Below, piece after piece: positions 1 through 64,000 of a stretch of 64,000 nt of DNA; positions within the stretch are counted from its first letter, which is position 1, and every line of letters starts with the position of its first letter. The position numbers and the translations under genes were made by a program. Origin of the DNA: Chromohalobacter sp. 11-W (lineage in GTDB: Bacteria > Pseudomonadota > Gammaproteobacteria > Pseudomonadales > Halomonadaceae); assembly GCF_029889905.1 (NCBI RefSeq), contig NZ_JARANZ010000002.1, positions 186,001 through 250,000 on the forward strand, in the 5' to 3' direction. The notes beneath the pieces were generated by a model. It saw only the letters and a program-made list of their open reading frames with translations, ran no database searches and was not told the DNA's origin.

Positions 1-80
1 GCGTGGAAAAGCGCGACGAGCTCTATGAGGGTTGGAAGCGTGCCGTCCAAGCGACCATGGGCTTTCATGTCGCCTCATAA
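1..80 (+). CDS. C-terminal end of an FGGY-family kinase, probably glycerol kinase (partial)
   Basis: The frame enters from the left edge and stops with TAA at 78-80, leaving 25 readable codons. The residues include LYEGWKRAVQATMGF. A Tyr-x-x-Trp-Lys-x-Ala-Val stretch followed by a short tail is how many glycerol kinases end, so GlpK (glycerol plus ATP to glycerol 3-phosphate) is the best guess. The gene converges on cydC. With so little sequence, another FGGY sugar kinase is equally possible in principle. Confidence 0.45.
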   Translation, partial: VEKRDELYEGWKRAVQATMGFHVAS

Positions 81-123
81 AACGCCGGTGCCGCGCTTAT
101 CGCTATAGCTGAACGTGTCATAG

Positions 124-1854
124 TCAAAGCACTAACGCCCTATCGCAATGCGGTAGGGCGTCGCGGCGATGGGCGAACATCAGCGCGGTACGCCCATCGA
201 GCCAGGTGTCGAGCCGCTCGGCGACCGTCGTCGCCGTAGTGGCGTCCAGCCCCGCCAGCGGTTCGTCGAGCAACACCAGTGGCGCATCGCGCAGAATGAC
301 TCGGGCCAGCGCCACGCGGCGCGCTTGCCCACCGGAAAGCTGGCGCCCGGCTTCGCCGACCCAGGTGTCGAGTCCGTGCGGCAGTTCGCGTGCCCAACCC
401 TCCAGATCGACGATCCATAGCGCCTGCCACAGGGCACGTTCGACGGCCGCTTCATCCAGGTCGTGCTCAACCGGCAACCCCAGGCGCAGGTTGTCAGCCA
501 GCGAGGCATGAAAAAGCTCGGTGTGCTGGGTCAGGTAGGCGAGCCGCGAACGCAATGCCTGCGGCGCCAGGCTGCGTAGATCCTGCCCCGCCAGTTGCAC
601 GCTGCCCGCATCGGGATCGAAGGCCCGGACGACGAGTTGGGCAAGGCTCGACTTGCCACTACCCGAGGGGCCCAGCACAGCGACACGTTCGCCGGCAGCC
701 ACGTGCAGGTTGACGTCTTCCAGCGCAGGCGTGGTACCCATACCCGGATAACGTAGCGTCACCGCCTCGAAGGTGATCGAAGGCGACTCGGCGCTCGCCA
801 GGGAGCCCTCAGCTTCGTCAGCTAGAGAACCCTCGCCTTCATCACTCGCAGGCGCCGCCTCGGCATTGAGCCGCGCGGCAGCCGTACGCGTAGCCCCCAA
901 TTGCACGAAGGCGCCCGGCAGCATGGCGAGTCCTTCATTCAGCGCCAGCACCGCCAATGGCAACATGCTGGCCACGGGCGCCGAGAGCTTGCCCGCGGCG
1001 AACGCGAGCAGCGCCAAACATAGAATCGCCACGGCAGCGCCTTGCACGGTCACGGTGACTAGCGCATTACCCAGCGCGGCGCGTCGTCCCAGGCGCCGCT
1101 GATCGTCGAGCAACGTCCGCTGCTCGCGTTCCACCCTCGCTCGGTGGGCGCCGAGTACGCCAAAGGTGCGCAGCTCGGCAAGACCCTGAAGATGCTCCAG
1201 GGCACGAACGCGCAGGCGTTCCAAGGTCTCGACGCGCCGTGCGCTAGGACCGCTTCCCGCCACCGCCATGCCCAGCGTGACGATCCCCCATAACGGCAGC
1301 ATGATCGCCAGCAGCACGCCGCCGAGCGCGGGCATCGCCAGCGCCAGGATACCGCTGACCACGAGAACTGCGAGCAGTCCCACCAACGGCGGCGCCAGCA
1401 AGCGCAGATAGAGATTGTCGAGCGCGTCGATATCGGCGGTCAGCCGGTTGAGCCATTCGCCGGCGCGGTAACGCGCCAATTCACGGCCCGAGAGCCGTGA
1501 CAAGCCGGCAAAGGTGCGCCCGCGAATATCCGCCAGCAGGCGCAGCACGGTGTCGTGGTTATAAAGTCGCTCGGCGTAACGAGCGGCGGTGCGCCCCACG
1601 GCGAAGAAACGAATGCCGCTACCCGGCGTGAAGACATTGATCGTCGCCGCGCCGCCCGCCGCGAGCGTCATCCCGGTCAGCGCGGTCGCGGTGATGAACC
1701 ACCCCGACAGCGTCAGCAACCCGATGGCGAACAGCAGCGTCGCCAGCATCAGCAACGCCCCGATCAGCAAGCGTGTACGCCGCTCGCCCATCAGACGCAA
1801 CCATGGGCCCAGCGCCTTTACCGTAGCCCCTTTCATGATGATGGACTCCTTCAT
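124..1854 (-). CDS. cydC: CydC, ABC exporter subunit for cytochrome bd assembly
   Basis: A 576-residue half-transporter with an N-terminal membrane domain (segments at about 28-70, 145-200 and 265-320) and a C-terminal ATPase. The P-loop GPSGSGKSS is near residue 395, and the signature LSGGQARRVALAR and Walker B LVLLDEPLAG follow. CydDC exports thiols such as glutathione/cysteine and is needed for heme insertion into bd oxidases. The linker holds a short acidic repeat (GEGSLADEAEGSLA). The start overlaps the cydD stop by ATGA, so translation is coupled. A second ATG at 1836 has its own AAGGAG and could be the real start. It is the last gene of cydABDC. Confidence 0.93.
   Translation of the reverse strand: MKESIIMKGATVKALGPWLRLMGERRTRLLIGALLMLATLLFAIGLLTLSGWFITATALTGMTLAAGGAATINVFTPGSGIRFFAVGRTAARYAERLYNHDTVLRLLADIRGRTFAGLSRLSGRELARYRAGEWLNRLTADIDALDNLYLRLLAPPLVGLLAVLVVSGILALAMPALGGVLLAIMLPLWGIVTLGMAVAGSGPSARRVETLERLRVRALEHLQGLAELRTFGVLGAHRARVEREQRTLLDDQRRLGRRAALGNALVTVTVQGAAVAILCLALLAFAAGKLSAPVASMLPLAVLALNEGLAMLPGAFVQLGATRTAAARLNAEAAPASDEGEGSLADEAEGSLASAESPSITFEAVTLRYPGMGTTPALEDVNLHVAAGERVAVLGPSGSGKSSLAQLVVRAFDPDAGSVQLAGQDLRSLAPQALRSRLAYLTQHTELFHASLADNLRLGLPVEHDLDEAAVERALWQALWIVDLEGWARELPHGLDTWVGEAGRQLSGGQARRVALARVILRDAPLVLLDEPLAGLDATTATTVAERLDTWLDGRTALMFAHRRDALPHCDRALVL
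135..161 (-). terminator. Hairpin overlapping the 3' end of cydC
   Basis: Arms ACGCCCTA (135-142) and TAGGGCGT (154-161) are perfectly complementary, with an inner CGC/GCG pair and an AAT loop. On the minus strand the hairpin lies over the last cydC codons, and the T content after it is weak. It may end the cydABDC transcript. It could also act on the converging kinase transcript. Confidence 0.4.
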
Positions 1855-3566
1855 GACAAGACCTCCGACGATGCCGGTACATCCTGTGAATGCAGCTGCC
1901 CCGCCTCGAGACGCAACACGCGGTCGGCCATGCCCATGACGGCCGGATGGTGCGTGGCGATGACCAGGGTGCGGCCTTGTGCGGCCAGTTGCGTCAGCCC
2001 CTCGATCACGCGTTGCTCGCTGTCAGGGTCGAGGCTGGCCGTGGGTTCGTCGAGCAGCACCAAGGGTGCATCGCTGAGAAACACCCGCGCCAGCGCCAGG
2101 CGGCTGGCCTGCCCGCCGGAAAGCCCCAGGCCGCGCTCCCCGAGAGACGTGTCGAGCCCTTCGGGCAAAGCGCTCAGCAAGTCACCGAGCTGTGCCGCAG
2201 TCAGCGCCTCGCGCAATCGGTCGTCACTGGCATCGGGGGCGACCAGGCGCAGATTCTCGGCCAGCGTGCCCTGCATCAAGAACGGACGTTGATCGAGCCA
2301 AGCCACGTGTGTCTTCAAACGCAGCACGACCTCGCCCGCCTCGGCATCGACGAAACCGGCGAGCACCTGTAGCAATGTCGACTTGCCGGTGCCCGAGGGA
2401 CCGACCAGCGCCACCACCTCGCCATCGTCGATATCGAGATCGAGCGGCCCCAGCACCCGGCCGCGTCCGGCATGCGCCACACTGACATCGGTCAGGCGCG
2501 CCCGCAGTGGCAGCGTGGCGTCGTGCTCACTGCCTAGAGACTCCATTCGCGGGCCCTGCGGTGGCGTCTGCGCCAGCAGGGTGCGTAAGCCCTCGGCAGC
2601 GCCCAGGGCACTGGCGCGGTCGTGATAATGTTGGGCCAGCAAGCGCAGCGGCTGGAAGAAGTCCGGCGCCATGAACAACAGGAACAAACCGCTGAACAGC
2701 GTCAGTTGATCGGCGGGACCGAACTGGATGTAGCCCAGCAAGCCGAAGCCGATGTAGATCGCGATCACCGCAATCGACACCGAGGCGAAGAACTCCAGCA
2801 CTGCCGAGGAGAGAAACGCCACGCGCAGCGTTTTCATGTTGCGCCGCCGGTAGTCGTCGGCCACCGCGGTGACCTCTTCGGTGGCCTGACGGGTGCGCCC
2901 GAATAGCTGCAAGGTGGTCAACCCGCGCACACGGTCGAGAAAATGCCCGGCGAGACGCGTCATGGCCTGGAACTGCTGCTCGTTCAAGCGCTGGGCGCCC
3001 ATGCCGATCAACGCCATGAAAAGCGGAATCAACGGCGCCGCGATCAAGAAGAACGACGCTGCCAACCAGTCCAGCGAAAACGCCACGCCGAGAAAGATCA
3101 GCGGCAGCACCACCGCCAGCGTGGCCTGGGGCACGTAACGCGCGATATAGCCTTCCAGCGCCTCGACCTGATCGACCAGTTGTGCGGTACTCCCGGCGCT
3201 ATGCCGCTCGGCGAGATGCACCGGCCCCAGCGCCGCGAGTTGATCGAGCACTTGGGCGCGCACGCGTGCCTTGACGCGCAGCCCGGCTTCCAGACCGCTG
3301 GTTTCCTGCAGCCACTGCGCGAGCCCGCGCACGATCACCGCGCCCGCCAACGCCGCCGCATAGGGCCATAGCGTCACCAAGGGCGTGTCGTGGATCACGA
3401 CAGCGCTGATCAACCATGCCATCAGGCCGAGTTGCGCGAGTGTCGCGAGCCCACCGATGACACCAGCGGCGATGGCCAGGCTCAACCAGCCGCGCACCTC
3501 ACGGGATTGCGCGGCCAGCCATTGGCGCGACGCGCGCGCCGAGGTTTGGGCTTGAGATCGAGACAC
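1851..3566 (-). CDS. cydD: CydD, ABC exporter subunit for cytochrome bd assembly
   Basis: A 571-residue partner of CydC with the same design: six predicted membrane segments in residues ~25-300, then an ATPase with P-loop GPSGTGKSTLLQ, signature LSGGQASRLALARVFL and Walker B LVLLDEPTASLD. The heterodimer CydDC acts in the inner membrane, exporting reductant needed for assembly of periplasmically exposed hemes of the bd oxidase encoded just upstream. It begins 3 bases after cydB. No small cydX-like frame fits in that gap. Confidence 0.94.
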   Translation of the reverse strand: MSRSQAQTSARASRQWLAAQSREVRGWLSLAIAAGVIGGLATLAQLGLMAWLISAVVIHDTPLVTLWPYAAALAGAVIVRGLAQWLQETSGLEAGLRVKARVRAQVLDQLAALGPVHLAERHSAGSTAQLVDQVEALEGYIARYVPQATLAVVLPLIFLGVAFSLDWLAASFFLIAAPLIPLFMALIGMGAQRLNEQQFQAMTRLAGHFLDRVRGLTTLQLFGRTRQATEEVTAVADDYRRRNMKTLRVAFLSSAVLEFFASVSIAVIAIYIGFGLLGYIQFGPADQLTLFSGLFLLFMAPDFFQPLRLLAQHYHDRASALGAAEGLRTLLAQTPPQGPRMESLGSEHDATLPLRARLTDVSVAHAGRGRVLGPLDLDIDDGEVVALVGPSGTGKSTLLQVLAGFVDAEAGEVVLRLKTHVAWLDQRPFLMQGTLAENLRLVAPDASDDRLREALTAAQLGDLLSALPEGLDTSLGERGLGLSGGQASRLALARVFLSDAPLVLLDEPTASLDPDSEQRVIEGLTQLAAQGRTLVIATHHPAVMGMADRVLRLEAGQLHSQDVPASSEVLS

Positions 3567-3569
3567 GGC

Positions 3570-4571
3570 TCAGTGGTACCCGTCGCCGACACGCACCTTG
3601 CCGCGGAACACCCAGTACGACCAGGCGGTGTAGGTCAGAATGATGGGTACCACGAACAGCACACCGATCAGCAGGAAGAACTGTGACTCCGGTGCCGATG
3701 CGGCGTCCCACAGCGTGTAGTCGGGCGGGATGACATACGGCCAGCGACTCACCAGCAAGCCCAGGTAGGTGAAGACGAACATGCCCAAGGTGAGCAGGAA
3801 TGCCATCAACTCGCGCCCCTTGCGATTGGCAGTGTAGACACCGATCACGCAGGCCAAGGCCAGTGCGGGCAGCAGCCAGATTATCTGCATGTGGTCGAAC
3901 CAGCGCTCCCAGACGCCCGGGTCGATCCATGGCGTCCAAAGGCTAACGACGGCGAACACCGCCACCACGCCGACGAGAAGCTTGGGCACCAGGCCACGCG
4001 CCCATTCACGCACATGCCCTTCCGACTTGAGCACCAGCCAGGTCGATCCCAGCAGCGCATAGCCGGCCACCAGCCCCAAGCCGGTGATCACCGAAAACGG
4101 CGTCAGCCAGTCGAGCGCTCCGCCGGTGAATACGCGATCGGCAGTCTCGAAACCTTCGATGTAGGCGCCTACCACGGCGCCTTGGGCGAAGGCCGCCACG
4201 AAGGAGCCACCGGCAAAGGCGGCGTTCCACCAGTTGCGCGTGCGCCGCGACTTGAAGCGGAACTCGAAGGCCACGCCACGAAAGATCAAGCCCGCCAGCA
4301 TCAGGAAGACCCCGATGTACATCGCCGGCAGCAGGATCGAATAGACCAGCGGGAAGGCCCCGATCAATCCGGCTCCCCCCAGCACCAGCCACGTCTCGTT
4401 ACCGTCCCACACCGGGGCGACGGAATTCATCATGACATCACGCGCGTCTTCGTCCGGAGCGAAGGGAAACAGGATACCCAGCCCCAGGTCGAAACCATCC
4501 ATGAGCACGTACATGATCACGCCGAAGGCGATGATGACGGCCCAGATCAACGAGAGATCGAACATTTCCAT
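3570..4571 (-). CDS. cydB: Cytochrome bd / cyanide-insensitive ubiquinol oxidase subunit II
   Basis: A 333-residue, highly hydrophobic protein opening with a membrane segment and YVLMDGFDLGLGILFPF, typical of CydB/CioB. The motif WDGNETWLVLGGAGL and further segments to the C-terminus also match. It pairs with CydA in the inner membrane and stabilises the di-heme site where oxygen is reduced to water at the expense of quinol. It starts 3 bases after the cydA stop. The length (about 335, against about 380 for E. coli CydB) favours the CIO-type branch. Confidence 0.93.
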   Translation of the reverse strand: MEMFDLSLIWAVIIAFGVIMYVLMDGFDLGLGILFPFAPDEDARDVMMNSVAPVWDGNETWLVLGGAGLIGAFPLVYSILLPAMYIGVFLMLAGLIFRGVAFEFRFKSRRTRNWWNAAFAGGSFVAAFAQGAVVGAYIEGFETADRVFTGGALDWLTPFSVITGLGLVAGYALLGSTWLVLKSEGHVREWARGLVPKLLVGVVAVFAVVSLWTPWIDPGVWERWFDHMQIIWLLPALALACVIGVYTANRKGRELMAFLLTLGMFVFTYLGLLVSRWPYVIPPDYTLWDAASAPESQFFLLIGVLFVVPIILTYTAWSYWVFRGKVRVGDGYH

Positions 4572-4574
4572 GGC

Positions 4575-5996
4575 TTAGCTCCTGTTCGGGGCGCGGTCGT
4601 CGCGCGCATCATCGAAGGGCACGTGGGCGGCGGACATGGGCCGCGCCGGACGGTCGTGGCTATCCAGATCCTCCGTGTCGTCGTGCTCATCGAGGCCCTG
4701 GTCGATCACCTTGCACAGGTAATAGACACCGGCGATGAAGATCACGGCGTAGACGGCGATATACCCCAGCAGCGTGAATAGCACCATTCCACCACTCAGC
4801 GAAGGGGTAATGGCATCGGCATAGTCGAGCACACCGTAGATCAGCCACGGCGAACGCCCGGTTTCGGTCACGAACCAGCCCGCGACCACCGCCACGAACG
4901 GCGCTAGGCTCATGCCCTGCAACCCACGCAAGAACCAGCGACTGCGGTAGACACGCCCACCCTTGCGCAGCACCAGCCCGGCAACGGCGAAGGCGATCAT
5001 CAAGAGCCCTAATGCCACCATCACGCGGAAGCTATAGAAGGTGATCCACACCGGCGGCTGTTGCGCGCGGTCGATTTGATCGAGCCCCGGTACCACCCCG
5101 TCTGGATCGTGACGCAGGATGAGACTGGCGCCATTGGGAATGCCGATCTCGAAGCGGTTAGCCTGCAGATCGCGATCCGGCAACGCGAAGAGCAACAACG
5201 GCACGTTCGACTCGGTTTCCCAGTTACCCTCCATGGCAGCGATTTTCATCGGCTGGTGTTCCAGCGTATTGAGACCGTGCTCGTCACCGACGAAGGCTTG
5301 TAGCGGCGCCAGAAATAGCAGCAGCCATAGTGTCATCGACAGCGCGCGTTTATGAGCATCGACCTCACGACCGCGGAGCAAGAACCAGGCACTGACCCCA
5401 GTCACCACGAAGCCACCGGTCAAGAACGCCGCCAGGGCCATGTGCGTGAAGCGATACGGGAAGGACGCGTTGAAGATCGCATCGAACCAAGAGGTCACAT
5501 GGATCACACCCTCGCGGATCTCATAGCCATCGGGCGTCTGCATCCAACTGTTGGTGGCAAGAATCCAGAACGCCGAGATGAAAGTCCCCACGGCGACCAT
5601 CAGCGCGGCAAAGAAGTGCACCGCCGGCGAGACACGATGCCGACCGAACAGCAACACGCCCAGGAAGCCAGCTTCGAGGAAGAATGCCGTGACTACCTCG
5701 TAACTGAGCATTGGACCAATGAAGTTCGCCGCCATCTGCGAGAAGTTGCTCCAATTGGTTCCGAACTGGAACGCCATCACGATGCCGGACACCACCCCCA
5801 TGCCGAAGACCACGGCGAAAACCTTGGTCCAGAACAGGCCGAGACGATCCCAGACGCGGTTGCCCGTGGATACGTAAAGGCCCTGGAGCACGGCGATATA
5901 GGAGGCAAGCCCGATCGTGAAGACCGGGAAGATGGCATGAAAGGAAACCACGAATGCGAACTGCAATCGCGACAGGAGGATCGGATCTAGCGCCAT
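4575..5996 (-). CDS. cydA: Cytochrome bd / cyanide-insensitive ubiquinol oxidase subunit I
   Basis: A heme-bearing subunit of 473 residues. The N-terminus has the conserved His at residue 20 (SFHAIFPVFTIG), the expected distal heme ligand; a second candidate is in RFTHMALAAF. The quinol loop motif QPMKIAAMEGNWET is present. The loop after it is short, as in CIO-type rather than E. coli-type CydA. The late signature is GRSPW rather than GRQPW. An upstream in-frame ATG (6017) exists, but AAGGAG sits 7-8 bases before the ATG at 5996, which is therefore preferred. First gene of cydABDC. Confidence 0.94.
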   Translation of the reverse strand: MALDPILLSRLQFAFVVSFHAIFPVFTIGLASYIAVLQGLYVSTGNRVWDRLGLFWTKVFAVVFGMGVVSGIVMAFQFGTNWSNFSQMAANFIGPMLSYEVVTAFFLEAGFLGVLLFGRHRVSPAVHFFAALMVAVGTFISAFWILATNSWMQTPDGYEIREGVIHVTSWFDAIFNASFPYRFTHMALAAFLTGGFVVTGVSAWFLLRGREVDAHKRALSMTLWLLLFLAPLQAFVGDEHGLNTLEHQPMKIAAMEGNWETESNVPLLLFALPDRDLQANRFEIGIPNGASLILRHDPDGVVPGLDQIDRAQQPPVWITFYSFRVMVALGLLMIAFAVAGLVLRKGGRVYRSRWFLRGLQGMSLAPFVAVVAGWFVTETGRSPWLIYGVLDYADAITPSLSGGMVLFTLLGYIAVYAVIFIAGVYYLCKVIDQGLDEHDDTEDLDSHDRPARPMSAAHVPFDDARDDRAPNRS

Positions 5997-6320
5997 GGCT
6001 GACTCCTTGAAGCCCACTTAGTCGAAATGTCATCGGAAAGAGGTGGTCATAGCCGAAAAAGGCCCGCCGCCTGGATCTTATTGTTTCGTTTCCAATACCC
6101 CTACATCGTAGAGGGTTTATATAACATTAAAAAGCGCTATGACTGGGTTTGGTATGTGTCGCGTTGCCGCAAGGCAAATTGCCGCATGCGCGCCGATGTC
6201 GCAGCGATTTCGTTTTGCGTCGTTCGTCTAACGGAGAACGCCATCCCTCTTTGGTAGGATAGCAGTCTCCATAAAAGCATGGTCGGCGCCCGGCGCGACC
6301 GCTCTCGACAAGGATCACTC
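5997..6320. other. Divergent intergenic region between cydA and cstA
   Basis: About 320 bases without a gene, holding the promoters for both directions. An AT-rich tract lies at about 6117-6133. An imperfect palindrome, CCCCTAC-atc-GTAGAGGG, lies just left of it. TTGCC-GCAA-GGCAA (6164-6177) is a small hairpin with a GNRA-type loop. I could not find a TTGAT-N4-ATCAA (FNR/Anr) site, although such control of cydAB is common. No promoter hexamers are convincing enough to assign. Confidence 0.5.
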
Positions 6321-8075
6321 ATGAACGCTATCTGGATCGCCATCTTCGGCGCCGTGTGTTTCGTGATGGGCTATCGCTTCTATTCGAAGTTCATCGCCGA
6401 ACGCATTTACCGTCTGGACCCCGATTTCCAAACGCCCGCTCACGCCTATCAAGACGGCGTCGACTATGTCCCCACCAACAAGTGGATCCTGTGGGGACAC
6501 CACTTCACTTCGGTGGCAGGCGCGGCTCCCATTGTCGGGCCGGCCATCGCCATCTACTGGGGTTGGCTACCCGCCATCTTATGGGTCGTGCTGGGCACTG
6601 TGTTCGCAGCCGGCGTGCATGACTTCGGCGCCGTGGTGCTGTCCAACCGCCACAAGGGCCATTCCATCGGAACGCTGGCCAACAAACTGATCGGACAGCG
6701 TGCCAAGCTGCTGTTCTTGTTCATCATTCTGATTCTGGTGTTGATGATCAACGCGGTCTTCGCTTGGGTCATCGCCAAGCTGTTCATCACCTTCCCTGCC
6801 AGCGTGCTCTCGGTATTCATCCAGATTCCTCTGGCGGTGTGGATCGGCTATCGCGTCTATCGTCACTCGGGGTCGATGCTTCTGCCCTCGGTCATCGCCC
6901 TCGCCGTCATGTATGGCGCAGCGCTTTTGGCGAGCGAAGTCCCCTTCCTGCAAATCGATCTGGTCAGCTGGTTCGGTGGCGGTGACACTGCGGTGGCAGG
7001 CGGCTTCGATGCCACCTCGATGGCCTTCTTGGTGTGGATCGTGGTGTTGATGGCCTATGTCTATATCGCTTCCACGCTACCCGTCTGGAAGCTGCTGCAG
7101 CCGCGCGACTATATCAACTCGCATCAGCTAGTGGTGGGGCTCGCCCTGCTGTATCTGGGGCTGCTCGTCGGGGCGCCGGAGATGACCGCGCCCAGCGTCA
7201 ACGGCGAAACCGATGTCAGCTGGTACCCGCTGCTGTTCATCACCATCGCCTGCGGTGCCATTTCCGGTTTCCATGGTTTGGTCGCCTCGGGCACCACCTC
7301 CAAGCAACTCGACAAGGAAACCGACGCTCGCTTCATCGGTTACGGTGGCGCTCTGGGTGAAGGTATGCTGGCGATGATCGCGATCATCGCCGTGGGCACG
7401 TTGTTCGCGTCCAGCGCGGATTTCACCGCCACCTATTCAAGCTTCTCGGCGGCCGGTTCCAGCGGACTCGGTTCCTTCGTGAAAGGCGCCGGACAGCTCG
7501 CGGGCAACCTCGGCATTCCCGAGCACATGGGCTCGACCCTGGTCGCGGTGATCGTGGTCAGCTTCGCCGCCACCACACTGGATACCGCCGTACGCCTGAT
7601 GCGCTACATCATCGCCGAGCTGGGCAACGAGTACGGCATGCCAGTGATCGCGCGCAAGCATGTCGCGACCAGCATTGCCGTCATTACCAGCGCCGCGCTG
7701 GTGATTCTGCCGGAAGGCCCCAATGGCTTCGGCTCGGGCGGTTATCTACTGTGGCCATTGTTCGGCACCAGCAACCAGTTGCTGGCCGGTATCACCCTGA
7801 TGCTGGTCTCGGTGTGGCTCAAGCGTCAGGGCCGCCCGGTGGTGTTCACGCTGGTACCGATGCTGTTCCTGTTGGTAATGACATTGTGGGCTATGGCACA
7901 GCAGGTGATCTTCACGTGGTCGGGCTTCGGCGATGCCGACCGTAACCTGCTGCTGTTCACCTTCGGCAGCTTGATCATGGTGTTCACGCTGTGGATCCTG
8001 CTCGAAGCCTCGCGTAGCTTCCGCCAGGACCCGACAGCCGTCCAAGAGTCGTTGAGTTCCGATGACACGCGCTGA
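6321..8075 (+). CDS. cstA: CstA-family peptide/pyruvate transporter (carbon starvation protein A)
   Basis: A 584-residue integral membrane protein with many predicted segments. CstA hallmarks include the N-terminal GYRFYSKFIAERIY, VPTNKWILWGHHFTSVAGAAPIVGPAIA and HDFGAVVLSNRHKG. CstA proteins take up peptides and, in some members, pyruvate during carbon limitation. AAGGATCACTC precedes the ATG at 6321; an upstream in-frame start at 6279 lacks a comparable site. At 584 residues it is in the shorter class (E. coli CstA is about 700). The next gene overlaps its last codons, and an ArsA-type ATPase follows, which is unusual for a simple permease. Confidence 0.93.
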   Translation: MNAIWIAIFGAVCFVMGYRFYSKFIAERIYRLDPDFQTPAHAYQDGVDYVPTNKWILWGHHFTSVAGAAPIVGPAIAIYWGWLPAILWVVLGTVFAAGVHDFGAVVLSNRHKGHSIGTLANKLIGQRAKLLFLFIILILVLMINAVFAWVIAKLFITFPASVLSVFIQIPLAVWIGYRVYRHSGSMLLPSVIALAVMYGAALLASEVPFLQIDLVSWFGGGDTAVAGGFDATSMAFLVWIVVLMAYVYIASTLPVWKLLQPRDYINSHQLVVGLALLYLGLLVGAPEMTAPSVNGETDVSWYPLLFITIACGAISGFHGLVASGTTSKQLDKETDARFIGYGGALGEGMLAMIAIIAVGTLFASSADFTATYSSFSAAGSSGLGSFVKGAGQLAGNLGIPEHMGSTLVAVIVVSFAATTLDTAVRLMRYIIAELGNEYGMPVIARKHVATSIAVITSAALVILPEGPNGFGSGGYLLWPLFGTSNQLLAGITLMLVSVWLKRQGRPVVFTLVPMLFLLVMTLWAMAQQVIFTWSGFGDADRNLLLFTFGSLIMVFTLWILLEASRSFRQDPTAVQESLSSDDTR

Positions 8076-8358
8076 TGATGAACGTGCCGCGTCCGCCAAC
8101 TGGCGGACGCGGATCAAACGACTCATCGAGGGCTACGACGCGGTATTAAGCCTTCAGCACCGCCGTGAGATCGTCCGCGAACTGCAGGATGAAGAAGATC
8201 TTTTCATGCTGCTGTGCTTCTGCGACATGATGGGTATCCCCAACCCCGTCGGCGACATGACCCTGGAACTTTACCCCTACATGCTGGACCGCTTTCATGA
8301 GTGGCATAAGCGTCAGGGTATGCCGCGCTCGCCCCTGGATGGTTTTCGCTGCTGCTGA
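8062..8358 (+). CDS. Small conserved protein with C-terminal Cys-Cys, linked to cstA
   Basis: A 98-residue soluble protein overlapping the cstA end by 14 bases, so almost certainly co-translated. It is rich in Arg/Glu/Asp in the first half, then has LFMLLCFCDMMGIPNP, and ends GFRCC. I recall small proteins ending in CC annotated as 'cory-CC-star' beside ArsA-type ATPases; this looks like that family, but the name is from memory. The CxC in LCFCD and the terminal CC could bind metal or thiol-link to a partner. No enzymatic motif is visible. The function is unknown, presumably with CstA and the downstream ATPase. Confidence 0.8.
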   Translation: MTRADDERAASANWRTRIKRLIEGYDAVLSLQHRREIVRELQDEEDLFMLLCFCDMMGIPNPVGDMTLELYPYMLDRFHEWHKRQGMPRSPLDGFRCC

Positions 8359-8400
8359 ACGAATCCGACGACGTAGCACAACCGAGGAGAGACAGCCGAT

Positions 8401-9342
8401 ATGGCCAAAAGCCTGTTTTTCGGCGGCAAGGGCGGCGTCGGCAAGACTAGCTGTGCGACCGCTTACGCGCTGAGCTGCGCGGATGCCGGATGGAACACCC
8501 TCCTGGTGTCCACCGATCCCGCCCACAATCTAGCCGACCTATTCGGTCGCCAACCCGGCCCGACGCCGACGCGCATTCGCCCTGGCCTGGATGTCGTCGA
8601 ACTCGACCCCGACCATGAGACGAAACGCTATCTGGACCAGGTCAAGGCCAACATCAAGCCCATGGTGAGCGGCGAACGCAGTGCGGCGGTATTTCGTCAG
8701 CTCGACTTGGCTCGCCATGCCCCAGGCACCGAGGAAGCCGCCTTGTTCGATGCGCTGGTCGGCCTTTTGCTCGATACCGGACAGCACTACGACCGCTTGA
8801 TCTTCGATACCGCGCCGGGTGGCCATACCGTGCGTTTGCTCGCGCTGCCGGAAATCATGGGCGCCTGGGTAGACGGCTTGATGCAACGTCGCCACAAGGT
8901 GCGCAGCGACTACAAGGCCTGGCTGGGAGACGGCGAAGTGGTCGATGACCCCATTCAGGAAGCGCTGATGCGTCGACGCGGACGCCTCGCCGCCGCTCGC
9001 GAGCACCTGACGTGCCCTGCGCACTCGGCGATGATTTTGGTCGCCAACCCGGAACGCCTACCGGCGCTGGAAACCGCGCGCACCCGTGACCTGCTGGAAG
9101 CCAACGGCCTGCATGTCAGCGCCGTCGTCATCAACAAATGCTTGCCCACTACGGTCGATAGCCAGTGGCTCGCCAATTGGCGCGAGGAACAACGCCCCTG
9201 GATCGAGCAGCTCGAGACATCCTTCGCGGACCGCCTATGCATACGCATCGAACATCAGCCCCACGCACCCGCCTCCATCGAAGATCTACGCCCGCTCTAC
9301 GATGCTCTTGGCGAGCTCTCACCCTGGCATACGCATGCCTGA
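8401..9342 (+). CDS. ArsA/Get3-family P-loop ATPase
   Basis: A 313-residue protein with deviant Walker A GGKGGVGKTS (residues 8-17), STDPAHNLADLF (switch I type, about 38-48) and DTAPGGHTVRLL (136-147), the signature of ArsA/Get3 ATPases. The family either energises arsenite pumps or delivers membrane proteins. No arsB, arsR or arsC is nearby, and no ArsA-type metal-binding cysteine cluster is obvious, so arsenic resistance is unlikely. AGGAGAGACAGCCGAT leads to the ATG at 8401. It follows cstA and the CC-tail gene, suggesting a role with CstA in delivery or regulation (inference). Confidence 0.88.
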   Translation: MAKSLFFGGKGGVGKTSCATAYALSCADAGWNTLLVSTDPAHNLADLFGRQPGPTPTRIRPGLDVVELDPDHETKRYLDQVKANIKPMVSGERSAAVFRQLDLARHAPGTEEAALFDALVGLLLDTGQHYDRLIFDTAPGGHTVRLLALPEIMGAWVDGLMQRRHKVRSDYKAWLGDGEVVDDPIQEALMRRRGRLAAAREHLTCPAHSAMILVANPERLPALETARTRDLLEANGLHVSAVVINKCLPTTVDSQWLANWREEQRPWIEQLETSFADRLCIRIEHQPHAPASIEDLRPLYDALGELSPWHTHA

Positions 9343-9354
9343 ACCGCTCTCCCG

Positions 9355-10329
9355 TCAATGTCCACCGATGACGGACACTACCAACCATGTCGTATAGGCG
9401 ATAAACGTCGCCAACAGCAACGCCGCCTCCAAGCGGTTGATGCGCCCTTGGCCCTTCCAGCCGATGCCGAAAACGGTCAACGCCAGGGTCAAGCCCGCCA
9501 TGACCGGCCAGTCCCGTACGAGTACCGCACTATCGACGTCGATCGGATCGATGATACCCGCCAGCCCAACCACGGCGAGAGTGTTGAAGAGGTTGGAACC
9601 CACCACATTCCCTATGACAAGATCATGCTCGTTCTTGCGCACCGCGCTGATCGAGGAGGCAAGCTCCGGCAACGAGGTCCCGATGGCAACCACCGTCAAG
9701 CCGATGACCAGATCGCTGACCCCAAACGCCGAGGCAATATCCACCGCGCCCCACACGAGTAAACGCGAGCTGACGATCAGCAGAACCAAGCCCACCAGGG
9801 TCCAGGTAATCGCCCGCTTTAGCGACATCGACTGCGTATCGAGGTTGGCGGTGGTATTGTCGGCCAACGTGTCGCTGCCCTTCTGACGCCCCCGCATGAC
9901 GCTATAGGTCAGAAACGCCACCAACATCGCGAGCAGTAACACGGCATCCCAGCGCGAGACGCTGCCATCTTGCAGGCACCACAACGAGGCCAGGGTCACC
10001 ATTACCAACAGTGGGAGCTCTTGGCGCAACACTTGAGAGTGCATGGTCAATGGGCTGAACAATGCCACAAGGCCCACGATCAGGCCGATATTGGCAATGT
10101 TGGAGCCATAGGCATTACCGAGCGCGAGGCCGGGATTGCCTTGCCAGGCGGAAAGTCCGGAGACCATCAGTTCCGGTGCCGAGGTGCCGAAGCCAATAAT
10201 CACCATGCCGATCAGCAGCGGCGGTAGCCCCAGGTGGCGCGAGGTCGCCGCTGCGCCATCGACAAATCGGTCGGCGCTCCATACCAGGACCGCCAACCCC
10301 AACGCTACGGCAATGATGGCCATCAGCAC
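9355..10329 (-). CDS. Calcium/sodium antiporter, CaCA family (YrbG-like)
   Basis: A 324-residue inner-membrane protein made of two inverted halves. The alpha-repeats are GMVIIGFGTSAPELMVS (residues ~41-57) and GLTVVAIGTSLPELASS (about 214-230), each with the GTSxPE ion-binding motif. A cytosolic loop lies at about 145-165. It probably exchanges Ca2+ for Na+ or H+, useful in a salt-loving cell. GTG at 10329 is preferred as start because AAGGAG lies 7 bases upstream; the ATG at 10323 would be 13 bases away. It converges on the ArsA-type gene with only 12 bases between the stops. Confidence 0.92.
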   Translation of the reverse strand: MLMAIIAVALGLAVLVWSADRFVDGAAATSRHLGLPPLLIGMVIIGFGTSAPELMVSGLSAWQGNPGLALGNAYGSNIANIGLIVGLVALFSPLTMHSQVLRQELPLLVMVTLASLWCLQDGSVSRWDAVLLLAMLVAFLTYSVMRGRQKGSDTLADNTTANLDTQSMSLKRAITWTLVGLVLLIVSSRLLVWGAVDIASAFGVSDLVIGLTVVAIGTSLPELASSISAVRKNEHDLVIGNVVGSNLFNTLAVVGLAGIIDPIDVDSAVLVRDWPVMAGLTLALTVFGIGWKGQGRINRLEAALLLATFIAYTTWLVVSVIGGH

Positions 10330-10579
10330 GGTACGTCTCCTTGAATATCATTGTCCTTGAATGTCGTTTCCCTGAACGTTGTCGTGTCATGCATGCTATC
10401 GCGTTGCCCCGCTATTCTAGCGCAATCGAACGCTCATGCTACTGACAAACATACGCACGTGAATGTACGCTGTTCGCGCTTCTGATTTTCTCAGGCAAAA
10501 GTCTGTCGGAATATCCCCGCGCCGAATTGCTATAGTGCATGCATCATTCGGCACCATAAACCCATGAGCGAGACTGAGT

Positions 10580-11974
10580 TTGGCAGATAACGTTTCGTCA
10601 CAAGCGCCTCATCACTCGCCATGCGACGCGGCAACGTCGATGGCGACGACGCGCCACTCACGGCGACGTCTGCGCGCCTGTCACGAATGCGATTTGCTAG
10701 TCGCGCTGCCGCCGTTGCGGCCGAGAGAAAAGGCCGACTGCCCGCGTTGCGAACATACGCTGGCCACGCGTCACGACAAGCCTGCCGAGCGTAGCATCGC
10801 GCTGGCCGTGGCCGCCTTGATCATGCTAACGCTCTCGGTGGCTTTTCCCTTCATCAGTTTCGAGGCCCGTGGTGTCACTAATCGCATCGAGCTGACCGAG
10901 ACCGCCTCGACACTGGTCGGCTTCCACGAACCACTGGTGGCGATTTGCGTGCTGCTGACAGTGATCATCCTACCCACGGTCTATCTATGTAGCGTCATCT
11001 GGCTCTCATTGGGGCTTCTCGGGCACCGCATTCTGCCCTATTCACGTGGCATCGCCCGCGCCCTGAAGCACTTGACGCCGTGGATGATGGCCGATGTCTT
11101 CGTCATCGCCGCGCTGGTCAGTCTCATCAAGGTCGCAGGAATGGCCGATGTCAGCCTGGGGCTCTCATTCTGGACGTTTTGCGCCTACGCCGTGTTATTG
11201 CTACTCACCACCCAGTCCATCGACACCGACTGGATGTGGTTCGCGCTAGCCAGCGAGCCCTTGGCCCCGGAAGGCGCCCGCTCGGGTGAGCCCGCGACAC
11301 CGCAAGGCTTGAGCGGATGCGCGACCTGTGGGCTGGTCAATCGTCTCGATGCGCAGGGCCGTGGGCGTTGTCGACGCTGCGGGGAAACGCTGCACGCGCG
11401 AACACCCGGCAGTCGCCAGCGCACGCTGGCCTTGCTGCTCGCTGCGGTGGTGATGTACATCCCGGCGAACCTTTACCCGATCATGAGCACGACGTCGTTG
11501 GGTAACACCTCGCCCTCGACCATCATCGGCGGGGTCATGCTGTTTCTACAGCACGGTGACATTCCCATCGCAGTGATCATCTTTACCGCCAGTGTGGTGG
11601 TGCCCATCGGCAAGATTCTCGCGCTCGGCTGGTTGTGCTACGCAGTACGTCATCGCGGCGAGCCGTTCAGTAATGTCACCCGTGTGCGTCTCTATCGCAT
11701 CACCGAGTTCATCGGTCGCTGGTCGATGGTCGATGTGTTCGTGGTCGCCATCCTGGTTGCACTAATCCGTGCGGGCGAGTTGATCTCGGTCGAACCCGGA
11801 CCTGCCGCGCTCTCCTTCGCCAGCGTTGTGATCATCACCATGTTGGCGGCCCACAGTTTCGACCCGCGCATGATCTGGGACGACCTCCCCCAGCGCCCTC
11901 GACGCGCATGGCGGGATCGTCTGCCGCGACGTATCGCTACCGTTTCATCACGCAAGGAATCCGACGATGCCTGA
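10580..11974 (+). CDS. pqiA: PqiA, inner-membrane protein of the Pqi lipid-transport system
   Basis: A 464-residue protein with two related halves. Each half has a zinc-ribbon-like segment (Cys 34, 37, 54, 57; then CATCGLV and CRRCGETL) followed by four hydrophobic segments. PqiA works with the MCE protein PqiB and the lipoprotein PqiC in lipid traffic between the two membranes. The frame opens with TTG at 10580; an in-frame ATG at 10640 would shorten it by 20 residues without losing any motif, so the start is uncertain. pqiB overlaps its last codons. Confidence 0.93.
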   Translation: MADNVSSQAPHHSPCDAATSMATTRHSRRRLRACHECDLLVALPPLRPREKADCPRCEHTLATRHDKPAERSIALAVAALIMLTLSVAFPFISFEARGVTNRIELTETASTLVGFHEPLVAICVLLTVIILPTVYLCSVIWLSLGLLGHRILPYSRGIARALKHLTPWMMADVFVIAALVSLIKVAGMADVSLGLSFWTFCAYAVLLLLTTQSIDTDWMWFALASEPLAPEGARSGEPATPQGLSGCATCGLVNRLDAQGRGRCRRCGETLHARTPGSRQRTLALLLAAVVMYIPANLYPIMSTTSLGNTSPSTIIGGVMLFLQHGDIPIAVIIFTASVVVPIGKILALGWLCYAVRHRGEPFSNVTRVRLYRITEFIGRWSMVDVFVVAILVALIRAGELISVEPGPAALSFASVVIITMLAAHSFDPRMIWDDLPQRPRRAWRDRLPRRIATVSSRKESDDA

Positions 11975-13610
11975 AGCTCCACAGCGTGCGACACGCCAAT
12001 ATCGCCGCCGCCTATCGCCGATCTGGATCGTACCGTTGGTGGCGGTCCTCATCGGCTTATGGATGCTTTACGACAATCTTTCCGGCCTTGGCCCCACGAT
12101 CACGCTGCAGATGGAAAACGCCGAAGGCATCGAAGCCGGCAAGACGTTGATCAAGACACGCAATGTCGAGGTCGGCCGGGTCGAGGATGTGACGCTCTCC
12201 GATGACATGTCACACACCGTCATCACCGCGCGCATGCAACCCGACACCGAACGCATGCTCAATGACGATGCGCGTTTCTGGGTGGTCAAGCCACGCATCG
12301 ATCGCGAAGGCATCAGCGGCCTGGGGACCGTCCTATCAGGGGCTTACATTCAATTGCTGCCCGGTCACGGCGGGGAGCCCCAACGCGACTTCGATGTGCT
12401 CGAACAGCCCCCGGTCGCGCCTCCCGACGCCCCGGGAATCCGCATCAACCTGGTCAGCCAGGTAGGCAGCTCGTTGAGCGCCGGCGACCCGATCACCTAT
12501 CAAGGCTTCACGGTGGGGCGCGTGGAAAACACCGAGTTCGATCCCGACAAGAAGGAAATGCGCCACCGTCTTTACATTCAGTCGCCTTATGATGTGCTGG
12601 TCACCGACACCACACGCTTCTGGGTCTCGTCGGGAGTCGACCTGCGTCTGAACTCGCAGGGCTTTCGCGTCAATATCGAGTCGATGGAATCTCTAATCGG
12701 CGGCGGCGTGACCTTCGGGGTCCCCGAGGACGTGGAGATGGGTCAGCCCGCCGAATCGGAGGCGACCTATCAGTTGTTTAGCGACGAAGAAAGCGCCCGT
12801 GAAGGGACCTTCGATCGTCATCTCGACTATGTGCTACTGGTCGACGACACCGTGCGTGGGCTTAGCCACGGCGACCCGGTGGAATATCGCGGCGTGCGCG
12901 TCGGTACCGTGGAAACCGTGCCGTGGCGTTTCGCGGCCCCGCAGCCCAACGCCCTGGATCGCTTTGCGATTCCCGTACTGATTCGCATCGAGCCGCAGCG
13001 CTTCGACAACGCCCTGCAAGATTTCGATGCCGATGAATGGCGCGCGCGCCTCCAGGGCATGTTCGAGCACGGCCTACGGGCAACGCTCAAACGCGGCAAC
13101 CTGCTGACCGGAGCACTGTTCGTGGACTTGAACTTCCATGACGATCCCGAGCCATACGAGCCGCTCACCTTCGAGGGCAAGAAGGTCTTCCCGACGACCA
13201 CCGGTAGCCTGGCGCAGATCGAGGATAAGGTCTCGAACCTGCTGGATAAACTCAACGACGTGCAGATTGAGCCCGTCCTCGACTCACTGAATGAGACGCT
13301 GGCGACCACGCAGAACACGATGCGGCAAGTCAACGAGATCGCCGATTCGGTGGATGCACTGCTCGACGATCCAGCCACGCGCGAGCTGCCCGGCAATCTC
13401 AACAAGACGCTGCGCCAGACCCGCGACACGCTGGAGGGCTTCTCTCCCGACTCACAGGGTTACCGTGAACTCAACGATACGCTCTCGCGTCTCGAGTCAC
13501 TGATGCGCGACCTGCAACCCGTGGCGCGCACGCTTAGCGAGAAGCCCAACGCACTGATCTTCGACAGCGAAGACGCCCCAGACCCGCAACCGAGGGCCCC
13601 ACGCCAATGA
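11967..13610 (+). CDS. pqiB: PqiB, MCE-domain lipid-transport protein
   Basis: A 547-residue protein (E. coli PqiB 546) with one N-terminal transmembrane anchor (about 18-36) and three consecutive MCE domains. Recurring motifs include IEAGKTLIKTRNVEVGRVEDV, ITYQGFTVGRVE and VEYRGVRVGTVE. A helical C-terminal region (about 410-510) is expected to form the needle that bridges the periplasm. It overlaps pqiA by 8 bases and pqiC by 4, so the three are translationally coupled. Confidence 0.95.
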   Translation: MPEAPQRATRQYRRRLSPIWIVPLVAVLIGLWMLYDNLSGLGPTITLQMENAEGIEAGKTLIKTRNVEVGRVEDVTLSDDMSHTVITARMQPDTERMLNDDARFWVVKPRIDREGISGLGTVLSGAYIQLLPGHGGEPQRDFDVLEQPPVAPPDAPGIRINLVSQVGSSLSAGDPITYQGFTVGRVENTEFDPDKKEMRHRLYIQSPYDVLVTDTTRFWVSSGVDLRLNSQGFRVNIESMESLIGGGVTFGVPEDVEMGQPAESEATYQLFSDEESAREGTFDRHLDYVLLVDDTVRGLSHGDPVEYRGVRVGTVETVPWRFAAPQPNALDRFAIPVLIRIEPQRFDNALQDFDADEWRARLQGMFEHGLRATLKRGNLLTGALFVDLNFHDDPEPYEPLTFEGKKVFPTTTGSLAQIEDKVSNLLDKLNDVQIEPVLDSLNETLATTQNTMRQVNEIADSVDALLDDPATRELPGNLNKTLRQTRDTLEGFSPDSQGYRELNDTLSRLESLMRDLQPVARTLSEKPNALIFDSEDAPDPQPRAPRQ

Positions 13611-14257
13611 CCGAGATGACCTTCACTCATACTCGACGCCCGACATGCCCGGTGCGGTTTCTCGCCGCCGCCGGGCTGGGACTGTGCATGTCGATGCTGG
13701 TCGGCTGTGCCGGACAAAGCATCGACGAGTCGCGCTATACGCTCCCCAGTGAAACGCAAAACGTCGACGTCGCCAGCGACTTCAAGGGCAGTGTCTCGCT
13801 CGCGCCGCCACGCATGGCGAGCTACCTGAAGGATGATAGCATCGTCATGCAACTCGATGACATTCGTATCCATCAGGCACGCCACCATCTATGGGCCGAA
13901 CCACTTGATCGTCAACTGCAGGAACGCATGCGCCAGCATCTCAGCCAGGCCTTGCCCAACGCCGACGTGCTACGTAGCGGTCAATCCTCCGAGGCATCTA
14001 CACCGGCGCTGCATGTCCAGCTCGACGTCGACCGTTTCCAGGGTCGCGACGACGGCATGGCCGTGGTCGACGGCCAGTGGCGTATCCGTGACGACAACGA
14101 CCGCACATTGTCGCGCGAATCCTTTGAGATCGAGCGCCCGCTGGAGGACGATGGCTATCCTGCGCTGGTAAGGGCGCTGGGCTCGGCTTGGGATACCCTT
14201 GGCGATCGTTTGGTCGATGCCTTGGTGGAGGTGGCCGACGCGGCGGAGACGAACTGA
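13607..14257 (+). CDS. pqiC: PqiC, outer-membrane lipoprotein of the Pqi system
   Basis: A 216-residue protein with a lipoprotein signal: basic start, hydrophobic FLAAAGLGLCMSMLVGC, lipobox LVGC with the acylated Cys at about residue 35. The mature part is of the ABC-type transport auxiliary lipoprotein fold (YmbA/PqiC), including SRYTLPS at its start. It should cap the PqiB needle at the outer membrane. Start overlaps the pqiB stop (ATGA). It converges on fliA. Confidence 0.9.
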   Translation: MTEMTFTHTRRPTCPVRFLAAAGLGLCMSMLVGCAGQSIDESRYTLPSETQNVDVASDFKGSVSLAPPRMASYLKDDSIVMQLDDIRIHQARHHLWAEPLDRQLQERMRQHLSQALPNADVLRSGQSSEASTPALHVQLDVDRFQGRDDGMAVVDGQWRIRDDNDRTLSRESFEIERPLEDDGYPALVRALGSAWDTLGDRLVDALVEVADAAETN

Positions 14258-14355
14258 CACGGCGCTTTATGAAGCCAGGTCACATGGTCGCAACCGGACG
14301 GACGGTCATGCTACGGCCGTTACCCATGACTAGCGTGGACGAGGAAGGATGAACC

Positions 14356-15054
14356 TCAGGCTGCGAGCCGCCCTCTGAGACGTGCCACGGCCTGGCTATG
14401 CAATTGGCATACCCGCGATTCGCTGACCCCGAGCACGGCGCCGATTTCCTTGAGGTTGAGTTCTTCCTGGTAATACAGCCCTAGTAGCAGCTTTTCACGT
14501 TCGGGCAATTGCTCGATGGCTTCGACCAGATGCGCCCGCGCATCGCCTTTCAACAAGGCGTCGTGCGGGGTCGCCGGTGCGGTCTCCCCCGCCGGGGGTT
14601 CGCCGAGTTCGGACACGACCTCGTCGAAGCCCAGCAGATAACCATTATTGGCATCCAGCAGCAGCTGATGATATTCGTCGACGCTCATATCCAGGGAGCT
14701 GGCGATTTCGCGCTCGTCCGGGGCACGCCCTAACGACTGCTCGAGCCTGTGCACCGCCTGATCCAACGCCCGTACGCTGCGCCGCACGCTGCGCGGCATC
14801 CAGTCGCGACTGCGCAGTTCATCGATCATCGCGCCGCGCACGCGCTGATTGGCGAAAGTGGAAAAACTCGCCCCTTGGGCGGTATCGAAGCGTTCCAGCG
14901 CGTCGAGTAATCCCACCATGCCAGCTTGAATCAAATCATCGAGTTCGACACTGGCCGGTAAGCGTACTTGCAATGCCAGCGCATGACGCCGTACGAGCGG
15001 CATGTATTGTTCCAGCAGTGCGCGTTGGTCGATTTTGCCCTGTGCCGTATACAT
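14356..15054 (-). CDS. fliA: FliA, flagellar sigma factor 28
   Basis: A 232-residue sigma factor with region 2 (LDDLIQAGMVGLLDALERFD, FSTFANQRVRGAMIDELRSRDW), region 3 (PRSVRRSVRALDQAV) and a region 4 helix-turn-helix (LNLKEIGAVLGVSESRVCQLH). It directs late flagellar and chemotaxis genes through TAAA / GCCGATAA type promoters, one of which I see before motA. A GAGGCG lies 6 bases before the ATG. It is 136 bases after flhE, so it may share that transcript or have its own promoter. I saw no flgM in the window. Confidence 0.95.
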   Translation of the reverse strand: MYTAQGKIDQRALLEQYMPLVRRHALALQVRLPASVELDDLIQAGMVGLLDALERFDTAQGASFSTFANQRVRGAMIDELRSRDWMPRSVRRSVRALDQAVHRLEQSLGRAPDEREIASSLDMSVDEYHQLLLDANNGYLLGFDEVVSELGEPPAGETAPATPHDALLKGDARAHLVEAIEQLPEREKLLLGLYYQEELNLKEIGAVLGVSESRVCQLHSQAVARLRGRLAA

Positions 15055-15190
15055 CTCTATCGCCTCGGATGTTCGGGTCGACGCTCGACGCGACGCCCGC
15101 TGACATTATCGAGCTTCCGACCCGATACCCAAGGCCGGAATAACCCCCGCTTGATAGGCCTTTTCCCGAATTCGTCTATACCGCCTTCTC

Positions 15191-15622
15191 TCAGCGGTAA
15201 TTCACGATCAGTTGCAAGTCTTCGATGCGTACACCCGCGCGCGGGGCGTTCCGCGAGGCGGCACGCCGAAAGCGCAGGACAAAAGGCCCTTGCGCGGAAA
15301 GGCCTTGCAAAGCCCGCGTGCCCCCGCGACGCGTCGCCATTTCGACACAACGACGCGGATGACACAGCCACGCCCGCACATCGCTCGGTCTCTTCGTGAC
15401 GTAACGCCAGGACACCCGCGTGATATGGCCATCGCCGACCGTGTGAGCCTCAGGCGGACGCAGGGGCGCCGTTCGCTCGTCACGCCCCGGCGTCGTCAGT
15501 AGCGGCCCACGCGGCAACGTCACCGCCCAACTGCCGGCCTCGACGGCTTTCGCGAATGGCGCCATGCTCAGCGTGGCGCCTAACGCCGCCCACAAAGCCA
15601 GGACGCAGCCAAGGGACTTCAC
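15191..15622 (-). CDS. flhE: FlhE, periplasmic flagellar protein
   Basis: A 143-residue secreted protein starting at GTG 15622: a short basic N-terminus, hydrophobic core and probable cleavage after AKAVEA near residue 29. The mature domain includes ITRVSWRY, RAWLCHPRRCVEM (probable disulfide pair) and the C-terminus LQLIVNYR, matching the end of enterobacterial FlhE. FlhE acts in the periplasm to limit proton leak or secretion errors in the flagellar export gate. The GTG overlaps the mini-flhG stop by 4 bases. A longer frame from 15859 exists but overlaps mini-flhG and hides the signal peptide. Confidence 0.85.
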   Translation of the reverse strand: MKSLGCVLALWAALGATLSMAPFAKAVEAGSWAVTLPRGPLLTTPGRDERTAPLRPPEAHTVGDGHITRVSWRYVTKRPSDVRAWLCHPRRCVEMATRRGGTRALQGLSAQGPFVLRFRRAASRNAPRAGVRIEDLQLIVNYR

Positions 15623-16056
15623 GACCGACGCTCGCTTGACGGTAGCGTCTGCGCCAGCCACTCGGCGGGGTCGGCGACAAGCTCGACCGCCAGGAAGCGG
15701 CGCGCCGTGTCCACCAAGTTGCCAAGCGGCATATCGCCCGCGCTGGCCGGATCGCGTATCACCAGTAAACGTGGCAGACGTTCGCGCTGCGACCATTGTT
15801 TGAGTTCGCGATAGGCGCGCTGTAAGCCTTCCGCACCGGAGGCAACCCAGATGCCCCAATGCGGCGAAGAACGCTGGGTGGCGGTCACATCACCGACGGC
15901 CAGCGGCAAGGTCTCCCAGGCAAGACCGCTGAGTGACGCAAGGCGTTCGCAGATCGCCGTCACCGCCTGAGGCGACGGATGGCCGATCGTCACCAGCGCC
16001 GCTTTGTCGCGTCGCTGGCTCGCATAGGCGCGCAATCCTGCCGCTTGATCGTTCAT
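15619..16056 (-). CDS. Reduced FlhG-like protein: keeps the DQAxGLR FlhF-activating motif, lacks the ATPase P-loop
   Basis: A 145-residue protein that starts MNDQAAGLRAYASQRR and then reads ALVTIG where FlhG has VIAVTGGKGGVGKT; no P-loop follows. The DQAxxLR motif is, in FlhG/YlxH, the helix that stimulates the FlhF GTPase. The second half (GLQRAYRELKQWSQRERLPRLLVIRD, then RRFLAVEL) resembles the C-terminal half of MinD-fold FlhG proteins, including the RFLgVxL segment. Normal FlhG is about 270-300 residues, so about half is gone. GAGGTG lies 5 bases before the ATG. It lies between flhF (7-base gap) and flhE (4-base overlap). The intact frame and tight coupling argue against a pseudogene. Confidence 0.72.
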   Translation of the reverse strand: MNDQAAGLRAYASQRRDKAALVTIGHPSPQAVTAICERLASLSGLAWETLPLAVGDVTATQRSSPHWGIWVASGAEGLQRAYRELKQWSQRERLPRLLVIRDPASAGDMPLGNLVDTARRFLAVELVADPAEWLAQTLPSSERRS

Positions 16057-16063
16057 CGTCACC

Positions 16064-18265
16064 TCACGCGGCCTGTGACAGCGCCGCATGCGCCGTCAGC
16101 AAGTGCAACAACCCATGCAGCAGGGTATCGGGACTGCGTCGCTTGCGCTCACCGGCAAGACGCCTCACCACCGGGCGCGCATCCACCGCCCAGCCGTCCT
16201 CGCTCAAGTCCATCCGTAGCGCCAAGGCCGCCAATTGCGCTGCAAGATAGACGCGCAGTTCGCAATCCAGAGGTGCCGATGCGCCCAACTGTTGCCACGC
16301 CGTGCGCATCAAACGCGATAGATCATCCTGTTCGAGCTGGCGATAAACGAAGGCGCGCATGTCGATATCCAGCGCGTCGCCCCCATGCCCCAACCAGTGA
16401 TAGACGCCCCGCCGACGCCCGCTCTCGGGGTCGTGACTCATCGCAATCCACAGTTGCAGGGTGTCCGCGTCGGTCTCGGCCAAGGCCACGGGCAAGCGCG
16501 ACAGCGTCACGCGTCGTGCGCGGCCACGCAGGCGACAGGTATGCTGGCCACAGGGCTCGGCGAGATCGACCAGCTCGCCGATCGCCAGACGTTCCCCGGC
16601 ATGCCAGACGCGCTGCTGCACTCGTGTGCGTGCTAGCCAGGGGCTATCCGTCTCGCGCAACTGTTTCCTGACGTCGGCATCGGGTACCCGCGCGAACACA
16701 TGCCAATGACTGCCCAGATGGCGCCGCGCCAGGGTCAGGCGCTGCGTGTCGGACGGCGGCCAACGATGGAGAGGCCAGGCCAGCGGCAAGACATCGCCAT
16801 TGGCGTCCAGTGGGAGCATCGGCGCCGCCCAATCCATTCCTCGCGGCTTCCCACCCGGCCAGAACAGGCCAGTTGCCTCGGCGTCATGCCACGCCTTGAT
16901 CATCGACGGCGGTGCCAGGTGCTCTTCGAGCCAGGCTTGCTGTATGGCACGTGGCGACTCACGACGGTGCCACGCGGCATCAAGCCACGCCACGCCGGGT
17001 ACGCCGCGTTGCAACGTTTCCATCACCCGCGTCAATTGATCGCGCTGTGCCAAGAGATCTCGCGATAGCGCTTGCAGGCCCTGCCCGGAGGCAGTGGGCC
17101 GCAACATCTCGGTGAGTACGCCTTCATCGAAGGTGAACGGAGAGCCCTGCCCCACGGCCAGCGCTTCATCCAATAACGCTGGCGCTTCGGCCAGGCGAAT
17201 GTCTTCGGGCACGCGCTGGCCATGTAAGACGTAATAAAGGCGTAGCCGATGGCGCATCACGACATCCAGCGCGGACCCTAGACGCGGCGCTTCGTCGACC
17301 TTGGTCAACAGGCAACCGTAAAGCGGCGCACCGGCGTCCTGCGAGGCTCGCTGATAGGTCTCGACAACCTCTTCGAGCGTATCGCCGTGGCTGGCCGCGT
17401 TCAGCAGCAAGAGACGGCGTACCGGACGCCCCGCACCGCCGAGGCGCGCGATCTGCCCCGTCACCCGCTGATCGCGCTGACTCATGCCCACGGTGTCGAC
17501 GATCACCATGCGCTTGCCTTCAAGGCGCGATAGCAAGTCTTCGAGATCATCTTCATGGTGCACGGCATGCACATCGACACCCAGCAAGCGGGCATAGATA
17601 CGCAACTGTTCATGCGCACCGATACGATAATCGTCGGTAGTCACCAGGGCGACATCGTCTCCGCCGAAGCGCATCACGTAACGTGCCGCAAACTTGGCGG
17701 TGGTCGTGGTCTTGCCTACACCGGTCGGCCCCACCAGGGCGAACACACCGCCCTCCTCGAGCATCGTCGCCTCGTCATCGAGCACCGCGAGCCGGGTCTC
17801 GAGTTGACGTCGGCTCCAGGCCAGTAAACGCGGGTCATCGGCATCGACATCGGCGAGTTCGTCGGGCAACGTCTCGAGCATTTCGCGCACCAGACGGGCG
17901 CTGAAGCCGGCAGTAATCAAGCGCTGGCGCAAGACGCCGCGCACGCCGGGACTTGCACTGCGCGGGCGTGGTGTCTCGGCGATATGCGACATCAACAATT
18001 CGCGCATGGCCTGCATTTCAGCATACAGGCGATCTTGCCCCGGCGCGGGCGAGGTCTCGACTGAAGGAGCACTAGCCTGCGCGGGCGCGGCGACGTCCTC
18101 TGCCTGCTCAACCAGTGACGACTGGGCCTCTTCGGCCACGGCCACGACCTCGACACCGTCATCCACGCGCCGGTTGGAGAGGATCAGGGCGTCATCCCCC
18201 AACGCGTCTCGTACCTGTCGCATCGCCTCGCGACTATTGGCACCGAGAAACCGCATCACGCTCAT
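16064..18265 (-). CDS. flhF: FlhF, SRP-type GTPase, with a long C-terminal extension
   Basis: A 733-residue protein. Residues 1-45 match the FlhF B-domain start (MRFLGANSREAMRQVRDALGDDALILSNRRV). Then come a variable linker (46-105) and the NG GTPase: P-loop GPTGVGKTTTTAKFAARY (179-196), TTDDYRIGAHEQLRIYA, DTVG (257-260) and TKVDEAP (321-327). The NG domain should end near 375. The remaining ~360 residues have no counterpart in typical FlhF (430-500 residues), and I do not recognise them. FlhF normally fixes flagellar position and number. Overlaps flhA by ATGA. Confidence 0.9.
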   Translation of the reverse strand: MSVMRFLGANSREAMRQVRDALGDDALILSNRRVDDGVEVVAVAEEAQSSLVEQAEDVAAPAQASAPSVETSPAPGQDRLYAEMQAMRELLMSHIAETPRPRSASPGVRGVLRQRLITAGFSARLVREMLETLPDELADVDADDPRLLAWSRRQLETRLAVLDDEATMLEEGGVFALVGPTGVGKTTTTAKFAARYVMRFGGDDVALVTTDDYRIGAHEQLRIYARLLGVDVHAVHHEDDLEDLLSRLEGKRMVIVDTVGMSQRDQRVTGQIARLGGAGRPVRRLLLLNAASHGDTLEEVVETYQRASQDAGAPLYGCLLTKVDEAPRLGSALDVVMRHRLRLYYVLHGQRVPEDIRLAEAPALLDEALAVGQGSPFTFDEGVLTEMLRPTASGQGLQALSRDLLAQRDQLTRVMETLQRGVPGVAWLDAAWHRRESPRAIQQAWLEEHLAPPSMIKAWHDAEATGLFWPGGKPRGMDWAAPMLPLDANGDVLPLAWPLHRWPPSDTQRLTLARRHLGSHWHVFARVPDADVRKQLRETDSPWLARTRVQQRVWHAGERLAIGELVDLAEPCGQHTCRLRGRARRVTLSRLPVALAETDADTLQLWIAMSHDPESGRRRGVYHWLGHGGDALDIDMRAFVYRQLEQDDLSRLMRTAWQQLGASAPLDCELRVYLAAQLAALALRMDLSEDGWAVDARPVVRRLAGERKRRSPDTLLHGLLHLLTAHAALSQAA

Positions 18266-20346
18266 GAACGTGCTCCGACGGTAGCGGTGACACGCAAGGT
18301 GCGGTCATCGGGGATTTCGGCATTGGACATCACCACTAGATGGGTAATGCGGCGGCGTAGGAAGCGGGCCAGCAACGCACGCAGACCGTGCTGGACGACC
18401 AGCACCGTCGGCTCGCCACGCGCTTCCTGACGCTCCACGGCGGCCATCGACTGCTCCATGAGGGTGTCGGCCAGTCCAGGCTCCAGGCCACCGCCATTGC
18501 TCAGCGCCTGAGTGAGAACTTGTTCGAGATTGGCTTCCAAGCCGATGACATGCATCTCCTGGTCCCCTGGGAACCACTGCTGGGTAATCGAGCGTCCCAG
18601 CGCCACACGCACCATGGCGGTCAACTCATGGGGATCGGCTTGCTGTGGCGCATGCTCGGCCAGCGTATCGAGGATGGTACGCATATCGCGAATCGAGACT
18701 TCCTCAGCGAGCAGGTTCTGTAGAATGCGCTGCATCGCGGTCAGGGTCAGCAGCTTGGGCACCACGTCTTCGACCAGCGACTTGTTCTCGGCGGCGATCT
18801 TGTCGAGCAATTGCTGTACTTCCTGGCGCCCCAGCATGTCATTGGCGTGGCGATGCAACAGGTGGTTGAGATGCGTAGCCACCACCGTACTCGCGTCGAC
18901 TACGGTATAGCCGTAGACCTGGGCGCGTTCCCGCTGCGCGGCGTCGATCCATACGGCGGGCAGACCGAAGGCGGGATCCTGGGTCGGCGTACCTTCTACC
19001 TTGCCCGATACCTGCCCCGGGTCGATGGCCAGCCATTGTCCCGGATGCGCATCGGCGCGGCCCACTTCGACGCCCTTGAGTGTAATGATATAGGTCGAAG
19101 GCCCCAATTCGAGATTGTCGCGGATGTGCACCACCGGTGGCAAAAAGCCGACATCCTGGGCGAATTTCTTGCGAACGCTCTTGATACGCCCCAGCAACTC
19201 ACCCTTCTGGCGATGGTCGACGAGTGGTATCAGACGGTGGCCGACCTCGAGGCCCAAGGTATCGACGAGCTGCACATCGTCCCAGCTCGCCTCCGGCACT
19301 TCGGGCTGAGGAGGCGGTGTCTGGGGAGAGGCCTCTTCGGTGACTTGTTGCTGGTTGCGACGCCACATCCACCACGCCAACCCTCCGAGCAACGCGGTAA
19401 ACAGCAAGAAGACCAGGTTGGGCATCCCCGGCACGAGACCCAGCAGCCCCATGACGCCTGCGGCCAGCATCAGGACCTGCGGGTTGTTGAAGAGCTGGCT
19501 GATCAGTTGCTGACCGACATCCTGATCGGTGTTGACGCGCGAGACGGTGACACCCGCCGCAGTCGAGATCACCAGCGCCGGAATCTGTGCCACCAGCCCG
19601 TCGCCGATGGTCAGCAAGGTATAGGTATGGGCAGCTTCGGAAAAGCTCAGGCTATGTTGCGCCATGCCAATCGCCAGACCACCGATCAAATTGATCATCA
19701 TGATGATGATGCCGGCGATGGCATCGCCGCGCACGAACTTGCTGGCCCCGTCCATGGAACCGTAGAAATCGGCTTCCTGAGAGGTTTCCTGACGCCGCGC
19801 CCGCGCTTCGTCCTCACCGATCAAGCCGGCATTGAGGTCGGCGTCGATCGCCATTTGCTTGCCGGGCATGGCATCCAACGTAAAGCGCGCGCCTACCTCG
19901 GCGATACGCCCCGCCCCTTTAGTGATGACCATGAAGTTGATCACCACCAGGATCATGAACACGACCAAACCGACGGCGAAGTTACCCCCGATCAAGAAGG
20001 CACCGAAGGCCTCGATCACTTTGCCAGCCGCATCGCCGCCTTCATGGCCCTCCATCAAGACCACGCGCGTGGAAGCGACGTTCAACGACAACCGCAGTAG
20101 GGTCGAAAACAACAAGACCGCCGGGAAGGCCGCGAAATCGAGCGGCTTCTGCGTGAACATGCTCACCAGCAGCACCATGACGGCCAGGGTGATATTGAAG
20201 GTAAACAGCAGGTCCAGCACAAACGCCGGCAACGGCAGGATCATCATGCTCAGGATCATGATGATCAGCACGGGGCCGGCCAGCACCTTCAAGCGGGTGT
20301 CGTTCAGCCACTCACGACGGCCCCATAACTGACTCAACGCATTCAT
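18262..20346 (-). CDS. flhA: FlhA, flagellar type III export gate protein
   Basis: A 694-residue protein with about eight membrane segments in the first ~320 residues, then a large cytosolic domain. The conserved loop EVGARFTLDAMPGKQMAIDADLNAG (FHIPEP region) is intact. FlhA forms the nonameric ring that docks chaperone-substrate complexes and drives export with proton motive force. ATGA overlaps on both sides (flhB stop, flhF start) indicate a coupled flhB-flhA-flhF unit. Confidence 0.96.
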   Translation of the reverse strand: MNALSQLWGRREWLNDTRLKVLAGPVLIIMILSMMILPLPAFVLDLLFTFNITLAVMVLLVSMFTQKPLDFAAFPAVLLFSTLLRLSLNVASTRVVLMEGHEGGDAAGKVIEAFGAFLIGGNFAVGLVVFMILVVINFMVITKGAGRIAEVGARFTLDAMPGKQMAIDADLNAGLIGEDEARARRQETSQEADFYGSMDGASKFVRGDAIAGIIIMMINLIGGLAIGMAQHSLSFSEAAHTYTLLTIGDGLVAQIPALVISTAAGVTVSRVNTDQDVGQQLISQLFNNPQVLMLAAGVMGLLGLVPGMPNLVFLLFTALLGGLAWWMWRRNQQQVTEEASPQTPPPQPEVPEASWDDVQLVDTLGLEVGHRLIPLVDHRQKGELLGRIKSVRKKFAQDVGFLPPVVHIRDNLELGPSTYIITLKGVEVGRADAHPGQWLAIDPGQVSGKVEGTPTQDPAFGLPAVWIDAAQRERAQVYGYTVVDASTVVATHLNHLLHRHANDMLGRQEVQQLLDKIAAENKSLVEDVVPKLLTLTAMQRILQNLLAEEVSIRDMRTILDTLAEHAPQQADPHELTAMVRVALGRSITQQWFPGDQEMHVIGLEANLEQVLTQALSNGGGLEPGLADTLMEQSMAAVERQEARGEPTVLVVQHGLRALLARFLRRRITHLVVMSNAEIPDDRTLRVTATVGARS

Positions 20347-21512
20347 GGTGTGTCCTTGGCGTCGGCAACGTTTTGCCGAGACGGGTCTAACTCGTCGGGC
20401 ACGGGCAGGTCATATGGCGTTTGCGGCCAGTCACCCCCTTCCTCGCGCACACGTTTCAAGCGGTAGGCCCAAGCCAGCACCTCCGCCACGGCGGTATATA
20501 GATTCGCGGGGACTTCGTGATCGATGTCCACATGCTGATGCAGGGCACGCGCCAACGGCGGCGCTTCCAGCAAGGGCACACCATGCGCTTCGCCCAGCTC
20601 GCGAATGCGCGTGGCGACCATGTCCGAGCCCTTGGCAACGACGCGCGGCGCCTCCATTTGACTCCCCTCGTACATCAGCGCCACGGCATAATGCGTGGGG
20701 TTGGTGACGATGACATCTGCATCCGGCACCTTGGCCATCATCCGCCGCCGTGCCATGGACTGCTGCTGGGCGCGCATGCGGGCCTTCACCTGGGGATCAC
20801 CCTCGGTTTCCTTGTGCTCTTTCTTGATCTCGTCCTTGGTCATGCGCAGCTTCTTGGTAAAGCTCCACAGCTGGAAAGGCACATCGATCAACACCACGAC
20901 GATGAGTGTCGCTACGCAGAAGGCCAGACACAGAGCGGCGAGATTCATGCCTCGCGCCAGCGCTTCGCTCAACGGCAGGCTCATCAAGCCTAGAAGGTCA
21001 CCACGGTGCCACCACAGAAAGATCACGGCGACACCGCCCACCAGCGTCGACTTAGCGATGGCCTTGCCCAATTCCGCTACCGCTTGCGACGAAAACATAC
21101 GCTTCAATCCTTTCAGGGGATTGAGCTTGGACACTTGGGGCTGCAGCGACTTTGCCGTCATTAGCCAGCCACCCAGCATTACCGGTGCTGCCAGCGCGAC
21201 GACCGACACGATAAGGAACAACGGTAACAAGGACATCAGCGTGTTTTTGCCCAACGCCCAGACATGCGACATCAGCACAGCGGTGTCGAAAGCTTCAGCG
21301 CGCGAAAATATGAACGACTGCTCCATGACCCCGCCTAGGCTCTCGTAGAGGTGGCCTCCCAGCGACCATAGCGACATCACGCCTGCCGCCAATAGCATGA
21401 AGGTGGTCAACTCGCGCGAACGCGCAACCTCACCGTCTTCCTTCGCCTTGTCGAGTCGTCGAGGTGTCGGGTCTTCGGTTTTTTCCTCGTCGCTGTCGCT
21501 ACCCTCGGCCAT
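20343..21512 (-). CDS. flhB: FlhB, flagellar export switch protein
   Basis: A 389-residue protein with a charged N-terminus (SDEEKTEDPTPRRLDKAKEDGEVARS), four membrane segments and a cytosolic domain with the self-cleaving motif NPTH (VTNPTHYAVAL). Cleavage between Asn and Pro allows the switch from hook to filament substrates. First gene of the flhB-flhA-flhF-mini-flhG-flhE unit, 200 bases after cheZ and separated from it by a strong terminator. An inverted repeat CCGCATTC-atc-GAATGCGG lies upstream at 21576-21594. Confidence 0.96.
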   Translation of the reverse strand: MAEGSDSDEEKTEDPTPRRLDKAKEDGEVARSRELTTFMLLAAGVMSLWSLGGHLYESLGGVMEQSFIFSRAEAFDTAVLMSHVWALGKNTLMSLLPLFLIVSVVALAAPVMLGGWLMTAKSLQPQVSKLNPLKGLKRMFSSQAVAELGKAIAKSTLVGGVAVIFLWWHRGDLLGLMSLPLSEALARGMNLAALCLAFCVATLIVVVLIDVPFQLWSFTKKLRMTKDEIKKEHKETEGDPQVKARMRAQQQSMARRRMMAKVPDADVIVTNPTHYAVALMYEGSQMEAPRVVAKGSDMVATRIRELGEAHGVPLLEAPPLARALHQHVDIDHEVPANLYTAVAEVLAWAYRLKRVREEGGDWPQTPYDLPVPDELDPSRQNVADAKDTP

Positions 21513-21575
21513 GGGCCCTCTGACGTCGTGGCGCTAGAAGCCCTTCGCCTAGGCAAAGACCCAAGCGTCGAACAA

Positions 21576-21594
21576 CCGCATTCATCGAATGCGG
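21576..21594. promoter_or_regulatory. Inverted repeat upstream of flhB
   Basis: CCGCATTC and GAATGCGG, 8-bp perfect arms around ATC, lie in the 200-base cheZ-flhB gap, about 65 bases before the flhB start. No T-run follows on either strand, so it is more likely an operator or leader hairpin than a terminator. I could not match it to a FlhDC site. Confidence 0.35.
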
Positions 21595-21674
21595 GCTATT
21601 TTCTCGGGAACGTGAGACAGCCGATCACTGGAATAGCGACTACTTAGCCATGCTATTCAGGGGACGCTAGACTG

Positions 21675-21701
21675 AAACGCTGCCGGCGGGCGCCGGCAGC
21701 G
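21675..21701 (-). terminator. Terminator after cheZ
   Basis: On the minus strand, CGCTGCCGGCG and CGCCGGCAGCG form an 11-bp GC-rich stem with a 2-base loop, followed by TTTC. It lies 11 bases after the cheZ stop and should end the che transcript before flhB. Confidence 0.75.
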
Positions 21702-21711
21702 CAGGGAGGGA

Positions 21712-22401
21712 TCAGAAACCTAGGCTATCGAGGAGGTCGTCAACCTGATCTTGGTTATTGACGACATCGGTGCCTTCGGGCTTGACCTGCGGCCCGTTGA
21801 GCAGCTCCTCATCGCGCTTCTGAGGTTTACGCGAACGCTCGTCGGCAAGTTGCTGCAGCTCTTCCTTGTTATGGCTCTCAGGAGCGGTATCGATCAGCAC
21901 CTGCACCAATTGCTGCTCGATCTCACGAATGACATCCATCATTTTCTTGATGACCTGACCGGTCAAATCCTGAAAATCCTGAGCCATCATGATTTCAAGC
22001 AACTGCGCATTGGTTGCCTTGGTCTGAGTCGGCACATCACGCAGGAAGTCACGCGTATCCTTCACCAACTCCTTGGCGTCGTCCAGTTCGACAGGCGCGG
22101 CGAACCATTCTTCCCAGCGTTGATCGAGTTTTTCGGCCCCCGACTCCATACGCTCCTGCAACGGCTGTGCCTGATCGATGGCGTTCAGTGACCGTTCCGC
22201 CGCTTGCTCAGTCATGGCCGCGACGTAACTGAGACGATCCCGTGCATCGGGAATCGCTTCAGCTGCCTTTTCGATCTCCTTGTCCAGCCCCAGCTCACGC
22301 ATACTCTCGTGGAGCATGCGTGTCATCTTGCCGATCTTGTGGATCAGATCGTCAGCGGGGGTGCCATCCGCACTGTTCTCCGGCTGCGTTTCACCGCTCA
22401 T
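21712..22401 (-). CDS. cheZ: CheZ, CheY-P phosphatase
   Basis: A 229-residue, mostly helical acidic protein. The catalytic segment [18 protein letters not shown] contains the Gln that activates water on CheY-P. The C-terminal helix [12 protein letters not shown] is the CheY-binding tail. CheZ speeds dephosphorylation of CheY at the receptor cluster. It starts 22 bases after cheY and ends the che operon before a terminator. Confidence 0.95.
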
Positions 22402-22423
22402 GGCCTGCCCTCCTCGTGCGAAC

Positions 22424-22813
22424 TTACTTGCCCAGTTTCTCGAAAATCTTGTCCAGCTTCTCTTCCAGCGTCGCAGCGGTGAACGGCTTCACGACATATC
22501 CATTCGCCCCGGCCTGTGCGGCGGCGATGATATTTTCCTTCTTGGCTTCCGCCGTCACCATCAACACCGGCAGTTCCGACAGAGCATCATCCTGGCGGAT
22601 CTCCTTGAGCATCGCGAGGCCATCGAGATTGGGCATGTTCCAGTCAGAGACCACGAACTCGAAGCCACCGGCACGCAGCTTATTGAGCGCTTCCTGCCCA
22701 TCTTCCGCTTCATCGACATTATTGAAGCCCAGTTCCTTGAGCAAACTACGCACGATGCGCCGCATGGTCGGGAAATCATCCACGACCAGAATGCTCATAT
22801 TCTTGTCTGCCAT
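22424..22813 (-). CDS. cheY: CheY, chemotaxis response regulator
   Basis: A single receiver domain of 129 residues with the acidic pair VVDD, the phosphorylated Asp in [12 protein letters not shown], Thr in [10 protein letters not shown] and the Lys in VVKPF. Phosphorylated by CheA, it binds the motor switch and changes rotation. It is preceded by CGGAGGATGT before the ATG. It lies between an MCP gene (112-base gap) and cheZ. Confidence 0.97.
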
Positions 22814-22925
22814 ACATCCTCCGATTCATTCAATCTGGCTAATCATTCGCTGCGCGAGCTGGTGCTTGACGGGGCGCATCCGGCACGCCCCCGGCGACAT
22901 GGCTTAGGCGCTTTTCAGAAAGGGC

Positions 22926-24638
22926 CTAGAATTCTTCCCACTCGTCTTCTTCCTGCCTCGTCGAGGCTTGCTGCGACGGTACTTGACGCGTCGACGCCTG
23001 AGTCGAGGCACCTGATGTCGATCTTGGTGCGGATACCGACGCTCTGGTCGCCGTCGCACGTGCCCCCGGCAACGCTTGGTGCGATGCACCGCCCGGCAAA
23101 CGGAAGGTGGTGACGACGTCTTCCAAGCGCTGCGCCTGCTCTTCCAGCGATGCGGAAGCACTCGAGGCTTCTTGGACGAGAGAGGCGTTCTGCTGTGTCA
23201 CCTGATCCATCTGCGTCACGGCCTGGCTGACCTGCTCGATGCCATCGCTCTGTTCCTGCGAGGCTGCGGAGATCTCATCCATGATATCGCTGACGCGCTT
23301 CACCGCCTGGACGACATCGCGCATGGTGGTTTCGGCGTTGCCCACCAGCTCGGAGCCCTGCTCGATCTGAGTGGTCGATGTATGAATCAAGCCTTTGATT
23401 TCCTTGGCGGCCTCGGCACTGCGGCTGGCCAAGTTACGTACTTCACTGGCGACCACCGCGAAACCACGACCCTGTTCACCGGCACGCGCCGCCTCGACCG
23501 AGGCGTTCAGTGCGAGGATGTTGGTCTGGAAGGCAATCGAATCGATCATGCCGATGATGTCGGAGATCTGCTTGGAGCTTTCGGTGATGCCTTGCATGGT
23601 CGTGGAGACCTCCTGCATGACATCGCCGCCGCGTCCGGCCGTGGTCGAGGCATCGCTGGCCAGGGAACTCGCCTGACGCGCATTGTCGGCGTTCTGACGT
23701 ACGGTAGAAGTCAGCTCTTCCATGCTGGAAGCCGTTTCTTCGAGTGAGGCAGCTTGCTGTTCGGTGCGCGACGACAGGTCGGCATTACCGGAGGCGATCT
23801 CGCGAGCTCCGCCATGAATCGACCCGCTGGCGTCACGCACGGACGTGACGGTCCCAACCAGACCGTTTTGCATGTCGCGCATGGCGGCGAACAGGCGCCC
23901 GATCTCGTTCTTGCCGCGCTCGGCGATATGGTGCGAGAGGTCGCCCTTGGCAATGTGTTCGCAATGTTCGACCGCTTCATCCAGTGGCTTGACCACGGAC
24001 TTGACCAGCACCATGCGAACCAGCACGGCCACGATCACGGCAAGCACCAGCAGTACGATGGACAAAATTTCCATCAGCTGGCTGTTATCGGCATCAGCCA
24101 CGATGGCGTCGTCGACACGTGTTTCGGCGTATTGGATGAAATCGCGCACGCTATTGTCGAGGTCGTCCATCAGCGGGTTGATGCGCTGATCGTCCTCGGC
24201 ACGCACAGCGTCCTCACCTTCGTTCATCTGACGGTCGACTTCATCGCGGAATGCCGCATAGGCCTCGCCAATACGTGCGGCATATTGCTCCCCGGTATCG
24301 GTCTTGGAAACTTGTGAAAACTCGGTGAAACGGGTTTGGGCGCTATCCAGGGCATCCTCGACTCGTCCCTGTAAACTTGCCGCCCGATCGCTATCGCCGT
24401 CTTCCACGGCGTTGCGATAGCTAGCCAGCAGGCTGCGCGCACGCACCAGGTTCAAGGTGGCCCGGTTAACGGTATTCGTCTGCTCGAAACCGATGGTGCC
24501 GATGGTATCCATCGCCTCGGCGCTTTTTTGGTTGGAATAGAAGCCCAATGCGCTGATGATCGCAATCATCACGACCATGATCGTCAGCGCAATTGTCAGA
24601 CTAGCCCTGACCGAAAGGTCGTTAAGTATTTTCCCCAT
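22926..24638 (-). CDS. Methyl-accepting chemotaxis protein (Tar/Tsr type)
   Basis: A 570-residue receptor: membrane segment at about 10-32, periplasmic four-helix sensor (about 33-190), second segment (about 192-212), HAMP, then the methylated helical bundle with tip [32 protein letters not shown]. It ends EEDEWEEF, an xWxxF pentapeptide of the kind that tethers CheR/CheB in E. coli high-abundance receptors. ATG at 24638 is preferred (AGGAG 6 bases upstream) over an upstream in-frame start at 24665. It sits between cheB and cheY, as tar/tap do in enterics. The ligand cannot be told from sequence. Confidence 0.93.
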
Positions 24639-24713
24639 GTCGTCTCCTGATGAGTTCCCTGGCATAGATTGAGATGATGAGTCGTTTTTGTTCTTCGAAT
24701 TCGCCCGATAGGG

Positions 24714-25778
24714 CTATACCCGCTGTGCGCGACCCGAGGCTTCGGCACGTCTCATCAAGGCAGCGGGGATATCGGAAAGTGCAATGGTATCGGCGGCGCC
24801 ACCGAGGATGACCGCTTCGCGCGGCATGCCAAAGACCACGCAACTCGCTTCATCCTGGGCAATCGTATAGGCGCCTGCCTGATGCATTTCGAGCAGACCC
24901 GCCGCACCGTCCTTGCCCATGCCAGTGAGAATCACACCAATGGCATTGCGGCCCGCGCTTTGCGCGGCGGAATGAAACAACACATCCACCGACGGACGGT
25001 GACGGTTGACCGGCGGCGCATCGTCCAAGCGAATGACGTAGTTGGCGCCCGAGCGCGCCAGCTTCATGTGCCAGTCCCCCGGCGCGATATAGACGTGGCC
25101 GGGTAGCACACGCTCACCGTCCACTGCCTCTTTGACCGAGATACGACATAACTTGTCGAGACGTTCGGCGAAGGATTTCGTGAACCCACCCGGCATGTGC
25201 TGGGTTATAAGAATCGCCGGGCTATTGGCTGGCAGAGGCTCCAGCACATGTCGGATGGCTTCGGTACCGCCTGTCGAGGCGCCGATGATGATGACTTTTT
25301 CGCTCGACAGAATAGGCGCCTTGAGCGGTTCTTTATCCTTCGCCGGGGCCTGCTTGGCCACGGCTTTCGGACGCGAACGTGCCGCTGCGCGAATCATGTC
25401 GGCAATCATCTGCGTATACTCGAGCATGCCTTCACGGATGCCCATTTCGGGCTTGGCGACGAAATCGACCGCGCCCAGTTCCAATGCGCGCAGGGTTATT
25501 TCAGAGCCCTTCTGGGTCAGTGAAGACACCATCAGCACCGGCATGGGGCGCAAACGCATCAAACGCTCGAGAAAATCGAGACCGTCCATGCGCGGCATTT
25601 CCACATCCAGTGTCAATACATCGGGGTTGGTGCGCTTGATCAGATCCCTGGCCACCAAGGGGTCAGGTGCCGTAGCAACGACCTCCATATCCGGCTGACT
25701 GTCGATGATCTTGCTCATCAGGTCGCGAATCAGCGCCGAATCATCGACACATAGCACCTTGATCTTGTTCGAGGACAA
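24714..25778 (-). CDS. cheB: CheB, receptor methylesterase/glutamine deamidase
   Basis: Receiver domain ([26 protein letters not shown]) joined to a methylesterase domain with catalytic Ser in [12 protein letters not shown], the His in [14 protein letters not shown], and Asp in LTGMGKDGA. It resets receptor methylation. The frame extends to GTG codons at 25787/25784, but AGGAG overlaps the first of these; a TTG at 25778, 8 bases after AGGAG, gives [13 protein letters not shown] and is the likely start. Adjacent to cheR. Confidence 0.94.
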
Positions 25779-25875
25779 CGCCACCACTCCTTACGCATGA
25801 AAACCGCCGACGCACTGCCGGGCACGGCGAACCAATATGCATGGTCTATCGGCCGGTCGCATGAACACTGAAGGG

Positions 25876-26748
25876 TCAGCGCGACAATTCGTACACGGTC
25901 TGCCCCCGCAGCTTGAAGCGCTGCGTCAGGTAGGAGAAATTTTCCGAGTGGCCGGTAAATAGCAGACCATTGGATTTCAACAGCGGAGCGAAACGCTCCA
26001 AAATGCGTGCCTGTGTTTCTTTATCAAAATAAATCATCACGTTACGACAAAAGATGGCATCGAATGGCCCCTTCGCCGCCCAACTACCCGAGGTCAGGTT
26101 GAGTGATTGAAAGTCGATCATCGAGGCCAGTTCGGGACGAATCTTCGCCATCCCGGCGCGTGCACCACTGCCCCGCAGGAAAAACTGCCGACGGCACGCT
26201 TCGGAAACCTTCTCAAGCTGGTCCAGCGCATAGATCCCCTTGCGCGCCTTGGCTAGCGCGTCGGTATCAATGTCGGTGGCCAGAATCTGCGCCTGTGAGG
26301 CCCGGCTACCCAGCGCCTCACTCAGGGTAATCGCCAACGAGTAGGGTTCTTCTCCCGTCGACGCCGCAGCACACCAGATCCGTACGGGAGAGGTCGCTTG
26401 CTTGACGTGCTCCGCGAGCAACGAGAAGTGATGTGCCTCGCGGAAAAAAGACGTCAAATTCGTCGTCAGTGCGTTGGTAAACGCCTCCCACTCTGGCGAC
26501 TCAGGATGTTGGTCCAGACGCGCCAGGTAATCACTGAAGCGGCGCATACCATGCAGCCGCAGCCGCTTTGCCAAGCGGCTGTAGGCCATTTCACGCTTGT
26601 GCGACGCCAGCACGAGGCCGGCGCGCTGATAAATGAGCGTGCGTATCTTGTCGAAATCCGCCTCCGTGAATTCAAGATCCCGGTCGGCGGCTCCGAACAA
26701 GCTAGGATGCTCTTCCTGCGGCGCAGGGGACTGACGAAATTCGCTCAA
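25876..26748 (-). CDS. cheR: CheR, receptor methyltransferase
   Basis: A 290-residue SAM-dependent methyltransferase. It has the N-terminal helical domain, the SAM site [19 protein letters not shown], and [15 protein letters not shown]. It methylates glutamates on receptors; the family's beta-subdomain binds xWxxF receptor tails, which both MCPs here carry. The likely start is a TTG at 26748 overlapping the MCP stop (TTGA) with GGGAG 5 bases upstream. A GTG at 26760 would add four residues. Confidence 0.94.
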
Positions 26749-28961
26749 AAGGACTCCCACTCTTCTTCATGTGATGCCTGGTGAGCGCCCGCCTCCTGTG
26801 ATTCCTGACGCCGAGACACCAGTGAAGTCTCTTGACGCTGCGCTGAATGTGACGTCGCCTGCTTGTCGCCACTGGTACTTGCGGAGGCCTGCGGCTTGGC
26901 GAGACTCGCCGAATTCTTGTTGCGACGCACCGTTTCAACACCACTGCCGGCGAGGCGGAAGACAGCCACGGAGCGCGACAGCTCGTTGACGCTTGACTCG
27001 AGATCGGCAGCCACCGAGGCCGTTTGCTGTACGCGATGAGCGTTCTGCTGGGTGACATCGTCCATCTGCGTGATGGCCTGATTGATCTGTTCGATACCGC
27101 TGCTCTGCTCGTCGGACGCCGCAGTGATCTCGTTCATGATGTCGTTGACACGCGTGACAGAGTTGACCACCTCCTCGATGCTGCCCTCGGCCTTGCGTAC
27201 CAGATCGGTACCGCCTTCGACTTCCTTCGTGGAGTTGTCGATCAGCTCGCGAATTTCCTTCGATGCTTGGGCGCTACGGCTCGCCAGGTTACGGACCTCG
27301 CCAGCGACGACGGCGAAGCCACGCCCCTGCTCACCCGCACGGGCTGCTTCGACTGAAGCGTTCAAGGCTAGGATATTGGTCTGAAAGGCAATCGAGTCGA
27401 TCATCCCGACGATATCGGCTACCTGATGAGAGCTGTCGCGGATACGCCCCATGGTACTGACCACCTGCCCCATGACCTCGCCGCTCTGCCGCACCGTCTC
27501 GCTCGCCGTGCTCGAGAGCTGGCTAGCCTGACGCGCGTTGTCGGCATTCTGCTTCACGGTGGCGGTCATTTCTTCCATGCTTGAGGCCGTCTGGGCAAGC
27601 GATGCGGCTTGCTGCTCGGTCCGCGAGGACAGGTCTTCGTTGCCTTCGGCAATGTTGCGGGTCGCCGGTGTCACCACGCCCACGTTTTCGTTGACTTCCT
27701 TGACGATATTGCCAAGGCTGCGACGCATGGTATCCAGCGCACGGGTGAGGCGACCGATTTCATCTTGCTTGCCGCCTTTGAGACTGGCGCCGAGGTTACC
27801 GGCTGCGATCTGTAGTGAGAAATCCAGGGCCTCGCGCACCGGGCGCAGCGTCGAGCGCACCGTGATGATCCCTAGCACCACCAGCATGAGCAGCCCGAAG
27901 ATGAAGACACCCGCCTGCCACAGCAGCATATCGTGCTGTGTCTCGGCCGCTTCTTTGGCCATGCTCATGGCATCGTTGCGCTTTTCGTCGACCAGGCTAT
28001 TGAGCTGCTCGCTAACCTGATCGCGTTCGCCTTCCAACACATCGTTGTAAGCCACATAGGCTTCATAGAAGTCGCCGGCATTCAGAGTATCCAACACTAC
28101 CCGCAGCCCATCGTCCAGATAACGCTGGACGGAAGCATCGAAGCTTTCTGCGGCATCACTGTGATTGGCGGGACGGCCGTCGTAATACGCGCTCCAGGTT
28201 TCGGAAAGCCGGGTCATCAGTGCTTCGGCCTCGGCCGTTACCGCTTCCATGTCACCCGACATCGGGTTGCTCACGGGCTTATCGACCAGGTTTCGACCGC
28301 TGGACATCAGCTGATCGATTTTCTGCAAGCGGGCAACGTCTTCCAGGCCTTGCTCTGAGAGTGCCTGCAACTTGTCACCGGCGCGCTGCAAGCTGACCAT
28401 GGACAGGACACTGCTGACCGCTAGCATCAGCACCGCCGCGACGATCATGGTCACCAGCCGGCCCTTGAAGGTATTGAACTTGAGACCCTTGAGACGCGCC
28501 AAGACACCGGTATGCTGAATCTGGCCATGGTCGAGCTTGACCCCACGACGTTTGCCCGCTGACATGGCCGCATAGGCGCGCTCCGCATCGGCACGGGCCT
28601 TGGCAGTGGGTTTGACGCGCACCGAGGTATAGCCAACGATCTCGCCGCCTTCGAAAATCGGCGTCACGGTGGCATGCACCCAGTAGAAGTCACCATTCTT
28701 GCAACGGTTCTTAATCACCCCGCTCCAGATCTCTCCCTTCTTCAGAGTGACCCAAAGGTTTTCGAACGCCGGCGGCGGCATGTCCGGATGACGTACGAGA
28801 TTGTGTGGCGCCCCCACGAGCTCTTCATAGCTAAAGCCGCTGATCTCGACGAAAGCCGGATTCGCGTAGGTGACGACCCCTTTCAAATTGGTGCGGGACA
28901 ACAGGTAATCTTCATCCGAGAGCTCATGCTCACGCTGAGTAACGGGCTGGTTATTGCGCAT
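26745..28961 (-). CDS. PAS-containing, Aer-like methyl-accepting chemotaxis protein
   Basis: A 738-residue receptor. An N-terminal PAS domain of the Aer kind ([56 protein letters not shown]) is followed by a membrane segment (about 170-190), a sensor region, a second segment (about 350-370), HAMP and the signalling bundle with the conserved tip. It ends EEEWESF, again an xWxxF CheR-tether. Aer-type PAS domains bind FAD and sense redox/energy state. Unlike E. coli Aer, it has a probable periplasmic domain between the two segments, so it may combine redox and ligand input. Confidence 0.92.
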
Positions 28962-29030
28962 GATACGGTTCCCTGGTGTTCGTTTTTATTGCTTTGTGTC
29001 GGCGCGCTCTGATGACGCCTCGCGACAGCG

Positions 29031-29525
29031 TTATTGTGCTTGTTGCTCGACCAAAGCCATTTCCTCGCTGGTCAGCAGTTTCTCGATATCGACGATGACC
29101 AGCATGCGATCCTCAAGACTTCCCAGGCCGCTTAGATAATCGGCGGATAACGTTTCACCAAATTCGGGCGCTGGCTTGATCTGGTCGGAGGTAAGCGTCA
29201 TGACATCGGATACCCCATCAACCACGATGCCCACGATCCGGTCGGCGACGTTGACCACGATCACCACGGTCTGTCCTTCGTATTCGATCTTGTCGAGATG
29301 AAACTTGATGCGCAGGTCGACGATCGGCACGATCACGCCGCGCAGATTGGTTACGCCCTTGATGAAGTCGGGGGCATTGGCGATACGCGTTACGTTTTCA
29401 TAGCCACGGATTTCCTGAACTTTCAGGATATCGACGGCGTATTCCTCGCTACCCAGCGAGAACACCAGGTATTCCTGACTTTGCGTATCGATAGCCGCTT
29501 CGGCGGCTTGGGTCATATCACTCAT
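29031..29525 (-). CDS. cheW: CheW, chemotaxis coupling protein
   Basis: A 164-residue SH3-like coupling protein: [25 protein letters not shown], the conserved [13 protein letters not shown], and [18 protein letters not shown]. It links receptors to CheA in the polar array. It overlaps the end of cheA by 8 bases and is followed 69 bases later by the PAS-MCP gene. Confidence 0.96.
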
Positions 29526-31692
29526 GAACTACGTCCTCCTGGCGTGATGCGGTTAGTTCAGCGTGCCTGGGAGCGTTGGCACGCTGACGGTGCAAGCGGT
29601 TGACATCGGCGACGTCGAGGATCAGCGCCACGCTGCCATCCCCCAGAATCGTCGCGGCGGAAATGGCCGGCACCTTGCGATAGTTGGTTTCGAGGTTCTT
29701 GACCACCACTTGTTGCTGACCGACGAGATCGTCGACCAACAAGGCATAGCGCCGCCCCTCGGCCTGCAGGATGACCGCAATGGATTGGGTCGGATCCTGC
29801 TCGGAGCCGTCTATGTTCAGGATGTCGTGCAAGGCGATCAGCGGTAGGTACTCGTCGCGTACCTTGAGCAACTTGTCGTTGCCCGCCATCGAGTAGATAT
29901 CATCGTTGCTGGGCTGTAGTGACTCGAGCACTGCAGAAAGCGGCAAGATGAAGATCTCCGATCCGCTCTTGATCGACATGCCATCGAGAATGGCCAGGGT
30001 CAGCGGCAATACCACGCGGGTCGTGGTGCCTTTCCCAGGCCAAGACTGAATCTCGACGTGGCCGCCCATGGCCTGAATGTTGCGCTTGACAACGTCCATG
30101 CCCACGCCGCGTCCGGAGACGTCGCTGACCTGATCGGCGGTCGAAAATCCCGCCGCGAAGATAAGCTGCCAAACCTCGTCGTCGCTCATGCTATCGGAAA
30201 CGGCCAGTCCGTTATGAGCCGCCTTGGCGAGGATCTTGTCGCGGTTGAGACCGCCCCCATCGTCCTTCACTTCGATGAGGATGTTGCCACCCTGGTGTTG
30301 GGCGGACAGCGTCAGTGTGCCGGTGCGCGGTTTTCCGGCGTCCTCGCGCGCATCAGGCATCTCGATGCCATGGTCGAGGCTATTGCGCACGAGGTGCGTC
30401 AAAGGATCGATGATGCGCTCGGTCAGGCTCTTGTCGAGCTCGGTGGACTTGCCCTCCGTGACCAGCTCGATGTCCTTGCCTAGCTTGCCGGTAAGATCGC
30501 GCACCAAGCGAGGAAAGCGGCTGAACACGTAGTCCATCGGCACCATGCGGATCGACATCACCGACTCCTGCAAGTCACGCGCGTTGCGCTGTAGCAGGTT
30601 CATGCCGTTGACCAACGGCCCATGCGAGGCCACGTCGAGTTCGCTGGCGGTTTGATCGAGCATGGACTGGGTAATGATCAGCTCACCGACGAGGTTGATG
30701 ATCTGATCGACCTTTTCCACCGGCACGCGAATCGTCGCCGATTCCCCGCCCGCCTTTTTCTTGGCACCGCCGCCCTTGTTTCCTGGCGCCGCATTCGCGG
30801 GTTTATCATCGGCCGCTGCCTGGGCTGGTGCTTTTTCTGCGGGAGCCTTCGCCTGCTCGGCAGGAGGCGCCTCGGATGCCGGTGCATCGCCCTGCGACAC
30901 GGCAGGCACCGAGGCAGCCTCGGCCTGCGTCGTCTCGGTCGGTGCGGCGATCGCAGCGATATCTAGTTGCTCAGGCTCGACGATGAAGCACATCACGGCT
31001 TCGATATCGTCGCGGCTGGAGGCACTTTCCAGCACCACCTCATAACGTGCGGCATCACCGTGCTGCTCTTTCACAGCGCCCAGATTGCCGAGTTCCTCGA
31101 CGAGAAGTTCACGGTCCTTGTCGGAAACGTTCAAGAGCACAACGCGGAGCCAGCCAGTATCGGTCTCGGCGGCCTGAGCTTCATGCGCTTGATCCTCCGA
31201 CGCGCCCTCACCAACCGTATTCCCGGCAGTCAGGCCTTCGGTTTCATCCGCCGCCCGCTCGGGGGGCGCGATATCGGCCTCGGGCTCGCTGCCCACGCCA
31301 TGCCCAAGCTCATCCAGCGCTAGCTGTTTCAGCGTCTGGCAAATGCGGGCATAGGCTTCCGGATCCGGTTCGGCGCCATTGCGGTAGGCATCAAGTTGGT
31401 CGTGAAGCATATCCTTGGTTTCCAGAAAGAGGTCGACGATATCCGTGCGCAAGATGAGCTCGCCCTGCCTGGCGTAATCCAGCAGGTTTTCGAGCATGTG
31501 CGTGGTTTCTTGCAGCACGCTGAATCCGAAGGTGCCCGCGCCACCCTTGATCGAGTGCGCGGCACGAAAAATGGCGTTGAGTTGCTCCGGATCCGGCTCG
31601 TCGAGATCCAGCTCGAGCAGGTGGCGCTCCATGTCGCCCAGTAGCTCTTCGGCCTCTTCGAAAAAGGTCTCGTAGAATTCTGTTATATCCAT
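29518..31692 (-). CDS. cheA: CheA, chemotaxis histidine kinase
   Basis: A 724-residue kinase with the standard five parts: HPt domain with phospho-His in [14 protein letters not shown] (near residue 48); P2 CheY/CheB-binding region and an Ala/Glu-rich linker (about 250-310); the dimerisation helices; ATPase domain with [19 protein letters not shown] and GRGVGMDVV; and a CheW-like C-terminal domain. It starts 24 bases after motB. Confidence 0.96.
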
Positions 31693-31716
31693 GCTCGTTC
31701 CACGTGATCGTGATCG

Positions 31717-32712
31717 TTAGGGCGATGGCTGATCTTGCCCTTCACCGCCACCAGTGGTGCGTTCATACACTTGCGGGAGTGCGTTACGCATTAATGAGTC
31801 AGCGCCCTGCGTCGGCGACAACCCTTCTCGCTGTGTGTCATCCGTACGCTCAAGTATCGTCTCGGGGGATGCCGCGCCGGCTTCACCCTGATCGCGCATT
31901 TGTTCGGCGGCGTGCTCCGACAACACGACGATGCTTATACGACGATTGATGGCATCACTGGGCTTTGTGCCTTCCAGATTGACGCGTGACCCCATCCCCG
32001 CGACGCGCAGTAGCTTGCCGGCATCGAGCCCAGCCGCGACCAGGGTGCGACGCGACGCGTTGGCACGATCGGCGGAAAGCTCCCAATTGCTATATCCGGC
32101 TTCCCCTCCGGCGTAACGCAGATCATCCGTATGCCCGGTGAGGCTAATCGCATTGGGCACCGTGTTGAGTTCCGGCGCCAGGGCTTGCAAGAGATCGCGC
32201 ATATACGGTGCGAGCCGGGCACTGCCCAACTCGAACATGGGTCGCTTGTCGGTATCGACGAGTTGAATGCGTAGACCCTCGGGTATGAAATCGGTACGCA
32301 GTTGCGAACTCATCTGACGCAGGTTGGGATCTTCGCGAACCTGGCGTTCCAGACGGTCGCGAAGCACCCTCAAGCGTCGCATCTCGTCACTGGGACGCGA
32401 TTGTTGGCGAATGTCCAGGCGCCGCTCTTCGCCTTCGGAAAAGGTGGGGTCCGCCCCGCCGCCGGGGATCGCGCTGGTACTTGCCGTCGACTTGTCGCCA
32501 CCGGTCATCGCCACCGCCAAGGGCGTACGGAAATACTCAGCGATATTATCCAGCTCGTTTTCAGGCACCATCGACAGAATCCAAAGCACCAGAAAGAGCG
32601 CCATCAACGCAGTCATGAAATCGGCATAGGCAATCTTCCAATTGCCCCCGTGATGCCCTTTGCTGACGACCTTCTTGCGCTTGACGATGATTGGGCGGCG
32701 TTCGCTACTCAT
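31717..32712 (-). CDS. motB: MotB, flagellar stator protein
   Basis: A 331-residue protein with one membrane segment near residue 25-45 (KIAYADFMTALMALFLVLWIL) carrying the proton-binding Asp, and a C-terminal OmpA-like peptidoglycan-binding domain (SLTGHTDDLRYAG, SNWELSADRANASRR). It anchors the stator to the wall. It overlaps closely with motA (2 bases between). Confidence 0.96.
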   Translation of the reverse strand: MSSERRPIIVKRKKVVSKGHHGGNWKIAYADFMTALMALFLVLWILSMVPENELDNIAEYFRTPLAVAMTGGDKSTASTSAIPGGGADPTFSEGEERRLDIRQQSRPSDEMRRLRVLRDRLERQVREDPNLRQMSSQLRTDFIPEGLRIQLVDTDKRPMFELGSARLAPYMRDLLQALAPELNTVPNAISLTGHTDDLRYAGGEAGYSNWELSADRANASRRTLVAAGLDAGKLLRVAGMGSRVNLEGTKPSDAINRRISIVVLSEHAAEQMRDQGEAGAASPETILERTDDTQREGLSPTQGADSLMRNALPQVYERTTGGGEGQDQPSP

Positions 32713-32714
32713 GC

Positions 32715-33596
32715 TTAGCCCGTCCCAGTGCCACGTGTGCCGCTTCCCTCGGCCCGAACATGTTCTTCGAGTTCAGTGAACGAGGGCCGCTCGGCGGTGA
32801 ACAAGGCCTTACGCCCAAACTCCACGGCCAATTGAGGCGCCAGTCCGTTCAGGCTCGCCATCAGTGTCACGCGAATGCACTGCAGCATCTTGATGGCCTC
32901 GGTGATCTGGAGTTGAAGTCGCTGGGCGACGGGTAGCACGAACCCGTAGGCGAGCAGAATCCCCAGGAAAGTTCCCACCAGCGCTTGAGCGATCATCTGT
33001 CCCATGGCCGCCGCGCCCTGATCGGCGGCCCCCAAGGCATGAACGACGCCCATGACGGCCGCCACGATGCCGAACGCAGGCAGGCCATCGCCGACACTGT
33101 GTAGAGAATGGGAGGGGATTTCCGCCTCGTGCTGGAAGGTATCGATCTCGTGCTCCATGAGCGTATCGATCTCGAACGGGTCCATGTTGCCACTGACCAT
33201 CAAGCGCAAGTAGTCGGTGATGAACGCCATGATCACTGGATCACTAGAGATCTTGGGATAGTCGGAGAAGATCGCACTATCTTCGGGAGAGTCGATATCA
33301 CGCTCGATGGCCAGCATGCCGTCCCGCCGTGCTTTGGTCAGCAGACGGTACTGCAAGGCCATCAATTCCATGTACATCGCCTTGTTGTACTTATTGGTAC
33401 GCTTGAGCCTCGAAAACGCACGCAGAGTGGCCTTGATCGCCTTGCCATTGTTGGCAGCGATGAAGGCACCCACGGCAGCACCGACGATCATGAGAATTTC
33501 GGATGGCTGGAATAGCGCACCGAAGTGGCCTCCGACGAGGGTATAACCGCCCCCGATCGATGCGATAACAACCAAATAGCCGATTAGAATCAACAC
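32715..33596 (-). CDS. motA: MotA, flagellar stator proton channel
   Basis: A 293-residue protein with four membrane segments: two at the N-terminus and two at about 170-225 (VGDGLPAFGIVAAVMGVVHALG). The cytosolic loop between them bears the conserved charged residues that contact FliG. Together with MotB it converts ion flow into torque. It is preceded by a sigma-28-type promoter within a striking inverted repeat, so it probably starts the mot-che transcript. Confidence 0.96.
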   Translation of the reverse strand: MLILIGYLVVIASIGGGYTLVGGHFGALFQPSEILMIVGAAVGAFIAANNGKAIKATLRAFSRLKRTNKYNKAMYMELMALQYRLLTKARRDGMLAIERDIDSPEDSAIFSDYPKISSDPVIMAFITDYLRLMVSGNMDPFEIDTLMEHEIDTFQHEAEIPSHSLHSVGDGLPAFGIVAAVMGVVHALGAADQGAAAMGQMIAQALVGTFLGILLAYGFVLPVAQRLQLQITEAIKMLQCIRVTLMASLNGLAPQLAVEFGRKALFTAERPSFTELEEHVRAEGSGTRGTGTG

Positions 33597-33641
33597 AGCA
33601 GAACGCTCCTAGCGGCATGCATGACTGGCCCGTTGATATCT

Positions 33642-33668
33642 CTATCGGCAGGAAGCGACACGCCTTGA
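33642..33668 (-). promoter_or_regulatory. Sigma-28 (FliA) promoter for motA
   Basis: On the minus strand, TCAAGGCG, an 11-base spacer and GCCGATAG are found; the -10 differs from GCCGATAA at one base, and the -35 keeps T-AAG of TAAAG. The predicted start is about 40 bases before the motA ATG. The spacer is one arm of a 13-bp inverted repeat. Confidence 0.65.
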
Positions 33669-33703
33669 ATGAAAAAACGCAGAAATGCGTCGTGTCGCTT
33701 CCT
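33650..33703. repeat. 13-bp perfect inverted repeat enclosing a terminator hairpin
   Basis: AGGAAGCGACACG (33650-33662) and CGTGTCGCTTCCT (33691-33703) are perfect complements 28 bases apart. Between them lies the hairpin ACGCA-GAAA-TGCGT plus an A-run. The left arm forms the spacer of the motA sigma-28 promoter. The outer and inner stems can stack as one long structure in the flhDC transcript. Confidence 0.8.
33672..33690 (-). terminator. Terminator after flhC
   Basis: On the minus strand, ACGCA-TTTC-TGCGT followed by TTTTT, about 65 bases after the flhC stop. The stem is only 5 bp, but it is extended by the enclosing 13-bp arms. It should separate flhDC from motA. Confidence 0.6.
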
Positions 33704-33756
33704 TGTACCGGTCGTTACCCCCTAATGTCGCGACGACACTAGATACGCGCGAACGC

Positions 33757-34368
33757 CTATCTTGCGACGAGGCGTCGCGCCGTCATCCCATCCGACTCAG
33801 AAGCCGCCACAGACTGACGACGCGGCGTTGCTACCCGTTCTTCGGCCTGACGCTTCTTGCGTGTTTTGCCGGCACGCGAAGGCGGCTGACAAATACCGCA
33901 CACGAAGTCGTGATCGGGACTGTATGCGTGGGCGACGAACCGACCACCGCAACTGGTGCACGGCGAGAGTTGCATCATGCCGCTTTCGAAGAAGCGAATG
34001 AGCGTCCAAGCGCGCGTCAATCCCAGCACCGGCTCCCCTGCTTCGAGGCTGACTTGCTCTAGATAAAGCCTGAAGGCTTTGACGAAAGCCGACATTCGCT
34101 CGCAACCGCAATCTTCGAGCAGACTCGAGTAAATGTTGTAAAACAACGAGGAATGGATGTTAGGCATCCAGGTAATGAACCAGTCGGTCGAAAACGGCAG
34201 CATGCCCTTGGGGGGCGACATCCCGCGCACTTCCTTGTAAAGCTTGATCAAGCGCCCACGACTCAAATCCGTCTCGGTCTCGAGTACCTGCAGGCGCGCC
34301 CCCAGATCGATCAATTCGATGGCGAGCTGCACCTGCAGCATTTCGCCCACTAGACTTTTCTCGCTCAC
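33757..34368 (-). CDS. flhC: FlhC, flagellar master regulator subunit
   Basis: A 203-residue protein close to enteric FlhC throughout: [55 protein letters not shown] four-Cys zinc site is present (CTSCGG and [10 protein letters not shown]). It forms the FlhD4C2 activator of class II flagellar promoters. GTG at 34368 has AGGAG 7 bases upstream and aligns with the enteric start. The flhD stop lies inside this ribosome site. The C-terminal tail is Arg-rich and variable. Confidence 0.95.
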
Positions 34369-34379
34369 GACGATACTCC

Positions 34380-34709
34380 TCAGTTCGAAGAGACGGACGA
34401 GCACTCATTACGTGCGCTCGCCATCAACAGGGCAGCATGCGTCTGCCCCAACCCCTGCTCTCGCTGATTGTGGGTCAGCTTTCGCAGTTGCTCCGGCTCG
34501 TCATAGCAGAGTCGGCAGAGCAGTTGATTCGTTCGCGCGAGTTGTGTCAGTTGCTTGATCGACAAGGAAGCGATGAGATCCGCCATTTCGTCGTCCATCT
34601 TGAGACGAAAGAGCGCGGTGGTACGATCTTCGCTGATCATGCGCTGCGTAAGCAGCAGGTAGGACAGGTTGATATCTTGGATATCATCCAGAAGGCTATC
34701 GGTTTCCAT
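34380..34709 (-). CDS. flhD: FlhD, flagellar master regulator subunit
   Basis: A 109-residue protein: [28 protein letters not shown], then [23 protein letters not shown], a match to enteric FlhD over its whole length. ATG at 34709 has AGGGA upstream; the longer in-frame start at 34850 adds 47 residues of unlike composition. It directly precedes flhC. The region upstream (to about 34880) must carry its promoter, and a terminator from the fliD operon lies just beyond. Confidence 0.94.
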
Positions 34710-34879
34710 ATAAATCCCTGCGTACGACGTTATTTTGGTGAAGGAGGCTTCTACGGCCTCTCTCCGATGAGCCAGTTTTTTTGCTTTTTCGGCTGACTCG
34801 ATTCTTATTGACGCATCATTTTGAGACGTTTTTATGAAAAGATTCAACATCTCCTACATGGAAACCAACAATTCCTTAC

Positions 34880-34904
34880 AAAAAAAGGATGAGGCTTCTC
34901 ATCC
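34880..34904 (-). terminator. Rho-independent terminator after the fliD-fliS-fliT-fliK-fhlB operon
   Basis: On the minus strand, GGATGAG-AAGC-CTCATCC forms a perfect 7-bp stem, followed by seven T. It lies about 150 bases after the fhlB stop and isolates flhDC from the upstream late flagellar operon. Confidence 0.85.
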
Positions 34905-35051
34905 GTAAACTCGATATCCCCCATGCTGTATGGGGCGATAACACGCTAACGGCAAGCGTTGCCGAGGGATCGAGGGCCTGCCACAGCAGATTAATTATTA
35001 GCAAGCTACATGAGCTGGGTGCGTCAATAAACCGCACCCTTTCGTCGCAAT

Positions 35052-35360
35052 TCAGCGACGCGCGGACGTTTCTGACGCAATATTCGAGGTCGCCTCTTCA
35101 CGCTCCAGGTCATAGACCCAGGCAAGTAGCTCGGCAATGACTTGATACAGGGTGGGAGGAATTTGAGCATCCAGATCGACCTGCATCAAAAGCGCCACCA
35201 GCTCGGGGGCATCATGCACGAAAATACCCTCGTTCTGGGCCGTCGAGACGATGCGTTCAGCCAGGTCACCGTACCCCTTGGCGACCACCACAGGCGCCGC
35301 CGAGGGATCTTGGTAAGCCAACGCAACGGCGCGGCGCCTTTCGTCGGGCGTGTCATTCAT
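35052..35360 (-). CDS. FlhB C-terminal-domain homolog (FhlB/YlqH type)
   Basis: A 102-residue soluble protein resembling only the cytosolic end of FlhB: VALAYQDPSAAPVVVAKGYGDLAERI, then VDLDAQIPPTLYQVIAELLAWVYDLE. It begins after the NPTH cleavage position, so it mimics the cleaved FlhB-C fragment. Such stand-alone copies can substitute for FlhB-C in export switching. It overlaps the fliK-like gene by 8 bases. The full FlhB is encoded at 20343-21512. Confidence 0.86.
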   Translation of the reverse strand: MNDTPDERRRAVALAYQDPSAAPVVVAKGYGDLAERIVSTAQNEGIFVHDAPELVALLMQVDLDAQIPPTLYQVIAELLAWVYDLEREEATSNIASETSARR

Positions 35361-36570
35361 GGCGTTCCTCGCTTGCGTCGTTGTCAGGCATGCGGTGCAC
35401 GTCGATCACAGCCTGAACGCCTAGGGCATCAAGGCGCTCATGCAGTGCCGACGCCTGTTCCGAAAGGCGCTCCAAGGCCGCCCCTTCAGGCGCCGAGATC
35501 GACAGCGAGGCCCGCTCGGCACGTAGTGTCATGGCGACATGCACGTCACCAAGATGCGGCAAGGAAATATTCATCTCACTATGCCAGGGTGATTTGTCAT
35601 GCCCCTGCGATTGCGCCTGACCATCAGCATCCTGGCTATCGCCCCCCGACCATTGCTGCAGTGTCATGGCCAGCATGACGCCCGGCCACAGCATGCCTTC
35701 CCACCGTAACGACGGCGTCACCAACATCTCTAATTGGTGGCGGACGACAGACTGCAAGGTATCGTTTTGATCCGTGCCGATTTGCTGCAAGGCTGAACTC
35801 GCCAGTGTCTGGCGCTGTCCGCTCGTTGACATATCCCCCCGTGCCGCCAGCAACTCCGGAGAAGCGCCTTGCTGCGCGAGCCAGGGCGCCTCAGCGAAAC
35901 GATTGGCCGTGGTCGCGGGGCTTAAGGAAGTTAACGTGGCCGGTGATGCCATCTCGGCCATGGCCGCGCGTGAAGTGGGCGGCCCCGTGTCTGCCATACG
36001 CGCCGCATGAGGCGTTTCGGCCGCAGCAAGTCCGGTTGCCACCATGCGCGGTGCCAATGCCATCTGCGGTTCGCGCGCCAACGCGGCCGTCGACCATTCG
36101 CCCTTCAGCCAACGCGCCAGATGCGATTCGTAGAACACGCCACTGTGTTGAATATTTTGCTGCAATTGAGATGCTAGAAGCCTCGGCGACGCATCTCCCT
36201 CTTGGAGCAATGGCTGCGGAGAGGTGATCGACGAAGGCGGCGCAGGGAAACGCGCCAGCACATCGGCAATGGTGCGTGCGGCGGTACTAAAATGGGTGGT
36301 GGATGAGCTGGGCGTGGCCGTCGAGTGCTCTCCCGACTTGCCTGAAGCCATGCCCGACTCGAGAAGCGCCGAGGCACGTGCCGCGGTAAATTCAGCCTGT
36401 GAGGAGCCGCGCTGCTGAAGCCCGCCGCCTTCACGGGTCAATGATTCGATGGCATTCCCAGAGAGCACCGGCTTGACCGGCGCAGGCAGGTCAGTCGTTC
36501 GAGGCGCATCGATACGTTGCCCCAGCACCTGATGGAGCAACGTGTCGATAATGGGCGTGATGCCACTCAC
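35353..36570 (-). CDS. FliK-like hook-length control domain protein
   Basis: A 405-residue protein, mostly low-complexity Ala/Ser/Pro/Thr (about 1-280), with a C-terminal domain of FliK type (MNISLPHLGDVHVAMTLRAERASLSISAPEGAALERLSEQASALHERL, given in part). FliK proteins sense hook length and trigger the FlhB switch. GTG start overlaps the fliT stop by 4 bases. Its place next to a free FlhB-C homolog fits a matched pair. A main fliK would be expected in the hook cluster elsewhere, so this may be a second, specialised copy. Confidence 0.75.
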   Translation of the reverse strand: MSGITPIIDTLLHQVLGQRIDAPRTTDLPAPVKPVLSGNAIESLTREGGGLQQRGSSQAEFTAARASALLESGMASGKSGEHSTATPSSSTTHFSTAARTIADVLARFPAPPSSITSPQPLLQEGDASPRLLASQLQQNIQHSGVFYESHLARWLKGEWSTAALAREPQMALAPRMVATGLAAAETPHAARMADTGPPTSRAAMAEMASPATLTSLSPATTANRFAEAPWLAQQGASPELLAARGDMSTSGQRQTLASSALQQIGTDQNDTLQSVVRHQLEMLVTPSLRWEGMLWPGVMLAMTLQQWSGGDSQDADGQAQSQGHDKSPWHSEMNISLPHLGDVHVAMTLRAERASLSISAPEGAALERLSEQASALHERLDALGVQAVIDVHRMPDNDASEERHE

Positions 36571-36950
36571 GTGCGCCCTTCAGTGCCCCGAGAGGGGCGT
36601 GTGCGTTGCGATAGCGTGCCCTGCCCCTGATTATAGGCACGCACCAACGCTTGCTGGCGCCGAGAATTGCCTATCAATTGCGTAAGCTCCTCGCAGCGGG
36701 CATCGAGCTGTTCTCGAATGACGCGATCATGCTCGAGAATTTCCTCGATCATGCGTGCGCAATACTGGCGATCTTGCTCATTGAGCTGTTCACCTTGAGG
36801 TGCGCGCCGCAATGTCTCGACATCGGCCACATAGCGAGCACGCTGCTGGATCAGCGCATCCCACTCCTGGTGACGTGCGCTTTCGAGCATTGCCCGAGAA
36901 CGCTCGAGCATATTCTCATAGATGTCCAGACGCTCCGACGCATTGCTCAT
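36567..36950 (-). CDS. fliT: FliT-like flagellar export chaperone
   Basis: About 127 residues, all helical (SERLDIYENMLERSRAMLESARHQEWDALIQQRARYV), the usual size and pattern for FliT, chaperone of the filament cap FliD and, in enterics, an inhibitor of FlhDC. Identity rests largely on position after fliS. ATG at 36950 is one base past the fliS stop; an alternative ATG at 36962 overlaps fliS by 11 bases. Confidence 0.78.
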   Translation of the reverse strand: MSNASERLDIYENMLERSRAMLESARHQEWDALIQQRARYVADVETLRRAPQGEQLNEQDRQYCARMIEEILEHDRVIREQLDARCEELTQLIGNSRRQQALVRAYNQGQGTLSQRTRPSRGTEGRT

Positions 36951-36951
36951 G

Positions 36952-37350
36952 TCATGATCCATCCACTTGCGGGGCGATTTCGCGCCAAGCCGACCCGATA
37001 TCTTCCAACAGATGCGCAGCCTCGTCGAGCGCGGCTTGATCGTTGAGCAAGTTGGCCCTCAGCAACAACCGCGCGATATAGTCATACAGACTGCCCAAGC
37101 GCTCCGAGAGTTCACCGCCGCGCTCATGATCCAGCGCCGCAGCCAATCCGTTGTTGACAATATTCAAGGCCTTGGAAATTGCCTGCCCCTTGGCGGAGAT
37201 ATTGCCATCCTCCATGTGCATTTTGGCGGCCCGAATGGAGGCTTGCGCGCCGTCGAAAAGCATCACGATCAACTGATGGGGACTGGCCGACATTACCCCG
37301 GATTCGACGCCGACACGGGCATAGGCCTGGGCGCCTCGCATCATATTCAT
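36952..37350 (-). CDS. fliS: FliS, flagellin export chaperone
   Basis: A 132-residue helical protein: AYARVGVESGVMSASPHQLIVMLFDGAQASIRAAKMHME and GELSERLGSLYDYIARLLLRANL are typical FliS segments. It binds the C-terminus of flagellin and keeps it unfolded for export. It lies between fliD (10-base gap) and fliT. Confidence 0.95.
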   Translation of the reverse strand: MNMMRGAQAYARVGVESGVMSASPHQLIVMLFDGAQASIRAAKMHMEDGNISAKGQAISKALNIVNNGLAAALDHERGGELSERLGSLYDYIARLLLRANLLNDQAALDEAAHLLEDIGSAWREIAPQVDGS

Positions 37351-37360
37351 GATAGTTCCC

Positions 37361-38743
37361 CTACTGGTTCATTTGTGCGTTCAAGCTGTCGAATTGCTGG
37401 GTCAGGTAAGAACTCGTCGAGTTCATTTGCGACACCAGTGAGTCCAAATCGGCGAATTGTGTGCGGTAGCGATCCACCGTCGCATCGATGGAGGCTTGCA
37501 TACTGGTATAACGCTCGCCGAGACGCTCGATGGAGGTATCGATACCACTAGTAGCAGTATCCAGCGCTCCCCCCTCATCCAGCAGGTTGCCCAAGACCGT
37601 GTCCAGACTGGCGGCGAACCCATCATCTTCTTCAGCGTCGACATCGCCGACGAAAAACGAACTGACGCTGTCGAGATTGCCTTCGATCGCTTCGTCCAAT
37701 GCCTCGTCGTCAACCTCAAGCGTCCCATCGAGCGCCAAGGAAATCCCCATATTGGACAACAACGCAAAATCACCGTCCCCAACATGCCCCATGGCATTGC
37801 GCAGTTGCGATTCCACGCCTCGTAGCGTGGAGTTGCCAAGCAACTCCCCTGCTGCTCCGGACTCGGCGTCGAACGACGTCAAGCTCGACATGCGCTCTTG
37901 CAGCGAATTGTAGGCCTTGACGAAATCATTGAGAGAATCCTTGATCGCGCCGTCGTCGCGGCTGAGCGTCAGCGCATCCGGCTCACCTTCGTTGGTCGCC
38001 TGCAGGTCGAGAGTCACCCCTTGCAGTGCCCCCTCGACATGATTCGACGCACTGGTGATATCGATACCGTTCACGCTCAACTGTGCATCCTGCGCGGCCA
38101 CTGTTTGACGCATATCGCTGGCCTCGGGAGAAGCGGCATCAAAACCGAAAGCCGCCTGCAACCCTGCCTCTGCGGAGGAGATCGCGATTTGATTCGCTTC
38201 GCCCGTCTCGGAGGCAGTCAGCACCAGACGTTGGGGCGTATCGCTGCCATCGTTGATGATCGAGGCGCTGATCCCGGCACCTTCCGAGTTGATAGCGTCC
38301 CGTAAGCCTTCCAAGGTGTTGTTGCTATCGTCGAGGGTAATGGAAAACGCCTCGTCACCAACACTGAAAGAAAGCTCGCCAGTATCGAGTTCGGCCTCTG
38401 CTTCGAACCCCTCGGAAGCAAGCGTCTGCGACCGAGCCAAGGCGCTAACTTCAACCTGATAACGCCCCGGAACGGCCGTGTTGTCAGTCGATACACTGAC
38501 GGCATCGCCCTGCATGTTGCTGCTCAGCGCCTGGAAGGTCTCAGGATCACTGAGCGCAGTTGCCGACTCACGCAGCGAGTCCAGCGCGCTTTCCAGGCGC
38601 CCGAAGGCTGACAGCTTGGCTTCGTAGCTTTTCTTCTGTTCGGTAATCGGCTCTAGCTTCGCGCTTTCGGCCTCTTCCAGTTCGTCCAGCAAGCCACTCA
38701 AATCCAGCCCCGATCCAACACCCAGGGAAGTAATCGTTGGCAT
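37361..38743 (-). CDS. fliD: FliD, flagellar filament cap protein
   Basis: A 460-residue protein. The N-terminus PTITSLGVGSGLDLSGLLDEL is the classic FliD start, and the coiled C-terminal end (about 400-460) matches FliD_C. The acidic middle (AELDTGELSFSVGDEAFSITLDDS) is variable, as usual for the exposed domains. It caps the growing filament and helps flagellin fold. First gene of fliD-fliS-fliT-fliK-like-fhlB. TAAAGTTA upstream could be half of a sigma-28 site, but no good -10 follows. Confidence 0.95.
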   Translation of the reverse strand: MPTITSLGVGSGLDLSGLLDELEEAESAKLEPITEQKKSYEAKLSAFGRLESALDSLRESATALSDPETFQALSSNMQGDAVSVSTDNTAVPGRYQVEVSALARSQTLASEGFEAEAELDTGELSFSVGDEAFSITLDDSNNTLEGLRDAINSEGAGISASIINDGSDTPQRLVLTASETGEANQIAISSAEAGLQAAFGFDAASPEASDMRQTVAAQDAQLSVNGIDITSASNHVEGALQGVTLDLQATNEGEPDALTLSRDDGAIKDSLNDFVKAYNSLQERMSSLTSFDAESGAAGELLGNSTLRGVESQLRNAMGHVGDGDFALLSNMGISLALDGTLEVDDEALDEAIEGNLDSVSSFFVGDVDAEEDDGFAASLDTVLGNLLDEGGALDTATSGIDTSIERLGERYTSMQASIDATVDRYRTQFADLDSLVSQMNSTSSYLTQQFDSLNAQMNQ

Positions 38744-38992
38744 GACATGCCCTCAGCGAATAGGTTGATCTTTTTACCATGAGGCCCGCCGACGCTAGCG
38801 CCGAAAAGACTAACTTTACGAGCTTTATTCATACATCGGCCCCAGGTGCATAAACTTTAGCCCTTGCGCGTGATCGTTTCTCACGGCTCGAGACAGGGCG
38901 GCGCGTCCCGCCCCGAGCGTCGACGCTGGCAATATCACGCCTCGATGAGCGATGATAGGCAACTCGAATCGACCCCAGGAGCCACAGCCACG

Positions 38993-39493
38993 ATGGACTC
39001 GACATCGCTTTTCGCCGACTACGCACGCTGGCAACGCTTTCAACGTCAAGATCAGCTTCATCGCGAGCATAACGCTGCCGTGCGCAAACTGGCCGAGTCA
39101 GGCGCCATGGCGTCGCGTGTCGCCGAAGGCTACCGCAGCATGGCGGAAAAAGGTGCCGCCGAGAGCGCTTGTTACCGCACTCTATTTCTGCGCCAGCGCC
39201 CCCATGAAACCGCGCTGGCATGCGAAGGCTGGCTCTTCGTACGCCGCGTTCTTTCTGAAGGCGGTATTACGCGTGTACGCGGAACGCTGCTTGAAAGCTT
39301 CACACTCGAAGATGGCAGCCTCACACCAGGCGACAAGCCAGCGCTCAAGGTCACACTGGATATTTACGACGAAATTCTCGTCAAACGCACCATGAAGATG
39401 GGATGCCGCATCGACCGTCAGGATGACGATCGCGACATCCATTTCATTACTTTTCTCGACAGTGTGCGTGGCGATCTTCGCCAGCACATGTAA
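38993..39493 (+). CDS. Uncharacterised protein divergent from fliD
   Basis: A protein of about 166 residues that I do not recognise. The first part is helical and charged (YARWQRFQRQDQLHREHNAAVRKLAESG). The second part looks like beta strands ending in GCRIDRQDDDRDIHFITFLDS. No signal peptide or membrane segment. AGGAG is 11 bases before the ATG at 38993; an in-frame ATG at 38945 would add 16 residues but has no ribosome site. It is divergent from fliD across about 250 bases, so a motility role is possible but unproven. Confidence 0.7.
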   Translation: MDSTSLFADYARWQRFQRQDQLHREHNAAVRKLAESGAMASRVAEGYRSMAEKGAAESACYRTLFLRQRPHETALACEGWLFVRRVLSEGGITRVRGTLLESFTLEDGSLTPGDKPALKVTLDIYDEILVKRTMKMGCRIDRQDDDRDIHFITFLDSVRGDLRQHM

Positions 39494-39565
39494 ATCCTGC
39501 CCGCCAAGCCTCGTCCAACGGTTTACGACGCGGCTTAGCGGCTCAGCTAATGGGGCAAATCCATC

Positions 39566-40180
39566 ATGACGACATCTCCTTCACCGAGCCTCTATTCCAC
39601 GCTGACCCTCTCGGAGCTGGACGGCGTCACCGGCATCGCTCAACCACGCGCCACTCATCATAAGCTGACGCTGGATAGTCCGGCGGCGCGACTCTTGACC
39701 GATTTCAGCACGCAGCGCGCCCAGACCATCCTCACCTCCAACACCATCTCGCAGGCCCTCAACACCATGAAACAGGCAGGCGTGCGCTTGCTCATGGTCA
39801 TGGGGCCGGACGGGCGATTCACCGGTGTCATCAACGCTCGCGAGCTGGTCGGAGGCCGTAAGATCACCATCGCCATGCAGAAACATGATGTGCCGCGCGA
39901 AGAAGTCACCGTGGACATGATCCAGACGCCGCGTGCGCAGTTGCACTCACTGTCGCTAGCACAGCTGGAAGCCGCACGCGTCGGCGATCTCGTGGAAACG
40001 CTCAAGGCATCCGGCGACCAACACTTGCTGATTACTGCACCTGGGGAACAGGCCCCGATCATTCGCGGCTTGGTTTCGGCCTCCGATATCAGCCGGTCGT
40101 TGGGGATCGACCTCGATCATCCGCCGGAAGCGCGCAGCTTCGCCGCCATCTGCCAGGTCATCCTCGGACACGATTTGTAA
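39566..40180 (+). CDS. CBS-domain pair protein
   Basis: A 204-residue cytosolic protein with two CBS motifs: one at about 50-95 (TILTSNTISQALNTMKQAGVRLLMVMGPDGRFTGVINARELVGG, given in part) and one at about 125-180, ending in IIRGLVSASDISRSLGI. CBS pairs bind adenine nucleotides and usually regulate a partner; none is fused here. It is 72 bases after the preceding unknown gene and is followed by a strong hairpin, so the two may be co-transcribed. Confidence 0.82.
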   Translation: MTTSPSPSLYSTLTLSELDGVTGIAQPRATHHKLTLDSPAARLLTDFSTQRAQTILTSNTISQALNTMKQAGVRLLMVMGPDGRFTGVINARELVGGRKITIAMQKHDVPREEVTVDMIQTPRAQLHSLSLAQLEAARVGDLVETLKASGDQHLLITAPGEQAPIIRGLVSASDISRSLGIDLDHPPEARSFAAICQVILGHDL

Positions 40181-40189
40181 TACACACCC

Positions 40190-40221
40190 CACCGGGTTCG
40201 GGACCACTCCCGAACCCGGTG
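40190..40221. terminator. 13-bp hairpin after the CBS gene
   Basis: CACCGGGTTCGGG and CCCGAACCCGGTG pair perfectly around a 6-base loop, starting 10 bases after the CBS gene stop. There is no T-run, so termination would be weak or factor-aided, but position and stability suggest a transcript end. Confidence 0.6.
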
Positions 40222-40250
40222 GCGCTTATCGACGGCCGAAGGAGTTTTGC

Positions 40251-40739
40251 ATGCTCGAGTGGTTGCAAGATCGCCTATTCCGCCAACACGGTATTGCTAT
40301 CTGGGTCATCAAACAATTCGACGACACGACCTTGCATCTTTGCGGCAAGGGGATGGCAGAGGGTACGGAGCGAATGTCGCGTCGCCGACGCGCATTGGCC
40401 CGCGGCACGTTCGTGGGACCGGTGCGAATTGGCGAGCACCATGAAGTCTTGCACTCCGATCTCTTCGCACGGCTACCGCTACGCGACGAATTACGCCTGA
40501 TCGATGAGCGTGAAGCCGAATACGCCGGACGACGTTATCACGTCTCCTGGGTTCCCGAGCGTTGCTGGCGCTTCCAAGGCCCTCTGATTTCTCAACCCCA
40601 GCGCAACGACGGCAAATTGCGCTTCGTCAGCCACGAAGACGTCGCCGCGATACGTGAAAAGACCGCCGCCCCCAACGCGCAGGCAATGCCACCGCGCACT
40701 TCCGATGGGTGGTCGCTGGCTGCACGAGACGACGACTAG
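40251..40739 (+). CDS. Uncharacterised basic/acidic soluble protein
   Basis: A 162-residue protein not recognised by me. It starts MLEWLQDRLFRQHGIAIWVI and contains Arg-rich ERMSRRRRALARGTF and WVPERCWRFQGPLISQPQ. No signal peptide, membrane segment or known catalytic motif. AAGGAG is 8 bases before the ATG, and codon use resembles its neighbours, so it is a real gene. It stands alone between the hairpin and the asparaginase gene. Confidence 0.75.
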   Translation: MLEWLQDRLFRQHGIAIWVIKQFDDTTLHLCGKGMAEGTERMSRRRRALARGTFVGPVRIGEHHEVLHSDLFARLPLRDELRLIDEREAEYAGRRYHVSWVPERCWRFQGPLISQPQRNDGKLRFVSHEDVAAIREKTAAPNAQAMPPRTSDGWSLAARDDD

Positions 40740-40784
40740 CCATCATCGCGCCATCCCGATACCTTCCCGGACATTCGTGACACC

Positions 40785-41822
40785 ATGACTTCCAACACCG
40801 TTCTCGTTCTTTATGCTGGCGGCACTCTGGGCATGCTCGACGGGCCTCGAGGACTTCGCCCCGGCAGCGACTTCGAGACGCGTCTGCGCCAAGCTTTTAC
40901 GCACCTCGCAGCACACCGGCGCGATGCCATACCACCTTTCGAAATGCTCGAATACACGACGCCCATCGACTCGAGCAGCGCCACGCCCGCCGACTGGCAA
41001 CGCCTGGCGCGTGACATCGCCGAACGCTATGCGGACTATGCCGGCTTCGTGGTCCTGCATGGCACCGATACCTTGGCGTGGTCCGCCTCGAGCCTAGCTT
41101 TTCAATTGCAGGGCCTGGGCAAGCCCGTCGTTGTCACGGGGGCTCAGAAACCACTGGAAGCCCCTCAAAGCGATGCACTCGACAACGTCGAAACGGCGCT
41201 ACGCTTCGCCACTCGGACGGATCTCAACGAAGTCGCCATCGCCTTCGGCGGCAAACTCATGCGCGGCTGCCGCACCCGCAAATGGGATACGCAAGCGTTC
41301 GATGCCTTTTACGCCCCCAACTGGCCATTACTGGGCGAGATCATCGATGACGAGCCGGTCCTCTATGCCGCGCGATGTCTATCGCCTAGCGGCGCGCCAC
41401 GCTTCGAGCTACCCGACTTGATGCCCACCTCGGCGGTCATACGCCTGCCACTGTGGCCCGGTATTCAAGCACGCCAGATCGCGCGACTGCTCGACGACGA
41501 CACGGTACACGGCGCCGTTCTCGAAAGCTGGGGCAGTGGCAATATCCCTGAAGACCCTGCCCTGGCAGGCGAGCTGGCCGCCGCCAGTAGCCGTGGCACG
41601 TTGCTCGCCGTCATTAGCCAGTGTCCACACGGCCCCGTGACGCTAGGCACCTATGCCAGCGGCAATGTACTCAAGGAGATCGGCGCGCTCGCCGGCGACG
41701 ACATGACGCCAGAAGCGACGTTTACCAAGCTCGTCCATCTACTCTCACAGCCACTGCCCGAGGCCCAGCGCCGGCGCCAGTTTCTATCCTCGCTATGCGG
41801 CGAGCGCAGCGCGCTGACTTGA
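40785..41822 (+). CDS. ansA: Type I (cytosolic) L-asparaginase
   Basis: A 345-residue enzyme with the two catalytic Thr motifs: VLYAGGTLGML (residues 7-17) and VVLHGTDTLAWSAS (about 88-101), followed by PVVVTGAQKPLEAPQSDA. It hydrolyses asparagine to aspartate and ammonia. No signal peptide is present, matching the cytosolic AnsA type rather than the periplasmic AnsB. The C-terminal allosteric-type domain is complete. Confidence 0.93.
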   Translation: MTSNTVLVLYAGGTLGMLDGPRGLRPGSDFETRLRQAFTHLAAHRRDAIPPFEMLEYTTPIDSSSATPADWQRLARDIAERYADYAGFVVLHGTDTLAWSASSLAFQLQGLGKPVVVTGAQKPLEAPQSDALDNVETALRFATRTDLNEVAIAFGGKLMRGCRTRKWDTQAFDAFYAPNWPLLGEIIDDEPVLYAARCLSPSGAPRFELPDLMPTSAVIRLPLWPGIQARQIARLLDDDTVHGAVLESWGSGNIPEDPALAGELAAASSRGTLLAVISQCPHGPVTLGTYASGNVLKEIGALAGDDMTPEATFTKLVHLLSQPLPEAQRRRQFLSSLCGERSALT

Positions 41823-41896
41823 CGCCACGCTAGCCGGCAAATGGTTCGCCGGGTACACTGTGCGCGCTTCGTCCGGACCGGATCCCGGGCGTGTTT

Positions 41897-41922
41897 CCCG
41901 CAAGTGTCGTGATACTTGCGGG
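41897..41922 (+). promoter_or_regulatory. Hairpin in the queC leader
   Basis: CCCGCAAGT and ACTTGCGGG form a 9-bp stem with an 8-base loop, 32 bases before the queC ATG and 75 bases after the asparaginase stop. It may end the ansA transcript (no T-run) or act in the queC leader. It does not fit the preQ1-I pattern. Confidence 0.45.
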
Positions 41923-41954
41923 AGGCTACAAATTCTCCGCTCAGGACAACTCTC

Positions 41955-42710
41955 ATGACCGATATACCGCGCCATGCGCCTCAGCCCTCCGACGCTGAGT
42001 CAAACGCTATTACCGCGCTCACCACACCCGACGATACCGCCAAGGCGGTGGTCATATACTCCGGCGGGATGGATTCCTATACCGTCCTGCATCGTGCCTT
42101 GCGCGCCGGCTTCGACGTGCACGCTTTGTCGTTTCACTACGGCCAGCGCCACTCGCGTGAGCTCGAGACTGCAAGCCAGGTCTGCCAACAATTGGGCGTC
42201 GCCCATCAAGTGGTCGACATTCGCGCCATCCACGGCCTGATCGGCAACTCCGCCCTGACCGATGCCGATCGCGACATGCCTGGGGGCGACTACGATGCCG
42301 ACAACATGGCCGCCACGGTAGTGCCCAATCGCAACATGATCCTGCTCTCGCTAGCCATCGGTCACGCCATCAATATCGGTGCCAATGTCTGCTTTTATGG
42401 CGCCCACGGCGGCGACCACGTGCTGTATCCCGACTGTCGTCCCGAATTCGTCGATGGCGTCAACGCCGTCGCCGCCATCGCTGATTTCAATCCCGTGCGT
42501 GTCGCCGCGCCCTATTTGTATGTCAGCAAGCACGCCATCCTGGCCGATGGCCTGGCGATGGGGCTCGATTACGCCCAGACCTGGACCTGCTACCTGGGAG
42601 GCGAGCACGCCTGCGGACAATGCGGTAGCTGCCGGGAACGTCTGGCGGCCTTCGCCGCGCAGGGGGTCGATGACCCCCTGACCTATGCCGCGCCGGAGAA
42701 GATGTCGTAA
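41955..42710 (+). CDS. queC: QueC, 7-cyano-7-deazaguanine (preQ0) synthase
   Basis: A 251-residue enzyme with the ATP-binding loop SGGMDS (36-41; most members have SGGLDS) and a C-terminal four-Cys zinc site ([15 protein letters not shown]). It converts 7-carboxy-7-deazaguanine to preQ0 using ATP and ammonia, for queuosine in tRNA. The first 27 residues are an extra N-terminal stretch. ATG at 41955 has AGGACA upstream. Its stop overlaps the queE start by one base. Confidence 0.95.
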
Positions 42711-43354
42711 TGTACAGCGTCAAGGAAGCTTTCTATACGCTCCAGGGCGAAGGCGCCCGCGCCGGGCGTGCCAGCGTGTTCTGCCGCTTCACGGGCTGCA
42801 ATCTCTGGTCGGGGCGTGAACGCGACCGCGCCACCAGCCACTGCCGCTTTTGCGATACCGACTTCATCGGTACCGACGGTCAGCACGGCGGTCGCTTCGA
42901 GGATGCCCAAACCTTGGCGGCTCATCTCATGAGCCTCTGGCCTCACACACAGGAGGCCGCCGTGCCCTACGTGGTATTCACCGGCGGCGAGCCGTTGCTG
43001 CAGCTCGACACACCGCTGATCGAGGCCGTGCATGCTCAGGGTTTCGAAATCGCCGTCGAGACCAACGGCACGCTCCCGTCACCCGACGGTATCGATTGGC
43101 TATGCGTCAGCCCCAAGGGCGATGCGACGTTGCGCATCACACAAGGCGATGAGCTGAAACTGGTGTTTCCGCAGTCCGATGCCATGCCTGAGCACTTCAC
43201 GCATCTCGCCTTCAAGCATTTCTACCTGCAGCCAATGGATCTCGCGCCGCGCGGCGGACAAGGCACGACCATGCAAGACACCGTGGCCTACTGTCTCGCT
43301 CAACCACAATGGCGACTGTCGCTGCAAACTCACAAGATCGCGGGAATCGACTGA
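42710..43354 (+). CDS. queE: QueE, 7-carboxy-7-deazaguanine synthase (radical SAM)
   Basis: A 214-residue radical SAM enzyme. The cluster Cys are 30, 45 and 48, i.e. CX14CX2C instead of CX3CX2C, a known variant of QueE. GGEPLLQ, VETNGT and CVSPKGD are typical. It converts 6-carboxytetrahydropterin (made by QueD) to CDG. TAATG and TGATG junctions couple it to queC and queD. Confidence 0.95.
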   Translation: MYSVKEAFYTLQGEGARAGRASVFCRFTGCNLWSGRERDRATSHCRFCDTDFIGTDGQHGGRFEDAQTLAAHLMSLWPHTQEAAVPYVVFTGGEPLLQLDTPLIEAVHAQGFEIAVETNGTLPSPDGIDWLCVSPKGDATLRITQGDELKLVFPQSDAMPEHFTHLAFKHFYLQPMDLAPRGGQGTTMQDTVAYCLAQPQWRLSLQTHKIAGID

Positions 43355-44193
43355 TGACGCTTTTCGTCAACCACCTCACCCATATCGACGCCTCGCTGTG
43401 GTCGCCCGAACATGGCTTGACCGGTGTTAGCTGGCATGTCGATGCCGAACTCGAGGGCGAACTCGGTCCCGACGGCATGCTGTTCGACTTCGGAGAGGTC
43501 AAACCCTGGATCAAATCGCGGCTCGACGAGGGCCTCGACCACACCTTGCTGGTACCAACCCAGGCACCAGGAATCCAGGTGTTCGATTGCGCCGAGGGGC
43601 TCTGCCTGCGCACGCAATTTCCCTATCCCATGGAGCTCCGGGGCCCGCGTCAAAGTTTCACCCTGCTGCCCTGGCCAGAGATCACCACAGAGCAAGTGGC
43701 CACGCACCTCTCCACCGAACTCAGCCGTCGACCGCCCGCCAAGGTGGAGACGATTCGCCTGCGTTTGCGCGATGAGGATATCGAGACGGCCGCCTATACT
43801 TACAGCCATGGACTCAAGCACCATTCGGGCAATTGCCAGCGTATCGCTCATGGCCATCGCTCGCGCCTGCATATCTGGCGGAATGGTCGACGCGACCCTG
43901 AGCTGGAAAGCCAATGGGCACAGGCACTGGATGCCTGCTACTTGATCCACGACGAAGACCTCGCGCCGCAAGCCGATGAGTCTCTAGACACGTTGAGTGT
44001 TGCCTATCGCGCCGATCAGGGACGGTTTCATCTGACGCTTCCCCGCGAGCGCTGCCATCTACTTTCCACGCCCACGACCATCGAGCATATCGCCGCCTGG
44101 CTGGCGGAAAAGATCGCCCAAGAGACGCACAGCCGGATTCGCGTGCAGGCTTTCGAGGGAATCGACAAGGGCGCCATCGCCGAATCGGCGTGA
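43354..44193 (+). CDS. queD: QueD-family 6-carboxytetrahydropterin synthase, tandem T-fold form
   Basis: A 279-residue protein, about twice the usual QueD length (120-130). Residues ~1-120 hold a first domain with EHGLTGVSW, DFGEVK (45-50) and LDHTLL (61-66), but no zinc/catalytic His-Cys set. Residues ~125-279 hold a second domain with SHGLKHHSGNCQRIAHGH: zinc-type His 152, 166 and 168 and catalytic-type Cys 161. So one half appears catalytic and the other structural. It makes 6-carboxytetrahydropterin from dihydroneopterin triphosphate. TGATG coupling to queE supports the role. Confidence 0.82.
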   Translation: MTLFVNHLTHIDASLWSPEHGLTGVSWHVDAELEGELGPDGMLFDFGEVKPWIKSRLDEGLDHTLLVPTQAPGIQVFDCAEGLCLRTQFPYPMELRGPRQSFTLLPWPEITTEQVATHLSTELSRRPPAKVETIRLRLRDEDIETAAYTYSHGLKHHSGNCQRIAHGHRSRLHIWRNGRRDPELESQWAQALDACYLIHDEDLAPQADESLDTLSVAYRADQGRFHLTLPRERCHLLSTPTTIEHIAAWLAEKIAQETHSRIRVQAFEGIDKGAIAESA

Positions 44194-44241
44194 CCGAAAC
44201 GTCGAACGCATCACCCATTATTCGCTATACGGAACATCTTC

Positions 44242-44502
44242 ATGTCTTGCCGCGTCGGTTGTGGCGCGTGTTGCATCGCGCCGACCATCAGCTCCCCCAT
44301 TCCCGGCATGCCCGATGGCAAGCCGGCGGGCGTGCGCTGCGCTCAACTCGATGAAGACAATCGCTGCCGCCTGTTCGGCGATTCCCGGCGGCCTGCCGTT
44401 TGTCATGCCTTCGATTACGACCACGCGGTTTGCGGCGACAGTCGCGAAGAAGCACTGACCATCCTCGAGGATCTGGAGCGGCATACCGAAACGTCTTCCT
44501 GA
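44242..44502 (+). CDS. YkgJ-type cysteine-cluster protein
   Basis: An 86-residue protein with eight Cys: CRVGCGACC at the N-terminus, then CAQLDEDNRCRLF, AVCHAF and AVCGDS. This is the zinc- or iron-chelating YkgJ pattern. The biochemical role of the family is unknown. It follows queD by 48 bases and is closed by a bidirectional terminator, so it may be read with the que operon. Confidence 0.85.
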   Translation: MSCRVGCGACCIAPTISSPIPGMPDGKPAGVRCAQLDEDNRCRLFGDSRRPAVCHAFDYDHAVCGDSREEALTILEDLERHTETSS

Positions 44503-44550
44503 GCCGCTTGCCTTGGCCGCCAAGCCATGAGCGATCTCCTGCACAAACTA

Positions 44551-44581
44551 AAAAAGCGCGACTCCAGGAGCCGCGCTTTTT
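44551..44581. terminator. Bidirectional terminator between the ykgJ-like gene and ppiD
   Basis: AAAAAGCGCG and CGCGCTTTTT are perfect complements, with a further CTCC/GGAG pair inside. T-runs occur on both strands. It serves both the plus-strand que unit and the minus-strand ppiD. Confidence 0.88.
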
Positions 44582-44602
44582 ACCTTTACCCGAGGGTATC
44601 GA

Positions 44603-46414
44603 TCAATGACGCTCGATATCGGCCTCTTCGCGTAGTGTCTCGGTCAAGCCTTGAATGGCGGCCTGCGCACGCAACCTCTGGGTCATCATTTGCGTACTAT
44701 CACCGGCGTTACCGGTATCGCCGTCGCGTACGTCGGTCAATTCGATGACGGCGACCCCCTCATCGGCAGGAGCTTGCCCGAAGCTGCTTCCCTGATCGGG
44801 ATGCGGCAGGCGGAAAGCCTGACGCAACACGCCGTCGGGGGCTTTGTCACCATCGCGTGTGGCATTCTCGATGCTCTGCCAGTCGAGTGACACCGACTCT
44901 CCCTTCTTGAGTGCCTCGACCGATTCTTGGGCGCGGGCTTCCAGCGCTTTACGTGTCTTGACGGCCTGGGTCGCTTCACGCACCTGGTCCTTCACATCAT
45001 CGAGCGGCAAGGTCGTGGCATCACGATGATCGGTGACACGCACCACGGCACGGCGTTGATCGTCGAGTTCCAACACATCGCTGTTATAGCCATTTTCCAG
45101 CACATCCTCGCTGAAGGCAGCATCCATCACACCCGGCTCAGCGAGCACGCCATCGACACTGCCCCTGGAGACCCAGTCGCTCGTCTGCATCTCAAGGCCG
45201 AGCTCGTCGGCAACGCTCTGTAAGTCCTCTGCCGCATAGCTTTGATCTTCCAGCGCCTGGACCTGCTCGTTAAACGCATCACTTGAGTTGTCGAGACGCA
45301 CTTTCTCGGCGAGCTGGTCGCGCTTTTCGTCGAAACTGGGGAAATCGATGTCGGTGACCTTGATTAGATGCAAGCCATCGCCACCATCGACGACCGACGA
45401 CACGTCGCCCTCGCCCAGCGAGAAAGCGGCGTCATCGAACGCTTCGCCCAAGAAGCCGCGATTGATCACGCCGAGATCACCGCCCTGGTCGGCGGATGCC
45501 GTATCGTCGGAGTATTCGGCCGCCACCGCTGCAAAGTCCTCACCGTCGTCGAGCTTGTCCTGAGCTTCTTCGATCCTTGTCATGGCCTCATCGCGAGAAC
45601 GCTCGTCGCCATAATCGACCATGATGTGTGCAACTTCGCGAGGAGCGTCCTGGCGCTCTTCTGCGTAAGCATCTCGCAGTTGCTGCTCATCGACGTCGAC
45701 ATCCTGGGCTACCTCTTGCTGATCCAGCACGACGTACGCGATCTTGACCTGCTCAGGACGCTGATACTGAGCTTGATGCGCGTCGTAATAGCCCTGCATG
45801 TCGTCTTGGCTCACCTCGACCGGGGTATCGAGATCGCTTGCCGTCAGCTCGGCATAGCGGAAGTCACGCGTCTGATTCTCCAAGGCCTGCAAGCGTTTGG
45901 CTTCCCCCGGCAACACCAAGGTCGACAGTCCGATACCCTGCTGAAGCTGCTGGCGCTTCATGTCACTGCGCAGTTCCCTACGAAACGACAACGGTGTGTA
46001 GCCCGCTTGAGAAAGACGGCTGGAGAAGACGTCCTGGGAAAAGTTTCCCTCTGAATCCTGAAACTCAGGACGGCTCACGATGAGCCGATCGATCTGAGCA
46101 TCGGAGAGATGCATGCCCCCTTCCTCGGCGTATTGATCCAGCAATTCAGTAGAGATCAGTTGGTCGGTGACCTGTTTACGCAGCTCGCGTTCTTGATCCG
46201 GCGGCACTTGCCCAGAACGAATAGCGCGCTGCACCTGAATCTCGACCGCTCGCTTGCCGATCGGTTCGCCGTTCACAGTCGCGGCGTCATTACTGCCGGA
46301 GGTAAAGACCCCGACCAGGGACTCGGCCCCGAAGAGTGCGAACGTCACGATGATCGCGCCGACGATCATTTTGGCGGCCCACCCTTGGGAACCCTCTCGA
46401 ATTCGTTGCAGCAT
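44603..46414 (-). CDS. ppiD: PpiD, membrane-anchored periplasmic chaperone/foldase
   Basis: A 603-residue protein with one N-terminal membrane anchor (about 16-36), a SurA-like chaperone region and a parvulin-type domain at about 260-360 (REVAHIMVDYGDERSRDEAM, GGDLGVINRGFLGEAFDDAAFSL). It assists folding of proteins leaving the Sec translocon. Position after hupB is the common gammaproteobacterial order (lon-hupB-ppiD). A terminator separates it from hupB, so it likely has its own promoter. The protein is notably acidic. Confidence 0.94.
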   Translation of the reverse strand: MLQRIREGSQGWAAKMIVGAIIVTFALFGAESLVGVFTSGSNDAATVNGEPIGKRAVEIQVQRAIRSGQVPPDQERELRKQVTDQLISTELLDQYAEEGGMHLSDAQIDRLIVSRPEFQDSEGNFSQDVFSSRLSQAGYTPLSFRRELRSDMKRQQLQQGIGLSTLVLPGEAKRLQALENQTRDFRYAELTASDLDTPVEVSQDDMQGYYDAHQAQYQRPEQVKIAYVVLDQQEVAQDVDVDEQQLRDAYAEERQDAPREVAHIMVDYGDERSRDEAMTRIEEAQDKLDDGEDFAAVAAEYSDDTASADQGGDLGVINRGFLGEAFDDAAFSLGEGDVSSVVDGGDGLHLIKVTDIDFPSFDEKRDQLAEKVRLDNSSDAFNEQVQALEDQSYAAEDLQSVADELGLEMQTSDWVSRGSVDGVLAEPGVMDAAFSEDVLENGYNSDVLELDDQRRAVVRVTDHRDATTLPLDDVKDQVREATQAVKTRKALEARAQESVEALKKGESVSLDWQSIENATRDGDKAPDGVLRQAFRLPHPDQGSSFGQAPADEGVAVIELTDVRDGDTGNAGDSTQMMTQRLRAQAAIQGLTETLREEADIERH

Positions 46415-46520
46415 GCTTGCCTCGACGTGATGGAGATTCTTGAAACCAAAAGGGATTATACCGGCATCGAGTGTGCCCCGGTCAAAATGGGCTCACACTT
46501 CCAGCACAGCCACTGGCATG

Positions 46521-46550
46521 AAAAAGGCGCACCGCTTACGCGATACGCCT
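46521..46550 (-). terminator. Terminator after hupB
   Basis: On the minus strand AGGCGTATCGC-GTAA-GCGGTGCGCCT forms an 11-bp stem (two G-T pairs) with a GNRA-type loop, followed by TTTTT. It lies about 100 bases after the hupB stop. Confidence 0.8.
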
Positions 46551-46647
46551 CTTTGGCTGGACCGAACCGACACGACATCTCGCTTCAGACACGGCTTTTG
46601 TCATGCGTCGCGCTCATGACGACCACCTCGGTCCCGCTCGACCGGTC

Positions 46648-46920
46648 TTAGTTGACCGAATCCTTGAGCGCCTTGCCTGCCTTGAACGTCGGCACCTTGG
46701 CGGCGCTGATTTCGATCGTCTGACCGGTCTGAGGGTTACGACCGGTACGCGCGGCACGCTCCTTGACGGAGAATGTGCCGAAGCCAACCAGTGCGACGGA
46801 ATCGCCCTTTTTCAGACTATCGGAGACGGTCTCGACCATCGCGTCGAGCGCACGGCCTGCAGCCGCCTTGGGAATGTCGGCAGATGCAGCAATGGCTTCG
46901 ATCAGCTCGGACTTGTTCAC
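46648..46920 (-). CDS. hupB: HU DNA-binding protein, beta-type
   Basis: A 90-residue nucleoid protein: [51 protein letters not shown] (the DNA-clasping arm), ending [17 protein letters not shown] bends and compacts DNA. GTG start at 46920 with AAGGGG 6 bases upstream. A good sigma-70 promoter precedes it. Downstream of lon, the usual position for hupB. Confidence 0.97.
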
Positions 46921-47003
46921 ACTTCACCCCTTGACTGTTTCGGTAATGACTGGAAATCGGCGCGAAACTTCCACTTCCTGAAGCGTCACAACAAAGGCTG
47001 GAA

Positions 47004-47033
47004 TTTATAGCAATGCCACGAAACTCTTGTCAA
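47004..47033 (-). promoter_or_regulatory. Sigma-70 promoter for hupB
   Basis: On the minus strand: TTGACA (47028-47033), an 18-base spacer and TATAAA (47004-47009). Both hexamers are near consensus. The expected start is about 75-80 bases before the hupB GTG. Confidence 0.75.
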
Positions 47034-47096
47034 GAAAGCTTCGCGCCGAGCCGCGCCATGCGAGGATTCATACCACGACATGGCCGCTAAATTCTG

Positions 47097-49505
47097 TCAA
47101 TGCGTGCTGATATTGGAACGCGAAGGTTGACTAGTTTCCGCTAGGGAATCACCGGTTTCAACCTCTGCCTTTCCGACCAGCGCCGCGTCGAGAACTTCAT
47201 CAATCCATTTAACGGGCCGGATATCCAACGCATCCTTGATATTGTCCGGCACTTCCTTGAGATCCCGGCGGTTTTCCTCCGGTATTAGCACCGTCTTTAT
47301 ACCACCGCGCCGCGCTGCCAGCAATTTCTCCTTGAGACCGCCGATCGGCATCACTTCCCCACGCAGGTTGACCTCACCGGTCATCGCCACGTCACAGCGG
47401 ACCGGACGCGCGGTATACGCCGACACCATCGCGGTGACCATAGCGACGCCGGCGCTGGGTCCGTCCTTGGGCGTTGCCCCTTCCGGCACGTGGATGTGCA
47501 GATCTTCCTTCTCGAAACGGTCAGGATCGATGTCCAGCGCTTTGGCACGAGCCCGCACCACGGTATGCGCGGCATCCACGGACTCCTTCATGACATCGCC
47601 AAGCGAGCCCGTCTTGTTGAGACGTCCTTTGCCCGGCGATACCACCGATTCGATATTGAGCAACTCACCGCCCACCGACGTCCAGGCAAGCCCAGTGACA
47701 CGCCCCACCTGATCCTGCTGATCGGCCAGGCCATAGCTAAAGCGACGTACGCCGGCGTAGGCCTCGATATCCGATGCAGCAAGCAACTGAGGGCCTTGCG
47801 CGCCTTGTTGCTTTTCGGCCTCGACACGCTCGCGCAATACCTTACGGCTAACCTTGGCGATTTGGCGCTCCAGTTCGCGTACGCCCGCTTCACGCGTGTA
47901 ATAACGTACAAGCTCGAGTAGCGACTCGTCGGAGAAGCTGAGCTCTTCTTCCTTGAGGCCATTGGCCTTGAGCTGCTTGGGCACCAGATACCGCTTGGCG
48001 ATCGCCAGCTTCTCGTCCTCGGTGTAACCGGGCAGGCGGATGATTTCCATGCGGTCGAGTAGCGGCTCAGGAATGTTCATCGAGTTCGCGGTACAGATGA
48101 ACATGACATCGGACAGGTCGTAGTCCAGCTCCAGATAATGATCGCTGAAGCTATTGTTCTGCTCGGGGTCGAGCACTTCGAGGAGTGCCGATGACGGGTC
48201 GCCACGATGATCCATGCCGATCTTGTCGACCTCGTCGAGCAGGAAGAGCGGATTGCGCACTTCAGCCTTGCTCATGCGCTGAATCATCTTGCCCGGCAGG
48301 GAGCCGATGTAGGTACGCCGGTGGCCACGAATCTCCGACTCATCGCGAATCCCGCCCAATGCCAGGCGTACATAGCGTCGATTGGTAGCCCGCGCAATCG
48401 ATTGCCCCAACGAGGTCTTACCAACCCCCGGTGGGCCCACTAGGCAGAGTACTGGCCCCTTGAGCTTCTTGACGCGCTTCTGGACGGCAAGATACTCAAG
48501 GATGCGTTCCTTGACCTCTTCCAGGCCATAGTGGTCTTCATCGAGCACCTTCTGAGCATTCGCCAAGTCGTGCTTGACGCGCGAGCGCTTCTTCCAGGGC
48601 ACCGCCACCAACCAATCGAGGTACGAGCGCACCACCGTCGCCTCGGCCGAGGTCGGCGCCATCATCTTGAGCTTGCCTAGCTCCTGACGCGCTTTCTCGG
48701 CCGCTTCTTTGGGCATGCCCGTGGATTCGATCAGTTGCTCGTACTTGTCGGCCTCGTTGGGCGCATTCTCGAGCTCACCCATTTCCTTCTGGATGGCTTT
48801 CATTTGCTCATTGAGATAGTACTCGCGCTGCGACTTCTCCATCTGGTCCTTGACGCGCGAGCGGATGCGCTTTTCCACCTGCAGCAAATCGATCTCGGAT
48901 TCGATCAGCGCCATCAGGTGTTCGATGCGATCACGCACACGATCCATCTCGAGCAATTCCTGCTTGTCGCCGATCTTGAGCGACAAGTGGGCACAGATGG
49001 TATCCACCAAGCGGCTGGGATCCTCGATGCCGGACAACGAATTGAGTACTTCGTTGGGCACCTTCTTGGACAGCTTGACGTACTGCTCGAACTGATTGAG
49101 CAGCACGCGCACCAGCGATTCTTGCTCGCGTTCGGTCAACGTCTCGCTTTCGCGGCGAACGGCTTCGGCCGAGACGTAACCCGCGTCGTCCTCATGGATA
49201 TCGCGGACATCGGCACGGTAATCGCCTTCAATCAATACTTTGACGGTGCCATCAGGCAGCTTCAGCAGCTGCATGATTTCGGCCACCGTGCCGACATCGA
49301 AGAGATCGCCGAATTCCGGATCGTCCTGACCGGCCTCGCGCTGGGCAACGAGTAATATCCGCTTGTCGTTTTCCATGGCCGTCTCGAGCGCGCGAATCGA
49401 CTTCTCGCGCCCCACGAACAGCGGAATCACCATCTGCGGATAGACAACCACGTCCCGCAGCGGCAAAAGGGGAAGACTCAAGGTCTGTTCAGCGTTCTGC
49501 TCCAT
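47097..49505 (-). CDS. lon: Lon, ATP-dependent protease La
   Basis: An 802-residue protease: N-terminal substrate domain ([23 protein letters not shown]), AAA+ module with [12 protein letters not shown] and [11 protein letters not shown], and a protease domain with catalytic Ser in [11 protein letters not shown] and Lys in [13 protein letters not shown]. It degrades misfolded and some regulatory proteins. A heat-shock-type promoter candidate lies upstream. Order clpP-clpX-lon-hupB is standard in gammaproteobacteria. Confidence 0.97.
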
Positions 49506-49562
49506 CGCAGACGTTCCTCAACAAATTCAGTGGATGGGCCGCGAGACGGCACTAATGCCAGA

Positions 49563-49591
49563 GAAATGGGGGCGCATCCAGCATGATGCAA
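49563..49591 (-). promoter_or_regulatory. Candidate sigma-32 (heat shock) promoter for lon
   Basis: On the minus strand, GTTGCAT, a 14-base spacer and CCCCATTT. The -10 fits CCCCATnT fully; the -35 matches CTTGAAA at 4 of 7. lon is a classic RpoH target, which supports the reading. Confidence 0.5.
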
Positions 49592-49636
49592 CCGTGCAGC
49601 CCTTCGGTTTCATGGCTCAAAACAGGGACGCATACG

Positions 49637-49658
49637 AAAAGGGGGCCCTTAGGCCCCC
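49637..49658 (-). terminator. Terminator after clpX
   Basis: On the minus strand GGGGGCC-TAAG-GGCCCCC then TTTT, 20 bases after the clpX stop. A strong 7-bp GC stem separating clpPX from lon. Confidence 0.85.
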
Positions 49659-49678
49659 ACGGTGACTCAGGCTAGAGC

Positions 49679-50959
49679 TCAACCGTCCTTGCCAGCCACC
49701 TTGCTTTCTTCCTGTTGGGAATAAATCAGTAGCGGCTCGCTGTCACCGGTAATGACCGAGGCGTCGATGACCACCTTGGTGACATCCTCCAGCGATGGCA
49801 CCTCGTACATGGTATCGAGCAGCACGGACTCGAGGATCGAACGCAAACCACGTGCGCCCGTATTGCGTTCCATGGCCTTGTGAGCCACGGCACGCAAGGC
49901 ATCCTCGCGAAACTCCAGCTCGACACCCTCCATGTAAAACAGGTGCGTATACTGCTTGATCAGCGAGTTCTTGGGCTCGGTGAGAATCTGGATCAAAGCC
50001 TCTTCGCTGAGCTCGGTCAGCGTCGCAATGACCGGAACACGGCCTACGAACTCCGGAATCAAACCGAACTTGACCAGGTCCTCAGGCTCGACACCAGCGA
50101 GGACATCTCCCATCGATTTTTCGGAGTCCTTGCTCTTCACCTCCGCATTAAAGCCGATGCCACCTTTCTCGATACGGTCACGGATCACTTTCTCCAGCCC
50201 TGCGAACGCCCCGCCGACGATGAACAGCATGTTGCTGGTATCGACCTGAAGGAATTCCTGCTGGGGATGCTTGCGACCGCCTTGTGGCGGTATCGACGCT
50301 GTCGTACCTTCGATCAGCTTGAGCAGCGCCTGCTGGACGCCTTCACCGGAGACATCGCGCGTAATCGAGGGGTTGTCCGACTTACGCGAAATCTTGTCGA
50401 TCTCGTCGATGTAGACGATCCCGCGCTGCGCCTTGTCGACATCGTACTCGCACTTCTGCAGCAGCTTCTGGATGATGTTCTCGACGTCCTCGCCCACATA
50501 ACCGGCCTCGGTCAGGGTCGTCGCATCAGCGATCGTGAACGGAACGTTGAGCAGACGGGCCATGGTTTCGGCCAGCAAGGTCTTACCACTACCGGTCGGA
50601 CCGATCAGCAGAATATTCGACTTGCCGAGTTCGACATCGTCGGTCTTCACATCGGCACGAAGACGCTTGTAGTGGTTGTAGACCGCCACCGACAGCACCC
50701 GCTTGGCACGGTCCTGCCCGATGACATAATCATCCAATGTATAACGGATCTCACGCGGTGCCGGCAGGCGCTCTTCATCGCCCTCGGCATCGGCCTCCAG
50801 CACTTCTTCGCGAATGATGTCGTTGCATAGATCGACACATTCGTCACAGATGTAGACGGAAGGACCCGCGATCAGCTTGCGCACTTCGTTCTGGTTCTTG
50901 CCGCAGAACGAGCAGTACAGCAATTTGCCGCTCTCGTCTTTGCCTTTGCCGTCAGCCAT
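49679..50959 (-). CDS. clpX: ClpX, ATPase subunit of ClpXP
   Basis: A 426-residue unfoldase: N-terminal zinc-binding domain ([21 protein letters not shown]), P-loop [13 protein letters not shown], Walker [19 protein letters not shown] pore loop and sensor motifs. It recognises tagged substrates and feeds them to ClpP, encoded 89 bases upstream. Confidence 0.97.
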
Positions 50960-51048
50960 TCGTGTACCTCGTGATAGCGGCGGCCCTGACGAACCGCCGG
51001 TAATAAATGCATGTCTCGCTAATCGCTACCATGTTTGGTTAAACGCTA

Positions 51049-51669
51049 TCAGGATACAGGGCGCTTATCCAGCATGGCATCGATGAGGCCGTACTCGGCC
51101 GCCTGGGCGCCGTTCATGAAATTATCGCGATCCGTATCTCGTGCCACCGTTTCCACATCCTGTCCGGTATGCCTGGCCAGAATCTCGTTGAGCTGCTGAC
51201 GGATGTTGAGAATTTCCTTGGTGTGGATCTCGATATCGGCGGCCTGCCCTTGATAGCCGCCCAACGGCTGATGAATCATCATCCGTGAGTGCGGCAGGCA
51301 ATAGCGCTTGCCCTCGGCGCCGCCGGCAAGCAGCAACGCTCCCATGCTCGCGGCCTGACCGACGCACACGGTGGAGACGTCAGGCTTGATGAACTGCATG
51401 GTGTCATAGATAGACATTCCCGAGGTCACAGAGCCGCCCGGCGAATTGATGTAAAGGTGGATGTCCTTGTCGGGGTTCTCGGATTCGAGAAACAACAACT
51501 GAGCCACCACCAGATTGGCCATGTAGTCCTCGACCGGGCCAATCAGAAAGATAACGCGCTCTTTGAGCAGGCGAGAGTATATGTCGTAGGACCGCTCGCC
51601 ACGCGCGCTCTGCTCCACCACCATGGGGACCAAACCGCCGGCGTTGCTGATATCGAACTCATTGCCCAT
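51049..51669 (-). CDS. clpP: ClpP, protease subunit of ClpXP/ClpAP
   Basis: A 206-residue serine protease with the catalytic Ser in [15 protein letters not shown] and His in [19 protein letters not shown], and the Asp toward the C-terminus (TDRDNFMNG). A short N-terminal propeptide is likely removed. It forms the double heptameric barrel. Lies between tig and clpX. Confidence 0.97.
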
Positions 51670-51714
51670 TGCGTGGCTTCCTTAATTCGGTGACTGATTG
51701 CTCCAGTGACTAGA

Positions 51715-51734
51715 GACCCGGCCGTAGCCGGGTC
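51715..51734 (-). terminator. Hairpin between tig and clpP
   Basis: On the minus strand GACCCGGC-TACG-GCCGGGTC, an 8-bp stem closed by a UNCG-type loop, about 30 bases after the tig stop. No T-run follows, so it may be a partial terminator or mRNA processing/stability element between tig and clpP. Confidence 0.55.
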
Positions 51735-51765
51735 CAGGCACTTGCGACGACACGCTGGAAAACGC

Positions 51766-53118
51766 TTATGCGTTGGTCTCTTCCTGCGCCTCGTCCTCAT
51801 CATCTGCTTCTTGCTGCTGTTGTGCCGCTTGCAATGCCTGCTCGTAGGACATCTCGACGTCCTTAACCTGAGCTTGCTCCAGCAGCTTGTCAACCGCCTT
51901 GTCTTCAAGAACCGAGGACTTGACCTGGTTTTTCATGTCCTCGTTTTTGAGATAATGCTCAACCACTTGCTCAGGCTGTTGATACTGCTGTGCCAACTCT
52001 TCGACGCGCGCCTTGATTTCGTCGTCGCTAGCGTCGAGTTCATTGACCTTGACGACTTCGGCCAGCAGCAGGCCGACCTGAACGCGCTTCTTAGCTTGGT
52101 CGGCGAACAGCTCGTCAGGCAGTTGGGAAACATCGAAGTCTTCCCCCAGACCGAACTGCTGTGCAGCCTGGCGCTTGAGCCCCTCGGTCTCCTGCTGAAT
52201 CAATGACTGCGGGACCGGAATATCATTGGCCTGCTGCAACGCTTCGAGCGCTTGCTGCTTGACGCGATTGGTCACGGCCTGAGATAGCTCGTGCTCCATG
52301 TTCTTCTGCACGTCGGCGCGGAAGGCAGCGACGCCGCCCTCTTCGATACCGAAGCGCTTGATGAACTCATCGTCGACTTCGGGCAACTGCTTACCGGCCA
52401 CCTTGTGGACTTTCACCTTGAAGGTGGCTTCCTGCCCCGCCAGGTGCTCTGCCTGATAATCTTCGGGGAAGGTCACCTTGATCTCGAGATCGTCGCCGGC
52501 CTGGGCACCCACGAGTTGCTCTTCGAAACCGGGGATGAAGCTATTGGACCCCAGCTCCAACTCATGACCTTCGGCGGCGCCGCCTTCGAACGGCTCATCA
52601 CCCAGGAACCCTTGGAAATCGACGGTCACCTGATCGCCATCGGCTGCGGCACGCTCGACCGTTTCCCACTCGGCGTTCTGTGAACGTAGCGTATCGATCA
52701 TCTGATCGACGTCGGCCTCGGTCACGTCCGCCTGGGGGCGCTCGATTTCAGTGTTTTCGATCGTGTTGAGCTCGAACTCGGGATATACCTCAAGGAGAGC
52801 GACGAACTCCAGGTCCTTACCGTCTTCGTCGACGGTCGGCTCGACCTGCGGAGAACCTGCCGGATTGAGGCTTTCCTGAGTGATCGCCTGCACATAGTGC
52901 TGGCGCATCATTTCGCCCACCACCTCGTTGCGGACTTCTTGGCCGAAACGCTGACGCACAACCGCCTGCGGAATCTTGCCACGCCGAAAGCCGTTCAGCC
53001 GCACGTTCTTGGCGGTTTCCTGGAGACGGGTAGCCACGGCTTGATCGACTTCGGCAGCCGGCACTTGGACGGTGACACGACGTTCGATCTGGGAAGTCGA
53101 CTCAACGGAAACTTGCAT
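51766..53118 (-). CDS. tig: Trigger factor, ribosome-bound chaperone
   Basis: A 450-residue chaperone: N-terminal ribosome-binding domain with the signature GFRRGKIP, a central FKBP-type PPIase domain (about 150-245; DGDQVTVDFQGFLGD), and a long helical C-terminal domain ending in an acidic Gln/Glu-rich tail. It meets nascent chains at the exit tunnel. First gene of the tig-clpP-clpX run. Confidence 0.96.
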   Translation of the reverse strand: MQVSVESTSQIERRVTVQVPAAEVDQAVATRLQETAKNVRLNGFRRGKIPQAVVRQRFGQEVRNEVVGEMMRQHYVQAITQESLNPAGSPQVEPTVDEDGKDLEFVALLEVYPEFELNTIENTEIERPQADVTEADVDQMIDTLRSQNAEWETVERAAADGDQVTVDFQGFLGDEPFEGGAAEGHELELGSNSFIPGFEEQLVGAQAGDDLEIKVTFPEDYQAEHLAGQEATFKVKVHKVAGKQLPEVDDEFIKRFGIEEGGVAAFRADVQKNMEHELSQAVTNRVKQQALEALQQANDIPVPQSLIQQETEGLKRQAAQQFGLGEDFDVSQLPDELFADQAKKRVQVGLLLAEVVKVNELDASDDEIKARVEELAQQYQQPEQVVEHYLKNEDMKNQVKSSVLEDKAVDKLLEQAQVKDVEMSYEQALQAAQQQQEADDEDEAQEETNA

Positions 53119-53395
53119 GAATGATCCTCTACCGACTGGGGGCGTTCTGAAAATAAGTATAAGACGAGGATTCTATGAATCCCCATTCACGCTGGCAAGC
53201 GTACTGCGAAGTTTATGGGGCTGTATGCCTCATCTTACAAGGGAAAAGGCGCGAAAAAAGAGCGAATGGCCATCGTGACGACGCAAGAAAGCCGAACGAG
53301 GCATATCGATACAGACGTGCGGAGTGCAACTCACGAAAAATGCGGTTACGCCAAGAGAAACAAACAGAGAGGGCAAGTAAGGAGAAGGTCGTCGC

Positions 53396-53471
53396 TGGGG
53401 TGGATGATGGGGATCGAACCCACGACCACCGGAGCCACAATCCGGGGCTCTACCACTGAGCTACATCCACC
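53396..53471 (-). tRNA. tRNA-His (GTG), copy 2
   Basis: Cloverleaf on the minus strand: acceptor GTGGATG/CATCCAC with an extra encoded G at position -1 (53471), anticodon loop TTGTGGC (anticodon GTG) and encoded CCA (53398-53396). Identical to the other copy 105 bases upstream. Last gene of the tRNA run. Confidence 0.95.
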
Positions 53472-53500
53472 ACGACGATTTGTTGCGGCATATTCAAGCA

Positions 53501-53576
53501 TGGGGTGGATGATGGGGATCGAACCCACGACCACCGGAGCCACAATCCGGGGCTCTACCACTGAGCTACATCCACC
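53501..53576 (-). tRNA. tRNA-His (GTG), copy 1
   Basis: Same cloverleaf as the downstream copy, with G-1 at 53576, anticodon GTG and encoded CCA. The two differ in no base across the gene. The spacer between them is about 29 bases. Confidence 0.95.
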
Positions 53577-53631
53577 ATAACTTGAAATACACGGGAATAA
53601 TCCCGACATCGACGCTTTTTGGCTTTTAGCT

Positions 53632-53708
53632 TGGTGCGCCCAGCAGGACTTGAACCTGCAACCTACGGCTTAGAAGGCCGTTGCTCTATCCGGTTGAGCT
53701 ATGAGCGC
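53632..53708 (-). tRNA. tRNA-Arg (TCT)
   Basis: Acceptor GCGCTCA/TGGGCGC, anticodon loop CTTCTAA (anticodon TCT, reading AGA/AGG), T-loop GTTCAAGTC and encoded CCA. It lies between tRNA-Pro and tRNA-His in one transcript. Confidence 0.94.
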
Positions 53709-53764
53709 TTGATAACGCTGGCACAGACCCAACCAGGAACCGACCCTCGAGAGGATTCGGATGC

Positions 53765-53840
53765 TGGTCGGGGTAGAGGGATTTGAACCCCCGACATCCT
53801 GCTCCCAAAGCAGGCGCGCTACCAGACTGCGCTATACCCC
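53765..53840 (-). tRNA. tRNA-Pro (TGG)
   Basis: Begins GGGGTATAGCGCAG and ends with acceptor TACCCC, GA and CCA; anticodon loop TTTGGGA gives TGG. First gene of the tRNA operon, about 50 bases after a strong promoter. Confidence 0.94.
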
Positions 53841-53893
53841 GTTGCCCCGAGACCGCTTGGGCGTGGCCAATCGAGCCCGTCGATGCGCAGCGT

Positions 53894-53921
53894 ATTCTAC
53901 GCATCTTCCTTGCCAGGTCAA
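53894..53921 (-). promoter_or_regulatory. Sigma-70 promoter for the tRNA operon
   Basis: On the minus strand TTGACC (53916-53921), a 16-base spacer and TAGAAT (53894-53899), followed by a GC-rich discriminator (GCTGCGC). That pattern is typical of stable-RNA promoters under stringent control. Confidence 0.72.
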
Positions 53922-54050
53922 GCCCTTACGTTTCATCTTCCGCCCCACCCCAGCGCAGGATACATTGACTGCGCCTCCCAGCGTGCGAAAATTGCGCTTC
54001 TTTCAAAACGCCGCCCCTCACCGGGCCACGCACGCCAAAGGAACGAGTCG

Positions 54051-54914
54051 ATGACCGCTCAGTTGATCGACGGCAAAGCGATTGCCGCCAATGTCCGCGA
54101 ACAGGTATCTCGTCAGGTCCAGGCACGCCGCCATGAAGGCAAGCGCGCTCCAGGGCTCGCGGTCGTCCTCGTTGGTGAAGACCCCGCCTCCGAAGTCTAC
54201 GTTCGCAACAAGCATCGCGCCTGCGACCAGGCCGGCCTGCATTCGGTACAGCACCACCTCTCTGCCACGACCACACAGGCAGAGCTCGAAGCATTGATCG
54301 ACTCGCTGAATGCCGACACCGACATCGACGGTATACTGGTACAACTTCCCCTACCCGAGCATCTCGACGAACGCCCGATTCTCGAGCGTATCCGGCCCGA
54401 TAAAGATGTCGATGGTTTTCATCCTTACAACCTCGGCCGCCTCGCCCAACGACTCCCCGTGCTGCGGCCTTGCACCCCCAAAGGCATCATGACGCTTTTA
54501 CAAGAAAGCGGCCTTCAGGCACGCGGCCTTGACGCCGTCATCGTCGGTGCCTCCAATATCGTGGGTCGCCCCATGGCCATGGAACTGATGCTGGCGGGCA
54601 GTACGACCACGGTCTGCCATCGCTTCACCCGAGATCTCGAAGCGCACGTTCGCCGTGCCGACTTGCTCATCGTCGCCGTCGGCAAGCCCGGGCTCGTCAA
54701 GGGCGAATGGGTCAAAGAAGGTGCCGTCGTCATCGACGTGGGGATCAATCGCCAAGCCGATGGCAAGCTCGCGGGCGATGTCGAGTTCGCGCCCGCCGCC
54801 GAGCGTGCCAGTTTCATCACCCCCGTACCGGGCGGCGTCGGCCCCATGACGGTCGCTTCGCTGCTGGAGAACACCCTGCTCGCCGCCGAACTCCACGACG
54901 GCATGCATGCCTGA
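54051..54914 (+). CDS. folD: FolD, methylenetetrahydrofolate dehydrogenase/cyclohydrolase
   Basis: A 287-residue bifunctional enzyme: [41 protein letters not shown], and [11 protein letters not shown], with the NADP site [18 protein letters not shown]. It interconverts 5,10-methylene- and 10-formyl-THF. ATG at 54051 follows AAGGA; a longer in-frame opening exists but lacks family similarity. luxS follows after 54 bases. Confidence 0.96.
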
Positions 54915-54968
54915 CATACAGGCGTTACAATGAACGGCGATACCGAGCTCGAGAAAAGGAGTGGATAG

Positions 54969-55436
54969 ATGAGCGATAAAGAAATGAATGTCGAAAGCTT
55001 TAACCTCGACCACACCAAGGTCAAGGCGCCTTATGTGCGTCTGGCCGGCATCAAAGCTGGCGAACAAGGCGACGCAATTCATAAGTATGATCTGCGCATC
55101 TGCCAACCCAACAAGGCACACATGGAGATGCCTGCGCTGCACTCCCTGGAACACCTGATGGCCGAACTGTCGCGCAACCATACCGACAAGATTCTCGACA
55201 TCAGCCCCATGGGTTGCCAAACCGGCTTTTATATTTCGCTGATCAATCATGATGACTACGACGATGTGCTCGATCTGATCGACAAGACCCTCAACGATGT
55301 CCTCGTCGCCGAGGACGTACCGGCCTGCAACGAGATGCAGTGCGGCTGGGCCGCCAGCCACAGCCTGGAGGGTGCCCAAGCCTTGGCCCGCGACCTGCTG
55401 GCCAAACGCAACGAATGGAACCAGGTTTTCGCCTGA
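54969..55436 (+). CDS. luxS: LuxS, S-ribosylhomocysteine lyase
   Basis: A 155-residue metalloenzyme with HSLEH (His 58, Glu 61, His 62), the catalytic Cys in [10 protein letters not shown] (Cys 83) and the metal Cys in QCGWAASHS. It splits S-ribosylhomocysteine into homocysteine and DPD, the AI-2 precursor. AAAGGAG precedes the ATG. mtnN follows after 23 bases, supplying its substrate. Confidence 0.96.
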
Positions 55437-55459
55437 TCGAGAGAGGGACCACGCCCCAC

Positions 55460-56167
55460 ATGCGTAAGATTGCCATCATCGGTGCCATGGCCGAGGAGGT
55501 CGAACTCCTCGCCTCGCACCTGGAAAACGGCCAAACCCGTCAACACGCCGGCTCAACCTTTCACACCGGCCACTTGCACGGTGTCGATGTCGTTATCCTG
55601 CAATCGGGTATCGGCAAGGTAAATGCCGCCGTGGGCACTACCCAGGTGCTTGAGCTTTATAAACCCGACGTGGTCATTAACACTGGCTCGGCGGGCGGCT
55701 TCGGGGCCGACCTCGAGGTCGGGAACGTGGTCATCTCCAGCGAGGTACGTCACCACGACGTCGATGCCGTGGTCTTCGGCTACGAGTATGGCCAGGTGCC
55801 GCAGATGCCAGCCGCCTATCTTCCCGACCCTCGCCTGGTCGAAGTTGCCCGGGAATGCATCGAGGGGCTCGGCGAACTGCGTGTCACGGAAGGCCTCATT
55901 TGCACGGGCGATGTTTTCATGGCCGATGAGGCCATGGTGACACAGGCGCGCGAACGCTTTCCGAGCATGCTGGCCGCCGAGATGGAAGCGGCGGCCATCG
56001 CCCAGACGTGCCACCTCTACGACTGCCCCTTCGTCGTCATTCGTGCGCTTTCCGATATTGCCGGCAAGGAGTCCAACCTTTCCTTCAAAGCCTTTATCGA
56101 TAAAGCCGCCACGCATTCGGCGCTAATGGTCGAAGCCATGGTCAAGCGCTTAGGCACGGCATCTTGA
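55460..56167 (+). CDS. mtnN: MtnN (Pfs), 5'-methylthioadenosine/S-adenosylhomocysteine nucleosidase
   Basis: A 235-residue enzyme: MRKIAIIGAMAEEVELL (catalytic-type Glu 12), NTGSAGGFGADLEVGNVV, AAEMEAAAIAQTCH, and the Asp in ALSDIAGKES. It converts SAH to S-ribosylhomocysteine (used by LuxS) and MTA to methylthioribose. Start ATG 55460 fits family length (about 232). It ends at a strong terminator. Confidence 0.95.
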   Translation: MRKIAIIGAMAEEVELLASHLENGQTRQHAGSTFHTGHLHGVDVVILQSGIGKVNAAVGTTQVLELYKPDVVINTGSAGGFGADLEVGNVVISSEVRHHDVDAVVFGYEYGQVPQMPAAYLPDPRLVEVARECIEGLGELRVTEGLICTGDVFMADEAMVTQARERFPSMLAAEMEAAAIAQTCHLYDCPFVVIRALSDIAGKESNLSFKAFIDKAATHSALMVEAMVKRLGTAS

Positions 56168-56197
56168 GCTGATAACGGCACTGGCCGGCAAGAAATA

Positions 56198-56229
56198 ACA
56201 AAGCCCACGACTAACGTCGTGGGCTTTGT
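56198..56229. terminator. Bidirectional terminator between mtnN and cysS
   Basis: ACAAAGCCCACGAC and GTCGTGGGCTTTGT form a 14-bp stem with a 4-base loop, 30 bases after the mtnN stop and 25 bases after the cysS stop on the other strand. Confidence 0.85.
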
Positions 56230-56254
56230 GCATCGGGTATCCGTTGGACGCAGC

Positions 56255-57640
56255 TCAGCCGCCTTCGACCACCCAAGTCGTGCCTTCGCGGCTATCCTTC
56301 AGCACAATCCCCTGCGCCGCCAATTCATCGCGTATGCCATCGGCGGCGGCGAAGTCCTTAGCCTTCTTGGCCTGCGCCCTCGCCTCGATACGCGCCTCGA
56401 TTTCCTCCTCGGTCATCGACAGCTGCCCCGCACCCGCCTGCAGGAAATCGGCCGGAGCTTGCCCGAAGAGCCCTAGCACACCGCCCAGCGAGATGAGCTC
56501 ATAAGCCAACGCTGGCGCACGCTCCGGGGCCTCCTGCTTGGCGCGGTTCAACTCGCGCGCGAGGTCGAACAACACCGCCAACGCCTCAGCGGTATTGAAA
56601 TCATCATCCATTGCGGCCACGAAACGTTCGCGATAATGCGCGTCCACATCTCCCTCGACCGGCGTTACGCCCTGCAACGCATTATAAAAGCGCTCCAGCG
56701 AACGACGCGCCTCGCCCAGCGCGTCGGGGGCATAATTGATGGGGCTGCGGTAGTGACTGGCCAGCAGTAGATAGCGCACGACTTCAGGGGCATGCGCCTG
56801 CAACACCTCGCGAATCGTGAAGAAGTTGCCCAGGGACTTGGACATCTTCTCGTGATCGACACGCACCGCCCCGGCATGCATCCAGGTGTTGACGTAGGCC
56901 TGCCCAGTCGCCGCCTCGCTTTGCGCGATCTCGTTTTCATGGTGCGGAAAGACAAGATCCGGGCCACCACCATGAATATCGAAGGTATCGCCCAGGCAGC
57001 ACGTCGACATCGCTGAGCATTCGATATGCCAACCGGGACGCCCTTCACCCCACGGCGACGGCCAACTCTCCTCGCCCGGCTTCGCAGCCTTCCACAGCAC
57101 GAAGTCCAGCGGGTCTTCCTTGGCGACCTCGACTTCGATACGTGCGCCCGAGCGCATGTCATCGAGATCGCGATTGCTGAGCTTGCCGTAACCCTCGAAA
57201 CGCCGCACGCGATAATAGACGTCACCGTTGGCGGCCGGATACGCATAACCCTTGTCGATCAAGCGCTGGACCATAGCGACGATATCATCGACATGTGCCG
57301 TGGCACGTGGCTCGCGATCCGGACGCAATACGCCAAGTCGCCCTTCGTCTTCGTGCATGGCATCGATCATGCGCTCGGTCAGCGCCGCAATCGGCTCGCC
57401 ATTCTCCTCGGCCCGCTTGAGGATCTTGTCGTCGATATCGGTAATGTTGCGAACATAATCGACCTCGAACCCGCGCCAGCGCAGATAGCGCGTGATCATG
57501 TCGAACGCCACCATGACGCGGGCATGCCCGATGTGGCAGTAGTCGTAGACGGTAATCCCGCAGACGTACATGCGCACCCGTCCCGCATCGAGCGGCGTGA
57601 ACGTTTCCTTGCGTCGCGTCAGCGTGTTGTAAATCTGCAC
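56255..57640 (-). CDS. cysS: Cysteinyl-tRNA synthetase
   Basis: A 461-residue class I synthetase (E. coli 461): [18 protein letters not shown] (zinc Cys plus HIGH), WHIECSAMS with zinc ligands, and KMSKSLGNF. It charges tRNA-Cys. GTG at 57640 with GAGGGG upstream aligns with the family; the open frame extends 63 codons further but that part overlaps glnS. It lies 10 bases after the glnS stop. Confidence 0.96.
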
Positions 57641-57650
57641 GGCAATCCCC

Positions 57651-59330
<1,680 letters not shown>

Positions 59331-59433
59331 GGGCTGTCTAAAGAACCTCTGTTCGTTCGCGAAGTGACCGGAGGGCACGTCAAAGCACTGGCTGGCGCCT
59401 CGACACGGTTTCGCCCGCGGGTGCAAAGCCGCT

Positions 59434-59464
59434 ATTATAGCGCGACGCCAGCGCGCGACGCCAA
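59434..59464 (-). promoter_or_regulatory. Candidate promoter for glnS
   Basis: On the minus strand a perfect TATAAT (59434-59439) with TTGGCG 19 bases upstream. The spacing is long. The -10 lies in the near-palindrome GCTATTATAGC in the glnS-ppiB divergent region. Confidence 0.4.
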
Positions 59465-59497
59465 GTCGCGCTCAGTTCTCTTCGCCAGGATACGCCC

Positions 59498-59992
59498 ATG
59501 ATCGTTCTGCAAACCAATTACGGCAGCATTCGTCTGCGCCTCGACCATGAAAACGCGCCCAAGACCGCGGCCAACTTCGAGCAATACGTGCGCGACGGCC
59601 ATTACGACGACACCCTGTTCCATCGCGTCATCGATGGCTTCATGGTCCAGGGTGGCGGCTTCGACACCCAGTTCGAACAAAAGCCCACGCGCGCGCCGAT
59701 CGAAAACGAGGCCGACAACGGCCTGAAGAACGTCAAGGGCAGCGTGGCCATGGCGCGCACCCAAGACCCGCACTCCGCCAGCGCACAATTCTTCGTCAAC
59801 GTCGCCGACAACGACTTTCTCAACCATCGCGACAAGTCCATGCAAGGCTGGGGCTACTGCGTCTTCGCCGAGGTCGCCGAGGGCATGGATGTCGTCGAGA
59901 AGATCAAGAACATCCGCACCACGCGCCGCGGCATGCACGCCGATGTGCCCGCCGAAGACGTCATCCTCGAGCGCGCCTACGTCGAGGATTGA
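59498..59992 (+). CDS. ppiB: PpiB, cytosolic cyclophilin peptidyl-prolyl isomerase
   Basis: A 164-residue cyclophilin: FHRVIDGFMVQGGGF, SVAMARTQDPHSASAQFFVN and WGYCVFAEVAEGMDVVEKI. No signal peptide, so cytosolic (E. coli PpiB 164). Overlaps nothing; lpxH begins about 90 bases later. Confidence 0.95.
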   Translation: MIVLQTNYGSIRLRLDHENAPKTAANFEQYVRDGHYDDTLFHRVIDGFMVQGGGFDTQFEQKPTRAPIENEADNGLKNVKGSVAMARTQDPHSASAQFFVNVADNDFLNHRDKSMQGWGYCVFAEVAEGMDVVEKIKNIRTTRRGMHADVPAEDVILERAYVED

Positions 59993-60084
59993 CGATGCAC
60001 AGCGTCGCGCCGTTATTCGGCGCGACGCTGAAGCACCTGACGCCTGACTCCAGCCACAAGCACGCCCATGAGGACGCCAGCACG

Positions 60085-60813
60085 ATGACCACCCTGCTGA
60101 TTTCCGATTTACACCTCCACGCAGGCCAGCCGGACATCGTTCACGGCTTTCTGAATTATCTGGAGACCGAGGCACGCCACGCCGACACGCTCTATCTGCT
60201 CGGCGATATCTTCGAAGCCTGGATCGGCGACGACTACCTCGGCGACTTGGAGCGTCACGTCATTGATGCGCTAAAGCGTCTCAGCGACGCCGGCACCCAG
60301 ATTTATTTCATGCACGGCAATCGAGACTTCCTAGTCGGTAACGCTTTCGCCGATGCCGCCGGTGCCACCTTGCTCGATGACCCCAGCCTAGTAACCCTGG
60401 GCAACCAGCGCGTACTGCTGATGCACGGCGATAGCCTGTGCACCGGCGATGAGGAGTACATGAAGTTTCGTGCCATGTCGCGCGATCCCGAATGGCAAGC
60501 CCAGATTCTCGCCCTGCCCGTCGAGCAACGCCTGGAACTCGCCAAGAGCCTGCGCCTGCAATCCGCGGACGCCAACACGCAAAAAGCCGATGCGATCATG
60601 GACGTGACGCCGGCGGAAGTCGAAGCAGCCATGCGCACGCATGACGTCACCACGCTGCTCCATGGCCATACGCACCGCCCGGCGGTACACGACTTCGATC
60701 TCGACGGTCAGCCTGCCCAACGCATCGTACTCGGCGACTGGCGGCCCGGCAGTGGCTGGGAAGTGCGTGTCGAGGACGATGCCGCGCCCCAGCTACGCGA
60801 ATTCGCGATCTGA
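60085..60813 (+). CDS. lpxH: LpxH, UDP-2,3-diacylglucosamine pyrophosphatase
   Basis: A 242-residue metallophosphoesterase: SDLHLHAG, GDIFEAWIGDD, HGNRDFLVG, MHGDSLCTGD and HGHTHRP cover the five family motifs. It hydrolyses UDP-diacylglucosamine to lipid X in lipid A synthesis, at the inner membrane. ATG at 60085 fits family length (E. coli 240) with GAGGA upstream. A frame from 59989 adds 32 unlike residues. Confidence 0.95.
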   Translation: MTTLLISDLHLHAGQPDIVHGFLNYLETEARHADTLYLLGDIFEAWIGDDYLGDLERHVIDALKRLSDAGTQIYFMHGNRDFLVGNAFADAAGATLLDDPSLVTLGNQRVLLMHGDSLCTGDEEYMKFRAMSRDPEWQAQILALPVEQRLELAKSLRLQSADANTQKADAIMDVTPAEVEAAMRTHDVTTLLHGHTHRPAVHDFDLDGQPAQRIVLGDWRPGSGWEVRVEDDAAPQLREFAI

Positions 60814-60830
60814 CGACGCTGAGCTTGCAA

Positions 60831-63800
60831 TCATGTCCGCTCGTGCTGCGGCTCGAAGGCACGATCCAGTTGCCAGCGCACCAGCATCGGGGCGTCGGTC
60901 AACGAGACCTGGCCCAGCAATTGGCGGAAGCGTTGCCGCATCTCGTCATCATCGGGATCGACTAGCGTGAGCCAGACTTCGCAGGCATTGATCTGGTGAT
61001 GCCGATTTTCCTGTTCGCTCGCCACGCGATAGGCCTGTTCGGCCAAACGACGCACGTCCTGAGGTGCATGCCCCTGCGCATGGCGAACACGCACCATTTG
61101 CAGGGTCAGCTCCGGCAAATACAACGAATCGCGTTCACGCGCGACCATCAAGCACTGGTCCAGATAGTCCTCGGCCCGGGCATATTCTCCCAGCGCCAAG
61201 CATGCATCGCCGTACCACAGCAAAGGGCGCTGATAACGATCCTGCCCCGTGGCCTCGGTCACCCGCTCCATGCTTTCTTCGAGCAACTCCAGGCCCTGGG
61301 GGTCGCCGCTCATCGCCTTGTACCAACCGAGAATGCCTTGCGCCGCGTAATGCCAGAGATGCAGATCCGGCGTCGACGTCACTTCGTACGCGCGTTCGGC
61401 GCGTGTCGCCGCCATGTGCACATGGCCTAACTGGCGATACAACGCCGCGGCGAAAATCAACGACAGTGCCAACGAGCCAGGATGCTTGATCGACTCGGCC
61501 AGGCGTATTGCCGCCTCGATCTGTTGCTCGGCACGCAAATAATCGCCGCGCAGGCACAAGGCCCAGGCATGATAGCAAGCCGCGGCGATCTGCGGATGAT
61601 CGGAAAATGGCAGCCAATCGAGCACCATCGGCTGATGCAACGGATCGATTTCCTCGAGATGCTCGAAAGCATGGCGCACGCGTCCCGCCCAATATTCGCA
61701 ATGCGCACGCGCGTAATCCGCCAGGCGCTGGTAGCGCGGATCGACGAGGCCCTCGGCGAATGTCGACAAGCGCGCCGCCAGTGCAAACGCATCGGCATGT
61801 GCATGGCGCTGACTGCAGCCGACCCATAGTCCCCAAGTCACCAGGAACGGTTGCTCGTCATCCGGTTCGTCGTCTTCGACGCGCCGCGTTTCCAGCGTTG
61901 CCAGCATATCCTTGGCGCGCACGAAGCTCTCATGCGCCGTGGGTGAACCGTGCCCTTCGAGTGCAAAGGCAGCCTGGCCGCGCACCGTCAACAGGCTGAT
62001 ATGGCGCTCTTCCTGCGAGGCGAGATCTTGCAGGCACTCCAGGCCAGAGTCGGCCATCTGAAGCGCCGTGCGGTTGGCACTGAGTTTGAGAGCGGCCCGC
62101 GCGGCAAGCTCGAAGTAGCGCGCCGCCCGCGCATGGTCGCCGCTACGACGCAAGTGAGACGCAAAATACCCCGGATGCTGGCCAATCAAGGCCGGAAAGC
62201 GCTCCTCGATGAGCGTGACGACCTGGTGATGTAGCCGCTCCCTGACATCGCGAGGACAGGAAAGATACGCGGCTTCCTGCAACAGTTGATGAACGAACTG
62301 GTAGTCGAACGGGCTATCGCCATGACAAGGCTCGATGATCTCCAGGCGCTGCATGTGATCGAGCACCTGCTTGAGGCGTGTCTCGCCGAGCCCAGTGCAT
62401 TCGCGCAAGAAGGTGACCCGGAATTGGCGCCCGAGCACTGCCGCGACATGGGCCACATCGCGGTCGGCATCGAGCTGCTCGATGCGGCTGGAAAGAAGCC
62501 CCAGCAACCCGCGTGGCAACTCATCCACCTGGACACGCCGCCCCTCGCGGCGATCCATGTCGAGACGCCGGCAAATTTCCTGCAAGTAAAGCGGCACGCC
62601 GTCGCAACGCTCGATGAGCTGCTCACGCAGACGCGGACTGATGTGCAGCCGATAATGCTTGGCCAGTTGTACCAGCAAGCGTGACGACTGTGTGCTGTCC
62701 AGGCGTCCCAACACGATGTGCTGGTCCCAATTGAGTCGCACCGGCAGCGCCTCGCGCCCATGGTGGCTGGCAATCAGCATGAAGGGGACATTGATCGGCA
62801 GGCGTGCCTGCAATGCCAGCAATACCTTGAGCGAGAGCTCATCCAGCCATTGCAGGTCGTCGATGACCAAGGCCAGTGGGCGGCTCGCGGTGATACGTTC
62901 TATCAGCGAATGGAAGAGTTGCGTGACCGGCTCGAGACTCTCACCGATGTCGCCGTCACCGCCATCGCTCAGCGCATGGTTGAGCACCTCGCGCCGCGAC
63001 TCGTCCAGCGCCGGCTCATTGGCCAACCAGGCGGCCAGCGTTGAGCCATCGACATCTCGGTCGAGATACCAGCGCAATAGCGAGCGCACCACCCCGTAAG
63101 GCGTCTGGGTCGACAATCGGGTCGTCGGCTGCCAGCACAAGGCGATCTCCTGGCTTTGCTCCAGTTGCCGGAAGCTTACCAGCAACGCCGACTTGCCCAT
63201 GCCCAGCGCACCTTGCACCAGCACGCTCTGGCGCAACCCGATGACCACTCGGGCCAGCGCATCACGCAACTGTCGCAGTGCCGCTTCGCGTCCGATCAAG
63301 CTCGGCGGCGTGGCATCGCGTCCGCCTTCGTCGACCCCCAGTACCAACGCACGCAGGCGCACGCGTCCATCGGCGGCCAGCAAGCGCGTTGTCAGGCGCG
63401 GCTGCAGATCCAGCGCGGGGGGCATGTGCTGGCTCGCCTCTTGCGAAATCACCAGTTCGCTGCCCTGGGCGGCGCTCATGAGCTCGAGCGCCGGTTGCGT
63501 CACCTGCCCCAGGGGATCGGCCAAGCGGCGTTCGGGCAGATACAAGCCACGCCCACTGTTGAGTCCCGCGGCCAGTTCAAAACGCGGCGCCGGATCGCCA
63601 CCCGACCAGTGACGCTGGACCTCTTCGGGCAACTGGCGGCGGCAATGTTCGTACAATGCCACCAGCTCGGCCAGTTGGTGTGTCGGCCCGTGGGTGCCGA
63701 AGCAGGCTAGCCCTAGTCCGCCGGTGGCGCCAGGCAGCCAGAACCCACCCAATAGATGGCATTGGCGCTCCAACCAACGCATCAACTCCACCTGCAGGAG

Positions 63801-64000
63801 CAGACAGGCGTGCCCCTGAGCACGCTCCTGCCAATCGCCCTGCAAGTGCAGGCGAATCGCCATCACCGATAGCTGGCGATAGTCGATCTCGTCTTCGCGC
63901 ACGGGGGCACTGTCCAGCGCCACGGTCCGCGAAAAAGCGCCCTGGGGCGAGGTGGGCACCGTCGGTTGCGCGCCACCCGACCAGTAGCGCGCCAGCTGTA
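60831..64000 (-). CDS. Large regulator: degenerate cyclase-like domain, AAA ATPase, TPR-like repeats (5' end beyond window)
   Basis: At least 1042 residues from a GTG at 63959, but the frame stays open to the right edge, so the true start may lie outside. Residues ~45-215 resemble a nucleotide cyclase homology domain (ELMRWLERQCHLLGGFWLP, GLNSGRGLYLPER, GQVTQPALELMSAAQGSELVIS), yet the metal-binding Asp positions are not conserved. Next is an ATPase with P-loop QGALGMGKSALL (about 252-263) and Walker B LALVIDDLQWLD, then TPR-like helical repeats (about 600-1000). Similar multidomain ATPases are signalling regulators. No DNA-binding domain is seen here. The target is unknown. Confidence 0.75.
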   Translation of the reverse strand, partial: QLARYWSGGAQPTVPTSPQGAFSRTVALDSAPVREDEIDYRQLSVMAIRLHLQGDWQERAQGHACLLLQVELMRWLERQCHLLGGFWLPGATGGLGLACFGTHGPTHQLAELVALYEHCRRQLPEEVQRHWSGGDPAPRFELAAGLNSGRGLYLPERRLADPLGQVTQPALELMSAAQGSELVISQEASQHMPPALDLQPRLTTRLLAADGRVRLRALVLGVDEGGRDATPPSLIGREAALRQLRDALARVVIGLRQSVLVQGALGMGKSALLVSFRQLEQSQEIALCWQPTTRLSTQTPYGVVRSLLRWYLDRDVDGSTLAAWLANEPALDESRREVLNHALSDGGDGDIGESLEPVTQLFHSLIERITASRPLALVIDDLQWLDELSLKVLLALQARLPINVPFMLIASHHGREALPVRLNWDQHIVLGRLDSTQSSRLLVQLAKHYRLHISPRLREQLIERCDGVPLYLQEICRRLDMDRREGRRVQVDELPRGLLGLLSSRIEQLDADRDVAHVAAVLGRQFRVTFLRECTGLGETRLKQVLDHMQRLEIIEPCHGDSPFDYQFVHQLLQEAAYLSCPRDVRERLHHQVVTLIEERFPALIGQHPGYFASHLRRSGDHARAARYFELAARAALKLSANRTALQMADSGLECLQDLASQEERHISLLTVRGQAAFALEGHGSPTAHESFVRAKDMLATLETRRVEDDEPDDEQPFLVTWGLWVGCSQRHAHADAFALAARLSTFAEGLVDPRYQRLADYARAHCEYWAGRVRHAFEHLEEIDPLHQPMVLDWLPFSDHPQIAAACYHAWALCLRGDYLRAEQQIEAAIRLAESIKHPGSLALSLIFAAALYRQLGHVHMAATRAERAYEVTSTPDLHLWHYAAQGILGWYKAMSGDPQGLELLEESMERVTEATGQDRYQRPLLWYGDACLALGEYARAEDYLDQCLMVARERDSLYLPELTLQMVRVRHAQGHAPQDVRRLAEQAYRVASEQENRHHQINACEVWLTLVDPDDDEMRQRFRQLLGQVSLTDAPMLVRWQLDRAFEPQHERT

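Follow-up and report, generated by a model that had tools for sequence, protein, structure and literature searches.

In those passages of PMC12826062 that concern FlhF and FlhG, FlhG is treated as an ATPase throughout; a glutamine of its helix is reported to complete the GTPase site of FlhF, and the protein is described as an analogue of the SRP RNA, the GTPase stimulator of Ffh-FtsY. The latter, however, is an RNA, and its likeness to FlhG is a functional analogy only. According to the same passages, enterics acquired a betaproteobacterial flagellar cluster by transfer. According to parts of PMC12713375, pseudomonad FleN is devoid of the DQAxxLR motif. Excerpts of PMC2885672 report that Azotobacter vinelandii is peritrichous and FlhDC-driven, that its flagellar genes resemble those of Chromohalobacter salexigens and Cupriavidus necator more closely than any others, and cite Chromohalobacter as peritrichous. 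Neither an FlhG without P-loop nor an FlhF with a transposase domain was found described in the open-licence papers searched, which does not prove that no such description exists.

The flhF-flhE interval of Chromohalobacter sp. 11-W

The window, i.e., the whole analysed stretch of 64,000 nucleotides, belongs to a genome of 3.66 Mb and shows the gene order flhB-flhA-flhF-mini-FlhG-flhE-fliA, in which the identities of FlhF, FliA, FlhA and FlhB were backed by Pfam/NCBIfam. The following features were assigned:

14356..15054, minus strand: fliA (Pfam/NCBIfam)
15191..15622, minus strand: flhE, its GTG start overlapping the mini-FlhG stop (Pfam PF06366, E 2.4e-21)
15619..16056, minus strand: mini-FlhG, 145 aa (translation, homologue search, profile comparison, junction reading)
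15646..16005, minus strand: P-loop-less alpha/beta core, mini-FlhG residues 18-137, the larger C-terminal part homologous to the C-terminal half of FlhG
16030..16050, minus strand: DQAAGLR motif of the enhancer helix, residues 3-9, the helix being predicted for residues 4-14 (role according to passages of PMC12826062)
16064..18265, minus strand: flhF, 733 aa, consisting of a B domain, an NG GTPase whose G motifs read as intact, and a C-terminal extension
16067..17113, minus strand: IS4/Tn5-transposase-like domain, FlhF residues 385-733
18262..20346, minus strand: flhA (Pfam/NCBIfam)
20343..21512, minus strand: flhB (Pfam/NCBIfam)
33853..34365, minus strand: flhC, FlhDC-type master regulator (Pfam FlhC, E 1e-83)

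The initial annotation had described a 145-residue protein with an NDQAAGLR-type start and no P-loop, tightly packed between flhF and flhE. All of this was seen again on translating 16056-15619 of the minus strand: the protein begins with MNDQAAGLR, as expected of the FlhG/YlxH enhancer helix, it contains no P-loop, and its ATG is separated from the flhF stop codon (TGA) by 7 nt (GGTGACG), with the stop/GTG overlap at the other end.

A single-sequence search (E <= 0.001) detected homologues in at least 142 of 250 family genomes, a lower bound, since genome G015 was missed yet has a homologue. The closest named relatives belong to Chromohalobacter species (77-99% identity). By a pattern search of named genomes, 65 loci were obtained from Halomonadaceae, Azotobacter (A. 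vinelandii), Alloalcanivorax, Aliidiomarina, Pseudomonas linyingensis and Stutzerimonas stutzeri; as this pattern requires DQAAGLR, invariance of the motif in these loci is by construction. Apart from this pattern, DQA[AS]GLR occurs in each of the 30 loci retrieved from the family through homology, a set that includes Chromohalobacter sp. 11-W itself and one locus with a broken frame; several of the 30 had been matched in the core alone. The helix lies downstream of flhF, at most 150 nt from its end, in 65/65 named loci; 53 of these have flhA upstream, and 52 have fliA downstream. Neither flhA nor fliA was found on the 10-kb stretch in 11 loci of Salinicola, Kushneria and one unclassified strain (L058, L059, L061, L066, L067, L068, L076, L077, L079, L102, L114); the remaining gaps lie at contig ends. 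Because the pair is separate from flhA/fliA in these strains, flhF and mini-FlhG apparently move together.

The 64 usable proteins comprise 131-241 aa with a variable linker behind the helix, and the frame (at least 110 aa) is intact in 64/65 loci. In Salinicola tamaricis F01 (L102 / L032) both flhF and mini-FlhG are broken, either by real decay or by sequencing error. Among five Chromohalobacter orthologues (dN 0.029-0.143, dS 0.47-1.6) the dN/dS ratio was approximately 0.05-0.09; purifying selection acts on the core, including what is retained of the FlhG domain.

Homology of mini-FlhG to FlhG

The deviant Walker A motif KGGxGK[ST] is absent from the Chromohalobacter sp. 11-W protein, and not even GxxxxGK[ST] was detected behind the helix in any of the 65 loci. 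Pfam and NCBIfam scans of this protein alone returned no family, those of 62 members gave scattered weak matches, and a single-protein PDB search yielded three weak, unrelated rows and nothing else. The relationship was disclosed by profile-profile comparison with FlhG, a check already envisaged in the initial annotation. The mini core family without the helix matched betaproteobacterial FlhG with 96.8% (E 2.7e-10), and the latter matched canonical FlhG with 100% (E 2.8e-74), while controls with the reversed core reached 0.2-0.3%. Mini-FlhG is thus homologous to the FlhG domain by way of betaproteobacterial FlhG, the match stopping short of the final approximately 80 columns of the latter. Compared directly with canonical FlhG, the helix-free core gave 41% (E 2.8e-4). 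The mini profile also found a true FlhG (genome G407, E 6.3e-5) in 185 genomes of the class and three FleN sequences in the PDB (E 0.024-0.028), all in the C-terminal half. The mini-FlhG alignment (A2) comprised Chromohalobacter sp. 11-W and 61 of the 64 usable loci.

With canonical FlhG/YlxH, the MinD-type ATPase that governs flagellar number, mini-FlhG shares the N-terminal DQAxxLR, the place downstream of flhF and the C-terminal half of the domain, but it lacks the deviant Walker A. As estimated from alignment ranges, it is also shorter by about 70-75 residues in the first half and by about 60 at the C-terminus. FleN, likewise positioned after flhF and homologous to mini-FlhG in its C-half, is its mirror image, the P-loop being kept and DQAxxLR missing. 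The initial annotation had regarded the protein as an FlhG stripped to an FlhF activator. Profile-profile matches, flhF synteny and the helix motif sustain the FlhG homologue without ATPase motif, but the stripping was overstated, as the protein retains, besides the peptide, roughly the C-terminal half of the domain.

That mini-FlhG is instead an unrelated CheY/flavodoxin-like protein, whose DQAxGLR-like start arose by convergence, is strongly disfavoured by these comparisons and, in our estimation, highly improbable. It might be suggested by the fold search with the predicted structure, which was headed by other alpha/beta folds, FlhG being compatible and not singled out, as well as by a response regulator among the mini-profile matches and by the lack of coherence of the Pfam/NCBIfam matches. 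However, neither the match of the helix-free profile to betaproteobacterial FlhG, with its low reversed controls, nor the adjoining flhF in 65/65 loci would be expected of such a protein. The helix itself was predicted with low confidence (pLDDT 52-65). A SulA-like reading of the core was dropped, as no SulA row occurred among the PDB or Pfam matches listed.

The initial annotation would have been contradicted by a full-length, P-loop-bearing FlhG elsewhere in the genome, but none was found by a MinD/CbiA-type search combined with the canonical FlhG profile. By reading, the 11 MinD/CbiA-type matches represent ParA/Soj, MinD, Mrp, other ParA-like proteins, a Wzc-like kinase, Ffh, ArsA-like, BioD, PyrG and CysNC-like proteins; the best of them scored 93.7 bits on the canonical profile, compared to at least 329 bits for its 91 source FlhGs.

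FlhG erosion and the transposase-like domain of FlhF

Reduction of FlhG is not special to Chromohalobacter sp. 11-W, as a milder form, loss of the P-loop, spans a sampled order that we infer to be betaproteobacterial because the named Cupriavidus metallidurans has the same FlhG type. The sample consisted of 72 of 85 genomes with a match. KGGxGK[ST] was kept in 0/71 flhF-adjacent FlhGs of this order; 15 contained the generic GxxxxGK[ST] alone, four another GK[ST] and 52 none, while DQAxxLR was retained in 68/71. In other Gammaproteobacteria, KGGxGK[ST] was kept in 91/94 FlhGs, the three exceptions being Chromohalobacter sp. 11-W and two members of its family. The helix motif was absent by pattern search from 46 of the 91 P-loop-bearing FlhGs, one of which (G407) has the near-motif DQADGAR. 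The non-betaproteobacterial survey was non-random, combining best FlhF matches with 40 hand-picked regions, two of these of the betaproteobacterial order. Left out before counting were L135, L136, L139 and the betaproteobacterial L289 (no FlhG candidate in the fetched stretch) and the second genome copies L147, L219, L220 and L236. Family handles common to the order and the class sample were f109 and f220 only.

In a tree of FlhF NG domains (FastTree, 183 sequences, midpoint root) the 17 FlhFs of the mini lineage formed one clade (1.0) nested in a betaproteobacterial-plus-mini clade (0.995), support for any one betaproteobacterium as the sister being just 0.32. This placement is in line with the cluster transfer described for enterics in PMC12826062 and with the gene likeness reported in PMC2885672, as far as the cited passages go. 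Mini-FlhG probably originated from a betaproteobacterial-type flagellar cluster whose FlhG was already without the deviant Walker A; its middle and C-terminus would have been trimmed later, in the lineage now of Halomonadaceae, Azotobacter, Alloalcanivorax and Aliidiomarina. Mini-FlhG apparently represents the far end of a wider FlhG decay in betaproteobacteria.

An extension homologous to that of Chromohalobacter sp. 11-W FlhF was found in 65/65 mini-FlhG loci, and it is also under purifying selection. The mini-lineage extension profile (A3; Chromohalobacter sp. 11-W and 42/65 loci) matched five betaproteobacterial FlhF extensions with 98.7% (E 2.3e-16). The G731 extension, compared with 72,556 plasmid records by tblastn, gave nine annotated transposases (E 2e-22 to 4e-12). 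Two free-standing transposases were matched by the profile of the five extensions at 147 and 154.8 bits; as these searches covered 15 sequences and one sequence, respectively, E 6.4e-46 and 1.8e-49 are not large-library values. One of the two transposases, G1071, had originally been found by the G731 extension and its bit score is not independent. Support independent of these scores comes from the plasmid search and from the fold of residues 385-733, which is that of IS4/Tn5-type transposases. A first hhalign of the extensions against Tn5-like transposases (96.8%) was set aside, as G1071, a real transposase, sat among the extensions. With G1071 removed from both sides we obtained 10.7% (E 0.003); when it was placed among the transposases the value was 95.4% (E 2e-8), and the G731 and G820 extensions alone gave 70% (E 3.9e-5). 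The direct comparison of A3 with Tn5-like transposases was insignificant (0.2%; 1.3%); the homology is reached in two steps via the betaproteobacterial extensions. A Pfam scan of 43 extensions listed no transposase model, and A3 gave one weak PtmU3 row in the PDB. The complete DDE triad was present in 0/5 betaproteobacterial extensions, and DRE was absent from the 16 mini-lineage rows listed. On sequence and fold grounds, FlhF residues 385-733 are a domesticated IS4/Tn5-type transposase without full catalytic triad, common to 65/65 mini-FlhG loci; a flagellar GTPase has thus been found to contain a domesticated transposase.

The FlhF of C. metallidurans also carries such a domain. The adjoining FlhG of strain CH34 (L315, 275-aa frame) resembles mini-FlhG in the kept DQAESLR and the eroded Walker A, but its domain is full-length. 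The betaproteobacterial genome G820 (L289) encodes an 879-aa FlhF that includes a transposase-like domain, FlhG not being found in the 2 kb downstream.

A working model of FlhF resetting

Since the helix is kept, the P-loop is gone and no second FlhG was found, an ATP-independent FlhF activator is the simplest working model. Mini-FlhG and FlhF would be translated from a common message, and the N-terminal DQAAGLR helix of mini-FlhG may enter the GTP-bound FlhF homodimer, where the helix glutamine would complete the GTPase site; upon GTP hydrolysis FlhF would return to monomers. The rest of mini-FlhG, presumably a small P-loop-less scaffold, would not be expected to go through the ATP/dimer/membrane cycle of MinD, so that FlhF would be reset without the ATP-dependent counting arm. 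We infer that mini-FlhG stimulates the FlhF GTPase, does not bind ATP and has no counting role. The explanation as a whole, a reduced FlhG from a betaproteobacterial-type cluster and an ATP-uncoupled FlhF reset by the helix, is probably correct.

Two other readings accept the homology. Mini-FlhG could be a decaying relic heading for loss, like in enterics without flhF and flhG; the erosion series from betaproteobacterial FlhG to mini-FlhG, the absence of both genes from many enterics stated in passages of PMC12826062, and the one genome (L102) with both genes broken would fit. We consider this improbable in view of the dN/dS of approximately 0.05-0.09 across mini-FlhG and the frames of at least 110 aa intact in 64/65 loci. 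The same constraint, acting on core and extension alike, and the extension homologue in 65/65 loci would agree with an FlhF co-factor that acts as a GTPase activator at most secondarily, its helix being kept for FlhF binding and its core mainly docking on the transposase-like domain. Yet G731, G1072, G1036, G880 and C. metallidurans possess the extension together with an untrimmed FlhG without Walker A, and A3 matched only one of 72 betaproteobacterial FlhFs (G731), a second (G820) being added by reading; docking thus appears possible but doubtful. As Walker A is lost across the betaproteobacterial sample and A3 matched 1/72 FlhFs, loss of the P-loop does not require the extension.

Returning to the ATP-independent activator, anti-activation of FleQ/FlrA by FlhG would be moot where FlhDC rules. 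A FleQ search in the own genome gave a borderline match alone (21.8 bits; 760-aa frame, G000:C34:272143-272484). The suggestion of the initial annotation that mini-FlhG fits non-polar flagellation is a weak argument, as the order with P-loop-less FlhGs has many polar flagellates among its members. Tentatively, one may imagine a second FlhF/FlhG switch architecture, in which an ATP-uncoupled FlhG provides the GTPase-activating helix only, while the dead IS4/Tn5-type transposase captured by FlhF has assumed, by its dimer or its DNA-binding surface, the dimerising/anchoring job once done by the FlhG ATPase cycle; FlhDC-driven flagella would then be placed by a switch that does not depend on ATP.

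The two jobs of FlhG are split between lineages, as the mini lineage keeps the helix without ATPase motif and pseudomonad FleN the ATPase without helix; therefore, which job does what is testable by lineage comparison. The reduced proteins also supply intermediates between the full FlhF/FlhG system and enteric loss. Three betaproteobacterial loci (L183, L287, L294) contain flhF-adjacent FlhG-like genes with neither Walker A nor DQAxxLR, possibly a step towards total FlhG loss; L287 shows the degenerate HQASGLQ in place of the motif.
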